From: Haliclystus octoradiatus
Taxonomy: Eukaryota; Cnidaria; Staurozoa; Stauromedusae; Haliclystidae
NCBI GenBank assembly: GCA_916610825.1
Contig: OU744449.1
Coordinates: 4,508,743-4,572,742, forward strand
DNA: 64,000 bases
Direction: 5' to 3'
Part shown: positions 1 through 64,000 of the stretch, piece by piece
How positions within the stretch are numbered: the first letter of the stretch is position 1
Layout: each line of letters starts with the position of its first letter
The notes under the pieces: generated by a model
The model's input: the letters and a program-made list of their open reading frames with translations, nothing else
Told to the model about the DNA's origin: nothing
The model's database searches: none
Program-made: the position numbers and the translations under genes

Positions 1-3000
1 GCAAGAAATTTGCAATTTCTGCATTTTTGAAATTCGCGCGAACACGAAATAAGAACGAACGCGATTGCCACCATGGAAACAAAACAATTCCAGTTGTGAC
101 TATGTACCATTTGTCAAGATCATCTCCATCTATTCAGCATAAGTGCTCTCGAGACAAAAATAACTTGATAAACATTGATTGCAATCATCTGATTAATGAA
201 AAATCTCAATCTTTAGTCAACTTTTGCTTGCTGAATGCAAGATCTGTTAACAACAAAGCATTAATCATAAAAGACTATGTCGTTGAAAATAACGTGGACA
301 TATTAGCTCTAACTGAAACCTGGCTTAAGCAGTCAGATGACAATCATACCATTGAAGAACTTTGCCCTAATGGATTTGTTTTCAAACATATTTCGAGAGG
401 TGATACCAGAGGTGGTGGTGTGGGAGTGCTTAGTAGGAAAACATTAAAACTAAAACAATTAATCGTCAATAATTTTAGATCGTTTGAAATGATGGAATTT
501 AGCCTACCCTGCTCTGATATGACCACCCTTAGAATTCTATTGGTTTATCGCCCTCCACCTTCAGCTACTAATTGTCTATCGCCTTCTCTATTTTTGGATG
601 AATTTTCTACGCTGCTAGAAGCTTTAGTTATTTCAACAGGACGCTTATTAATTGTTGGGGACTTCAATATTCACGTTGATAACAAATCTGATACCCTTTC
701 GGTAAAGTTTATAGATTTATTAGACTCGTTTAATCTCTATCAACATGTTGATGCTGCTACTCATAGAAGTCAACATACTCTTGATCTATTTATAACTCGT
801 AAAGATGAAATGTTTATTAACAATATTATTATCCACGATCCAATCATATCAGACCATCTAGCATTACACTGCACTCTTTCGCTTAAAAAACCTCGAAATG
901 AAAAATGTTACATATCATACCGTAATCTAAAGAAAATTGACTATGAAACGTTTTATTATGATCTTCAAGACTCTAGCTTATTATCATCACCTACAGCTCA
1001 TTCCAATCCTGTTGATGCCCTGCATGAGTATGATAAAAATCTCTCTGAACTACTTGATAAACATGCACCATTGAAGAGTCGTCTAATTACTGTTCGTCAT
1101 AATTCTCCTTGGTATTCCAATAATATAGCAATTCAAAAGAACATTCGACGAAAACTTGAACGTCGCTGGAGACACAGCAAACTTTCTGTTGACAGAGATG
1201 CTTATGCTGATCAATGTCATTTTGTCAATAATATGATTTGCCAAGCAAAAATGGATTATTACTCAACAATAATCAATGAATGCAAACATGACCAGAAGCA
1301 ATTGTTCAAAAACGTTTCTAAGGTTTTATGTTTAAAATCGACTAGTAACTTACCCACCTTTAGTTCTACTGATGTTCTTACAAACAAATTTTCAGACTTT
1401 TTCCATGACAAGATTGTTAATATCAGGAACACACTACCTATTCCTGCAACCATCGAAATACTCAAAAACCTTTATTGTGGTCAAACTGAATTCTTACATT
1501 TTACTGCAGTATCTGAAAGTCAACTTTCTAGGCTGATTGGTTCGTCAGGTTCAAAGTCATGTATAATTGACCCTATTCCAGCTACAGTGTTGAAGAAATG
1601 TTACCCTATTCTCTTGCCTAACATCACTAAGATTGTTAACCTTTCTCTAACATCATCCACTGTTCCAGATGCTATGAAGATTGGTGCTCTTTCTCCATTA
1701 CTCAAGACGCCCTCTTTAGACTTCGAACAATTCAAGAACTTTAGACCGATATCAAACCTCACTTTTATCTCAAAATGTACTGAAAAAGCAGTTGCCTTTC
1801 AACTCAACGAACATCTTCATAACAATAACCTGAATGAACTATTCCAGTCTGCCTATAAGAAACATCATAGTACAGAAACAGCACTTCTTCGTGTTCAAAA
1901 TGAAATCTTACGAGCACTTGATAGTCGAAGTTCTGTAATTCTACTCCTTTTAGATTTGTCTGCTGCATTTGACACTGTTGACCATCAGATTCTATTATCA
2001 CGACTATCATCCAGATTTGGAATTAAAGGTGCAGCTTTACAATGGTTTAAATCGTATCTCACTGATCGGAAGCAGTTTGTGCATATAAATGATTCAAGAT
2101 CTTCAATTAAAAAACTACACTGTGGAGTACCCCAAGGATCTGTCCTCGGACCAATTCTGTATCTTTTGTACACTTCCCCTATTGGTGATATCCTACGGAA
2201 GCATAATATTCCATTTCATTTGTATGCTGATGACATCCAATTATTTGTTACTTTTAAACCCTCTGTTGATGGTGAAATTCAGTCTGCCATTCATCAAATA
2301 GAAACTTGTGCTGCTGAAATTGATTATTGGATGTCTGTTAATAAGTTAAAACTTAACAAAGATAAAACTGAACTTATACATCTTACTTCCCGTTTCAGTC
2401 ACTATCCAACAAAGTTTAATATCAACTTTAATGGTGAATACATCGCTCCTACTTCATCTGCACGTAATATTGGTGTTATTTTTGATAAAGATTTGTCAAT
2501 GGTTGAACATATTAATTCAGTTTGCAAGTCATCTTTTTACAATCTACGTCGTATTTCGAAAATTAGAAGGTACCTTGATATGGGGACAACCAAGATTTTA
2601 GTCCATGCATTTATTACATCAAAATTGGACAATTGTAACTCCCTATATTATGGTCTACCAAAATATCTAATAAAGAAATTACAACGCATTCAAAATGCAG
2701 CAGCTAAACTTGTAATGTGCGCTAACAAATATGATCATGTATCACCTCTTTTATATTCACTTCATTGGCTTCCAGTTGAGCAACGCTTCATCTTCAAAGT
2801 TTTATTATTGACTTACAAATGTTTACATAATCTTGCTCCGAATTATTTGAAAGAACTTTTAACTCCTTACAAACCTCAACGCTGTCTTCGATCATCATCA
2901 GAAACTTTATTAACTGTAGTTTCAAGCAATTTAAAATCCTATGGAGATAAGGCATTTTCAGTGGCGGCACCTATTTTGTGGAACAAGTTACCGGAAGTAG

Positions 3001-3297
3001 TTAGATGTAGTGCATCACTAGATGTGTTCAAAAGTAAATTGAAAACACATTTGTTTTGTGTAGCTTTTGGCAGTTAATAACTCAACTTTATTTTATTGAC
3101 ACTATATTTTAGGCACATAAATGTGTATTAATCATTATCGTTTACTTTTACTTTTTAATTTTACTAAAGTTCGAAACTAATATGATGTTAATTGTAAATT
3201 TTTATTTATTTTTTTTTTACACTTAGATATTGTAAAGCGCTTAGAGCAAATGATATAGGCGCTATAAAAATTTATTATTATTATTATTATTATTATA
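1..3297 (+). mobile_element. Non-LTR retrotransposon (LINE, CR1/L2-like), 5' end outside window
   Basis: The sequence holds a full ORF2 followed by a ~200 bp 3' UTR. The UTR ends in a small stem (agcgc near 3235, gcgct near 3260) and a short (ATT)n tail at 3268-3297. A GCGC stem followed by a microsatellite tail is typical of CR1/L2-group LINEs. The element lies on the same strand as the RCC1-FYVE gene and upstream of its first visible exon, so it is probably intronic. The left boundary and target-site duplication are not visible. Clade assignment is inference from domain order and tail type. Confidence 0.9.
102..3077 (+). CDS. LINE ORF2: endonuclease-reverse transcriptase, intact
   Basis: This 991-residue protein has no internal stop. 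The frame is open to the left window edge, so the real start could lie upstream; the first in-frame ATG is at 102. An apurinic-type endonuclease comes first, with the LLNARSVNNK block near residue 43, TETWL, GDFNIH (nt ~658) and SDHLAL (nt ~850). The reverse transcriptase follows, with FRPISNL (nt ~1740), LDLSAAFDTVDH, GVPQGSVLGP (nt ~2123) and the catalytic YADD at residues 708-711. A C-terminal region of the SKLDNCNSLYYGLP / HWLPVEQR / LWNKLPE type ends the protein. The product would nick DNA and copy its own RNA by target-primed reverse transcription. All key motifs are present, so the copy is young and may be competent. Confidence 0.93.
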   Translation: MYHLSRSSPSIQHKCSRDKNNLINIDCNHLINEKSQSLVNFCLLNARSVNNKALIIKDYVVENNVDILALTETWLKQSDDNHTIEELCPNGFVFKHISRGDTRGGGVGVLSRKTLKLKQLIVNNFRSFEMMEFSLPCSDMTTLRILLVYRPPPSATNCLSPSLFLDEFSTLLEALVISTGRLLIVGDFNIHVDNKSDTLSVKFIDLLDSFNLYQHVDAATHRSQHTLDLFITRKDEMFINNIIIHDPIISDHLALHCTLSLKKPRNEKCYISYRNLKKIDYETFYYDLQDSSLLSSPTAHSNPVDALHEYDKNLSELLDKHAPLKSRLITVRHNSPWYSNNIAIQKNIRRKLERRWRHSKLSVDRDAYADQCHFVNNMICQAKMDYYSTIINECKHDQKQLFKNVSKVLCLKSTSNLPTFSSTDVLTNKFSDFFHDKIVNIRNTLPIPATIEILKNLYCGQTEFLHFTAVSESQLSRLIGSSGSKSCIIDPIPATVLKKCYPILLPNITKIVNLSLTSSTVPDAMKIGALSPLLKTPSLDFEQFKNFRPISNLTFISKCTEKAVAFQLNEHLHNNNLNELFQSAYKKHHSTETALLRVQNEILRALDSRSSVILLLLDLSAAFDTVDHQILLSRLSSRFGIKGAALQWFKSYLTDRKQFVHINDSRSSIKKLHCGVPQGSVLGPILYLLYTSPIGDILRKHNIPFHLYADDIQLFVTFKPSVDGEIQSAIHQIETCAAEIDYWMSVNKLKLNKDKTELIHLTSRFSHYPTKFNINFNGEYIAPTSSARNIGVIFDKDLSMVEHINSVCKSSFYNLRRISKIRRYLDMGTTKILVHAFITSKLDNCNSLYYGLPKYLIKKLQRIQNAAAKLVMCANKYDHVSPLLYSLHWLPVEQRFIFKVLLLTYKCLHNLAPNYLKELLTPYKPQRCLRSSSETLLTVVSSNLKSYGDKAFSVAAPILWNKLPEVVRCSASLDVFKSKLKTHLFCVAFGS

Positions 3298-3348
3298 GTC
3301 TATTTTCTAATCACTACAATAATGCATTATCATTTTATATTAAGAGTA

Positions 3349-3466
3349 CCCTTGTGAAAAACAATTCAGGAGTTCATGAACAGTTCATGAACAGTTCATG
3401 AATGTTAAATGGCTCCAATTTTGCTGAACTGTTCATGAACAGTTCATTGCTGAGCTGTTCAGTTCA
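3349..3466. mobile_element. MITE family A copy (TGAACTGTTCATGAAC type)
   Basis: It starts CCCTTGTGAAAAA and is built of repeated GAACAGTTCATGAAC palindromic words. It abuts the large palindrome that begins at 3468. Related copies lie at 3920-4044, 7265-7366, 8797-9022, 10059-10159, 10580-10724 and 11738-11815. Confidence 0.7.
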
Positions 3467-3467
3467 C

Positions 3468-4496
3468 AAATTGACAGAGTTTTAATTTAATACCAATTAC
3501 GATCTTTAATTTAAACATAATATCAATATTCAAATGTCTCAACTCGAATGTCCTAACATCATTGCTAAATAGTTGTTGTTATATTCACTGCACCTAAATA
3601 CATCGCTCAAATGATAGATTCCCAAGCCGTACACTCGTTTACATGAAAACAGACTACAATAAAACTCATTTTAAAATGTCAATTAATTTTCTTTTCGTTT
3701 TTCTTGTCTCAGACGTGACCGAATATGTAACCTTACAGTGTAACTCGCATGAGTGAACATCAAATTTCCAATCGATTTCATAGCATTTATACAAATGTGC
3801 TCTTATCCAAAATTGTTCAACAATGACTTGACCAGAAAATAATGTGTAGGGTTGCAAAGGCCAGGTTGCAGATAAGTGGGAATTATCATCCGAATTGCAT
3901 TAGAGCGGGTTACATTGTGCCCCTGTGAAAATTACTCAGGAGTTTATGAACAGTTCATGAACAGTTCTTGAACATTTAATTGCCCCAAATTTTTATGAAC
4001 TGTTTGTGAACTGTTCATAAACTCCTGAGTAATTTTCACAGGGGCACAATGTAACCCGCTCTAATGCAATTCGGATGATAATTCCCACTTATCTGCAACC
4101 TGGCCTTTGCAACCCTACACATTATTTTCTGGTCAAGTCATTGTTGAACAATTTTGGATAAGAGCACATTTGTATAAATGCTATGAAATCGATTGGAAAT
4201 TTGATGTTCACTCATGCGAGTTACACTGTAAGGTTATATATTCGGTCACGTCTGAGACAAGAAAAACGAAAAGAAAATTAATTGACATTTTAAAATGAGT
4301 TTTATTGTAGTCTGTTTTCATGTAAACGAGTGTACGGCTTGGGAATCTATCATTTGAGCGATGTATTTAGGTGCAGTGAATATAACAACAACTATTTAGC
4401 AATGATGTTAGGACATTCGAGTTGAGACATTTGAATATTGATATTATGTTTAAATTAAAGATCGTAATTGGTATTAAATTAAAACTCTGTCAATTT
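3468..4496. repeat. Near-perfect ~1 kb palindrome with a MITE at its centre
   Basis: The left arm (3468-~3981) is the reverse complement of the right arm (~3983-4496), and the two coordinates of each matched pair sum to 7964. The outer parts of the arms, flanking the central MITE, differ at very few bases: a 63-codon stretch read from each arm differs at one residue. The central 3920-4044 is a family A MITE (ends CCCCTGTGAAAA / TTTTCACAGGGG) and its inner part is more diverged between arms. A diverged direct copy of part of the arm sequence continues at ~4550-4880. No coding function is claimed. Confidence 0.92.
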
Positions 4497-4962
4497 GCAA
4501 TTCTTGCAAGATGCTGGGACAAAAAGTTAATCACAATCAGACAATCAACAAAGCCAAATGTTATACTCACTGCATGTAAATTCATCACTCATAAAGATAT
4601 ATTCCAACCCAGCATACTTGTTTACATGAAAGCAGAGTATAATATTGACTATGTTTTCGATTTTTCCGTAAATTTCTCTTCGTTGTCCATGTTCCAGACA
4701 TGCCCTATATATCTTTTGTTATGAATAAGACAGGTAAACGAATTATCGTATTTTCCGGTGTATAAGTCGACCCGGTGTATAAGATGATACTGTACGAAGA
4801 TACAGTGTAACCTGCTTAAATGCAGGTCAAAATTGCCAACGATTTCAACTGCATTTAACCAAATTTTCACTTATTCGAAATTCACTTTTAGCAAACTTTT
4901 GACCATAAATAATTTATAATTGCTCAATATCAGACTGAAGATACAAGCAGGAATTTCACTTA

Positions 4963-5138
4963 CAGTAAAACCTGTATATAGCAGCCAGCTACAAGGGGTA
5001 GATAAATTGACCAGTATAGACAGGTGGCCTTTATATACCGGTTTGATTCAATAGAAAGTACTATTTTAAACTTGCAAGAGTGACCACTATAGACAGGTGG
5101 CCCTTGTATAGAGGTGACCGTTATAATAGGTTTGACTG
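4963..5138. mobile_element. MITE family B, TA target-site duplication
   Basis: The left end is CAGTAAAACCTGTATATAGC and the right end is ATAATAGGTTTGACTG, forming terminal inverted repeats. TA dinucleotides flank it at 4961-4962 and 5139-5140. A TA duplication with these ends fits a Tc1/mariner-type non-autonomous element. Sister copies are at 6835-7023 and 25641-25797, with end fragments near 14160-14247 and 62364. Confidence 0.85.
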
Positions 5139-5408
5139 TATCTGAATTGCACTTATGAGGGTTACACTGTAGTTCAATTGAATGATACACATAAACATCA
5201 TGATCTTACAATGTATATAATTCAATGGATAATGTGTTTAAATAGATAGATAGAGTTTTATTCCAACAATTTAAGCATTACATAGTGCAATTACTAAACA
5301 TTGTTGACGTCACCTCTTAAGCAGTATTGTTTGTCTGTTTGAGGCTCGTCAAAATGTTAAGTCAATTGTGATCATATCATCTATCTATTTCTGTTTTTCT
5401 CCTTTTAG

Positions 5409-5513
5409 TCATTATCATTCTCATTGATGTATAAGCAACTCGGTCAATTACGGTCATTGGATATTGTATGCAAAGATAGAGCTGAATTTGATCTTTGGAC
5501 TCTTGCATTAGAG
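5409..5513 (+). CDS. Exon: C-terminal part of PH domain (RCC1-FYVE gene)
   Basis: The acceptor is ccttttag and the donor is gtaaga, and the exon is 35 codons at phase 0-0. It encodes SFSLMYKQLGQLRSLDIVCK followed by DRAEFDLWTLALE. This fits the last beta strands and the C-terminal helix, with its conserved Trp, of the PLC-type PH domain that precedes RCC1 repeats in PRAF proteins. No exon for the preceding PH strands was recognised between the LINE and this exon. Confidence 0.82.
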
Positions 5514-8500
5514 GTAAGACTTAGAGGTGAACCTAAATTAATTGAGACAGTATCACGGTATCATCCCATCCAAAGCACCTTTGCCACTCTTCTGTTTATA
5601 GATGAGTGGCTCTTTTGGCTAAGAGCAATGATTGTAAATGCTCTTTATTGATCTCAGTTGCGATTTTGCACATCAATTGTGTCACATCTCGATCAACAAT
5701 ATTACATGTGATATATAGCTGTATGTTATTTGGACTCTGATCTGAGAGTTAGAACTAACCGTTCATACTCCATGTGTGGCTCACTTATTGATGTTGATGG
5801 CGTTACGTTATAAAACACACATTTGCTTCATATTGCGATCAACTTGACATCTGTAAAACACAATTTATGACCTTTAAATGACCCCATTTTAATGAACTGT
5901 TCATGAAATTTTTATGAAAGTAATTGAGAAGATACTATTTAATCTTCATGAACTCATAAAGCAATGTATGGTTTATCGACCGACAACCCTACTAGCCTGA
6001 AACATTCTGTTGATTTGCATAGACACTGTTATCTGGTTTTGATGATGTCAAATCGGTTAATGAAATTGCTGCATCTGTGACATTGGACGAGGTTGACGGA
6101 AAATCAGAAAAGTTATCTGTAAGTGAATTGATTTTATATTGATGTTACTGTCTACCCTTATAATCAATATGTCCTGTAACTGTTTTTCATGTGTAGTAGT
6201 GGCCATACAAGTAGAATAAGTAGAATAAATGATATGTAATTGAAGTAATATTGCCATGTCAAAGGCTTCTGTACTTCTCTTCTATTACAAATTAGTTACT
6301 CTTTTCACTAAGAGCGATGATATTAATAGCCTGCTAGACCAGTCCCAAATTCTCATTTGTGGTGTCAAGCTGGAATTGTGAGATCGATTGTGTTTTCAAA
6401 CCTAGTTTTGTTTTGTGTTGGTATGGTGATTTGACGTCATAACTCTAAACAAATCAGATTGATCGAATCACTTTCATTAGCGACCTTAGTGTAGTTGCTA
6501 GAGCGTTGGACCACGGCCCGCAGGGTCTCGGGTTCAATTCCTGGCCGGAGCACTATAGATTGGCAAACGCACACAAGCTTCAAATTACTAACAAATTAAC
6601 CAACCACCCCGGTGAAAAAAAGCTGCAAGCTTACCCGGCTTGTGGATAAATGAAAAATCCAACAACAACAAAAAACAAAACAATTATGGTTATAATACAG
6701 TACAATGTAGCCTAATTACACTGATATAAGGTTTCTTTTCACAGTGGTTTATGTTATTCTAACAATTAGTTCTGTTTTGTTATTTTAGCTTGAATTTGGT
6801 TTAGTTGGTGAAAGAGTTTCTGTCAAGGAAGGTACAGTCAAACCTGTTATAACGGCCACCTCTATACAGTGGCCACATGTCTATAGTGGCCACTCTAGAT
6901 TATGTCTAAAATAAAATAGTATTTTCTATTGAATCAACCCTGTATATGAAGGCCACCTGCATATAGTGGTCAATTGATTTACTTCTCTTGGCTGGCTGTT
7001 AGACTAAACTACATGTTTCACTGTAGAATAATTATTTCTAATAATAATTGTAATAGAATAATAAATGAGTAATTAATAGACCTGTGCTGTTCAATTGAAT
7101 AACTTGTTGCTCTTGTGTGTATTTACATTTATGCACATAAGTTTCAAAACTTAACGATTTAGACTAATATTAAAATTATTTTCAGGAATTCTACTGGAAA
7201 AAAATATTAAAAAGAAAAATGTGATGATGTATATCAACAGAAAAAATTGATGGATAAAACTTTCCCCTGCGAAAAACAGTTCAGGAGTTCATGAAAATTT
7301 GAGGCCATTTAACGTTCATGAACTGTTCATGACTTCTTCATGAAGTCCTGAACTGTTTTCGCAGGGTTTGAAGCCAATCCGATAAGAAAGAACAGAGATA
7401 TAGATGTTTTAAAGAGTCTATTCCTGCTGCGCGTTTATCTTTGTGATGTAAATATCCAATTTTGTCTCAATGTTATTAAAAATAATACTACATTCCTTGA
7501 ATTAATTATTTAATTAATCATCCCTTTCCACAATTGATGTAGATGCTTGTGACATATATACATGGGGTTCTAGTCCTTTTGGAACTCTTGGCCATGGAGA
7601 AGAAACCGAAGAAGATTCCCCCAGAGTTGTCGAAGCATTGCTAGGGCGTGATATACGTATAATGGCATGCGGAGTTGAGCATACACTTGCCGTTGGAGGT
7701 TTGTAATTCATTCTTAATGTTATTGAAATTTCTAGTGGCATTGTCGTCATTTGCTCACTACTTCTGAAAAATGCATGCTATGATATGATTATTATTATTA
7801 TATATGAACATTTCATTAACTTTGTGAACAGTTGGGTAAGAGTCAATGAGGTCTGCTGGACAAACCTCATTAACTGTTGTCTGGAATTGGTGAACTTTGT
7901 CAATTGTCTTAGGCCCAATCACATGCCTGAAAAGGCTGGAACACTTCAATTTTATCCAATAATATGCGAAAATTCTAAGGCAGGTTTGACATGTTCTATG
8001 TCTTTTATTATAAACTATGTCAATTGTAACCGAAGAGAATAGTATTTTTGCAAATAGACCAATCAAAAGCAACAGTGAGATCATTGTCAATTGTCTTGGC
8101 TATCTGATCGTAGTCCAATCAGTGTCCTTTTATAAGTTTCTGATTGATTGGAATGTCACAACAAGGTAATTGCTTGCTTTTGCAAAAAGGTTATCACAAA
8201 AGGTATATTGATTATGTCATTGAATTAAAACAGACAATTGATGATTACGTCATTAAAAAGGAAAAATACGTGTAGATTGGGAGCAATAGCAGAAGCCCCT
8301 CTATTCGCACCTGATGTAGATCATCAAATATCTTTTAATTGGAAAATGTGAATGTTCTTATTAATATCCAGATTTTGCTTGTTTTACAAGGTAACGGTGA
8401 AGCTTATGCCTGGGGATCTGGACGCGGTGGTAAACTTGGGATTGGACATATTCAAGATCGCTATACTCCATTACGAATTAGTGCGCTTAGTGAGAAACAA

Positions 8501-11500
8501 ATTATCAGTGTTGCATGTCATGCCTTACATTCTGCTGCTGTTTCAGGTAGGAAATATTAGATAAGGTGTCGCAAGCATTGTACAAATCAAAAATACTAAT
8601 TCTTACATCCGAGCTACTAATCAAAAATTACTGCTGCTATTGAGCCTGTTGCGTGTTCTTTTGTATGCATAAGAAAGATTTCAGGTCAAATTTTAACCTC
8701 TGATGTTAATGACGATATTAAAGTTAATTATTAGGGCAACAGTAACATCTTAATAATAATAATATTTCGTTTTTGTTCATGATTGCTAAATAATCCCCCT
8801 GTGAAAACAGTTCATTAACGATTCATGAACAGTTTATGAATGTTCCTAAATTTAATGAGGTGTTCATGATTGCAAGATAAATTCATAAACCTTTAAAATG
8901 TTATACTTTTCGTAAACTTATTGATTAACAGGTGATGAATAGTTCATGAAAATGTGGGCTATTTCCTGTTCATGAATTTTCTATAAATTTTCTGATGAAG
9001 TGGTCATGAAAGTAATGGTTGCATTTAGAAGCCTTATTACCTTTTACCAATGGAAATCCATTCAATATATAATAAAATATCCTCAATTTCAGACTAAATT
9101 AACATTTGAATTCTTGTGTCTGATTTTTGAGATATGAATTCTCTTTCCTAATTCAACAAATATCTAACTTTTGTAACCATGTTATTCCAGCATCTGGAGA
9201 ACTGTTCACATGGGGTCGTGCAAGTAGTCACCTTGGTTACGAAGTTAACGATAAGAAACAATCAACGCCAAAACTTGTTGATTACTTCAATGGGAAGAAT
9301 GTTGTTGGAGTTGCATGTGGCATGAATTTCACAATAGGTAAATGAAATTTGAATTAAAACATTCTCTTGTAATTTTGATTAGATTTATTTGTTCAACAAC
9401 TTGTCCCGTTAACACCATTGAAATCAACTACCATCGTGCAACATGTCTCCTGATAAAATGTGTATTGTGATCAGGGTCCGACAAAAGGTTCAGCCTTCCC
9501 CGCAATCCTAGAGGCATTTCTTCTGAATTTGTTCCAACCTTTCAGAATCTAGGATTCCAGGATTTCCTCTTTTGTAGGACGCTTCACACTCTGTGTTGAA
9601 GGCCAATGTTTGGTTCCTTGTCGGTACACACATCCTTATCATAGCGGTAGTACAGTATTCAATCGTACGTAGATTTGCAATTTGATGATATGATTTTGAT
9701 ATCAATACTCCCCAAAACTATTGAAGTGATTATGTTCACATGACATGATGTAAGTAGAAGTTAGAATCTTGGATTAAGAATTATCATATTAAGCCCTGGA
9801 CGGCTGAAATTTTTACGATGGATCTTCTATAACAACCATTTGTCGAGTATTGTACAATTTGCCACTTTTAGCTGGCAGCTTGTGCATAATTAGACAAGGC
9901 TGCCTGCTTCAATGGAATACTGATATTTTAGAAATTTTTTAAAGCTTCCGCTATAGACAAGTGACTGCTGTATACATGTGTCCATTTTAAGAGATGTTTT
10001 GTTATTGCGCTTTGCTATTGTAAACAAACAAATGTTGGTCAATTATCAGCACAATCTTCCCTGCGAAAAACAGTTCAGGAATTCCTGAACAGTTCATGAA
10101 CATTAAAAGCCCAAATTTTTCATGAAGTGTTAAAAGCCCCTAAACTGTTTTTGCAATGGCATCTCTACAATAGAACAATGTCATTTGATGTTAATTAATA
10201 ATTAATATCACTGAAGCGAAACTTCCTGAACGAGCTTTGATCAATTCTTATTAAAACTACCAGAGATAAAAGAGCACAAACATTTTTCCATAAAAGAATT
10301 GATATCGCTATACAGCGGGGTAGCGCAACAAGCATTATGTGTCCTATAAAACATGGACATATGCTTGTCGAGTTTTTTATTTTAATCAAAAATGCTCTAG
10401 ATTTGACTTAGCTATATTTTATTATATTTTAAGTTGGCTTTCATATTTATTTTGGTTTCGAAATGTATATTGACATATTCAATTAGTTAAGTATAGTATT
10501 TTAAAAGGTATTTGAATATTATGGAAAGAAAATAAAAACCTAAAAGTTATTTTTAAATTACTAGTTATTATAGATACATCCCCTTCGAAAACAGTTCATG
10601 AACTTTAAATTACCATAAATATTTTCATGAACAGTTCATGAAAAATTCATAAAAACAGGCCATTTAACGTTTATGAACTGTTCATAACCTCATCTCATCA
10701 TGAATATTTAATGTTTTCGCAGTTCACTGTGAATAAAAAAGTTGTGAAAAAGTTGTGAAATTTAACAACTTTTTTCAATACTTTTTCACAAGTTAAAAAC
10801 ATGTCAACGGCCGTTCGATCAAATTTTTCACAAGATTTTTCACACGTTTTTTCTTTTTCACAAGGTTTTCACAAGTTTTTCACAGTTTTATTGACCCATA
10901 GTAGTGGATGTATTGACGATCATACCTGTTAGGATACTAACATAGTTTTTGTTATTTTTACTTTTATTTAGTGATGACTTCTTCGGGTGAAGTGTTTTCA
11001 TTCGGAGAGAATAATTGTGGTCAACTTGGACATGGTAATGAAGAGGCTCACAATCACCCTGAACAAATAGATACACTGAAAGGTTGCAACATAACACTAA
11101 TAGCATGCGGTACTAGCCATGTAGCAGCTGTAAGCGGTATGCACAAACAATTGCTTAAATCTTTTGTAATCAAATAATGTAGGCTAGTTCTGTTTGATAC
11201 TTCTTATATATAGGTTCGTTATACCCCAGTTGTTCACTGTTTTCTGATATACGGATACATGATGTTTGCATTGGTGTTTCCATAAGAAAATGATGATTAT
11301 AAAATTTGAGATTTATTTTGTCTGATTTCAGAATTATATTGGGAGCGTTTTCATATTTTAAGCTTTTTCATATTTTATTTTTGATCAGATTGGGCTCCAA
11401 AGTGATAATATCGGAATAATATCAGATCAGATTGGGGTTAATTTTAATGTAAGCATACTGCCTGATACAAGATTCCTTACTCCTAAATTGAGGTGGATGC

Positions 11501-14500
11501 TGTTACAGCCAAACTTGTATATTACCTGTAGATTAAAGGTTATGTACACGTAGAGGTGTCGATTTATACGTGGGTCAACTTAATATAGTAGCACTAACCT
11601 AGTATTGTATGTGGGTCGACTCTCAACTTACAGTCACACTAACACAGTAATAGCCCATCCATAGGAATCGACCATTCTTTCTAATTACATTTGTCTAGAT
11701 GCTCCTGTAACACTGACCACCAGTCAACCACCAAGGCTACAACAGTTCATGAACAGTTCATGAAAATTTTGGGCAATTTAACGTTCATGAACTGTATATG
11801 AACTCCTCCATTTAACCGAATTCCACATATGATGTTTAAACTGTATTTGGACAATGGATTTGATTCGGTTAAATAATGAATCATCTATAATAATGACTAC
11901 CAGTCAACCACTAAGGCTACAATTAAATATTTACATTGTTGATGTGACAATGTTACTACTAAAGGGTTAGACATGGCTTGATTTTCTCCTATTATATTTC
12001 TAGATGCTGGTGATCTCTGGTTATGGGGTCAGAATACACATGGTCAGTTAGCCACTGGAGACTGCAAAGATTCATCACTACCCCTTGCTGTTCCACCCAC
12101 GCATTGGTAATTCTTACACCCTTAAAATAGTTCAGATATTGAATCAGCTCCAATGTCCAAATACAGGTCAAAACTCATAAGTGGAATTCGGTTTTCTCTC
12201 GAATTATTCATGGCTGTTGGAAAGCACGTTATTCTATGAACTCATATTACTTTAATTCCATAGTCATTTCTTGGCAATTCATAAACTTTTGACGAACTCT
12301 AATATGACCCCAAAACTTCATGAACTGTTTAATGGAATATCCACTAGCTCATGAACTATTCATGGTATTCATGAAAGTTTATGGACAATTCATAAACTTT
12401 TGACGAACTCTAAAATGACCCCCACAACTTCATGAACTACTTTTCAAAACTGATTTTGTGATCTGTTCAATGAAAATTTCCCTTAATTCATGAACTATTC
12501 ATGGAAATCATGATTGTTCATTCTTTTTTTTCCAAGGAAAAATCAAGATACTGTATTTATTCCAATATTCAAATATTGTGTAAATAACCCACCTTAAATA
12601 AAATTCGGTTGAGCGATTTTCCTGTTTATTTATATAATTGCCAGGATATTAACATCCATCCTTTATGTTTTGTTTATATTTTTGTATTTTAGGAATGAAG
12701 AAATCCGCAGTGTCAGTTGTGGCGAAAGACATACAATCGTTTTAACAGGTAATCTCAACAGGCAAAACACATTGAAAATCAAAACGCCAAATGTATACCT
12801 AATTTAACTTATTGTTCTATTAGTGCCTTGCTTACTTTTTGAAATATTTTTTGAGAAATAAGAGTTTGACAGTTTTGACTTTCATACTTAAGTGACGTCA
12901 CCGTGTCTAATTTCTGGTCACGACGAATAGTTGATTGACAACTTTCAATCATATCGCTCTCACTCGTTGTGATCAGAAATCAGACACATTGATCAAGCTT
13001 TCAAAAGTGATCAAGGCACTTGGAACAACTAGTTGAGGTATACACTTTGAATTTCTATGTTTGGATGGTTTTTGTATTTTTTATTCATACAGTCGAACTC
13101 TGTTAATATCCCCTCTTTTAATGTTCCACCTTGCTTAATATCCCCCACGTAAATCTGATTTCTATATTCCATTCTGCATACCCTTGCTCCATACTAACTC
13201 TCATATTCCAACATCACCTAATGTCCCACTTTTCATCCAAACCAGAGGGGGGATATTAAGCAAGTTCGACTGTATCAATACATTAAAATTCATGTTATGA
13301 TTATATATTAAAAAATTAACCAGTTAGTCATTGACTAAAACAGTTATTGATCTCAGATTCGATTCACCTCGCCTTCGATCAATAACTGTTAAAAGTATGA
13401 ACTAACAACCTCGAAATACTATCTTAATTTTTTACAGCTTCTGGAATTATCTATAGTTTTGGTGATGGTCGCAATGGTCAGTTGGGTGTTAAATTACGTA
13501 ATGATTCATCAATGCTTACTACGCCATATGCCATACCAATACCGGGACAACATAAAATCGCTAAAATAGCATGTGGTTCATCACACACAGCAGCTCTTTC
13601 AGGTAAGGCCAGCTTGAAAGTATTTTACACTTAATGTATGATGCCAAGGGAAATAAAACTCTCTATTTCCCGAGGCAGTCATTAATGAGGCCCTCCCAGG
13701 GTGTTTTGGGGAACAAGGGAACAGGTCATTTTATTTATTGGGAACAAGAGAACACCTCGCTAACTAACAGGGAACAATGGAAGATACATATATTTTTTTT
13801 GAACTCTCATATAGACTCATTAGCGATATCAAGTACTGTAAGGACATGGATAGTGTGCGTAGATAAACAGACAATTTCTTTGATGCTGTGTAAATGTTTG
13901 TAGCATTTATATAGGGAACTTTTTGAAAAACTTTCAGGGAACAAGGGATATTTGACATTTATTTTCGAGGAACAAGGAAACAAGCACCCCCTTTAGAGGG
14001 CCTCATAAATTAAGTGCCTTAGTTAGTATATTCATGGTTTTTAATTAGGCAATAAATAAGCACGCAGTCAAATAATGTAATTAAATTATTCATATTACAG
14101 TACTGCAAAATGCAAGAATAACAATGACGTGTGTTCGTACTCTGTTAGCCTTCTTGCTACTTACACGGTTACTTTATTGAATCAACCGTGCAAATAGTGG
14201 TCAAGGTTTCTATACTCATAGCTGGCTGTTATATACAGGTTTGACTGTATACCATTTGTTTAGTTATCTAAGCGCATCTTACTGTACCTCCATAAACTTA
14301 ATTAATACTTCTCTAATTTCTTTCATTTCTATTAGAATCTGGTGATTTATTTACATGGGGTAAAGGGTCATTTGGTCGCCTTGGACACGCTGACCACAGA
14401 GACAGGTGATGATCTAGTAGGCTTGTACAAAGATGAACATCTTTTGTTTTCTTTAGATGCCAAAAAGGCAATATATATAAATGTATAAAATAAAATTTAT

Positions 14501-17500
14501 GTTTATCTAATAGCAGATAATATAGGGCTCTATGTCTTCATTTGACAGAGCGGTAAATAATAATAATATATGGTGAATGAGTCAAAGAATACACATTCTT
14601 TACTGACAGTACTGAATGTGTATTCTTCGACTCTTTCACCATATATTATTATTATTAGATACATAATATACACAATCATCAATTATTAGGAGTTCTAATC
14701 GTTACGGTTATTCTCGTGATTGTAAGTTAGCTATAATAATCGAGACGTCATCGCCCTACCGTAGACGCCCTTTCTAGGCATTACCACTCTCCTATTCCTA
14801 AAGTAGTATCTCTTTTGCGGCTCAGAGTAATTATTGTAAATGCTTTTAATGATCTCAACTGCGACATTGCAGAAACATTCAACAAATTTCATGGCAGGTT
14901 GGTGTGGCCTTCATGGAATTCTGGAACAGTTTTCACTATTTTTCTGGATGTTTGGCCTATCATACTAAAATCATCAAAAATTGGCAGAAACCAAGTTGTT
15001 ATTTTGTTCTAAATGGATTTCTAAATGTTTGTTATTTTTAGATTTGCCGCGACAGAAGTTGAATCAATGATTTATAAGCAGGTATCTTGATTATCTGATT
15101 ATCTTGATTATAATCGTAAATTTCACCCTGTAAATAGATAGAACTTAATTTTTGTATATCATAATTTAAAAATGGCTAACGAATGTAGCCAAAACGTTGT
15201 TAAAAATGTAAATTTACATTTTTCTGTCGGAGTTTGTGAATATTTTAATTGGCTTTGCAGTTTTCATTGTTTTTAACAACATTTATCACTCGGTTTAATC
15301 AAACAGTATCATAATCAGTCTGATGATAGCAAACAAACTGTAATTGTAATAAGTAGTAATCTAACTTTCGATAACAGTCGAATTGTAACATTAAAAATCA
15401 GTTTTGAAGTGATACGAAAAATTTCAGATTTTTTTTCGAATTTAGAATAAAAATGTTCCGTTTAGATCGGATTAATTTATTTTGAAATTCGAATCGGATC
15501 GGATTTGGATTTCAGAAAATTCGTATCTGTGGACAATTTCGGAAAAATCCGATCTGACGCACACCTCTAATTTACTAACTAATCGTTGTTTTGGTTACGT
15601 CTTTGTAAGGTTACAACCATTTCATGTGGTTCAGCTCATATGGCTGCTTGCGTCATTCGTAGTTGGGTTCATGATCAAGAAACGAAGAGTTGCATGGCAT
15701 GTAAGCAAAAGTTTACCACAGTCAAACGTAGGGTAAGTACACCTTATTAACATCTTGGATTTCTGACATTTTCTCACGGACACACACGATAGAATTACCT
15801 TTTCCAGGATAAAGTTGAACTTGCTTCCCGATTTGCTTAATATCCCCCCTCTGGTACTGATAAAAAGTGGGATATTAAGCGAAGTAGGATTATGAGAGAA
15901 GATGTATGGTGAATGGAAAATAGAAATCAGTTTTATGAGGGGATATTCAGTTTTAAAGTCAGCTTCAAAACACCTTAACAATAAAGTGGGCTATACCTGG
16001 AGGCAGGATTCTCCGACAACAGTAGGAATCTTGAAATCCTAGATTCCGGAAGGCTAGAGCAAATTCAGAAGAAATGAGAAAATTTTATGATTTATTGGTC
16101 AACTATCAACAAAAAATTCAGAAGAAAATGTTGAAATACTCCTAGGATTCCAGAAGGATGAACATTTTGTCGGACGCTGCATGGAGGTAACTCCCACGTG
16201 ACTATACGGGGACGTGCCACTTTCTTGGTTCCATTTTCCATATTCCAGCTGAGAAAAATACTTGTTAGTAAAAAATTCACTTTCTTTTCTAGAGAACTTT
16301 GATGAATTTAAAAAAAAAAATTAAAAATTTGAAGAACTTTATAGATTTTCTGGATAGCAATCATAGCATTTTCAATTATTGGAACTTTTTGGGAACTTCA
16401 CTTTTTTCTAAAGTGGCATTCCTCGTCAATGCAGAGCTAGTATTACCCCCCCCCGGGCTATAAGTTTGGTTCCTAAGATCACAGATCATTGAATTATCTT
16501 AGTTGGAAATCTGCCAGTGAAATGTACAAGCAAACAAATTGTTTGGCCTTACTCTTCTGCGACATATTTACAATGTCTGAAAGTTCAACTGATGTTCAAA
16601 ATCCATATTAAACACATCTCGTTAACATTTTAATCATTTTTTGTCTGAGCAAATATGTATGACCCCTTACATAGGTGACCCATAGAGTTAGAAGACAGAG
16701 GTGACCGCTATGTACAGGTTGATAGATTTGTCAACAAGAGAACTATAGCTTTAACCATAGACATTTGATTTGATTTGATAGTCATTCAAGTGTCTATGCT
16801 TCAACAGACATAAAAGTGAAAGTTTTTTAAATTTTTATTCATATTAATTAACAACGTTTCGATTGCTTCATGCAATCATTTTCAGGTTGGAGTTTAAAAT
16901 TTTATTATATGACTATTTATATGGGCTAATTTAATACAAAAAGGATAATAATATAATAATACAAAATGAAAATATAAATAAAATTGACAAGAAATATCTA
17001 ATTAAACATTAGGGACTTTAAGGAATCCTTTTGTGTGTTAAGAGACGGTTTAATTTTTGAAATGAATACCATCTCTTTAATTAAACAGTCAATAAATTAT
17101 AGATTAATTGATTATTTTTTATCCTCCTGACCTTTTCTTGAAATCAAAATTTAAAAATATTAATCGCTAATATTATATTGCTCCAATGATTCAACGAATT
17201 TGAACTTCAGTTGAACTCAAAAGTATATATGATCATTGATCAATATGAAACCTAGTGATCATTCTATAAATGGACAATAAATACAGTATATAGCCTGTGC
17301 AACTGATACATAGATTAAATAATAGTTAAAATTTCAATCATTAAAGTATATGAAGTATAATGAAACTAATATGACGTACATTATTAAAAATAAAATACCA
17401 TCATCATTTATTGAGAAAACCTTTGAACCTTTCAAGGCTTTTTTGTACAAAGGGTTCATAGCATAGTAAGATACAACAAATATCATCATCATTATCATTA

Positions 17501-17713
17501 TCATCATTTATTCAGACATATCTGATAAGTATTTTACAGCTAGTTGAAATAAATCGCCTGATGATCACCTTCTGGCGTGAAACTTGAAGTGGCGGAAATC
17601 TAAAATGTTTCATTTTTGACTCTCACTTTGTATAAATGCTCTGATTAATTTTATTGAGCACTATACCAAGAACTGGTGTAGAACAATCCACCTATTAATA
17701 TTATTATATTATT

Positions 17714-17770
<57 letters not shown>

Positions 17771-17802
17771 TATTATTATTATTATTATTATTAATATTAT
17801 TA

Positions 17803-17840
<38 letters not shown>

Positions 17841-20800
17841 TTTGTCATAAACTTTTTTGAGGTAAACTTTTTATTTTTACTAAATTTATCTCTCTTTTGT
17901 CGATTTTTTTTGCTCAAAATTTTTCTCTGCTTTCGGTGCAATAGGTCCTAAAGTTGTAAAAACGATTTGGTTTTTATTTTTCAATATTAAGATTGAAAAA
18001 TGAAATTCAGGGTATTCTTTTTCATATAAAATGAGAGTCAAAAATGAAACATTCTAGATTTCCGCAACTTCAAGTTTTTGAATTTTTGATGAAATTTTGT
18101 TTGATAGTTGAAATAAATCGCCTGATGATCACCTTCTGATGTAAAACTTGAAGTAGCGGAAATCTAGCATGTTTTATTTTTGACTCTCGTTCTGTAAGTA
18201 TTATAAGAACGGTATTGAGATACTTTTTTCATTTGCTGGCAACATTTTAATATTACATTTAAAAGATCGATGTGTATACAGAATAAGGAACAACCTGATG
18301 TTGATTGATTAAAAGAACGATAGATTATGTGGATTATTTTCTAATTAATAAATCTTTTGTTTGAAGAGATGGAGTAACTGAGTGATCTTTGTTTCACAAT
18401 TTATATTACACTGTTCTTGGCATTGAGCACTCTATTTTTTTTTTATTATTATTATTTTAATGTAATTCATTTTATCTTAATATTTGCTATATACCATAAA
18501 TTTGGTAACCGACAAAAATATATCTAACTAATTAACTATCACTGTCACCTCAATGTTTTGCCGGCATCGCAATGTTATACATATGTTGCAAAATATTTCT
18601 GTTTTGAAACTATTTGATACGTGAGTTACTTAAACCATTGTTTGTTCACACCAAATAATATTTATATATATATATATATGCACGGCTTTGAGAAATAACC
18701 TTCTTAATCTTTCAAAATTACCTCCTTAAATTTATTCCTGTTAATCGGCTTCTTATTCAGTCACGTGCAGGCCAAAAGCGCTGAAATATATACTTCTCAA
18801 ATTGACGATAATATTGACAGCAAAAACATCGGAATACATTTTGTAATCTTGTAATTACTAAGTTTTGTAATAAATCAAAACATACTTATGACTATTTTTG
18901 GATTTTTCCGCGATTTTTACCCACTGTTTACTCGTACGGAACTGCGTCACTAAGAACGATAACATTGACGTCAAAACCCAAAGGGGGTAACTGCCATTGA
19001 ACTTCGACGGGATTGCTCAAATAGAACTTTAAGAAGATGACCATCAAAATGTTTCAGGTCAAGAAAAAGATACCCCAAATATTTGTAAATAAGACATGCT
19101 ACCCTGAAAAAGAAAAAAAACAATTAAGCAAAAAAATATCCCATTTTGGATTGCATCATTTTTTGATTTGCATTTGCAATTTTGCACCACGTTAAAATGT
19201 GTACGTCAAAAAATGTTTCTGGTAAAGCATGCCCTAAAATTTTTTTATGAATTTTGAAAGAGATACCATCAAATATTTGAACATCCCCCTATACCAAAGT
19301 ATGAAAGTTACCCCGGGCGTCAATAATAGCGCTAGAATACACTCTGTAAGTTTATCTAACTATCGGCAGTGGTTTATAATAATCATAAAATATTATTATT
19401 GGATTTTGTGGGATTTTTACGCACTTTATAATAACACGGTCTTATAAAATCACAATAATAATGTCTTGCCTACCTCAACCTTGAGTCTCTAGAATTACGC
19501 CGCCTTAAGTTTGATCTTCACATGGTCTTTAGAATTTTGAAAAACTTGATTGATTTGGCTCCAGATGAATTTTTCACTATTAAACATTCCAAATATTCCT
19601 TGCGTGGACATTCACTGACGCTGTACCCAACTAAATCATTTAACTATGACTGTTGCAAACATTACTTTGCAAATAGAATAATCAAGCCATGGAACTCTCT
19701 TCCTGAAGAAGTTATATCGTCTAGTTCTTTACAAACATTCAAATTTAAACTTAATCACGTTAATTTATCACAGTTCTGTAACTTTTCCTTTGCCTGTTAA
19801 TTATTTCTGATAGCATAGTTTTCTTTATATATATATATACTTTTTTTTTAATGGTCACATGTAAGTGAGGATACATTTAAAAATATCCTCCTTTGTTTAT
19901 TTGCCTGTTAGCCATTGTGCTACAAAATACATACATACATACATACATACGGGACTGCGTTATTTTGCACGATAATATTGACGTTTGACACGAATAACGG
20001 AATGAGATCATTTACACGTGAGTAGCGTGTATTGTATGCAAATCAAATCACGGCAGAGAATCGATTGAGAACATCCAGCACTGTGTTGATTGTTGTTGTT
20101 TACATGTTTAATCAAGTTAATCATTTTTGTTATCCTAATTGATGAGAAAATTAGTTTTGGTAATTAAAAATGTATTAGTAAATCTGTGGCGTAATTGCAT
20201 CGATTGTTGTCATAATCATGTATGTTTTACAGGAATTAATTGATTGTAATTTGTAATCTGTAAAAAATGTTATATTGATTGAAAATTTCATGTGTAATTG
20301 ATTGATTATTCACAGCAATGGCATTTTTATCTTTGTGTTCAATTAATTAATTAGTAAGATCAAATATATGCAATTATGCATTATCTGCATGTGCACGAGA
20401 TGTGGGCAATTCTATCTTTTTGAGTATCTCGATCCGATATCCGATCTTGATTTGAAACTTGATCCGAGTCCCAAATATTAATGATCCAATTTGGGACCGA
20501 AATAAGTCTCCTGTTATGACTGCAAAATACTGAATAATTACTACTATAAGTGAATCTGAATATATCCTTTTGAGTATCTCGATCTGACCTGGATTCGAAA
20601 CCTATTCCGGGTCCTAAATATTATCCAAAACGGGCCTAAGTAAATCAAGCCTCCCGTCATGAGTCTTATGGCTGCAGCTAGCATAGTATACTGACTAACC
20701 ATAGCAATCGACAATATTTGGTGCATGCTGTGTATTGATTTTAGATCCTGTTTTAGATCCGGCTCGATGTTACTAGGATCCAGATCCAATTCGGATTCAG

Positions 20801-21342
20801 CTAAAAAAGTGAAGATCCAGAAGCTGAATTATTGAGTCCAAATCCTGGTCCAGTCGACCTATGTGCTACACTCACGGTGTCGATGTTGTAAATCTCTGAT
20901 AAATTACAAATACACCCTTCAACCCAACAACGAACGAACTCGAAGACCCCCTGAACCAATCGCCCTTCACTGTGCTGATACCCGCTGCCGATTTTTTCGT
21001 GTTTACCTTTTATGTACGAAATATAATAAATAGAAGAGAAAGATGGACTAACAGATGAAAGGACATAGAGTAGGTAATCAATTGTCGTTATCTACGGTGC
21101 TCCAATCCCGGTCTAACACACCTCTGTTCTACACTCACGGTGTTAATGTTCTAGTTTTGGTTTAGAATTGTTTTTTTACGAATTGTTTTTTTATTTTTCA
21201 ACAGCATCATTGTCGTAAATGTGGTGGTATATTTTGTGCTTCTTGTTCATCCAAGCGTCATCCTATTCTTGAAATTGGTTATAGTGATCCTGTGAGAGTA
21301 TGTGACCGTTGTTATCATACTTTGAGTGAAAGTAATTCATAG
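5409..21342 (+). CDS. PH - seven RCC1 repeats - FYVE protein (PRAF-like), 3' part of gene
   Basis: Fourteen exons join in phase to give 520 residues plus stop: 5409-5513, 6023-6118, 6789-6831, 7543-7698, 8391-8546, 9191-9337, 10972-11136, 12004-12106, 12693-12748, 13438-13602, 14336-14405, 15042-15081, 15610-15732 and 21205-21342. Exon 1 is the end of a PH domain. Exons 4-13 hold seven RCC1 blades, each with a WG/FG..G.LG core followed by a CG...H segment, enough for one closed seven-bladed propeller. The last two exons form a FYVE zinc finger. The expected role is a PI(3)P- or phosphoinositide-binding membrane adaptor, possibly acting on a small GTPase through the RCC1 propeller; this is family-level inference. 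The PH-RCC1-FYVE order is best known from plant PRAF proteins, but the plant C-terminal BRX domain is absent: the stop lies 12 codons after the last zinc-binding cysteine. A poly(A) signal AATAAA is at 21610. The N-terminal half of the PH domain lies outside the window or was not found. Confidence 0.9.
5604..5700. repeat. Dispersed repeat with GCTCTT/AAGAGC hairpin
   Basis: The core GTGGCTCTTTTGGCTAAGAG, followed by a block ending in atctcag-tgcga, recurs with changes at 6293-6345, ~14800-14870 and 37092-37170. The GCTCTT and AAGAGC words can pair as a short hairpin. The element class is not recognised; a SINE fragment is possible. Confidence 0.6.
6479..6690 (+). mobile_element. tRNA-derived SINE
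   Basis: The head is tRNA-like, with an A-box-like TAGTGTAGTTGCTAGAGC and a B box GGTTCAATTCC, as in an internal pol III promoter. The body contains CCAACCACCCCGGTGAAA and the tail is rich in AAC/A runs (near 6660-6690). A related body and head are at 52245-52380, and a reverse-strand head is at 60396-60498. It lies in an intron of the RCC1-FYVE gene. The repeated body and A-rich tail mean it is not a true tRNA gene. Confidence 0.85.
6835..7023. mobile_element. MITE family B inserted at a splice donor
   Basis: The ends are CAGTCAAACCTGTTATAACG and TGTTTCACTG, with TA duplications at 6833-6834 and 7024-7025. The left TA overlaps the GT donor of the exon ending at 6831, so intron bases from +4 onward are transposon sequence. 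Confidence 0.85.
7265..7366. mobile_element. MITE family A, complete short copy
   Basis: It runs from CCCTGCGAAAAACAGTTCAG to CTGAACTGTTTTCGCAGGG. The terminal inverted repeats are ~20 bp and the interior is made of TTCATGAACTGTTCATGA words. The target-site duplication is unclear (possibly TTT). Confidence 0.85.
8797..9022. repeat. Diverged MITE family A sequence
   Basis: It starts CCCTGTGAAAACAGTTCATT and holds several TTCATGA words through ~9022. The right terminal repeat is lost. It lies between RCC1 blade 2 and blade 3 exons. Confidence 0.6.
9474..9588. mobile_element. hAT-type MITE family D, decayed copy
   Basis: The left end CAGGGTCCGACAAAA matches the family D terminal repeat and the right end TTTTGTAGGACGCT is decayed. 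No target duplication is visible. Better-preserved copies are at 16004-16179 and 60054-60274. Confidence 0.7.
10059..10159. mobile_element. MITE family A copy
   Basis: The left end CCCTGCGAAAAACAGTTCAG is intact and the right end AAACTGTTTTTGCAATGG is slightly decayed. It lies in an intron. Confidence 0.75.
10580..10724. mobile_element. MITE family A copy
   Basis: It starts CCCCTTCGAAAACAGTTCAT and ends near TGTTTTCGCAG, with an interior of TTCATGAACAGTTCATGA words. A tract of repeated tttttcaca words follows at ~10735-10890, just before the RCC1 blade 4 exon. Confidence 0.7.
13090..13272. mobile_element. MITE family C, TA target-site duplication
   Basis: The left end CAGTCGAACTCTGTTAATAT and right end TTAAGCAAGTTCGACTG form terminal repeats. 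TA is duplicated at 13088-13089 and 13273-13274. The inner repeats read TTAATATCCCC / GGGGATATTAAG. A decayed relative is at ~15806-15955. The TA duplication suggests Tc1/mariner-type mobilisation. Confidence 0.85.
13680..14012. mobile_element. MITE-like element with GAGGCCCTC / GAGGGCCTC ends
   Basis: The ends read TTAATGAGGCCCTC and GAGGGCCTCATAAATTAA. The interior repeats GGGAACAAGGGAACA-like words. A family cannot be named. Confidence 0.6.
14505..14662. repeat. Family X element, palindromic copy without ribozyme core
   Basis: It shares CTAATAGCAGAtAA, the gagcggtaaataataata block and the acacattctttactg block with the hammerhead-bearing element at 59140-59410. Here 14567-14658 folds back on itself with a centre near 14610, and the CTGATGA...GAAA core is missing. 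Confidence 0.75.
15610..15732 (+). CDS. Exon: end of RCC1 blade 7 and first half of FYVE finger
   Basis: The acceptor is ttgtaag and the donor is gtaagta, and the exon is 41 codons. It closes the last blade (TISCGSAHMAACV) and then encodes WVHDQETKSCMACKQKF. WVHD is the FYVE WxxD motif and CMAC is the first zinc pair. It ends with two Arg codons that begin the basic RRHHCRKCG motif. The motif is therefore cut by the 5.47 kb intron. Confidence 0.93.
16004..16179. mobile_element. hAT-type MITE family D with 8-bp duplication
   Basis: It starts CAGGATTCTCCGACAACAG and ends AACATTTTGTCGGACGCTG. The flanks cctggagg (15996-16003) and catggagg (16180-16187) match at 7 of 8 bases. The interior repeats the aaattcagaagaaa and gattccagaagg words seen in family members. 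Confidence 0.8.
17540..17665 (+). repeat. Family X copy with decayed hammerhead core
   Basis: CTGATGA at 17558-17564 is followed by a part-paired arm, GAAAC at 17579-17583 and a CGC/GCG stem I remnant. The expected cleavage position is G, which hammerheads do not cut, so it is probably inactive. The unit ends with TTGAGCACTA as in other copies. Confidence 0.65.
17695..17842. repeat. (ATT)n microsatellite, interrupted
   Basis: Long runs of ATT are broken by single aberrant units. The array directly follows the family X copy at 17540-17665. Confidence 0.95.
18020..18210. repeat. Family X, inverted pair of decayed copies
   Basis: 18020-18080 is the reverse-complement fragment (…ctagatttccgcaacttcaag) and 18095-18210 is the forward copy. 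The forward copy has CTGATGA at 18122-18128, but the GAAA block is mutated to TAAAA. The stem III/cleavage part (ACT TGA AGT A) is kept. Confidence 0.65.
18973..19318. mobile_element. MITE family E (GGGGTAACTNCCAT ends)
   Basis: It starts GGGGGTAACTGCCATTGAAC and ends AAGTATGAAAGTTACCCCGG. Inner blocks include cgacgggattg, gataccccaaatat and caaatatttgaacatcccc. Related copies are at 47780-48100, 49525-50160 (inverted pair) and 60955-61050. The target duplication is unclear. Confidence 0.8.
19466..19951 (+). mobile_element. LINE 3' end with (CATA)n tail, 5'-truncated
   Basis: It encodes the C-terminal end of an ORF2 (RRLKFDLHMVFRILKNL, NYDCCKHYFANRIIKPWNSL, then LPEEV) followed by a ~150 bp 3' UTR and a (CATA)n tail at ~19931-19951. 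A second copy is at 31836-32353. The last ~110 codons are open in this copy but lack the reverse transcriptase, so it is a dead fragment. It belongs to a different subfamily from the (ATT)-tailed LINE at the left edge. Confidence 0.88.
21205..21342 (+). CDS. Terminal exon: second half of FYVE finger
   Basis: The acceptor follows ttatttttcaacag. The exon encodes HHCRKCGGIFCASCSSKRHP, then a strand segment, RVCDRCYHTL and the stop. With the CMAC pair from the previous exon, all eight zinc-binding cysteines are present (CMAC, CRKC, CASC, CDRC), and the R(R)HHCRxCG phosphoinositide-binding motif is intact. The finger should therefore be able to bind PI(3)P on endosomes; the localisation is inferred. 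Confidence 0.94.
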   Translation, partial: HHCRKCGGIFCASCSSKRHPILEIGYSDPVRVCDRCYHTLSESNS

Positions 21343-22489
21343 AAATCAAAACTAAACATTCCACACGACGCAATCAAAATTCATTAATAATTCACTATCA
21401 ATTTGATGTATAATCATTTTTCAATCATTTTTCAATAGTTTATTAAATTTGTAAAATAGTAAATACGTTTGATTCCCTCTTTAATATAAGTTGTTGAAAT
21501 TTTGAATTCCAATTTCTGTCCAAAATATGATGTTGTTTTTGCTGAAACCTTTGTGGATCGGCCTTCGACCTCTGCTAACCGACCAAACATTATATGTTTT
21601 CATTATTTTAATAAACAGTAATGATATACTGATTTAATACGAGTTAAGACGCACAACAAGTACTATATACCATAAATAACAATCTATTATACAGCATAAT
21701 AGCTATAAAAATATTATTTTTTCGTTTTACAACTAAAAACAGAAATATTAAAGTGGTTTTCATAACTTTAAATTAAGACTATACCAATTTCAATTTGTTG
21801 TTCAGGAAAGGATGGATTGATTATCATTTCTATCCTTTCTATAGCGGTATGTGGAATTTTGAAATGTTAATTGAATAAAGAAGCAATGATCTCAATAATG
21901 ACTTCATATAGACGCTTACACATTGCTACTTGTCGGAGGTAAACTCTATAAAGAAATATTTTTATCACTCGTTTAACTTGTGATGTGTTACTTACAAACT
22001 AATAGACACAACTTAATACTATTTACTCATTACTTATTGGCGTCTAATGATGTTTTCATCCGATAAGTGACAAGTAACACAGCACTTGTCATGCCGCGAT
22101 AATATCAATCCAAATACCGCCATTTTTTATCAAACGGTTCATCTTACGGCTTTTACGCGGTTCTTCGCAACAGGAACAGGCGCTATACTCTTCAAGAGGC
22201 CATCCTTTAGTTTAGTCAAATCATTGCCTGTGTCGTGACCTAAATAATACTGCAGTTGGCAGTTAATCGAAACAAACGAGCTGATGAAAAAATTTCCTTT
22301 ACTGTACTTAAACTATAGCTATTCTTTCGTTGCCGTAGGTGAACATTTTGTAGTGAAACATTTGACGCTGGATATATCATTTCTTTGATTGGCATTTCAA
22401 TTACGCCATTATTTTAACGGAGATTTAAAGAAGATATGCCTTAAAATTAGTATTATATTATCATTGTTATCCACGACTTGGAGTACAGG

Positions 22490-23506
22490 ATGTTTATTCT
22501 ATTGGCGTTATACATATTATTCATTATTTCTACAGAATTTCAATATTTTGTACTAGCAAAATCAACATGTAACATCAAATCTAAAGCGACGAATAAATCA
22601 TTATTTTACAAAAATTACGATTTCGTTGATAGATTATCAAACAGATCATATTGCAATGATTACAGAAGAGATATTGGGCAAAATATAACAACAATAAACT
22701 TATCGCGATTGGTCATACAGATGATGTCAGCGGGTCAAACTACTTCTCGAAGTTCAAGAATCGGCCGCAAAGTATTTGGCGTTGACAATCGTATGAGGGT
22801 TCCATCACAAACTTTAGCTCAAAAATTCCCATTTTCAGCAACAGTTTTAGTAAATAAGGGTTGCTCAGGCACGTTAATTTGGAAAAAACATGTTTTGACT
22901 GCAGCTCATTGCATACACGACGGAAAATCTCTTCGAAAAACTAGTGGTTTTAAAGTTGGTATATTAAATTCTAATAGTGAATTCCAATGGTTTAAAGTCA
23001 AGAAAGTATATCTACCACAATCGTGGTCACGAAAAATAGGCCTAGGTCAACTTGGTCATGATTATGCTGTGTTAGAATTATATCTGCCACATAATCGGAA
23101 ACATTTTATGCCACTTCTGAGTAGTTTAAAATCAAAACAGTTTGTTCAATTCGCTGGATTTCCGGCTGATAAACCGAAAAATCAAATGTGGTTCTCGTAT
23201 TGTCATGTTGTCGATCATACGAAAAATTTATTTTATAATCATTGCGATTCCGTAGCCGGTATGTCTGGTTCCGGTGTTTATGTATTCCGTAGGAATCCGG
23301 AAACTGGTGCTACATCAAGACGGCTTGTTGGTGTATTTTCATCGTTTGTGAAATGGAGGTCACGTGATGGTAAAGTGAAATTTGCTTCAAATGTTGCTAC
23401 AAAACTTACTTCGAAAAAAATACAACGTATATGCCATTGGATAGGCCTTGGACGTCGGTGTGAAATTCTTCACAAAACCTTACCGCTTGTTACAAATCAC
23501 GTTTAA
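22490..23506 (+). CDS. PRSS23-like secreted serine protease
   Basis: Single exon, 338 residues from the ATG at 22490. The N-terminus is hydrophobic (MFILLALYILFIISTEF), a signal peptide or signal anchor. The trypsin-like domain starts near residue 110. It has GCSGTLIWKKHVLTAAHCIH with the catalytic His at residue 140, HDYAVLEL with the Asp at 191 and AGMSGSGVYVF with the nucleophilic Ser at 259. The HVLTAAHCIHDGK block, FQW.(K/R)V, the C-terminal ICHWI and the lack of a GDSGGP motif match the PRSS23/PRSS35 group rather than digestive trypsins. PRSS35 has lost its Ser, but this protein keeps the full triad and should be active. The coding region is intronless, as in vertebrate PRSS23. The physiological substrate is unknown. 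A candidate poly(A) signal AATAAA is at ~23994. Confidence 0.93.
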   Translation: MFILLALYILFIISTEFQYFVLAKSTCNIKSKATNKSLFYKNYDFVDRLSNRSYCNDYRRDIGQNITTINLSRLVIQMMSAGQTTSRSSRIGRKVFGVDNRMRVPSQTLAQKFPFSATVLVNKGCSGTLIWKKHVLTAAHCIHDGKSLRKTSGFKVGILNSNSEFQWFKVKKVYLPQSWSRKIGLGQLGHDYAVLELYLPHNRKHFMPLLSSLKSKQFVQFAGFPADKPKNQMWFSYCHVVDHTKNLFYNHCDSVAGMSGSGVYVFRRNPETGATSRRLVGVFSSFVKWRSRDGKVKFASNVATKLTSKKIQRICHWIGLGRRCEILHKTLPLVTNHV

Positions 23507-24106
23507 GATTTCTAAAAATGATAGGATCGACGTTAAAACGGATTGAAAATAGGATTCAGAATCCAACTTGAAAATATTCCATCTGTAGAAAAAGTTTTGC
23601 AAACACAACTTATATATCAACTTATTTCAAGAAGTTTAAAGAAATTTATTGGACAGTTCATTGGATAATAATATAAATAATTGAAAATATAGTATTGTAA
23701 AGGCATAACTAAACGTGAGAAAAGAAATATTAATTTCACGAGTAACATTCATTCACTTGTGGTTAAAATATATTAATTAAATCATGTTATTCCTTTCCAT
23801 TTAATAATCCACCACACGGATTAAATATTCTATTTATAACGTAATTGAGATATAAATGTTGTCGTCTGTTGCGGTTTCCATGTGTGTTGACCATATAGAC
23901 AAGTGGAAAAAATGTGACCAAATATGAAAGCTATATAACTTCAAATGTTGTTTAATCCAGATCAGCTATGTCCAGATTAAATTGAATAATCAAAATAAAA
24001 CAGTAAACAACAGTTTGAAATGTCATTGCCTAAGAGATTATAACACTGTATAACTGATTACGTCATATACCAAACACGTGAACAATTCAAAGGCTCTTCA
24101 AACGTA

Positions 24107-24645
24107 TAGTTCATCATCATCATCATCATCATCTTTATTTATTTTCACTCGTATTCTACTGTTTAGCATAAATACAAAAACAGTTACCATTAAAAAGCAC
24201 GATATGTTTTACAGAATGACGATTACAGTTGTGCTATATCAGGCTTGGATTTTGTATTATATAGATAGATAGATATTAGTATATTTAAAGACATATAAAC
24301 AACTTGATACAGGGATTTCTAGGCTAATTAATTTTTTACAGTTTATAAGTATGATTCATTATAAGGTTGTTGATTCTTGATGTCTGACTGATTTTCATAA
24401 TACAAAAGGATATGTTCTATTTATAATTTTAGTCTATTTTTAATTTCTAATTTGTATTTTTCTTTGCGACAATTTTCTATTTGACTATATTTATTGAGGA
24501 GTGAAGCCCCACGGAAGGAAAACGTTCTTTTACCGCGGTCAGTAATTATTGAGGCTAGTAAATTCATATTCGTCCAGTAAATTTGGCTTAGGCTCAGTGT
24601 TCTCAATTCACAATTTGGTTTACTTGATTTAATAATGTCTGACAT
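24107..24645 (-). mobile_element. LINE 3' end, minus strand, with (TGA)n tail
   Basis: On the minus strand the frame ending near 24421 encodes an ORF2 C-terminus-like sequence (LSLSQIYWTNMN, TDRGKRTFSFRGASLLNKYS). It is followed by ~280 bp of 3' UTR and a (TGA)n tail at 24107-24133. It is 5'-truncated and not functional. A similar UTR/tail without coding sequence may be at 17401-17515. Confidence 0.65.
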
Positions 24646-25640
24646 ACTTTCGTAATTTATCGCATTAGTAATTATTTAATTTCACGAATTTAACCAACAG
24701 CGCTTGAAATTGATCTAATTATTAATTGATATAGATTGATTGATCAAGCGAACTTGAATTTTAGGTTACATAGCGTATTGTTTCTACTGTGTACATTTAA
24801 ATTTACAATTAAGACCTACCGGCTTTGAAATTGCATTACTTTACAGTATCATTCTTAACCGGCATGGGCAATGTTGTTGTTGTTGTTGTTACATTTATTT
24901 GCCAGTATACCAAAAGTACAAGGTGTATAGCAATTATTATACATTGTATCATAGTCATCATTTTCTATAATTATATCATTGTCATTATGATTATTTACAT
25001 ACTGTATCATATAATGTCACATGTCTATAAAATTGTGACTTGATTAATTATCGAAATTATTACAGAATTACGTTTTACTAATGGAGATAAGACTGTCATG
25101 CAATTGGGCAATAGTAATGTGTTATATCATATATGAGTACGGTCAGTTGAAGACACCTTGACCACCAGTTATAATTCGGATGTAATTCTCACACAAGAGT
25201 AATTTTTCAGAATAGAGCTATTTTCACCCCCAAGATAACGAACTAAAAAATTTTTTTACAAATTCTGTTACACCTCTTCAAACTTTGTACCAAAAACCCG
25301 ATTTTGTCTATGTTTTTGAACAAAATTAAGTTGAAAAACGATACAAACATATCACATTTATTGGTCTCGATTTCCTTGTTCCCGCAACCATATTTGATAA
25401 TTTTTTGTTCGTGCTGATATGAATGTTATGACTTGAAAATAGCATGGATAGGCACTGACTGAATCCCCGTTTTTATCTGGGATTGTGAAGCTTATCGGGT
25501 CTATCGGGTACTGAAGCTGAGAACGGTGATGGGGAAGCAACCAATCGATTCCCCACTACAAGGGCCTACGAGCCTATACTTCTGATCCGAAAGGCAACAG
25601 GTATTATAGCGATCGCCTAAATCTAAATATCAAACGAATA

Positions 25641-25797
25641 CAGTGAAACCTGTATGTAGCAGCCAGTTGACCACTATGTGGATGGACTTAATATACAGGG
25701 TTATTTCAATGAAAACGACTATACTTTAGACATACCAAGTGACCACTACGACAGGTGATCGCTGTATAGAGGTGACCTTTATATCAGGCTAGACGAT
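25641..25797. mobile_element. MITE family B copy, right end decayed
   Basis: It begins CAGTGAAACCTGTATGTAGC after a TA and contains gaccactacgacaggtgatc and gtatagaggtgacc. The right end aggctagacgatg is mutated. Confidence 0.75.
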
Positions 25798-26105
25798 GGT
25801 GAGTGCTGCAATGCCCATCCATAACGTACTGGATGAATCACAAGGGAATTAAAAAATAATTTTAGAAGCATGCTATGTCATGATATCATAATGTGCGGCA
25901 AGTGAGCAGCTGGGTCTTCGAATACTTAACAGTTATTGGACGAAGGCAAGGTGAATATCGGCTAATAACGACGGAAGTCTGCCTAGGTCAGCTAGAATTA
26001 AATACATGTGAAGTCTTGATTGCAAGCCCTTATATACATTGCTGCTGGTTTTAAGCTCTTAAACTACTAAAGTATACGCGTTACCTATAAGTACGCATAA
26101 AGTTC

Positions 26106-26545
26106 CGGCCAAATGATTTTTTATTTCGCCAACATCGCCGTAAAAATCCTGCGGATGTTGGCAGACTTATATATTCACTTGGCCACCATCACGATTTTGG
26201 CTTGTGTTGAATTTCACTATTATATTTTGAAGAGAAGTTCACAAATTTTGCCAACATCGTGAGTATCCTATTATTCTCAATGTTATTGGCAATTAAATGG
26301 CCAAATTACTTTTTTATTTTTACCATCGCCGATGAAAATATGAACCTTCTTCTTCTGATTGGTCAACAATGACGTAGAAAGTAAGTCGACTCAGGATTGG
26401 TGGACTTGATTGACTAGTCACCAACTCTTAAAATATCACATATATTAACGAAAATTAGTCATATGAAATCCTACCGATGTTGGCAAAATAAAAGTTGATT
26501 GACCATGCATGGCCACCCCCACGATGTTGGCGAAATACACAAAGT
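26106..26545. mobile_element. MITE family F (TTTCGCCAACATCG ends)
   Basis: Blocks of ggccaaatgattttttatttcgccaacatcg and its reverse complement (cgatgttggcgaaata) bracket the region, with internal copies, so at least two nested elements are likely. Relatives are at 32700-33160 and 33305-33500; those at 26340-26420 and 33050-33110 share the ctgattggtcaacaatgacgta block. Confidence 0.7.
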
Positions 26546-26994
26546 CACTTGACTTTTCAACTTCTTCTTGAACCACAACTTGAATTGATTAACTACGAAC
26601 AATAATTGTTTGCGGTGCGACTAATTCATTTTTTCAACACGGAACATATTAAAGATTGACTTGAGGGTCAAGGAATATCAACAAATGCAGATAAAGTTAG
26701 TAGGTCGTGTGTGGTCGATTTAAATGTTTTTGATGTAATTAAATCAACACCAATAGTTATTCATTCATTTAAAACGTTAAGTCCATGAAATTGATTATTT
26801 ATTAACAGAAATAAGATATCAATTAATAATTATATTATATTCAATAAGAAATTATCATATTATGATTGCTTAGTTCTGGTTGGTGAAAACATTACCACAT
26901 AGCCCTTGTTTTTGGCGCCACTAGCAAAGATGTAATCGCTATACGGTCGTGCCACGCCACTTTGATGAGTTTTAGTGATCCGCAAATCACAACT

Positions 26995-27052
26995 TAGCCT
27001 GCGTACCAGCCTCAAGGTTTCAGAAAAAACCTTAGGGCTGGTACGCAGGCTA
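26995..27052. mobile_element. 58-bp palindromic MITE family G with 9-bp duplication
   Basis: The ends are TAGCCTGCGTACCAGCC and GGCTGGTACGCAGGCTA. The flanks atcacaact (26986-26994) and atcacagct (27053-27061) match at 8 of 9 bases. A 9-bp duplication fits Mutator-type transposition. The sister copy at 35856-35932 has a perfect duplication. Confidence 0.85.
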
Positions 27053-27216
27053 ATCACAGCTACGTTGGACAGATATTTGTATTTGAAATTTGAAAATTCG
27101 AATTTTACCCTATATTACATATATATCTGAAAGACAAAATGCCACAACCCTGTCTTGTAAACCAAGGAAGTTAATTTACTCCTCCAAGGAGTTGTCCATC
27201 ACCGGAGAGAATATAG

Positions 27217-27400
27217 GATAGCTCAGATGGCAGAGCAATCGAACTTCTGATCTGATCACATGTGGTCGACTGTGGTTCAAATCCCCTTAAGTTCAACTCA
27301 GCCTTGACTTTATTCCAAATATCAAATGAGTACCATTATACCATCTTCTGACAGAGGATGGAGTAGTGCCGGATAATGGAATGGTTCAGATCCAAAGGAA
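27217..27400 (+). mobile_element. Second type of tRNA-derived SINE
   Basis: The tRNA-like head has A-box-like TAGCTCAGATGGCAGAGC and a B box GGTTCAAATCC (~27285). The body gaatattccaa-type and catcttctgacagagg words run to ~27400. The anticodon arm is not convincing and an unrelated body follows, so this is not called a functional tRNA. Confidence 0.6.
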
Positions 27401-27639
27401 ATTGCATGGACTGGTATTATATGTTAAATCTTCTCCAAAATTGTCATGTATTGTCTGATGTGCAAATTTTCCTAACAGTAGTTCGACTACTTCATCTATA
27501 TGCTCACCCAATCTTAATTTAACTTTACGATTGGATTTTCCATCCGGTCATTCTTTCACGTTTTCCCGTCACAAATTTTCCCGGTTTATTATTTTCCCAA
27601 ATCTAAATGCTTTTCATTCCATTACAAATTTTCTCGGTT

Positions 27640-28330
27640 TATTATTTTCCCAAATCTATGCGTTTCATTTGTGATACTTTGGAAGAACTGTAGGCAGGCA
27701 AAGCATAGGGATTGCTCTGCACAATATTTATCTTGTGGGATGTCTTGTTTAAGTCGATAGAGATTTTTGAATCGCTAATTCTCCGTCTATACGAAACATT
27801 GTTAAAATATACTTTTGAAGCATAGTGTGTTTCACCTAGATTTCTACTGTTTTGAGATTGTGGCAATCTCATGCTTCTAAGTGATGGTTCGGTGTAGTTG
27901 CTTATCTATAATTTTTGAATGTCCAATAAAGAGAAGTTGGGTCTCTTTACATGGATAAATAAAGAGTTTTGCTAATATCATGCTCAATATGTTCTGTAAA
28001 GTTAATTTCTTCAGTGGCAGACATAGAGTTGCATTGGATTCCTTTGGATGATAAGAGTAAAGTGGCTGTGTGTCATCTGCAAATTGAGTGTGTATCGTAT
28101 TGTCGATTACTAATAATAAATCATTGGCATGGATTATTTCAAAGATCGAACCCTGTGGAACATCCGTCGATAACGTAATTTGGTCAGAAGTCGTTTGTTT
28201 CACCCTCCCTATCTCTTGTCTTTCGTGCATTCATCCATTCCAGTGCACGTCCTAACAATTTTAGTTTTGTCAATAATATTTAGTGATTAATGCTATCAAA
28301 CGCCTCAATAAGTCCAGCAGTATTAGAACG
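27640..28330 (-). pseudogene. Decayed LINE reverse transcriptase, minus strand
   Basis: Reading the minus strand from ~28330 down gives EAFDSINH.ILLTKLKLLG (palm motif A region, one stop), then DVPQGSIFEIIHANDLL (motif B region) and QFADDTQPLYSYHP with FADD at the catalytic site. Downstream it degrades. Frameshifts and stops show it is dead. It differs from both other LINE types in the window. Confidence 0.8.
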
Positions 28331-28439
28331 GTAACTTGCCTGTCGTCTATAGCTTTAAAGTACATATACCAGATTTTGGGAGATTGATGCTTCAGATAGA
28401 AAAAACTTCTATTCAGACATGTACTCTTCTTGTGTTTAC

Positions 28440-29112
28440 GCTCTGCGCAATCAATAACCCTCCAAAAATACAGCCAAGTGACCCTGTTGGGCTATTTTTG
28501 TGTCTCACTCTTTTCCCGCCACTATGAGCCTGTTTATTTCCCACAAGGGGGTTTACACTGGAAAAAATTAAATATTTTACTTATTTGTCTCTCAAAGACC
28601 TCAACGATAAACGGCCAAACCGAATGAAAACTTGCTTTCAGAATGATCGATTCAGCGTTCAGTTCTCCGAAGTGTTTAAGCACTCTTTACGACTTTTCCT
28701 AGACAAAGGTATCTTAAATCACTATCGACTGTACAGAGAAAGTCAGCAGAGACTACTCGCAGCAATGATCCTATCTAGGCTAAGCCGTAAAGAGGTATAT
28801 CCGCTTGAAAAAAGTTCAAGTTTGGGTATTTTTTTACTTTAGAGACATATATCTCTTTTGCTGGATTAAAAACATTGATAAAAATATAATCAGCATATTG
28901 AGCTGAACGTTGAAATGATCATTCTGAAAGCAGATTTTCATTTGGATCAGCCGTTTTTTAATTAGAGACAAGAACATGAAACGTGAAGTGTTTTTTCCAG
29001 CATAAACCCTCTTATGAAAACCCTCCTTCCTTGTAGTGGCAAAAGAGCGACACATAAAATCGTCACCTTGACTGCATTTTGGAGGGGCCTTAATGATCGA
29101 GCAAAGCAAAAA
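28440..29112. repeat. Foldback element: inverted arms ~230 bp, spacer ~210 bp
   Basis: 28440-28672 and 28884-29112 are diverged reverse complements. Shared blocks include cctccaaaa.tacagccaa/g-tga, the gaaaacttgctttcagaatgat block and acgttcagctc. The arms keep partly open reading frames, but no protein was recognised. It may be a long-terminal-inverted-repeat DNA element. Confidence 0.7.
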
Positions 29113-29519
29113 AACATTCGAATAACATGTACGAATAGACATTTTTTCTCTGATCTGCGGTGTCAAGGTCGAGATGCTGAGACCAATAAAGAGCATTTAC
29201 AAATCATTGCCATTATTGAAAAGAGCCATCTTTTATCTAGAAGCGGAACAGTGGTACCAGCGACTTCGGTGGGAATTATTCGACAGGTTTGAATATTTAA
29301 TGATCTTTTTATTTTCTGCGTGATAAGATCTTGCAATGCATTCCAGAAAGAGTGGAGTTCTATAGCCAGATGATGCTTCTCAATAGGGAACCCTTCTGTA
29401 ATGATTACTTTCAGCTTACTGTACAGTATTGTACACCCTGTCTTTTCAAGCAGCTACAATGACTTTAGATTAATTGACGTCTTTCAATGCTGCATCAGCT
29501 GCCACTAACATGTCTAGCG

Positions 29520-30760
29520 CAACTTGATTGACTATAAAGTATGAGTTCTTGCATCTTTGCCCTCGTCTATATAGGCTCACTTGTTGGACACCTTGAAATA
29601 CATCAGCAACGATGTGTGCTATTCCAAGACGCCATACAGCAATCAGGCAGCATTTGTCGAGCTTTCTTTCAGACGGATGATGCGTGGAGTTGTCTCTTGA
29701 TCAAAACTCTTGTTTTTAATTATTGATATCAGTTGCTTGTGGCCAGTGACCAACTCAAAATGAAGTACAATGTACAAATAGTTTACATTTTTCAACAGCC
29801 AAAACAACAGCTAAAAGTTCTATTTCCGTTGCAGAATACTTCGTTCGGCAGGGACCAGTAAATGACTTCAACATTGATGCAAATACCATTCATCCTTGTC
29901 ATTGTCTTGCTGTCAGAGGGCGAATTCAAGGCCACGAGATTGTGTGCAGCATCAGTTTCTAATCATATAGCGCTATAATGGGTTAAAAGGTGTGGTGAGG
30001 AGGGTAGCGAACTTAAAGATGTAAATACTTCTTGCTGCTCATCTCCCAGAATAAAGGTACTTGGTGATACAAGTGCTTGAAGTGGGTCAGCTAATTCCTA
30101 CACAAGAGCTAAGATTTCAAATTGGCAGATGAAACCACAAAACCATCTTAAATCTTTTCGATTTGAAGGAATTGGGATTGATGCAAGGGCTTCTATTAGC
30201 TCTTGTGAAATGGCATATAGCCTTCTTTTTGATAACCACACAATTGTGTACTTCGTTGGACATCTTCGACAAATTTTAACATTTGCTATGTCTCTGAGGG
30301 CTTCATCCCCCATGCCGGCGATTATGTGCGTCCCCTACTAATATGAGACCCATGGAATTTTTCAAAAGTCGATTTGCCCCCCAAGGGGTGATAAATGCTG
30401 TTATAGCTCTTCACCCTTTTCATCTAAGGGTACCTTCTAGTTCTCATGACGTGCACCTAGGGTGGTAAATAAACACACCTATCCCGGATGGGATTTGCAA
30501 AACTTTTGTCTTAGCAGGAGTTTTCATCTGTACTCCGTGTGACCAACCTCGGTTTTCTCTAGGGACATCTTTATTTATTCCTTTTAGCATCATTTGAACT
30601 AATAGCTTTTTACTGGCTCTTATAAATGGAGAGTGATTCTGGGGGGCATTTGATAGCAATTTGAAAGAGTAACATTGTCTGGTAGTTCAATGCTTATTGG
30701 GGGTCCAGACATCGGTAGGAGAGGGCCATCAGAAGTAAATATATCTGAAAAGCCTGTCAA
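29520..30760 (-). pseudogene. Ty3/Gypsy-like pol relic (RT to RNase H), minus strand
   Basis: Read on the minus strand, the region passes from the approach to the reverse transcriptase (KKLLVQMMLKGINKDVP, 30600s) to the RT thumb (LASIPIPSNRKDLRWFCGF near 30150-30210) and its continuation (LQALVSPS...LGDEQQEVF near 30050). It then enters RNase H (KYSATEIELLAVVLAVEK near 29830), followed by FELVTGHKQLISIIKNKSFD and TPRIIRLKESS (29700s). Stops and frameshifts interrupt it and the catalytic RT core is missing, so it is a deleted, dead copy. No LTRs were confirmed. Confidence 0.82.
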
Positions 30761-30839
30761 AATTTTGTTTTAATGTTACCTGACTTGAATCTCTCTGAGT
30801 GGCTACTAAAGGGTTAGGAGAGCTTAGGGGTCCCAATGC

Positions 30840-31148
30840 TTGTAATGGGACCTTGGGTCTGTGCTATTCCGAATGTAATTGAATGATTAAGAGTAGTAAG
30901 AGTAGTAGAGTAGTACGAGGCAGTAAATACAACGTGATGATAGTATATGCAATACTATTAAACAGTAAGAAGGTAAGTAATATCAGTAAGACCACGCCAT
31001 TAGACACGTGCGTGTATTCTTGCTCGAGGGCGTAACTGAATGGGTTATATAAGAGGCTACATGTAAGTGAGACAGTAATCCCACAGGGTCAGTCTTTTCT
31101 TTGGGAATCAATTTGAGAGCAATAAAGCCTGCCGCAAGTTCTGCTTAA
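30840..31148 (+). mobile_element. Possible solo LTR
   Basis: A TG...CA segment has a TATA-like ttatataag (~31045) followed by AATAAA (~31122), the order expected of U3-R-U5. No target duplication or partner LTR was found, and the neighbouring pol relics point the other way. The boundaries are uncertain. Confidence 0.3.
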
Positions 31149-31169
31149 CAAAGGACGGGTTAGTTATTT

Positions 31170-31530
31170 CATTAAAATGTGTACTTTGGCTTTGTATTTA
31201 TGACAACATACCCATGCAAGTGACTCTAGAGAGAAAACCACTGAATGTTCATTTTCAGGCTGAAAGTCAACATCATTAGCTCCCTTTCATTGGTGGAGAT
31301 TTGTGAGTCCCATTGTGTCATACCCTGCCCCCTTATAAGGTAGCAAAATTGAATGTACTTGCTTGCTGTGATTTCTATGGGTGGTTTGTACACGATGAAT
31401 AGCATGGTTTGGAGTGAACAGTCATCAGTCAACAGTATCTACAGTCTTCGTCAATTTCCCCATGATTTCTCGCAGTACGGCATAATAATTTTTAACGCTT
31501 TCCAAATTCCTGCTGCTGTTGCATAATCAC
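31170..31530 (-). pseudogene. Second LTR-retrotransposon RNase H fragment, minus strand
   Basis: The minus strand encodes LLTDDCSLQTMLFIVYKPP, then MTQWDSQISTNERELMMLTF and SLKMNIQWFSL, followed after a stop by HGYVVINTKP. This matches the Ty3/Gypsy RNase H pattern, from the TDAS start through the NERELLALTF helix to TDHKP. It has stops and is short. It is separate from the relic at 29520-30760, because both contain the same RNase H helix. Confidence 0.7.
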
Positions 31531-31835
31531 ATTGAATAACGACGCGTCGGTCCACAAGTGAGTGGCGATGAATACAAAGATAATATTTTACTGCCTTAAT
31601 AATACCTCCACTGTTCTTTGAATGTTGATCTCAATAAACCCGGCGAGCATTTAAATAACATTCTTGATGTAGTCTCATCATCATTAAATCTTTCACAACA
31701 TACGTCAGACCAATGATTGAGTTATCTACGCCAGTCTGGAATCCCTATCTCATCAAGGACAAATATTTTTAGAAAACGTTCGGCGCTCTTTCACAAGATA
31801 TGTTTGTTTGAAAAATAATGCTTACCAACCCTATG

Positions 31836-32353
31836 TAGATCGTCTTACCTACGTCAACCTTGAGTCTCTAGAATCACGCCGCCTTAAGTTCGATCTACAC
31901 ATGGTCTTCAGAATTTTGAAAAACTAGATTGACTTGGCTTCAGATGAGTTTTTCACTATTAAATATTCTAAATACTCCTTGCGTGGACATTCACCGACGC
32001 TTCACCCAACTAAATCATTTAACTACGACTGTTTCAAACATTACTTTGCAAATAGAATAATCAAGCCATGGAACTCTCTCCCTGAAGAAGTTATATAATC
32101 TAATTCTTTAAAAGCATTTAAATATAAACTTAATCACGATAACTTATTACAGTTTTGTAACTATTTTCCATTGTCAGTTAATTATTTGTGATAACATAAC
32201 TTTCTAAACCTTATAATATTATGCTTTAATATATATTAAGCATTTTAAATTTTTAAAGGTTACACATAAGTGAGGATACATTTTAAAAATATCCTCCTCT
32301 GTTTCATTTGCCTGTTAGCCATTGTGCTACAAAATACATATGCATACATACAT
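31836..32353 (+). pseudogene. LINE 3' end, second copy of the (CATA)-tailed family
   Basis: It is closely similar to 19466-19951 along its length, including the 3' UTR words gtgaggatacatttaaaaatatcc and tgttagccattgtgctacaaaatac. It has an in-frame TAG where the other copy reads a Leu codon after RILKN, and a further stop near the ORF end. It is 5'-truncated and dead. Confidence 0.88.
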
Positions 32354-32699
32354 CTGATTTCCCTGCACGAAAATCTATCAATTCCATATCTCCAGGACTA
32401 TACGCATTGGCATACGTTTGGTTGTCTCTAAATTTGTTACTGAATTAGTAGAGCATTGATGGACATTTGAAGTTGGAGTTCCCGTATTCACGCTCTTGGA
32501 AGAATTTGTTAACGATCCACCCTGCAATCTTATGGCTTCCATCAACCGTCAACGCCTTTTGCATTTCTTGTGTCGAGCCATCATCATCGATAATCACATT
32601 TTTGTTTGCTAATAAAATACTGCAATAGTACAGCATTATGGAATCTTAAAGACGAGATAAGTACAATCGACCAAACATCATGATAACTTGTGGAAAGCC

Positions 32700-33500
32700 C
32701 TGGCCAAACGACTTTTTTTTATTTCGCCAACATCTTGAGGGTGGCCAAACGACTTTTTATTTCGCTAACATTGATAGGATTGTATAAATTGAGAGGTTCT
32801 TAATTTCGACTTCATTATACTTAGTAGCGACAAATAAAACACACGATAATCTGCAACGGTTTCGATTTATTCTTAAATCATCGTCAGGCAAGTGAAAGAG
32901 AGAGAGAACAGGTTTTACATCGTATTTATAGTTATATTTTATTTATTTATTTATTCATCGTATTTATAGTTAGATTGTATAAGTAGATAGGATTCATATA
33001 GAATTCATTTTCGCCAACAGCGGTTGATATTTCGAGGGTTGGTAACGAGTCAATCGACTCTGCCAATGCTGAGTTACGTAATTGTTGACCAATCAGAAGA
33101 AGGCAAATCATATCGATCCGATGTTGGCGAAAATAAAAATGTTATTTGGCCATTTCGCCAACATCGGTAAGGATTTCTTAGAGAACAATAGTGCGGAACA
33201 AACACATCGGATAGTCAAGGATGTGCCTGGTGTAGCAATAAGTTCGGATATTTCTTGCCCTCGTTCATATCTCTGGATAATGTGAATGCCTTCAAATTAC
33301 AAAAGATTGTTTTTATTTCGACAAAATCGGTAGGATTTATTCTATTCCATTTTCGTAAACACCAGTCATATTTTGAGGGGCGGTGACTAGTCAATCGAGC
33401 ACACCAATACCGAGTCGAGCTATCTCATTGTCGATCAATGTCGGCTCACTATATATACTGTATCACCGATGTTGGCGAAATAAAAAGTAATTTGGCATCC
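32700..33500. repeat. Cluster of MITE family F copies
   Basis: Several tttcgccaacatcg/cgatgttggcgaaa blocks occur at ~32720, 32755, 33010, 33120, 33155, 33320 and 33470, making at least two overlapping elements (32700-33160 and 33305-33500). No gene was recognised; a short open frame at 33082-33285 is made of repeat sequence. Confidence 0.7.
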
Positions 33501-34055
33501 GTGTTTCGCAAGGACTTAATAATCCAAATTTAGTTTGAAATCATTTTGTAAAACATGTTTTGAAAGGCCAGCAGAATACTTTTTAGGTTCGGACAAAATA
33601 TGAAAATGTCTCAAATCAATCATATATTGAAGAATTCCCTTGTGCTATAAATAGAACCTCGACATATCAGCCTGGGACATCTGTTTAAGATCGACCTATA
33701 TCGATTTGGAGGCAATCTTACTAATATTTCTAATGCAATGCTGTTCCACGATCCACTTGTATAAACAGTGTACACATTATTAATAGAATACTACGGCTGC
33801 GGGATTTCTATACCCGATAGCCATCCCAGCGTGGTGATTTTCGTACCGTTTAGGCCTTTGGATTACACTATACCAAAGTAATTCGGTATGCGAGGGTTCC
33901 CTTTGCCGAAAAAAATCTACTCTGCTGCGAGCGAGAGGTAAGCATTAATCTTGTATGTCTTTACTGCCAAGCGTCGAATGTAATCGATCGAATCGAATCC
34001 AGTGCTGATGCAATCACGTTGCGGGTCACGTTGCCATGCACATATTTTGTTGCTG

Positions 34056-34214
34056 ATGAGCAGCTAACGAATTATTAAATGCGAGGTGGTTCAGTTTGTG
34101 TATTCGTCAGAGGGATGCTAGTGCATTCCAACAATCAATCCGATGTAATGGTCAGTCTGATGACACGATACTTATGCGGTACGATTTCTAACCGATATAG
34201 TGGAATCCTGTTAA
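34056..34214. repeat. Dispersed repeat family H
   Basis: The block from gcagctaacgaattat through gtgtattcgtcagaggg to cgatttctaaccgatatag recurs as the reverse complement at 60785-60955. The class is unknown. Confidence 0.65.
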
Positions 34215-35855
34215 TGTTAATCTTATGTTAAACGTGTAATGTTAATTAAACTGTTTGCATCCCTAATTTGCATCCCTAATAATCCCAAATCCCTATTAAA
34301 TCTCAAAAATCTAGAGAATTAGGAGATGACCTCATTACATATAGTAATCATTAAAAAAACGAATTGTTGATCAAAAATATTTAAAAATGTCTAGACACAT
34401 TGAAGACATTTCTATCAATTCATCATTCTCTTATGTACCAATGATTGATTCAATTCAATATTGGAATGTTTTACGTAAGACAAACAATAAATCTATGCTT
34501 TTGAATAGATTGTGGTGGAAAAAGCGTGATATTATCCGATGCATGACATAATCCGAATCTTCTGTTTCAGATCGCTGTGACGTCAGTATATTATTTAGTA
34601 TTCATATATTACACAATCAAGTCTTGTTCTTTGTTTACTTTCCATTTCCTATTCGGTGCTTTCTGATCATAAATCAGTTGAGCGTTTACAGGTCGCACAA
34701 AAGAACAATCAGAGAGATCAACATAAAAGGCTCTGGGCACAATCATTTTAATTACCTCAGTCAGTTTTCAACGCTAGCGATACAAGAATAATAGATCATA
34801 GATGGGCCAGTTAGCAATAGTTGCGAGTTTGCAGTTGCTCCGGCAGTTGCATGGGCAGTTCAATAGGGAAATGTTTCTCTTAATATCACTTCAATGCTGT
34901 TAAGTAGTGGGAATTTGATCAAATAGGGAAATCTAGCTCCTTAGTTACATTAACCCATTGGTAATTAACTGCCTTTCCTTTCTCGCCGTATGTATATGTT
35001 ATCTGTTCATATAATTGAAATTTAATATCTGTGGAGTAATTATTAGAACTCAGCCATCGATCAGTACAGTCAAAATAACCGCATATAGTCCTTGATTAAT
35101 TCTCCGTAGCAAATTATTTGCAACAATATATTTGTAACTGTAACTTTCTCCAAACTCTGCGGGTTTCCCTCAACAGACGTCAGACATGATTGGCACGAGA
35201 TGGAAAAAGGGAGATACATGCTCTCTGTCATGAATACAATAATTTTGTTAACTTTTTAGTGCAAAATGTTGGCAATCTAGCCCTATTGCTTGAGGATTTC
35301 CTCCCCTGAAACCCTACATCCACATTTTGATGAATGGCACTCACTAACCCTGGTCAAGAGAAACAGTATAGGCATTGTATATATGAATTAAGTATATGTT
35401 TCTATACGTCGTTTGATGTTGTATTGCAGTAAAGAGGTGCACCAAAATAGTATCAGGGCTGAACGGTAATGACGTTATTTGATATTAGAACCTTTATTAC
35501 ACTATAATAGTTATTATGCATAGCAAATACAATATATGATAACGGACCAAATCGGGATAAACTATAATCAAAGTTTCTTTTTCAACAAATTGAAAGCAGA
35601 TATAGCTGTAATTCAAGTCAATGGAAGAGAATATAGTCAATTTATTCACGGCAAGGATGTCCGCGTGGGTTGAAGAGGTTTCGTTGTTCTAAAAGAAATC
35701 TAAAAGAAATAGTGTCGGTCATTTATTGAAAAGTCTTATTGCCATGAAGCCAAACCCTACTTGGAACAACATATATATTATATACAAGCAATAATATTTG
35801 TGTTAGTAGTCTGAGAATACAATGTATTGAAAATTTGAACTCACACGGAGATTAC
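34215..35855. other. No gene seen
   Basis: AT-rich sequence without convincing exons, long frames or recognisable repeats on either strand. Confidence 0.6.
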
Positions 35856-35932
35856 TAGCCTGCGTACAAGCATTGAGGTTTTTCCTAAAACCATAGGAAT
35901 CAGAAAAAACCTCGGGGCTGGTACGCAGGCTA
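35856..35932. mobile_element. 77-bp palindromic MITE family G with perfect 9-bp duplication
   Basis: The ends are TAGCCTGCGTAC and GTACGCAGGCTA, and the target duplication ggagattac at 35847-35855 and 35933-35941 is exact. The interior is an AGGTTTT/AAAACCT stem. It has no coding capacity, and transposition by a Mutator-type enzyme is inferred from the duplication length. Confidence 0.9.
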
Positions 35933-35941
35933 GGAGATTAC

Positions 35942-38900
35942 ATGTTCTATCAGAGAATCTATACTGTCTGTTTGAAGGGGTGTATTAACATATTTTTACT
36001 ATTTTTAATTCTATGAAAACGAAAACGTTTCGTTTGTTTTTAACAGTTATACCTAACACTATGGATAAAAGTATCATTTTACACCTTCTAAGAATGATTA
36101 GAATGAAGTAGAGAAATAATTGTTCTTGCGCAAGCAATAGTACGCAAGCTTTCGTGCAAAAAATGCGACGTTGCTGTATACCAATGTTTAATCTTTCAAA
36201 TATCCAACATTTATATAAACTCGTAATTATTACTAACCGGTAAAAAAAGTTACCATTATTCTCAGATGATCCGTTATCATGGACAAACGATGCTCCATTT
36301 TGATAAATCAAACGCAAAAATGTCATTGAGAATTTTTGCCTGGCCTATAGTGTTAGTCACTTGCAATCGCCGACAATATTTATTCCTCAATGCAAATATT
36401 AATGCTATAACAAATAGTGCCAGTATAACACTATGAATTTTGAAAATCTGAAAACCTACTCATACTGAACAGGCTACTGAATTGGGCTCTTTTCAGAAGT
36501 TTCCAATTTTTGACAGAACGGTTATACTTTGATCGAAAGTAAGTCAGTAAGATATGGATACGTTTCAATTTGACTTGACAGTGAAAACGTTGACATATTT
36601 TCAATGCAATCTTTGAATTGGTATATGTGGGTGCTTTTTGGTTATAGGCACTTCCTGGTGTCAGAATGCAATCGTGTTCAAGGCAGGGCTTCACAAAACT
36701 GCGGTTACAAAGGGAGGACCAAGTTAGCCACGATATCAATGCGAGACACTAACAATGAAATATGTGTACATTATTTAACACAGACCATGCAGCTATAATG
36801 GTCCCTGAAAAATAGACCACAATACACCTTGTACCTTTATGTATAAAAAACAGTGAAAAACGAATCAAATCAATGCCTTTTCCGTAAGAAGAAGTTTCAC
36901 GCTCTTATAGCAATCATCACCAGACCGTAATAAAGAACATTTATTTCTCCCATACACATGTATGAAATACATTTATGTACATAGATAAGCAAGTTAAAAA
37001 CAATGTGGAGATAATATGTAAGTAAAAGTAAGTAATGTGGACGGTGTCGCCCTACCGAACGCACCCGTACCACTGCTCTATTTCTAGAGGATAGAGGAGT
37101 AGCTCTTTTCGCTAAGAGCAATGATGTTAAACGCTCCTTAGATCTCAGCCTCAGATAATATGTGACATGGTTAAGCGAAACTGTTATAATTGACCAATAT
37201 AATATAGATCGATGGTCGTTATATACAGGGATATGACCGTTAATACAGCAAATTTTGAAGGCAATATGAGATGTAGGATATTGATGGTAAGTTCAATAAA
37301 TGTGATACAGTGGCAACAATCTTGGACTGATATTGCAGCTGAATATATTGACAGACAAAACCAATGCTAATGGTTTTGTTTCTCTGCGTGTAAATTGTTG
37401 AACTGCACTTGGGATGTCTACGGCGATTTACAAAAGTAGTTAAAATGCGTAGGAGTTTATATTAACATGTAAGTAGAAGCTATAATATCTAAATTAGTCG
37501 TACAGTTTAAATTAGTACTGTTGAATATATATTGCTAACAAAGAAAAAAAAACAGGGTTATCATTGTTAACAATACACAGAGACGAGGATAACTAAACAA
37601 TGGCTAATACTCTCTTGGGAACCGTTAGAAAAATCTATTCAATTCAATTGTGTGTACATCATAATTTAATTCAATAGATAATACAGAAAACCTGTCGGGC
37701 TGTGTGAAAATCATTGTTATATATTTTAAAAGCTTTGGCGCAGATTACACATATTTAGCTAACGAAATTATATTCTAGTAAAATTAGATGACCCTATTAA
37801 TTCTTACATGGATTAGAATTTTATAACAACATCAAAAAAATAAAATAAAAAATTAGAATGAAGATATTGTTGATTATAATATATATTGTTTATTCATATT
37901 GTATAATTAAATATTTATAAGAAGGCTTTTCACTCAGACTCAGACAAATAAAAATAACTTACAAAAAATGAATTCTATAAAAATCCAGAGTGTTGTGCAA
38001 TACATATTTAAGACAAATTATTTAAAATAATGATATGGAACCGAACTGTAGACATTTTATTATCTTTGATTTTGAGTAGTATTAAATTTTGATAAGAAGG
38101 TTGATCTCTTAAACAAAAGAATATTTTATCCTCTAGTTTGATTTCGATAAAACTTGACATTCTCCCATCATTTTCTTATTGTTATATAGAGCTTATAAAA
38201 TTAACCACATATCTATGTGATGTCCACTCAACTCTTTCTATATCTTATCAAATAAAACAAAACAAAAAAACGTGAATAATTCACGATAAGATTTTTTTAC
38301 AAAAAGACCAATTGACCATAGTCGACTATGACAAAATTTGAATTCATAAATCATAAATAGGAAATCTGCAAGCGCATTCTGCGTGGAAAGACTAACCACA
38401 ATATTATGACGATAAAGAATCAAGTACAACAAAAAAAATGGTCGTTAGACAAGGAATAGTAGCACGCGACTCAGCCAACCTTATCTCATCTTGGAAATAA
38501 TGTTTACTACAGCAGAATTCTTGAATTAGATGAAATGAAGCTTCAAAAATTTATAAAACAGCAAAATATTGTCTTCCAAATGCAGATATTAGGTTGATCA
38601 ATCTACAAAGAAAGTAGTATAACCAAGGATAATTAACTTAACAGAAAATAAGATATTAGCTTTACTATATTTTTGAGCTAGTTTTCCAAAGAGCACGTTT
38701 TAGCAACTCCGCAGAAAGTCGAACGCTACAAAAAATGTCAATATTTTGAGATTGGTAAAATTTCTCTAGAAGATAATCTCGTAACATTTGAAATTATCAA
38801 GAGACTTGAAGTTATTATTATTGTGGGAGTATATGATATTGTATTTGAATAGTATGAAATTATCTAGGTTTTTACGATAATACAGTAGTACATTTGTACA

Positions 38901-39679
38901 ATAAGGTCAAAAATATACGTCAAACTTGGAAGTATTACGTCAACGACATAATAACTTTATAATTTGACAAAATATAGACGTTATTACCCACGATAAAATG
39001 TTTTAAATAATTTAAGTTGATTGTTATAAGCTTGTAGATATAAATGACAACAAACATTATGAAAATACAGTATAGTAGTCGAAGCAGTATATCACTTTTC
39101 TTAGAACTATACCGACTTATTATATAAAGGGAAAACACAACAAGGAAAAACTACTGAAAATGACAAAATGACAAAATCAAATATATAATGTTGAAGTTCT
39201 CTTTATTTATTTTTTTCGAGTTTTGTTTTATTACTTTTGTTATTTGTTGACATAAGGTGGCATTTAATACCGATTTATTTTGATGTATACATTTATTAAA
39301 ACAGGAAATGTTTTCATCGACAATTGACGAAATCAAAAACGTTTTCATTATTCTGTAGAGAAGGGAAAAGTACATTTGAGAGAACTTGTTCCACCAAACG
39401 TATTTTATCGTTTGGTAAATATATATACATTTATTATATCTATATCATATATATTTATTTACACTACCAGACAATCTATGGGTTATAAAAGTTCGAGAGA
39501 GAGAGAAGTGTTGAATATAATTTGTACTAACTTTTTCAATCATTCATCTTTTTCATCATGTAAAATTGATAAAAACATGTCTTCTTCTTCTCAAAAATAA
39601 AATATGATTTGTTTCAAATATTGTGCTTCTTTTGGATTTCAATCTTTCATTTCCATTTGTTTTGGCAATGAATCATAAA
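35942..39679. other. No gene seen
   Basis: AT-rich intergenic sequence. The only repeats noticed are the GCTCTT/AAGAGC element at 37092-37170 and a possible family B scrap at ~37185-37255. Short open frames here show no motifs. Confidence 0.6.
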
Positions 39680-39905
<226 letters not shown>

Positions 39906-40060
39906 TAATTTATAATTCATTCATCTTGTTGCATAAATTGTAAAAGTCTACCATCAAGGTATCTGTTTTCTAAGGCCAAAGTGAAGGAAATAAATTTTTT
40001 CCCAATTTCAAAAGGAAAAACATCTTTATAACACCGACTACCATTTCCAGCTAGGTGTAC
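39906..40060 (-). repeat. Repeat end with (ATT)n tail, inverted partner of 44031-44176
   Basis: On the minus strand this ~155 bp block reads toward the (ATT)n tail and keeps an open frame ending LALENRYLDGRLLQFMQQDE then a stop, preceded by VHLAGNGSRCYKDVFPFEIG. The block at 44031-44176 encodes nearly the same peptide. The arrangement resembles the 3' end of a retroelement with a microsatellite tail, but the protein is not recognised. Confidence 0.75.
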
Positions 40061-40568
40061 GGTTTGAACCAAAACGATAAAACCCCAACCATTTTCTTCA
40101 CAAAATATTAAAATCATTGCCATCACAGACTGAGATTAATTAATTTCTTTTCTCCATAATATCGCACAGTTTGCATATATAGATATAATAATTGATTTAA
40201 TAAATATAGATTTTGTTGATTGGTATTTTTATATATGTAAAATAAATCGCTGTAGATATATATTTCTTTCTTGTATACGTTCCATTTTCATTTTGTTGCT
40301 ATTTTGTTGCATTTTGTTGTTTCATTTATCCCCAGAGATTTTCAAATACACGAGAATAAATTTCTTTGTTGAATAACTTGTGTAGCATGGGATAAAATTT
40401 GAACATATTCAAACAGCTCTCCAATCTTCTTTAATCTTTTCGCCTTTTCAAGGCTAATAAAACTCCAACGAATTTACCATCACAATAAATCGTATTTGAG
40501 TGTATTATAACGATGATGTATAATTCAAATCTTCAGATATATATAATGTATATATATATATTTGCCAC

Positions 40569-41021
40569 TCACGAGTTACATGCTCGACAATTGCATGATT
40601 GTGGGACTAAAATAGGTACTTTCTTAAACCGTACTTTTCTACTTTCCATAATTTGTCCATCATTTATTCGGTCATTTGAAGTGTTTTCTTGGGTGCAACG
40701 TACCAAAACAAATAGTCTATTTGTGCCAACCGGCGAACAACATTGACATTTCTTAATAAAACCTTTCTCATAAATCATCGATTCCGTTTCGGACATACAA
40801 TAACCTTGACATCCATACGTTCGTATCGTAACTCTTTTACAATTAGGTATATCCATATCAACTTTAATAGGTTTCTTAGTGCACATCAACGGTGCAGGAG
40901 GTACGGACGATCGACCCATAATTGGATGTATTAAGAATGTAACAACAAATAGTAGAATGACGATATAAAATGATTGATTTGGAACACGTACTTCACTTAG
41001 AACTCCGGCGAAGACGTTCAT
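40569..41021 (-). CDS. Bursicon-family cystine-knot hormone
   Basis: 150 residues from the ATG at 41021; upstream in-frame codons lack an ATG. A hydrophobic stretch (FYIVILLFVVTFLI, residues 18-31) is a probable signal sequence, so the product is secreted. Eleven cysteines lie at 47, 61, 71, 75, 92, 94, 95, 109, 143, 145 and 148. The spacing C-x13-C-x9-C-x3-C, then CxCC, then CxCxxC is that of bursicon alpha as known from arthropods, and the count of eleven is the bursicon number. The GFIKKCQCC stretch is closer to bursicon beta. NTS at residues 113-115 is a possible glycosylation site in a loop longer than usual. Bursicon subunits dimerise and act on LGR-type receptors; which subunit this is cannot be decided. 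Another DAN/glycoprotein-hormone-type knot is less likely. The coding region is one exon, and upstream non-coding exons are possible. Confidence 0.85.
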   Translation of the reverse strand: MNVFAGVLSEVRVPNQSFYIVILLFVVTFLIHPIMGRSSVPPAPLMCTKKPIKVDMDIPNCKRVTIRTYGCQGYCMSETESMIYEKGFIKKCQCCSPVGTNRLFVLVRCTQENTSNDRINDGQIMESRKVRFKKVPILVPQSCNCRACNS

Positions 41022-41129
41022 ATCCAGCGAGCTATACAATAAATAGCAACAACAACAACAATAGCATGAGTGATGTATATCGGTTATAGTACATGTCACG
41101 ATCACAATAAAAGAAGAAATCAATGTTTG

Positions 41130-44030
41130 TATAATTGTAAAGTCTTGCTTGTATTAGAGAGAACGACACTATACACGATAGGTGATCGTGTGTGACTGGA
41201 ATGCTGTTCATAAATTCTCTCCTCAATTCACATAGCTATAAAAACTTTCTGCACAAGAAGATAGATAGAGAAAATAAATAAATATATATAATCATCAAGT
41301 AATTTTCTGACTTAAAATAATCATATAGCAATAATAATAATAATACGGAATTATTTGATAATTTATGTATTACAAATTATTATTATCATTATATTATTTT
41401 GGTAAAGTAAAAAGCCGCGTGATCATTAATAGTGTCCGTTGTTTGTGCCGCAGCATGGATGAGCATATGCGGTCATTTAATAGATAAGTGAGCGAAACGC
41501 TGCTACAACAAACGGTTCATGTCTTCTAGCATAGTTGCAATTCCAATACTATGGAGTTGATGCAACCAGTCTACTAACCAGCTATTACGTTTTTCTATAG
41601 ACACAAACTATGGATGGCGCCCACAAAATGAAAAACCCATGTAGATTGCAAATGATCAATGATAGTGTGTTTGAATCCGTTTCATAAAAAGATAACACAG
41701 TGAAAATCAAAGGGACGATCGTTTGATATCAACACTAAACCAGTACATTGTTAACCAATAACACACTCACCTGGACTCAATGTTGGCAGAATTTCTCTAC
41801 GAACACCATATCAAATAAGGATATGTTCACTAAAATACGCCATGCATCAGTAGTTTTCAACGTTGCACGTTTAAAGAGGGCTATTTTCTCTGGCCAATCT
41901 TCGACTGAGAAGACTTCACGGTGAATGCACTCGTGACAATATTGATCTTCAAGTCAAGCTGGTCTAAAACTAATTGGTATGCCCTCCGTAAGATACACTG
42001 TTCCTTATGATGACGTCAGCAACAGGCTTTTCAAACTATCTACAAGTGTACATAGTACGCATAGACACTCACCGTGTCGTATTTGCTCACACTTTACAAC
42101 CGGGCGCACTTTCAATTGACTAAGTGGACGCGGGGTTGTAGCGATGAAACTGTTGTTTACGAACCACTATTCTAGTTAACGACACGTGAGAGCATTGTTG
42201 ACGATATAGGACGATGATTGTTAAGACAACACCCTTTACAAAGTTAACAAAGAACAGTAGAGTACGACTGAGTATATATGATGTCAACAAGATTGGCTGC
42301 GTAAAATGAGAAGAAAAAATGGTGATATTGACTTGATAATGAGTAAAGAAATCGAGCGAATAAAGTCAGTAAATTGACAAGCAAAATACATCCTAGAATT
42401 ATTGATGGCTACATTCATCTATTGTTGATATGGACGTTACACAGAGAACTAAAAGAGAGCGTACAGGTATTGTGATTAGACGTTAAACACCCGCTGACTT
42501 TCGGAAATGCGATTTAAGCCAATCACGGTACCGTTACAATTACAACCAATCAGATCAATTGATTCCTTAAACGACCCCATCTCTCAGCTTATCGTTATTT
42601 GTCTGATAAAAATACAAGAGTATTGCTTCTTCTTCTTCATCATCTTCTTCTCTCTAGCATGATTTCAACGTCTTGACCGTTGGTTAGACTCACAGAACCG
42701 ATCCAACCACACTATTGAATTATTCAGGAAATCATTTACAATTATACAATGATTTATATGGTATTATTATTATTTGAAGAAAGCATGACAAGTTTGTAAT
42801 TAATTCCTGAAACCGGGGAGGATGGTGTAAAAAAGATATATGCAAGACAAAAAGGGAAAAACATATAGGCGAACCAGAAGCCGTAGAGACAAGTGGGTGA
42901 CAACAATATTATTTAACATGAAAACATAATCAATAGAAATTTGAAAAGCTCCTGAATTGAAGAAAAATGCGAGGGAGTTAATTTAGAAGAAATTAAGAAA
43001 ACGATTTCTTGCACTGTACAAAGATCTATTGTTGAAAATTAAAATTCATCAATGATGATCATACGAAAAGTATTAACCATGAAAAGATTCTATTGATATT
43101 TTAAATTTTGTTTTCATTATGCGTTAGAGAATTATAAAATGCGGCAAGTCTTTTAAGAAACACCACAGAAATTCAATTGGTTATTATGTAACTCTAACTG
43201 AGCGAACAACGCTACAAAATTGTAAACATTGATATTCTTCAAAGACAAAACAATACATTATCATAGAGGTTTATGTTGGTGCTAGAAAAATGATAAAAGA
43301 ATTCTGGACATTAAACAATCAATCAAACCCTATATATCGTTCATTCATCCATCCAAAATTGAGCTTAAATGCAGAGGCAGATAAAATAGATAAATAATAG
43401 TTTAATTCTGCACTCTCAACATCTTGCAAAAAATGGAAGCTTTTAGTCATTTATCGCCTTATTATAGATATAATATTTATTATATATTTAGATACTATCC
43501 AATGGTATACAAATAGTGCTCAATTGCAGAATTTGACAATCAAAAGTAAATAAAATAAAAGGAGTCAAAGACTATATACATTCATAATTGTTACTAAAAG
43601 TTTCATGCTTGAACACAATAATCTGACAAAGAAACTTTTGCACTGGCCTGCACTACGCATGCAGTTTGTCAATCATTTTTCTTTGAATGAATATTATACC
43701 ATAACAATAATACACACACTCTAATATTTTTTTTATAAAAACACATTTTATCAGAATATCGAGGCTCAGATACTGTGATATTTTAAAAATAAATTAAGAA
43801 CATTCAGAGGCTATATTATAATGGAAGATATTAATTTTAAATGTAAATAACATCTATTACGTTTTCAACAAAGAAAATTAGAGGCTCAATTATATAGGCT
43901 AAACTTAATTTTTACATGTTTTTATAAATGTATAGAGTGCATAGGCCTCTTAATGTATAGATCGATTACTGATATAAAAATACTACGAGAGTTAGAATAA
44001 GAGTCAAAAATTATCATTATTACTATTACC
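41130..44030. other. No gene seen
   Basis: AT-rich sequence upstream of the hormone gene on its strand, probably holding its promoter, but no TATA box or initiator could be fixed. No long frames or conserved motifs were seen. A TTC/TCA-rich tract lies at ~42625-42655. Confidence 0.55.
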
Positions 44031-44176
44031 GTACACCTAGCTGGAAATCGTAGTCAGTGTTATAAAGATGTTTTTCCTTTGAAATTGGGAAAAAATTTGG
44101 CCTTAGAAAATAGATACCTTGATGGTAGACTTTTACAATTTATGCAACAACATGAATGAATTACAAATTATTATTA
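44031..44176 (+). repeat. Repeat end with (ATT)n tail, inverted partner of 39906-40060
   Basis: A forward copy encoding VHLAGNRSQCYKDVFPLKLG, then LALENRYLDGRLLQFMQQHE and a stop, followed by (ATT)n. Compared with the left copy it lacks a few codons before LALENRYL. Confidence 0.75.
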
Positions 44177-44179
44177 ATA

Positions 44180-44410
<231 letters not shown>

Positions 44411-45379
44411 GAATAAACATAGATAATCTACCAAGGTTATATTAATTGGTATTAGTGTGTATAATTTAATGTTTTATTTACTGTATATCATATATTATTT
44501 TAGTTTTATAATCAGTCCTGTGAAAAAAGTTCTATATGAACTTATAAGGTCCTGAATAAATAATGATCACGATTATCCCACTACAATGAGAGACAGCCTC
44601 GTATACGAAAGTTTGTCGTGTCGAAATAATTTAACATGAAATATATTTTATTTTTTCAAAGAAGCTACAAATCGTGCTTGCATGTTAACACACAATTTGA
44701 ACTGGATTTCCTATGAATGTTCAAAGTTGAAAAGAAAATTAAGGTAACGTGAAAACAAATCGGAAAGACAGGGTGATTAAATGGTCTGATGATGTGGAAT
44801 CATAGATGTTTTGTTACAGAAAAAAAATTGTCACATTACATGGCAGAGACATCCAAAATATTTTAATTTTGAAAAAAAATGCCCCGAGGCTAATCTTAAC
44901 AGGTGGTCTACTAATTTCGAGATATCCGTTAGGCTACTTATACAAGTAATGCCGCATGATATAAAATATCCAATATTATATACAAAACATAGAGGAAATA
45001 AAGCTAAAGATGAGGTGGTCCAACAAATTTGTTAGATGAGGTGGGGGTTATTAGCAAAGATATTGATTCACGAGCCCATGACGAAATACCCATGTAAATA
45101 AGCCTGCGTATATAACTAGCATCGCTTACAAACCATGAACATTATACAGCGATGGAAACGCCATAGCAACTAAACATATGTAGTCAGTTTCTTCCGCATG
45201 ATGGTTGACTGCTTTGCTTGTAAATGCACGCGGGCTACTTTTGCGGAAAGTTTGGATGATAGTAGCAGCTGACAAATGGTGCGAGGCAATAAATAAACGT
45301 AAAAGAATTCATAGTATATATACATCGACTTTAGTAGAGCTTTGACACGGTATGTCATGCAAAGTTATTATTGAAATTA

Positions 45380-45860
45380 AAGGTTAATGGAACTAACTAT
45401 GAAATGTTTTCTTGGATATCATATATTTTATCTAACCGTATTCATAAGGTATGTGTTGGCCACTCATTATCGGACACTGTCACTGTTATACTAGTGGTGT
45501 TCCTAAAGGATTAGTCCTTGGACTAATATTATTTTTTGTATTTATACATTAATGACATTGTCGATGCGATGTCAAATTGTCAGATGTCTTGGTAAATTCT
45601 ACTATTTTTTATACTTTCAAAAGAGGGCTTGATGCGATCAGTATCTCACCCTTTTGTAAATTACGTTTTTAGTTTCCAAGTCTATTGTAATCAATTATAT
45701 AGTAATATATGCATGTACTGGACTGTGGATATATATATATTCTTATCATATCTTATTACATTTACTTGTACTATACTTATTCTAACAACTTGCTTGTAAA
45801 TATAGGCTGCATTTACCGAGATATTGTGTTGTGACTCTCCTTTGTTTTGCCTGTCAATTT
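45380..45860 (+). pseudogene. Decayed LINE reverse transcriptase fragment
   Basis: At ~45493-45555 the frame reads SGVPKGLVLGLILFF then, after a shift, YINDIV. This corresponds to the GVPQGSVLGPLLF...YINDI block of LINE reverse transcriptases. Flanking sequence is heavily decayed and the rest of the catalytic core is lost. Confidence 0.7.
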
Positions 45861-47779
45861 GGACAAAATATATGAAATGAAATGATATATTCGAAATTCA
45901 CTCACATCTGATGTCAGGCGCGACAAGTATATGTTAACCTGGCAGATTGGAATCGATTGAAATATTATAGCAGCATATTCGCATTATCAACACGAATACC
46001 ATGTTCTCTTAATTTATTAGGCCATGGTTATTTCACTAACATAAAAACTTTACATGTACGCAGACTAGCGGCGATCTCAATGCTACATAGCATGTATGCT
46101 GACATTACGGAACCAATATCCCGTAATGTCTGCGCGCATGTTAGCTACGTTAAACTTTCCTACACCTTACATGGTCCAAAGGGATAATATGGTTTAATTG
46201 ATTATTATATTTATAGTACGTTAAATAAGGAAGGCTTAATTGTTCATGTATTATAGTAATCATTTTTGTGAATGGAAAGAAACGCTTCTCGTCAAACGCC
46301 TATAAGCTTTGAAATCAAAAATCCGTAAATAAAACTCTTTGCAATCAAAACTAGTCGTTAATCTTACAATAGACTCATCATTAATCTTGAACTAATCAAC
46401 CTTAACAATTTTCAATCGTCAGTTTTGATCACTTCCGGATTCAATCGCCTTAATGTATTGTGTGATGAATTTGACAGTGACTTTTCTTCGTTTTTTTTCA
46501 TCAAAAGAGTTCAAATCCGATTCAATAGTGAAGGTTTTGATGTGTATGATTAAATATAGAATCAAAGATAGTTTAAGACGTTTAATACCATAACATAAAT
46601 TCCATAATATCGAAAACCGAAATTACATACATTCTGTGCCGCTGCATGTACAACCTTCCAAGAATCCAGATATTTTCAACATTGTCTTTTTGAAAATTTC
46701 TACACATATTTTAACTTCGTCCTTATTGTTATTCATTTGAAAATTATCAAATTATGATCAATATATACCATCAATATGATTCTAATAAAATGACAAACTC
46801 TCAAGGACATTTTTTTTTGAAAAAATAGAAGCTATACAAATCAGAAATCATTTCCCAATAAACTAGAATTCAAAAAGCTACTCAATATTAAATAAGAAAG
46901 TTTTAGCGATACTTTTGTGGATAGTAAAATATTTTTATGGGAAAACAACACTATTTATTTGGTTCGATCATGTGTATATACTAACTACTTAATATCTACT
47001 ACACTATTACACTAAATGTAGACTGCAAAATACATACAGTTATACAAACGGACTCCAATTACACAGTACACGAATATACAGTTTCAAGTGTAGTTGTTTA
47101 GTTGATCAATCAGTTATTAGAAGTGATAAACAAAGCTGATTAAATTGTTTCTTTATTCCTCTCTAAATAAGACACTTTTCATCAAGCTTTACAGAATAAA
47201 AATAGCTCACCGCCTAACAGGAACAAATATTACGTCATCATCATTGTCCGAAAACGAGTCATCAAGTGAAATTAAAACGAAGCATCTTAAATAATGTAAA
47301 ACCAAATAGATGTGAAATTTACATCACACACACAGCCTATTATTCAGGTGACCCAAACAGTAAGGCTTTCATCGATCAGCTGGGTGCAAACAACGTTCTA
47401 AAGCTAATCTGTACTCAAAAAGTTTTCTCTATCAAATATTGGGTATTTTCGTCGAAAATGGATGCAGCGTGACTACAGAAATTGTATAGATCCAAGATGC
47501 TATAGAACTTAGAATTTCGATTATTTCAAAAATCTGACAATATTTCTATAAATGATCAATTTTATGATAAACAAGCAATGTGATGTATGTTTCAACCTCT
47601 TGTGTCTTGAGGTTACTGCTATACTGCATTTTAATATCTCTATCATCCAGTGTGGGTCTAATTTAAGAAATCAAATCTAGAATCTGCGTAGTAATGGAAT
47701 TCCATAGAAAAATCAACCAGTTATAGGAACATTTTGATATTCTTTTTGTGTTTGAAGTCAGATAACAATAAAAAGAGCA
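45861..47779. other. No gene recognised
   Basis: AT-rich sequence. An open frame at 47266-47472 and a possible minus-strand exon at 47212-47284 (acidic DDSFSDNDDDVIFVPV before a gtgagc donor) are too short and unsupported to call. Confidence 0.5.
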
Positions 47780-48100
47780 CGGGAGTAACTTCTATTGCGC
47801 ATTCGACGGCGTATAGTTCAAAATTAAAATAGGGCTTTTGCAAAATAAACATGAAAACAATCCAGATCATGAAAGAGAATATATCATCCAAATTTATTAT
47901 ACAACAACAAAAAATGAAAAAAAAAAAAAAGGAAAAATCGAGAAAAAAGTAAAAAATTGGCCAAAAGTCAATAAGTTAATCATAAAAAACTTTCATGACA
48001 AAGCATACGACAAAACATCTCCAAAATTTTGAAAACAGTATCCTTTAATATTTCAGCGTCCCCGTATACCAAAAGTATATGGAAGTGGTCCTTCGAGAAT
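47780..48100. mobile_element. MITE family E copy
   Basis: It starts CGGGAGTAACTTCTATTGCG followed by cattcgacggcg, and ends atttcagcgtccccgtataccaaaagtatatggaagt. The interior has diverged. Confidence 0.65.
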
Positions 48101-49524
48101 AGAAGCCTGGGATGATAATTACGGTGCTTAATCCAAAATATTTTTGACCCGAATTACTTCAGAATATCGTGGTTAATGATTCTAGACTATATATTTAATC
48201 TAAACTATCTGATAGTCAAGGTGTCCACACTCCACATGAATGCTTGACTTTCTTTCTGTGAGACTTTACAACACTTAGCTACTATTACTACTACTATAGA
48301 TGTTACATTTGCTGAATAGAATATCCATGGTGTCAGAGAACAGTGACAGTCAATGACGAGTCCTGAGAAGATATTCAAAAACAGTTAAACTCGCTTATAA
48401 TATAACCTATCATGCTTAATCCTTATTCTATTCCCATAACAAACTCTCATATTTGTACACGCTCAATAACCCACTTTTCAGTTGCACTGAGACTGCGGTG
48501 TTTGACCGTATTAACGCATACAACTACTTAAGCTACGTAACTAAGCAATTTCATATGAGCAATACTCACATTAATATAATCATTGGTAAAAGATAAACGT
48601 TACACGTGAATTAAAAACATGAATTAAATGATTTACGATGTAAATGATAACGGGGAGAGGTCACACAGTTGCCGTTTAATCTCTATAGTGAGAAAATATC
48701 TATATGATAAATGCTTATTAATAAATATATTATTATTATTCGAAATGAATTCACATGACAATTCACAAGGCTTAATGCGTATCAAAGATGTACAGGAGCG
48801 TGACTGGGCAAACTCCAGGGGGGACTTCCATATGCATTGAATGCATGCAATGCGATGCGATGCATTAAAATACATCAAAATCATGTTATGATTACATGTT
48901 TCAAAATTGTTAATCATTGACTAAAACAGTTAAAATAATCATTTATATTCCTCTTACATTATTCTACTTACGTTTCTGTGTTTGCTGAATTTTGGGTTGA
49001 TAAACTAAATTTTCAGACTTTCTACGGGAGCATGCCTGGAATATTATGGAGCGGCTCTGACCTAGAATAGGAGCCTGGAATCCTGCTCATCACTGTTCCA
49101 ATTAGCATTGCCCATTTCATCAAGTATGCATTGAAGACGTGTCAGCTTAGATCATAGATATAAACACTTACGACTTCGAACCTTAGTCAGCAGAAACAGC
49201 AAGCTAGCTGATCTTTTACATTTATTTATCATTATAAAAAGCAAGTTATATTTTAAAGCCATCGGCACCGAGAATAATAAATGCGTATATAGAAAAAACT
49301 TTAAATAATTTGGAATGATAAAATTAATGAAGGTTAGCTGTTTTCGAAACATTTATAATTTTATAATTTAACATTTATATTTATAATCGATTTCTGGTTA
49401 ATAAATGAATATAACAGAACGCAGCATGGCCTTTTGATTAACAACAAACAAAGAATACCAGATATTAAATCAGTAGAAAATTTAAGCGATGTCGAAGTAA
49501 AATGAGCCAAACTAAACATTTTTA
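48101..49524. other. No gene seen
   Basis: AT-rich sequence with no supported exons or complete repeats. Confidence 0.55.
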
Positions 49525-50160
49525 CCCGGGGGTAACTTCCATACTTTTGGTATACGGGGCATGGGGGGTAACTTCCATTGCGCTTCGACGGGGTCGTTCA
49601 AATGGAACTTTGGCAGAATGACCATTAAAAAATTTCATATGATGAAAAAGATACCCCAAATATATTTTTATGAATGGCAAATTCATCCAAAAAAGATTAA
49701 AGAAAAGAATTTCATACGCAAAAATTCTTTTGCACCATGAAAAACTTGCAAAGGCGTCAAAAGGATACCTCAAAAAAAAATTCTGACTAAGCATACCCCA
49801 AAAAATTTTTTATGGATGTTGAAAAAGGTACCCTTTAATATTTGAACGTCCCCGTACACCCAAAGTATGAAAGTTACCCCCCGGGATACGGGGACGTTCA
49901 AATATTAAAGGGTATATTTTTCAAAATCCAGAAAAAATATTTAGGGTATGCTCAGTCATGCAAATTTTTTGAGGTATCCTTTTGACGCCTTTGCAATTTT
50001 TTCATTTTGCAAACCAAATTTGGCATATGAATTATTTTTTCATTTGTTTCGGTTGAATCTGTCATTCATAAAAATATATTTGGGGTATCTTTTTCATCGT
50101 GTGGAAAAGTTCCATTTGAACGACCCCATCGAAGCGCAATGGAAGTTACCCCTCGGGCAT
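49525..50160. repeat. Inverted pair of MITE family E copies
   Basis: A short inverted end fragment (49525-49560) is followed by a forward copy (~49562-49880). A reverse-complement copy (~49881-50160) follows directly, and the two meet at a cccccgggata junction. Shared blocks include taacttccattgcgcttcga, gataccccaaatat, aaaggcgtcaaaaggatacc and gaacgtccccgta. Confidence 0.85.
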
Positions 50161-52240
50161 TTTTATAATGTGTTATAAGTGATAGACAGTTGGTATGAAA
50201 ACATACCATGAACTACTGTATATACTACGTAGGCAATAGTTTAACTTGTATAGCAATACCATACAGAATATAGGCAATCAGTCAAAATGGCGTCTAAATT
50301 TTGGAATAGAGTTATACCATTAATGCATCTAGCACAAAATGGGAGTATGAATCACATAGAATATATAATTGCCGCACCAATCAAACAGTATACATGCTAC
50401 ATACCAAAAACATTTCTAAATTAATGTCAAACTTTAAAATCCCTGATTGTTGTTGTTCGATTGGATTATACATAATGAAAAGAAATTATGAATATTATCA
50501 ATTAAATAACATCTATCTATACTTCAACTTTGTATTCATGTATATTTATCAACATAGCAGCAGACAAGTACATGTTTCTGGCCATCAGTACTTCTCAGTG
50601 AGCGAACAAGGAACTGACTTCAGTATACACCTAAGTCAAGATGAGTTATCAATGTGGTGAAAAAATTCATCACATGAAAAAAACATCTGTGCCATACAAG
50701 AGTGCTAAAACTACCGAAGTAGTGGGCAATGCATAATGCAAATAGTATAGACATTTATAGTATTTATCAACATGGCAGTATATTCATGATAAAATTATTG
50801 AAAACTATTTTTGTTTCAACAGGTATTGTTTCAAATGTATTGTTTTTGCGGTCGACTGAGAAACGCCCATATCTCGCTCCAACTTACGCAGATTTTTGAT
50901 CTGTATAAAATAATATGAACATCGTCCAAAGTCAATTGTGAAACAAAAGTAAAAGGTTCTTAGTTAATCTCTCATTAAAACTAACCCAATTTTCTCCTTA
51001 TTTCTTGCCTTTTTTACTACTGAAAGTCTATATATACTGCATTAATTGCCATTGCATTCAAGTTCAGTTAATGGAGCAGCTTTGTTCACGACAACGGATC
51101 ATCTCAGAATAAAAACGGACAAGAATAACTTTGAAACTACCACTATGTATTTGTAAAGAATTACAATTTTGAAATGTAATGAATAACTCTTTGTGTATTG
51201 GTTGGTAACTTTTATACGATTTTATCCCGGATTTTGATTGAATTTTGAACACTCGAAATAGGTATAAAATATCTGCTAATATTAGCAAATCTACACATTT
51301 TCTCACATTAGCTTGCGTATACATAATACATTATCTTATGAACACATTTTCTACGAATAAGCACAGATTCTGGAAAATTTAAGAACAAAATTAAACAAGG
51401 CCTTATATGTTTCTGTTGCATTAAGAAAATAAGATATACTGTAAATAATATTAGATATACATGCTTGAGAAATTTTAAAACATTTGATGCTTTCTAATAA
51501 AAGAGTTATGTACGTTAGAGCACATGAAATTTATGCTATTACTCTATTTGTGTAGTTGTTAAGGCAGACGTAAATAAACACAACTAAAATTTAGGTCAAG
51601 ATAAGAGTTTTATTGAATTAATTAAGATTATATCACAGTAACACAGCAGTCAAGGCGCCGTACCATATGAAGGAGATGATCTTTCACTGTTTGCAATGAT
51701 ACATGGTTACTAATATCAACTGAGTCATCGGCTCTATGGGCGTGGCTCTTTTTTAGGTATACATTTAGTCAGCTTAAGGTTAATATGTCCCTCGTAACTC
51801 AATTAATTGGAGTATAATTTTTAGAAACTGAATATGTTACGGTCATTCTACCTAAGATCAATTTAAACAACCCCGTTGAAAGCATAATGCCGAAGTAGCC
51901 TCCATAGGTATTTAACTGATTTGTTCTAAAATGAATAATTTTTATCTTTTGTGAGATTCACCTTATTTCACAAAATTACATTATCTGTTAATAAGTCAAC
52001 ATATCCCCTACCCCCTATATCTCCGGCTCTGGATTAAATGCTATATGCAGCCACTGTTTGCATTGAGATTCAAGTTCCAAATCCAAAAATGAATCGCAAA
52101 GAGGTAGGCATATGAGGTGTCTAGTAATCAAGCCTGAACTCTATGTAGTAGGGCTTCAGTTAGACCTGTGCCACATGACCTTGTACTTCACTTTGCTTCG
52201 TATAGGAAAATGAGCGCAGCGAAATAATGGGCCTAGTGGA
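50161..52240. other. No gene seen
   Basis: AT-rich DNA without recognised coding or repeat content, apart from a scrap resembling family E (~51845-51905). Confidence 0.55.
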
Positions 52241-52244
52241 GCTA

Positions 52245-52385
52245 AGCTAGGCTTCAGTGTAGTGGTTAGAGCATTTCACCTCGGCTCCAAATGGTCCTAA
52301 TGGCCTGAAATGGTCAGTAAAAAACTAAACTAACCAACCACCCCGGTGAAATAAACCTATTATGTATAGCCCCGGTTTATGGTAA
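52245..52385 (+). mobile_element. tRNA-derived SINE, decayed
   Basis: The A-box-like CAGTGTAGTGGTTAGAGC head and the ccaaccaccccggtgaaa body match the SINE at 6479-6690. The B box is lost. Confidence 0.65.
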
Positions 52386-53760
52386 AATGATGAAAAAGCG
52401 ACTATAAATGATGAAGTATATTGCTCCATCTTCAAGAAAAGTCTTTGTTGTTTAAATAAGATAAAAATATGTTTTGGGTTCTTTCAGTAAGTACAGCTGC
52501 TTTAGATGTCCTGGTTGAGATTATAACCAGAAAATATCTTATCTGTACTCCAAGCAGTAACCGAGTTCTACAATGGAAAAAATCTGATAGCAACAACTGA
52601 TTAAACCACAAAGAATTTTTCAAACTTCAGCTGCATAGTTACAAATGTCCAGAGCAAACATGCTATAGAATGCATACTTGATCGTCGTCATACAACCATC
52701 AAGCAGATATATGATTCCTAACCAATAAACCCAAGAATGAAATGCGTGTAAAATATAAGTCACATGTGTTTGTTCTGTTGTCGTAGCATAGTTCCTTTCG
52801 CTCGAAGAGAGCGAAACACTAAACAGGACATATACAGACTGAGCGAGAAAGCACCTAGTATATGAGTGCAGACTCAAAACGTTGTCAAGCAAAAAAGTAG
52901 TTGCAGGGCTCTACTGTTTTGCTAAGAAATATTTCGAGTCTGCACGCAGGCTGCAAAGCAGCCTGCATTCATACAACAAACCAGCCTCTCCTTGATGCAA
53001 AATATCAAGTCTATAGGAAATATTTTCTTATTGCAAACGCAAGAGAATGCATGATATTGTGATTATCCTTATCAAGTGAAAAGAAACAAGCTGAAATACA
53101 GGTTTGTTTACAGCTGAAGTCCAAATAAAATTTGTGCGATCGAAAATAAGAAATTTCTTTAAGTTCAAAGCTGTATATATACATCTTGAAGGAGCCAATG
53201 TAGATTTATACATGTTTTCCAAACCAAAGATTTTGAAACAGAAAACTATCAAGAATAGAATTAGTTTGAAGAATCCTCTAAACACGGTTTTTCCAAGCAC
53301 ATAGATTGACCTGAGTCTATCGTCACTTCAAAAACAGTTCAGGGATTTAAAAAGTCACTCCATAAAAAAAATTATCTTTAAATTCTAAACTTTATGGCTG
53401 TATATATGTAAGTGGAATTACTATTGTGGTAATTCCCTGTATTGGCCTGTCATTTTCATTTTATGACAAATAATCATCTCATATCATAGATGACACTACC
53501 TCGATTTCTGAGTCCAAAATATCCAGAAATATGTCGTCTGAGCAGTGTTACTCCATCAATACTATAAAGATATCTTATATAAACAACCATTAATAGAGGC
53601 AAAATCAGTGTATCATTAAACCAAAAAGATTAACAAAGTGTCTACATAAGATAAAAGAATTATACTTATATTAAGTGATGACGAAATAGACAAAAGAAGA
53701 AATGACGCCATAAGCCAAGCAATATGATAGAGATAATATTATAAAAAATAAAGATAACGT
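52386..53760. other. No gene seen
   Basis: AT-rich. The only local structure noticed is a small hairpin at ~52945-52975 (gcaggctgcaaagcagcctgc). Confidence 0.5.
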
Positions 53761-54011
53761 TTATATAACAAGAGTAGTGTTATGTGAAAACACAAATCAG
53801 ATCCCCGTTAAGACATTTAAACTTTATATAAATAACCTTTATAATAATATAGACGATAGGAAGATAATCTCAAATTTAATACACGACACGTACAATCTTT
53901 GCAAGCGGTCAGTCAAAATGGTCCTAATTGGCAGGTGTTCCTCTTATTCTATTATAGCCAGATTTATATATATATTATATATATATATAACAAATATGAA
54001 TATGAATAAAA

Positions 54012-54051
54012 CCGTCTGAGGAGCGCTACAGCGCGAAACTTCGAGTAACGG
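54012..54051 (+). ncRNA. Complete type I hammerhead ribozyme motif
   Basis: All conserved parts are present in order. Stem I 5' strand CCGT is at 54012-54015 and core CTGAGGA (CUGANGA) at 54016-54022. Stem II GCGC/GCGC is at 54023-54026 and 54031-54034 with loop TACA. Core GAA is at 54035-54037. Stem III ACT/AGT is at 54038-54040 and 54044-54046 with loop TCG. The cleavage nucleotide A is at 54047, and stem I 3' strand ACGG at 54048-54051 pairs fully with CCGT. Cleavage is predicted after 54047 in the GUA context. Short stem III hammerheads of this kind occur in Penelope-like elements and metazoan retrozymes. The host repeat around it is not defined here. Confidence 0.85.
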
Positions 54052-54156
54052 AGAAAACGTCTCGTTTCTTATTTCATATCTATATCTATATATATAATAA
54101 TATAGTATGTTTCAAATTTAATAAAAATTTAAAAATATTGGCAGGTGAACAGTGCT

Positions 54157-54258
54157 CAATGATTGTAAATAGCAGAGCGGTAAATAATAATATAGTCAAG
54201 AAAGACACACCATTTTGCTGTTACTTGAAGCTTCACGTTGTTAAAGGATCATCAGACA
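54157..54258 (-). repeat. Family X copy with decayed hammerhead
   Basis: On the minus strand CTGT-CTGATGA starts at 54258 and the 3' stem strand ACAG ends at 54218. The GAAA block is changed to GAAG and stem II is poorly paired. The trailing unit has tattatttaccgctctgc and ttgagcact as in other copies. Confidence 0.7.
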
Positions 54259-54616
54259 GAATACAATTGTATCGAATTGAAGCTACGTGAAAATATTGCA
54301 CATATATAATATATCACATTTTAGATATAAAAAAAGACTTGAAAATTGTAAATTCTTCTCAGAACTTTTGTTAAAATATTGACAGATCTTATCAAATGAA
54401 AGTCATGTATAATTATCTTACTGTTTGTACAATCGTGTATAAAGCGATATATCTCAATCATGTGATGCTATATTCATTGATATTATATATACTGTATAAC
54501 TCTCTATTATTATTATTATCGTATCTTCAAGATCAAAAAAAAAATAATAACTTCCTTATTTATATATCCCTTATAGTTATTATATGGGTTCTTACCATAT
54601 ATCTCGATTTTAATCA

Positions 54617-55554
<938 letters not shown>

Positions 55555-55572
55555 TTAAATATTGAGACTTAC

Positions 55573-58500
55573 CGGATCAGCTGTCAGAACTTGAACACCA
55601 CGTGTTGTAATCAGAAGAGTATGTTCAAATTGTGCAGTTCTAAAGTTAAAAAATATAATAAAATCATAAGAATAATGATCGAATACTTTACTACATAAGG
55701 CCATTTTTGCCTTTCTTTTCCAGCCCTACTCTATAACAAATTTCACTGATAGCGGAAGGAGACCATAACGAAAAGAAAAGAAAGAAAGCCAAATTATTTC
55801 CATGAAGATAAAAAAGACACGACAAAGTTTGTTATCAAAACGGTATATAAAAACACACACAATAACTTTTGTAGAAAATTAAACCGGCGTCATTATGATG
55901 TTATCTGAAGGAAATGTAAATTACGAAAAACGAAATTAAAAACAGATTGTGGTCAAAAGAAAACGTTAGTTCGGAGATTTTTCAAGTTTATAGATAGAGA
56001 CAGAGAAATAAAAGAAACTGATTACTCTATTTTCTTTTCTGATCAGATAAAAATTGATAAAAAATTTACCTTTAAAATTATCATCGTAGCATTTTAATTT
56101 GTCCAAATTTTCGAAGCAACTTTTATAGCTATCAATAGCTCGTCAGTTGCCTTTCTTTAACAGTGTATATATAAAGTGTTGTTTTGGCCTATGTATTGAA
56201 ACTAGGCTATAATTTCCGATGACGAGCAACGAGACGATATAAATATTCAGCAAAAAGTAAGATAGTTTCGCTTCGGTTTCCAGAGCTGTCATCAAATACA
56301 ATAATTTACCATTTATAGAATCACCATGGATTGAAGTTTGGCTGAGAAGGAAATTTAAACATTATGTTTAAGTACGAAGCTTCAATGAATTATTTGTTAG
56401 AATATTTAAAACAATAGTATCCAATAAAATCCTAACGCTTACGGAAGATATAGACCTTGAGGAAATTTCCCTTCTTGTCCCTCTGACGGGACCAGACTCA
56501 GGTCATGGCGTCAGAATTATTCAATTTAAGCTTATTGTCTCATGGAGTCATGGTTAGTATCCATGTGATCGATATACTAATTACTTGCATAAACAAAGTT
56601 AGATATCTATCTTCCATCTCATATGTAGGTTGTGGTGATTTCTGAATCCTTTCAACAAGAAGTCCCAAGGTCAACCCACATACAACAATCATCAACGATT
56701 CCCTCACAGCGTCGTCCCTCCTAACTCCTAACCCAGAGCTTAAAACATCACATCCTATCAGGGTTGAAAATTAAATCAAACATCTATAAAGCTATATCAA
56801 TTCTCACGAATCTCAGAATACATGTATCCAATGCTGATTGCTTCATCTATGACCAATCGACACTATTGATAATTTATGACCGTGATAAATTCTATTCCAA
56901 ATATTTACCTTCCATTATCTACTGTGATCACGGTCCAGCCATCATCTAGAATACCAACTTCAGGGCTTCCTTCGCATATGACTGGTTCTATAATTTTACA
57001 TAAAAGAGTACAAAAATACAGTAAAGTAGCAAAGATCTTTTTGTAGTGATGCAATCAACCACGGTTGATTTTATAAATAACGTAATCTGATTGGCTAAGG
57101 TACATGCTATGAATAGATGACTCCCAGAAAGTACATGGTATAGTAAATACAGTCAATTTAATCCAGTTAAGTGCAATTTAGTATCAATTTCCCTTGATTT
57201 TCATTGCATTTATCCGATTTGCACTGAAATTGTAGATTGTTTATAGAAGATTTACTACAGAGCTTTTTCACAGGTTCCCCGGCAATGAGTCCCTCGAGAA
57301 TTATTTAAAGAAAAGATTTATAACCTGGGTGGTGTATTTTGAAAAGACCGTGACCCCGGGTGTAACCGTGACCCTGGGATGTATCGTTATGCCACATCAA
57401 CATGACCAATATGTAAAGTTCTATAGAGTTTTTAAAATCAGCTTCGTAATTAATTATTCAAAATTCAATTTATCCGAACTTGGTTGATCAGAAATACAAT
57501 ACTTTTAAATTTATCAATTGACAGTTATAAATAATTCACCAATTAACAGGACCCGACAAAATCTTTCAATCTTAGATTTTATATAGACTATCTAAAGCAA
57601 ATTCAGTAGAAATTTTTTTTATATACTTTTTAAAGGCTATAAATTAAAAAAGAAAAAAATTGAAAATGTTTTATTTTGAACGAAAACAATGTGGGACTAG
57701 TTCCAGTGCCTTTTTAAAAATACTTGTTCATCTTAATTAGTTCCGAACACCATTTTCGGTGAAAAAGTCTACACTATGGCAAATAACAGTTTACTGCAAA
57801 TGACATAGTGTTTTATACAACTGGTAGACGTTTTTTATGGATTTATACTACTACAGATTGTCGATTTGCAAGTGGAAAGGCTTTTGGCAGACACTGGCCA
57901 TTGACCAATAAAAAGTAACATTATCTAACGATTGATTATCAAAAGGCATCTTTTGCATTTCAACTCCAAATGGTTAACAGACATAACATAATGGAATGTA
58001 GATATACGGGGGCGTTGTACATTATTTCAATACAGTGGCACCTTTAAGCCAGTAAATCTTTGACGCCATAACAACAAACATATAGTTATCATCTTTAAAG
58101 GGTTACATTTTTTACTCTTAAAGATCATTTTAACTAAAATGAGATTGTTGATCGATACATCATATACTATATACATCATTGAATGTCTGCCAGTAAGTAA
58201 ACTCGCGGCATGCCGCTAAGCCAATAGGATTTTCTCGCTGAGCTCATAAGTTATCTAAAGATGAAAGTCTAATGAGTTTACCGGCACATCAACACACACA
58301 CATCGTTGACATTTTCTTGGTTTAAAGTTAGCACGTGACATTTTTATGATTACATCGATTATATTGAATAATAAAAATATAGAATATGTTTCTTTTTGGT
58401 AGGGTGATCGACTAACTAAGAAAATACGCAGTAGATCATTGACAACTTATTCTAGTTATTCATAACATTTTTCATGTAAATAATTAGTTATACTGTAATA

Positions 58501-61500
58501 AATACTGTTAGTTGCCTATACAGTATATTGTAATCAGTCCTGTGAAAAATGCTTGAAGCTTATCAGGTTCTGAATGATGATGATGACGATAATAATTATT
58601 GTGATTGAAGTGATGTCATCAGATTAAGTTTACAGATTGAATACGAGGTCTCTGCCAAGTTGACTATAGATCTTACAGTATTTGTAAAACTTTGTCTTAC
58701 TGATTGAACATAGGACCCAATGCAAAATATAGCAGAGCTTAAATAATAATAGTCAGAGAATTAGACAGTCATGTTTGACGCCGAGGCGATCATCAGGCAA
58801 TCTATTCAATGATAAAAAACACTATACCTTCTAGATACATACAAAATAGGGTGCTATTGTTTTTAAGGCTACTGTTAATTTTATGGATATAGGTTATTTT
58901 ATTGTTCTTTATTCCGGCGATGCTGTGATAATATATCATGTTTTAAATTTTGACAGGTAAAATTTATTTTCATGTCTAACATTTTGATATCATTTCGGTT
59001 TTTTTATTAAGAATGTTTTTATTAGAGGAAATTGTATGATACTTTTCTGTAAGACATAAGTCGCATTTTTTGATCTTACAGTATAGATAGTCGCATTTTA
59101 TAGTCGCATTTTTAGATCTTACAGTATATAATAAGTATAGGTTTATCTAATAGCAGACAAAATAGTGCTCAATGTCAACATTTGGCAGAGCGGTAAATAA
59201 TAATAATGGTGATAGATCAAAGAAAACACATTCTTTACTGTAACTCCAAGTTTCACGCTACTGCGATCATCAGACAGTTTTTTTTTTTATTCTAAAAAAA
59301 AAAATTAGAATAAAAAAAAACTGTCTGATGATCGCAGTAGCGTGAAACTTGGAGTTACAGTAAAGAGTGTGTTTTTTTTGATCTGTCACCATTATTATTA
59401 TAGATCTTACAGTATAGATAACGAGTGCGAGGTGGTTTAGTACACCACAATAAATCAATTACTAGTCCGTATACAAGTTTAGGGTATAGCCAGATATATC
59501 AGATAAACAAGTACGACTATATTATATTCTAAAAGTTGAAATTTTCAAAATATGTTTGAACATACAGCAAATTTAAATGTGAAATGTCAATGTTAAAAAA
59601 CCTCTTTTTTTATTAAAAATATAAAAAATAATCCATCGAAATTCATTACAATAAATCATCTATTTTATTTGAATGATCTATCTATTTTAATTTGTAAAGA
59701 AAAATATTTATTTATTTATACATTCCTTCAATGGCTATATATAAAGTTAAATTCTAAAATGACTTGGATCGATTACTTTTTGCAAAATGTTGGATAAACT
59801 CAAATCAACAACATTTAAATTGAAAGTACAATTTTTACTGAATGTGAATTCGACCCAATTTGCATTTCTAGGTCAAACGTAAAGCCTAAATGTTTCGTTC
59901 CTTTAATCACTGATCAAATTAAATGGCCAGTATAAGAATATAAGCTTGTTTATGATCTGAAATTCATCTGTTTATCATGTCTATGTCATTTTACAGTATG
60001 AGTTAATGGGGGGTTTCTTATGAAAAACTTGCAATCAAATAAATAATTGACTGCAGGGTTCGACAAAGTTTGGAAACTTGGAAACCTGGTTTGCGGAAGG
60101 CTAGCAAAATTCAGAAGGAGAAGGCAAAATGCTTAATATAATACATAAATTAAAATTATTAGAAAAATATAAAATATAAAATTTAGTTTTTACGAATTCA
60201 TGTCAGTACAGTTACTCAAAAGTTTATCTAAAAAGTTGAGGTTTGCGGAAGGTAAAACATTTTGTTGGACCCTGATTGACTGTGATGTAAATTACCTAAA
60301 CAAATAGATCGGTCACATCAATCAATCATTTATTTAAAGGTGATTTTTTCTTAATTTTTATTTTTAGCATATTTTTTGTATTGATATATCTTTTCCAGAT
60401 GCCAAACCAATAGTGATTCTGCCAGGGATTGAACCCAAGACCCTGCGGGCCGAGATCCGAATCCCTAACCATTACATCAAGGCTGCATCACCAGCCCACA
60501 ATGCATAGATTTGTCACTTGTATACAGTAGTATAAATTACATGTAACATTTATATTTATCTTAAAGATTTTTGTTACCAATGTTATGCTTCCGAAAAATA
60601 TCATAGTTATTAATTACCAGCTATATTTCGACATTATCATATAACGGAATACTGCCCCCAATTACTACAAACAATGTATTGTTCAGATAGTATCAGACAC
60701 CTGTCAACATGTTTTTAATCCAAATTATTTGGGATCAGTTTCATCACCTTAAATCTGGTTAATTCATTTTTGGAATATTCCTCTTATTAGGTGGGGATTC
60801 CCCTATACCGGTTAGAAATCGTGCGATATAAGCATTACACCATCAGACTTTAAAAATTAACAGATTGATTGTTGGAAAAAACTATAGCACCCCTCTGACG
60901 AATACACAGATCGAATCACCTCGCGTTCGATAATTCGCTAGCTGCTGATTGGTAGGGTATCTTTTTCATGATCTGAAATATTTTTCATACATCCTTCCAA
61001 AGTTCTATTTGAACAACCCCGTCGAAACACAATGGTAGCTGCCCCCGGGGTAGAATATATAAGATCGTATGATTTTTGAACGATTTTTGAACAATTTTAT
61101 CAAACTTAGTTTGATAAATTATGCTCAGTGAGACGTTTTATATTCGCAATATGTGGCATGCATGGACTATTCCGACTATCGAAATCAATTATGCTAAGTG
61201 AGACGTTTTCTGTCCACAAAATGTGGTAAGCATATGAAATTCTGCCATATATACTTACCTATTGTAAATACCATTCCAGGTTGCATTGTACCAGGATGTT
61301 CGTTATCTAGAATAGAAAACAGAACGATTGAAGATGATAATAAATTTCTAGTAATCAATTAATGTTCAGTACTTGATGCCAGCATGATCACTTTACTCCA
61401 CTTTACCAACAGCTGTTTCGTATAACGTTACCAACGGTTGTTTCATTTACCAGCTGTAGAGTAGCGGAAAGTAGTGGGTCTTGCGGAACTAGGTTATAAA

Positions 61501-63235
61501 ATAATGGCGCATTCCCGTATACAGCCTGTATGGAAACACACCCAGGCAGGCATTAATCAATCTTCTCTTCAAACACTTTGACCTGTTTTAGATTTATCTT
61601 TTGTATCCAGATAGTATTTCTTAGCATTCACGTCATTGTATGGATTATAGTAGTAGTATATAGCTGACAGCCACATTATAGGCATATTACTTCCATTTTC
61701 CTCTTGACATATTTAATACAAGTCAAATAACGCCACAAATCACGGTCAGGAATAGCTGACAAAGAAACGTGTACGTAAGACAATTCAAGATACAACACAT
61801 TATGAAAAAATACTACAGTACTATGAATTATGGATCACGGTACTCATTGATTATAGGAAGGCATAATTATAAAATGAATGTTCCTATGTCATATAGCCTT
61901 GGATTTTTCACAAAATAGAAACATGCGCACTTTTAACTCACAGAAAGTAGGCTCTACCATTGAAATATTGGTTGTTTACCATCAAGTCAAGTGAATCGCC
62001 TTTTATTGGTTTAAAATTCAGCCAAATGCACATCTATATGAATCGATCAATACTATATCGAATAACATCTTGATCATGTAACATATTTGTTATCTTACCA
62101 TGGTGAAATATCGTTGGTGCGCAATGAAAGTCGGTACCAATTCCATGACCAACTAGATTACGACAAATCGTGTAGCCAGCATCATCGCATATCCGACTAA
62201 ATATTAAAATTAAACAGATGATGTTGCAAGAAATAAATAATAATGAGCATGGCAAATCAGGGAAATACCAAATTGAAAGTTGAATAAAAGTTGAAATTGA
62301 GAGAGGATGGGGGACTTTCAAACACGTCATGGAATTTTGTTTACTGTACGAGCAACCTATATCAAAAACCTGTTATAGCGGCCACCTCTATACAGCATTC
62401 ACCTGTCATTAGAATCCAGGGTTCTACAAAAGTGGGAATCCTGGGGTCAGATTGCAGAGGAGCGTAGAGAAATTTTGCAAGAAAATTTATAATTTTCTGA
62501 TTCATAGTTCAAATTCAATAATATATGAAAAGAATTATTATCATGAAAACACAATGTATATACAACCCCCTGTCTATTGTGGTCAATTACATTCGTGACA
62601 TACACCCCCCATGGCCGATGAGAAGGGTAGTTAAGTGGGCATTTTAGCCGGCATCAGATCAGACAAAGTCACACTTACTGGTTGATGATAATGATGTTGT
62701 TGTTGTTGTCAATAGATTATCAGTATTTTCTATTCATCATAAGCCATAAATTAGCTTAAGTTACATATTTCTAAATTTAATTTTAATATCTATACTACTA
62801 TATGTAAACTTTAATTTGCCCTTTGTATGCCTTTTGTTTCATTATGGTGTGTGCCGTTTGTCCTGCCAAATAAAGACAGATTTATCCAATAATACAGGAT
62901 GCAGTGATTCCATAGGGCCAGCAAGGATTATTGCTACATTTGATTGTGAATTTGAAATTGGTTGCAGATAAATTTTGAAAAAAATTCAGAGTGTAGTAAA
63001 AACAAAAATGTTCAGGGCTTTATAGGGAAAATCTCATGGCAAACAATTCCTCTTTTCAGTCTTGTAAATACCTTATGGCTTTACCAATCTCTTTAAAATG
63101 GGCCCCAGGTCCACACACACTGATGCCAGCAGTCAAACATTTTCTCGCTGTTTCAAAAAGACGTATTCCTTCTGCATCAACATCACCCACTAAATATGTT
63201 TCACATAAATCACCATGGTAACCTTTATGAAATAC
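55573..63235 (-). CDS. METAP1D: Methionine aminopeptidase 1D (mitochondrial type), 3' part of gene
   Basis: Five minus-strand exons join in phase, read from high to low coordinates: 63235-63072, 62196-62099, 61306-61259, 56987-56909 and 55639-55573 (456 nt, 152 codons). They encode VFHKGYHGDLCETYLVGDVD, ARKCLTAG, NLVGHGIGTDFHCAPTIFHH, MQPGMVFTIEPVICEGSPEV, ILDDGWTVITVDNGR and TAQFEHTLLITTRGVQVLT. Four of the five metal ligands of M24A peptidases are visible: Asp in GYHGD, His in GHGIG, Glu in FTIEP and Glu in AQFEHT. The first Asp (NIDV block) must lie in an exon beyond 64000. The enzyme removes N-terminal Met from nascent chains; the 1D assignment rests on the EGSPE, DNxRxAQFEHT and I(T/S).RG stretches, which resemble METAP1D more than METAP1. 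The end is uncertain: either a small last exon follows the gtaagt donor at 55572, or translation reads on five codons to a stop at 55555-55557. Confidence 0.92.
57548..57620. repeat. MITE family D fragment (left end)
   Basis: CAGGACCCGACAAAATCTTT followed by gcaaattcagtagaaat matches the hAT-type family. The right end was not found. Confidence 0.5.
58727..58800 (-). repeat. Family X copy with decayed hammerhead
   Basis: On the minus strand CTGATGA (58796-58790) is followed by a GCC/GGC-type arm and TCAAAC in place of GAAAC. The gagcttaaataataat block matches the gagcggtaaataataat block of other copies. Confidence 0.6.
59237..59278 (-). ncRNA. Hammerhead ribozyme motif (one stem II mismatch)
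   Basis: This is the exact reverse complement of the motif at 59320-59361. It has an ACTGT/ACAGT stem I, CTGATGA, GAAAC, and an ACT/AGT stem III with a T at the cleavage site. The first stem II pair is T-T instead of G-C, so activity may be reduced. Confidence 0.7.
59320..59361 (+). ncRNA. Hammerhead ribozyme motif (one stem II mismatch)
   Basis: Stem I ACTGT (59320-59324) pairs with ACAGT (59357-59361). The core CTGATGA is at 59325-59331. Stem II is CGC/GCG closed by AGTA, with a T-T mismatch at its base. GAA is at 59344-59346. Stem III ACT/AGT has loop TGG, and cleavage is predicted after T at 59356. Confidence 0.7.
60054..60274. mobile_element. hAT-type MITE family D with perfect 8-bp duplication
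   Basis: The left end is CAGGGTTCGACAAAG and the right end TTTTGTTGGACCCTG. The duplication ATTGACTG at 60046-60053 and 60275-60282 is exact. Interior gtttgcggaagg words occur near both ends. An 8-bp duplication with a CAGGG start is typical of hAT elements. It lies in an intron of the aminopeptidase gene. Confidence 0.92.
60396..60498 (-). mobile_element. tRNA-derived SINE head, minus strand
   Basis: On the minus strand there is an A-box-like TTGATGTAATGGTTAGGG, the GGCCCGCAGGGTCTTGGG block shared with the SINE at 6479 and a B box GGTTCAATCCC. The tail is replaced by AT-rich sequence. Confidence 0.8.
60785..60955. repeat. Dispersed repeat family H, inverse of 34056-34214
   Basis: It is the reverse complement of the 34056-34214 block, with matching ccggttagaaatcgtgc and ctctgacgaatacacag stretches. 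A family E end follows directly at 60955-61050. Confidence 0.65.
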
Positions 63236-64000
63236 CTGTTAAATAAAGTCAACATATCATTCACAAAATGATCTGGTTTGAGTTGATCAAATATTTTTGC
63301 ATATCATTTTATAGGGATGCTATATAACAAAATTCGACATTTTTGGTGCCAAGGCAACATTGAATCACTAATAACCAGAGCCATATATTTATAAGAGTTG
63401 GGACAACGCAACTTTTAGGGCTCGAAAATCGAAATTTTCGTTCCCATGAAAACGAGGTTTTGCTATTGCACAAAGAGTTTTTCGAGTTCATGACGTTATT
63501 TTTGAACGCTTTCTTCAAATTTCGCGAGCATGTGCTTTGACCGAACAAAAATGGCATCCATAAATGTTTAAAATCACGTGACTGGCATCTGTCCAATTGG
63601 AGCTGAGAGTGGCACATGAAACCCAATGTCCCAACCCTTGCAAGTAGTTGGCTCTGCTAATGATTCCCAGGTCAAAAATGAAACCCATATACACATATAG
63701 TGATCAATCTTGGCAAGTGGGAAATCAGACTTTTTGAAGATCGAATTGTGCAACGTTGGAAAATAACGTGCGGTCAATTAACTGCTCATAGCAGTGGTAT
63801 AAAGACGGTCAAATTATCAGAATGTGCGTCCTACTCTCGACCAACGTATCTGCCAGATCATGGGATTCGTTTTCGTTACGACAACCATCAATAGCTCATG
63901 CTTAGTTGTTGTGTTCATATTTCCACACAAGCATACCGCACTCTATTATCGAGATACTCTATCATATAATTACAAAGTAGCGTTTTCTAGATAGATCGAA
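63236..64000. other. Intron of the aminopeptidase gene, no exon recognised
   Basis: The expected upstream exon, carrying the first metal-binding Asp (NIDV-type motif), was not found, so it is predicted to lie past the window end. Short open frames here show no peptidase motifs. Confidence 0.6.

Follow-up and report, generated by a model that had tools for sequence, protein, structure and literature searches.

The hammerhead sequence at positions 54012–54051 of the window (the whole 64,000-nucleotide stretch of Haliclystus octoradiatus DNA analysed here) is probably the pseudo-LTR hammerhead of a Penelope-like retroelement (PLE), lying on a truncated copy, with a proposed double-hammerhead and two-site mechanism. 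At the level of its letters it is confirmed as a genuine hammerhead-type motif, a type I-like core in a repeat, for which self-cleavage is predicted. The first-pass annotation of this DNA had listed CUGANGA with N=G, the stems, GAA and a cut site, and each was found in place with exact letters (Table 1). Alongside the CUGANGA and GAA letters there is an H at the cut site, and three helices are present at the core.

Table 1. Features of the window (R1, covariance model described in the text)
Feature	Position	Strand	Remark
5′-truncated stub of family A PLE	54000–54090	+	~90 bp; limits by eye
Hammerhead core, family A	54012–54051	+	stem I CCGT/ACGG; predicted cut after 54047
Stem I 5′ strand	54012–54015		CCGT
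Core	54016–54022		CTGAGGA
Stem II 5′ strand	54023–54026		GCGC
Stem II loop	54027–54030		TACA
Stem II 3′ strand	54031–54034		GCGC
GAA	54035–54037		
Stem III 5′ strand	54038–54040		ACT
Stem III centre	54041–54043		TCG
Stem III 3′ strand	54044–54046		AGT
Predicted cut-site base	54047		A
Stem I 3′ strand	54048–54051		ACGG
Leader piece 3′ of the 54217–54260 hammerhead, with module 1	54148–54216	−	80% identity to family C leader; only start 54148 set by sequence match
Decayed hammerhead, another family (GAAGC for GAAAC)	54217–54260	−	R1 42.4 bits
Left target-site duplication TAGATCTTACAGTATA	59113–59128	.	
Short head-to-head inverted pair, family C	59129–59400	.	long (tailed) end left, short end right
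Intact hammerhead, left arm of the 59129–59400 pair	59237–59278	−	motif script and R1
Intact hammerhead, right arm of the 59129–59400 pair	59320–59361	+	motif script and R1
Right target-site duplication TAGATCTTACAGTATA	59401–59416	.	
Decayed hammerhead	17553–17596	+	R1
Decayed hammerhead	18117–18160	+	R1
Decayed hammerhead	43587–43630	−	R1

Copies of the hammerhead and the element that carries them

We used a motif script that demands CTGANGA and GAA, a stem III closed by A-U, H where the cut falls and minimum stem lengths of 4, 3 and 3 pairs; it gave three matches in the window (54012–54051, 59237–59278 and 59320–59361). For our own covariance model, R1, we took 26 distinct copies, of which two come from the window, the 54012 copy being one. 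Seven window sequences (three intact, four decayed) match R1 at E ≤ 1.1e-6, and the next match stands at E 0.27; the score of 65.1 bits for 54012–54051 is that of a sequence among the 26 on which R1 was trained. Genome-wide, there are 192 copies of the exact family A core and 4,152 of the relaxed core, and core density is ~16 per Mb. Two similarity searches with the 54012 region, covering the best-scored 40 candidates, gave at least 60 and 63 matches.

One of the outcomes that the first-pass annotation had named as counting against it, an empty covariance-model search, was obtained: Rfam 15 gave no hammerhead at gathering score in the window, nor in 16 sources, and none between 53900 and 54200 at E ≤ 10. 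The missing match may reflect a limit of the Rfam models for such a short class of hammerhead. Another, a lack of sister copies with compensatory stem changes, was not. Alignment A1 holds 26 motifs preselected for at least 4, 3 and 3 pairs, which biases its pairing percentages upward, and leaves out four distinct CATGTA-type motifs. Among these sequences, chosen for pairing, 6 of 11 pairs, all in stems I and II, show changes in both partners (29 cells; 9.0 when shuffled). One measure in the same alignment goes against the structure, with 10 further pair types against 11.7 shuffled. The outer pairs of stem III are invariant and the fourth pair varies. In a further test, 92.3% of cells still paired when the partner was slid by +2, with little covariation. 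The first pair of stem II (A1 columns 13 and 27) is missing in half of the distinct motifs (13/26), mostly with U opposite U, a point against the ribozyme reading; a U-U mismatch at this pair is described for an axolotl hammerhead (PMC7229834).

The copy at 54012 is a dead end, a short truncated end and no independent element. At its 3′ side, the stub that holds it stops 2 nt short of GCTCTG, immediately upstream of the module 1 position (a ‘short’ end; C5:4562758), and its boundaries are approximate because the flanks are TA-rich. A better specimen is the inverted pair at 59129–59400, flanked by the 16-mer TAGATCTTACAGTATA, which occurs exactly twice in the window. This is the one clear case of a target-site duplication (16 nt), most other pairs lying in TA repeats where duplications are unscorable. 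The classical minimal form CTGATGAAGGCTAATGGCCAGAAACATGTA, allowing up to 3 mismatches, is not present in the window.

Elements frequently give way to ATT or TA repeats at their ends. Long (ATT)n-type arrays lie at 17693–17839, 39681–39909, 44167–44410 and 54617–54941, and the (TAT)n array from 17693 comes after the hammerhead relic at 17553–17596; PLE ends may seed microsatellites. The window also holds pieces of host genes for a trypsin-like protease (22451–23503, plus strand, Pfam E 1e-9) and a cystine-knot protein (40572–41150, minus strand, Pfam 2.5e-5); at 62037–62369 on the minus strand, a match to peptidase M24 is weak and falls short of the Pfam cut-off. The mitochondrial COI of this genome reads in genetic code 4 and not in the invertebrate mitochondrial code.

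The link to Penelope-like elements made by the first-pass annotation was borne out by ORF-bearing copies elsewhere. In 11 of the 12 ORF-bearing copies examined, a hammerhead lies ~180–226 nt upstream of the ORF start codon. The ORF has a reverse-transcriptase palm of the telomerase-like kind and a C-terminus that is weakly GIY-YIG-like. Identical hammerheads are found at both outer ends of ORF-bearing elements, and pseudo-LTRs occur in tandem or inverted copies with an optional tail, as in Penelope-like elements. Pfam searches with a 139-aa piece and the ORFs, an NCBIfam search with the C-terminal part and a PDB sequence search gave no supporting match, and two predicted structure models were poor (mean pLDDT 52.9 and 54.3). 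We favour the PLE assignment because the hammerhead stands upstream of a reverse-transcriptase ORF.

The centre of stem III

The first-pass annotation had described stem III as 3 bp closed by a triloop. The letters are as described; the structure is doubtful, since the loop ends are complementary almost everywhere and the fold is poor. Of 150 fetched cores, 149 can pair loop position 1 with position 3, 72 by Watson-Crick and 77 by G-U pairs, with family A accounting for 67 of the 77. When counted as distinct types, some of which are near-duplicates, the figure is 31/31, against 24.4 shuffled. Genome-wide, the loop-end classes among the 4,152 relaxed cores are U-A (1,550), C-G (938), A-U (808) and U-G (708), so that at least 4,004 have a self-complementary centre and 148 fall outside these four classes. 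Centres of 2 nt are also present (10 fetched, 287 genome-wide).

A fourth pair in the hairpin leaves a single loop base, which RNA does not tolerate. Stem III as a hairpin in cis is doubtful because of the nearly universal loop-end complementarity. Across two molecules, the same letters can form a 4+1+4 or an 8-pair helix. In nearest-neighbour folding, the monomer hammerhead was within 1.5 kcal of the minimum in none of 10 cores; its exact fold probability is 2e-4, with a stem III pair probability of 0.00. The region 53990–54090 folded as a single strand has a minimum that is not a hammerhead (z −1.44). The double hammerhead was more stable than two singles in 10/10 cores, each with at least two copies, but came to within 3 kcal of the minimum for the dimer in only 5/10; for family A the values are −23.4 for the dimer hammerhead and −30.5 for the dimer minimum. 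Self-complementarity of the triloop is useless in a hairpin and expected in a double hammerhead. The sequences suggest that the hammerhead works in pairs and not alone. This agrees with the statement in PMC7761336 that PLE hammerheads may cleave as dimers.

Insertion ends and the proposed mechanism

The ends of insertions were surveyed in 311 kb of sequence (69 merged segments, the window among them) containing 162 cores. We left out 35 that belong to other families and 4 that a segment boundary truncates, and placed 123 on seven family leaders. The loci were fetched by similarity and are non-random, and copies are related, so the counts are not of independent events. On this basis, 55 cores end at module 1 and 42 at module 2, to within 10 nt in each case; 20 continue past the ATG and 6 stop elsewhere. 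Insertions therefore end at two places in 97 of 103 cases, each just before a hairpin module with the layout GCUC-inner stem-loop-inner stem-2 nt-GAGC. The inner stem of module 1 covaries (83/90 pairs against 74.4 shuffled, reached in 0 of 2,000), that of module 2 weakly (25/27 against 23.4, 105 of 2,000).

Copies are also found head to head. We found 24 such pairs and left out 4 with an end running into the ORF. Among the 20 with both ends terminal, 18 mix the two end types, with one short-short and one long-long pair (P 2e-4 if independent). An earlier, cruder count (n=29) gave 21 mixed, 4 half-typed with a short end, 3 long-long and 1 short-short. The simplest account of the mixed pairs is twin priming, with one start site per target strand. 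A dense array at G000:C1:11374789-11375261 has cores every ~59 bp on one strand and then two on the other.

In the mechanism we propose, two hammerheads of a tandem transcript, one per ~2.5-kb unit, would pair as a double hammerhead whose helix III would consist of two ACUnnnAGU (or ACUnnAGU) segments. Cleavage would release single units from the transcript, which the double hammerhead could then ligate into circles. The element protein would start reverse transcription at two leader sites, each immediately 5′ of one GCUC...GAGC hairpin, and each site would serve one cut target strand; the products would be inverted copies placed head to head, tailed at one end and tailless at the other. The RNA template would span the cut site, either as uncut tandem RNA or as a religated circle, because every end that was scored continues past the cut site into the body upstream. 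A full hammerhead is missing from 43 of 208 leader places, and the starts of these 43 are scattered: there is no peak of truncated starts at the cut site, with 2/43 within 2 nt of it. The insertions thus show no sign of a cut RNA template, a result compatible with circles and also with a ribozyme of little importance. The full proposal is that complete events always write an inverted pair, one end tailed and one tailless, from two hairpin-marked start sites, and that the hammerhead is selected as a two-molecule ribozyme joining successive units and closing 2.5-kb template circles; we put this forward tentatively, as possible but rather doubtful.

The sequence might instead be kept for another role in RNA or DNA, such as protein binding or templating, and no longer cleave in life. 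That only 2/43 truncated leader copies begin at the cut site would fit such a role, as would the unfavourable folding of the monomer and the scored ends that cross the hammerhead with uncut RNA as template, in a sample partly chosen by the hammerhead; insertion of the anole PLE is likewise independent of cleavage (PMC11167929). Against this, catalytic letters are kept across families with different stems, although the cores were picked by those letters, and pure binding does not predict letter-perfect hammerhead residues. We regard a non-cleaving role as improbable.

Alternative origins, known systems and significance

The first-pass annotation had also suggested a non-autonomous, retrozyme-like element. 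This was not upheld: the copy is the truncated end of an autonomous-type element, and other copies carry long ORFs. Short hammerhead-bearing copies without an ORF are common, the window copy among them, and would suit a small non-autonomous retrozyme whose type I hammerhead acts as a monomer. However, identical hammerheads stand at both outer ends of ORF-bearing elements and 5′ of ORFs, the short copies resemble truncated ends or short inverted pairs, and the stem III centres are self-complementary, making a retrozyme very unlikely. The metazoan retrozyme class (small tandem repeats without an ORF, with a canonical type I hammerhead) was rejected as an assignment on account of the ORF-bearing relatives. 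According to PMC7229834, metazoan non-LTR retrozymes share type I hammerheads, tandem repeats and animal hosts with the present elements, but form RNA circles of ~170–400 nt without an ORF and have canonical hammerheads with loop contacts.

Chance had been judged a very unlikely source of the motif from the outset, and a chance match to the hammerhead consensus, which the empty Rfam search would fit, is refuted by two controls and practically impossible: the motif script gave 0 matches on either strand of 20 Mb simulated with a first-order Markov model, and the core patterns read backwards gave 0 in the genome, against 192 exact and 4,152 relaxed copies.

Minimal type I hammerheads of Penelope-like elements were reportedly described by Cervera and de la Pena in 2014 and Lunse et al. 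in 2017. As presented in PMC7761336, they share with the Haliclystus motifs the core, the pseudo-LTR place, the tandem context, a proposed dimeric action and many dispersed copies; most are described there without helix III, whereas the Haliclystus motifs have a self-complementary ACUnnAGU/ACUnnnAGU of 8–9 nt. A third class in the Haliclystus genome, GAAACAUGUA, resembles the minimal PLE hammerhead as described there. A different repeat with CTGATGAAGGCTAATGGCCAGAAACATGTA (8 exact copies in the merged segments; at L003, L015, L016, L021, L025, L027, L028, L029 and L030) also resembles it, with a palindromic ACAUGU; a stem I adjoining its core is not obvious.

PAc, a Poseidon-type PLE of Anolis carolinensis, has in common with the Haliclystus elements a hammerhead near the ORF start, two adjacent reverse-transcription start sites with the tail between them, AT-rich targets, and cleavage and extension of both target strands (PMC11167929). 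Its start sites lie inside the ORF, which overlaps the hammerhead, whereas both Haliclystus sites precede the start codon, in the leader, and each has a hairpin on its 3′ side. PAc showed no strand difference in start site in vitro, while 18/20 Haliclystus inverted pairs mix both; in the absence of protein the anole hammerhead was inactive, and insertion in vitro did not require it (PMC11167929). Penelope of Adineta vaga shares inverted pseudo-LTRs, the head-to-head arrangement, an optional tail on one of them, target-site duplications (there 8–10 bp) and junction palindromes, but its tail is 31 bp and reaches into the ORF, self-priming is proposed for the inverted pairs, and the word hammerhead does not occur in the main text of the paper (PMC3846280).

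Published work already covers hammerheads in PLEs and their action as dimers, as well as head-to-head pairs and single tails. This analysis adds the host and the scale, a complementarity of the stem III centre that extends across the genome, and the two-hairpin/two-end rule; our literature search found no paper treating both Haliclystus and the hammerhead. The role of the PLE hammerhead and the making of inverted copies are described as open in PMC7761336, PMC3846280 and PMC11167929. Haliclystus octoradiatus offers many near-identical ORF-bearing copies in several families, a chromosome-level assembly and deposited poly(A) RNA reads (ERR9434978, PMC9975415), and dimeric cleavage, circle formation and strand-specific start sites are therefore testable in this animal.
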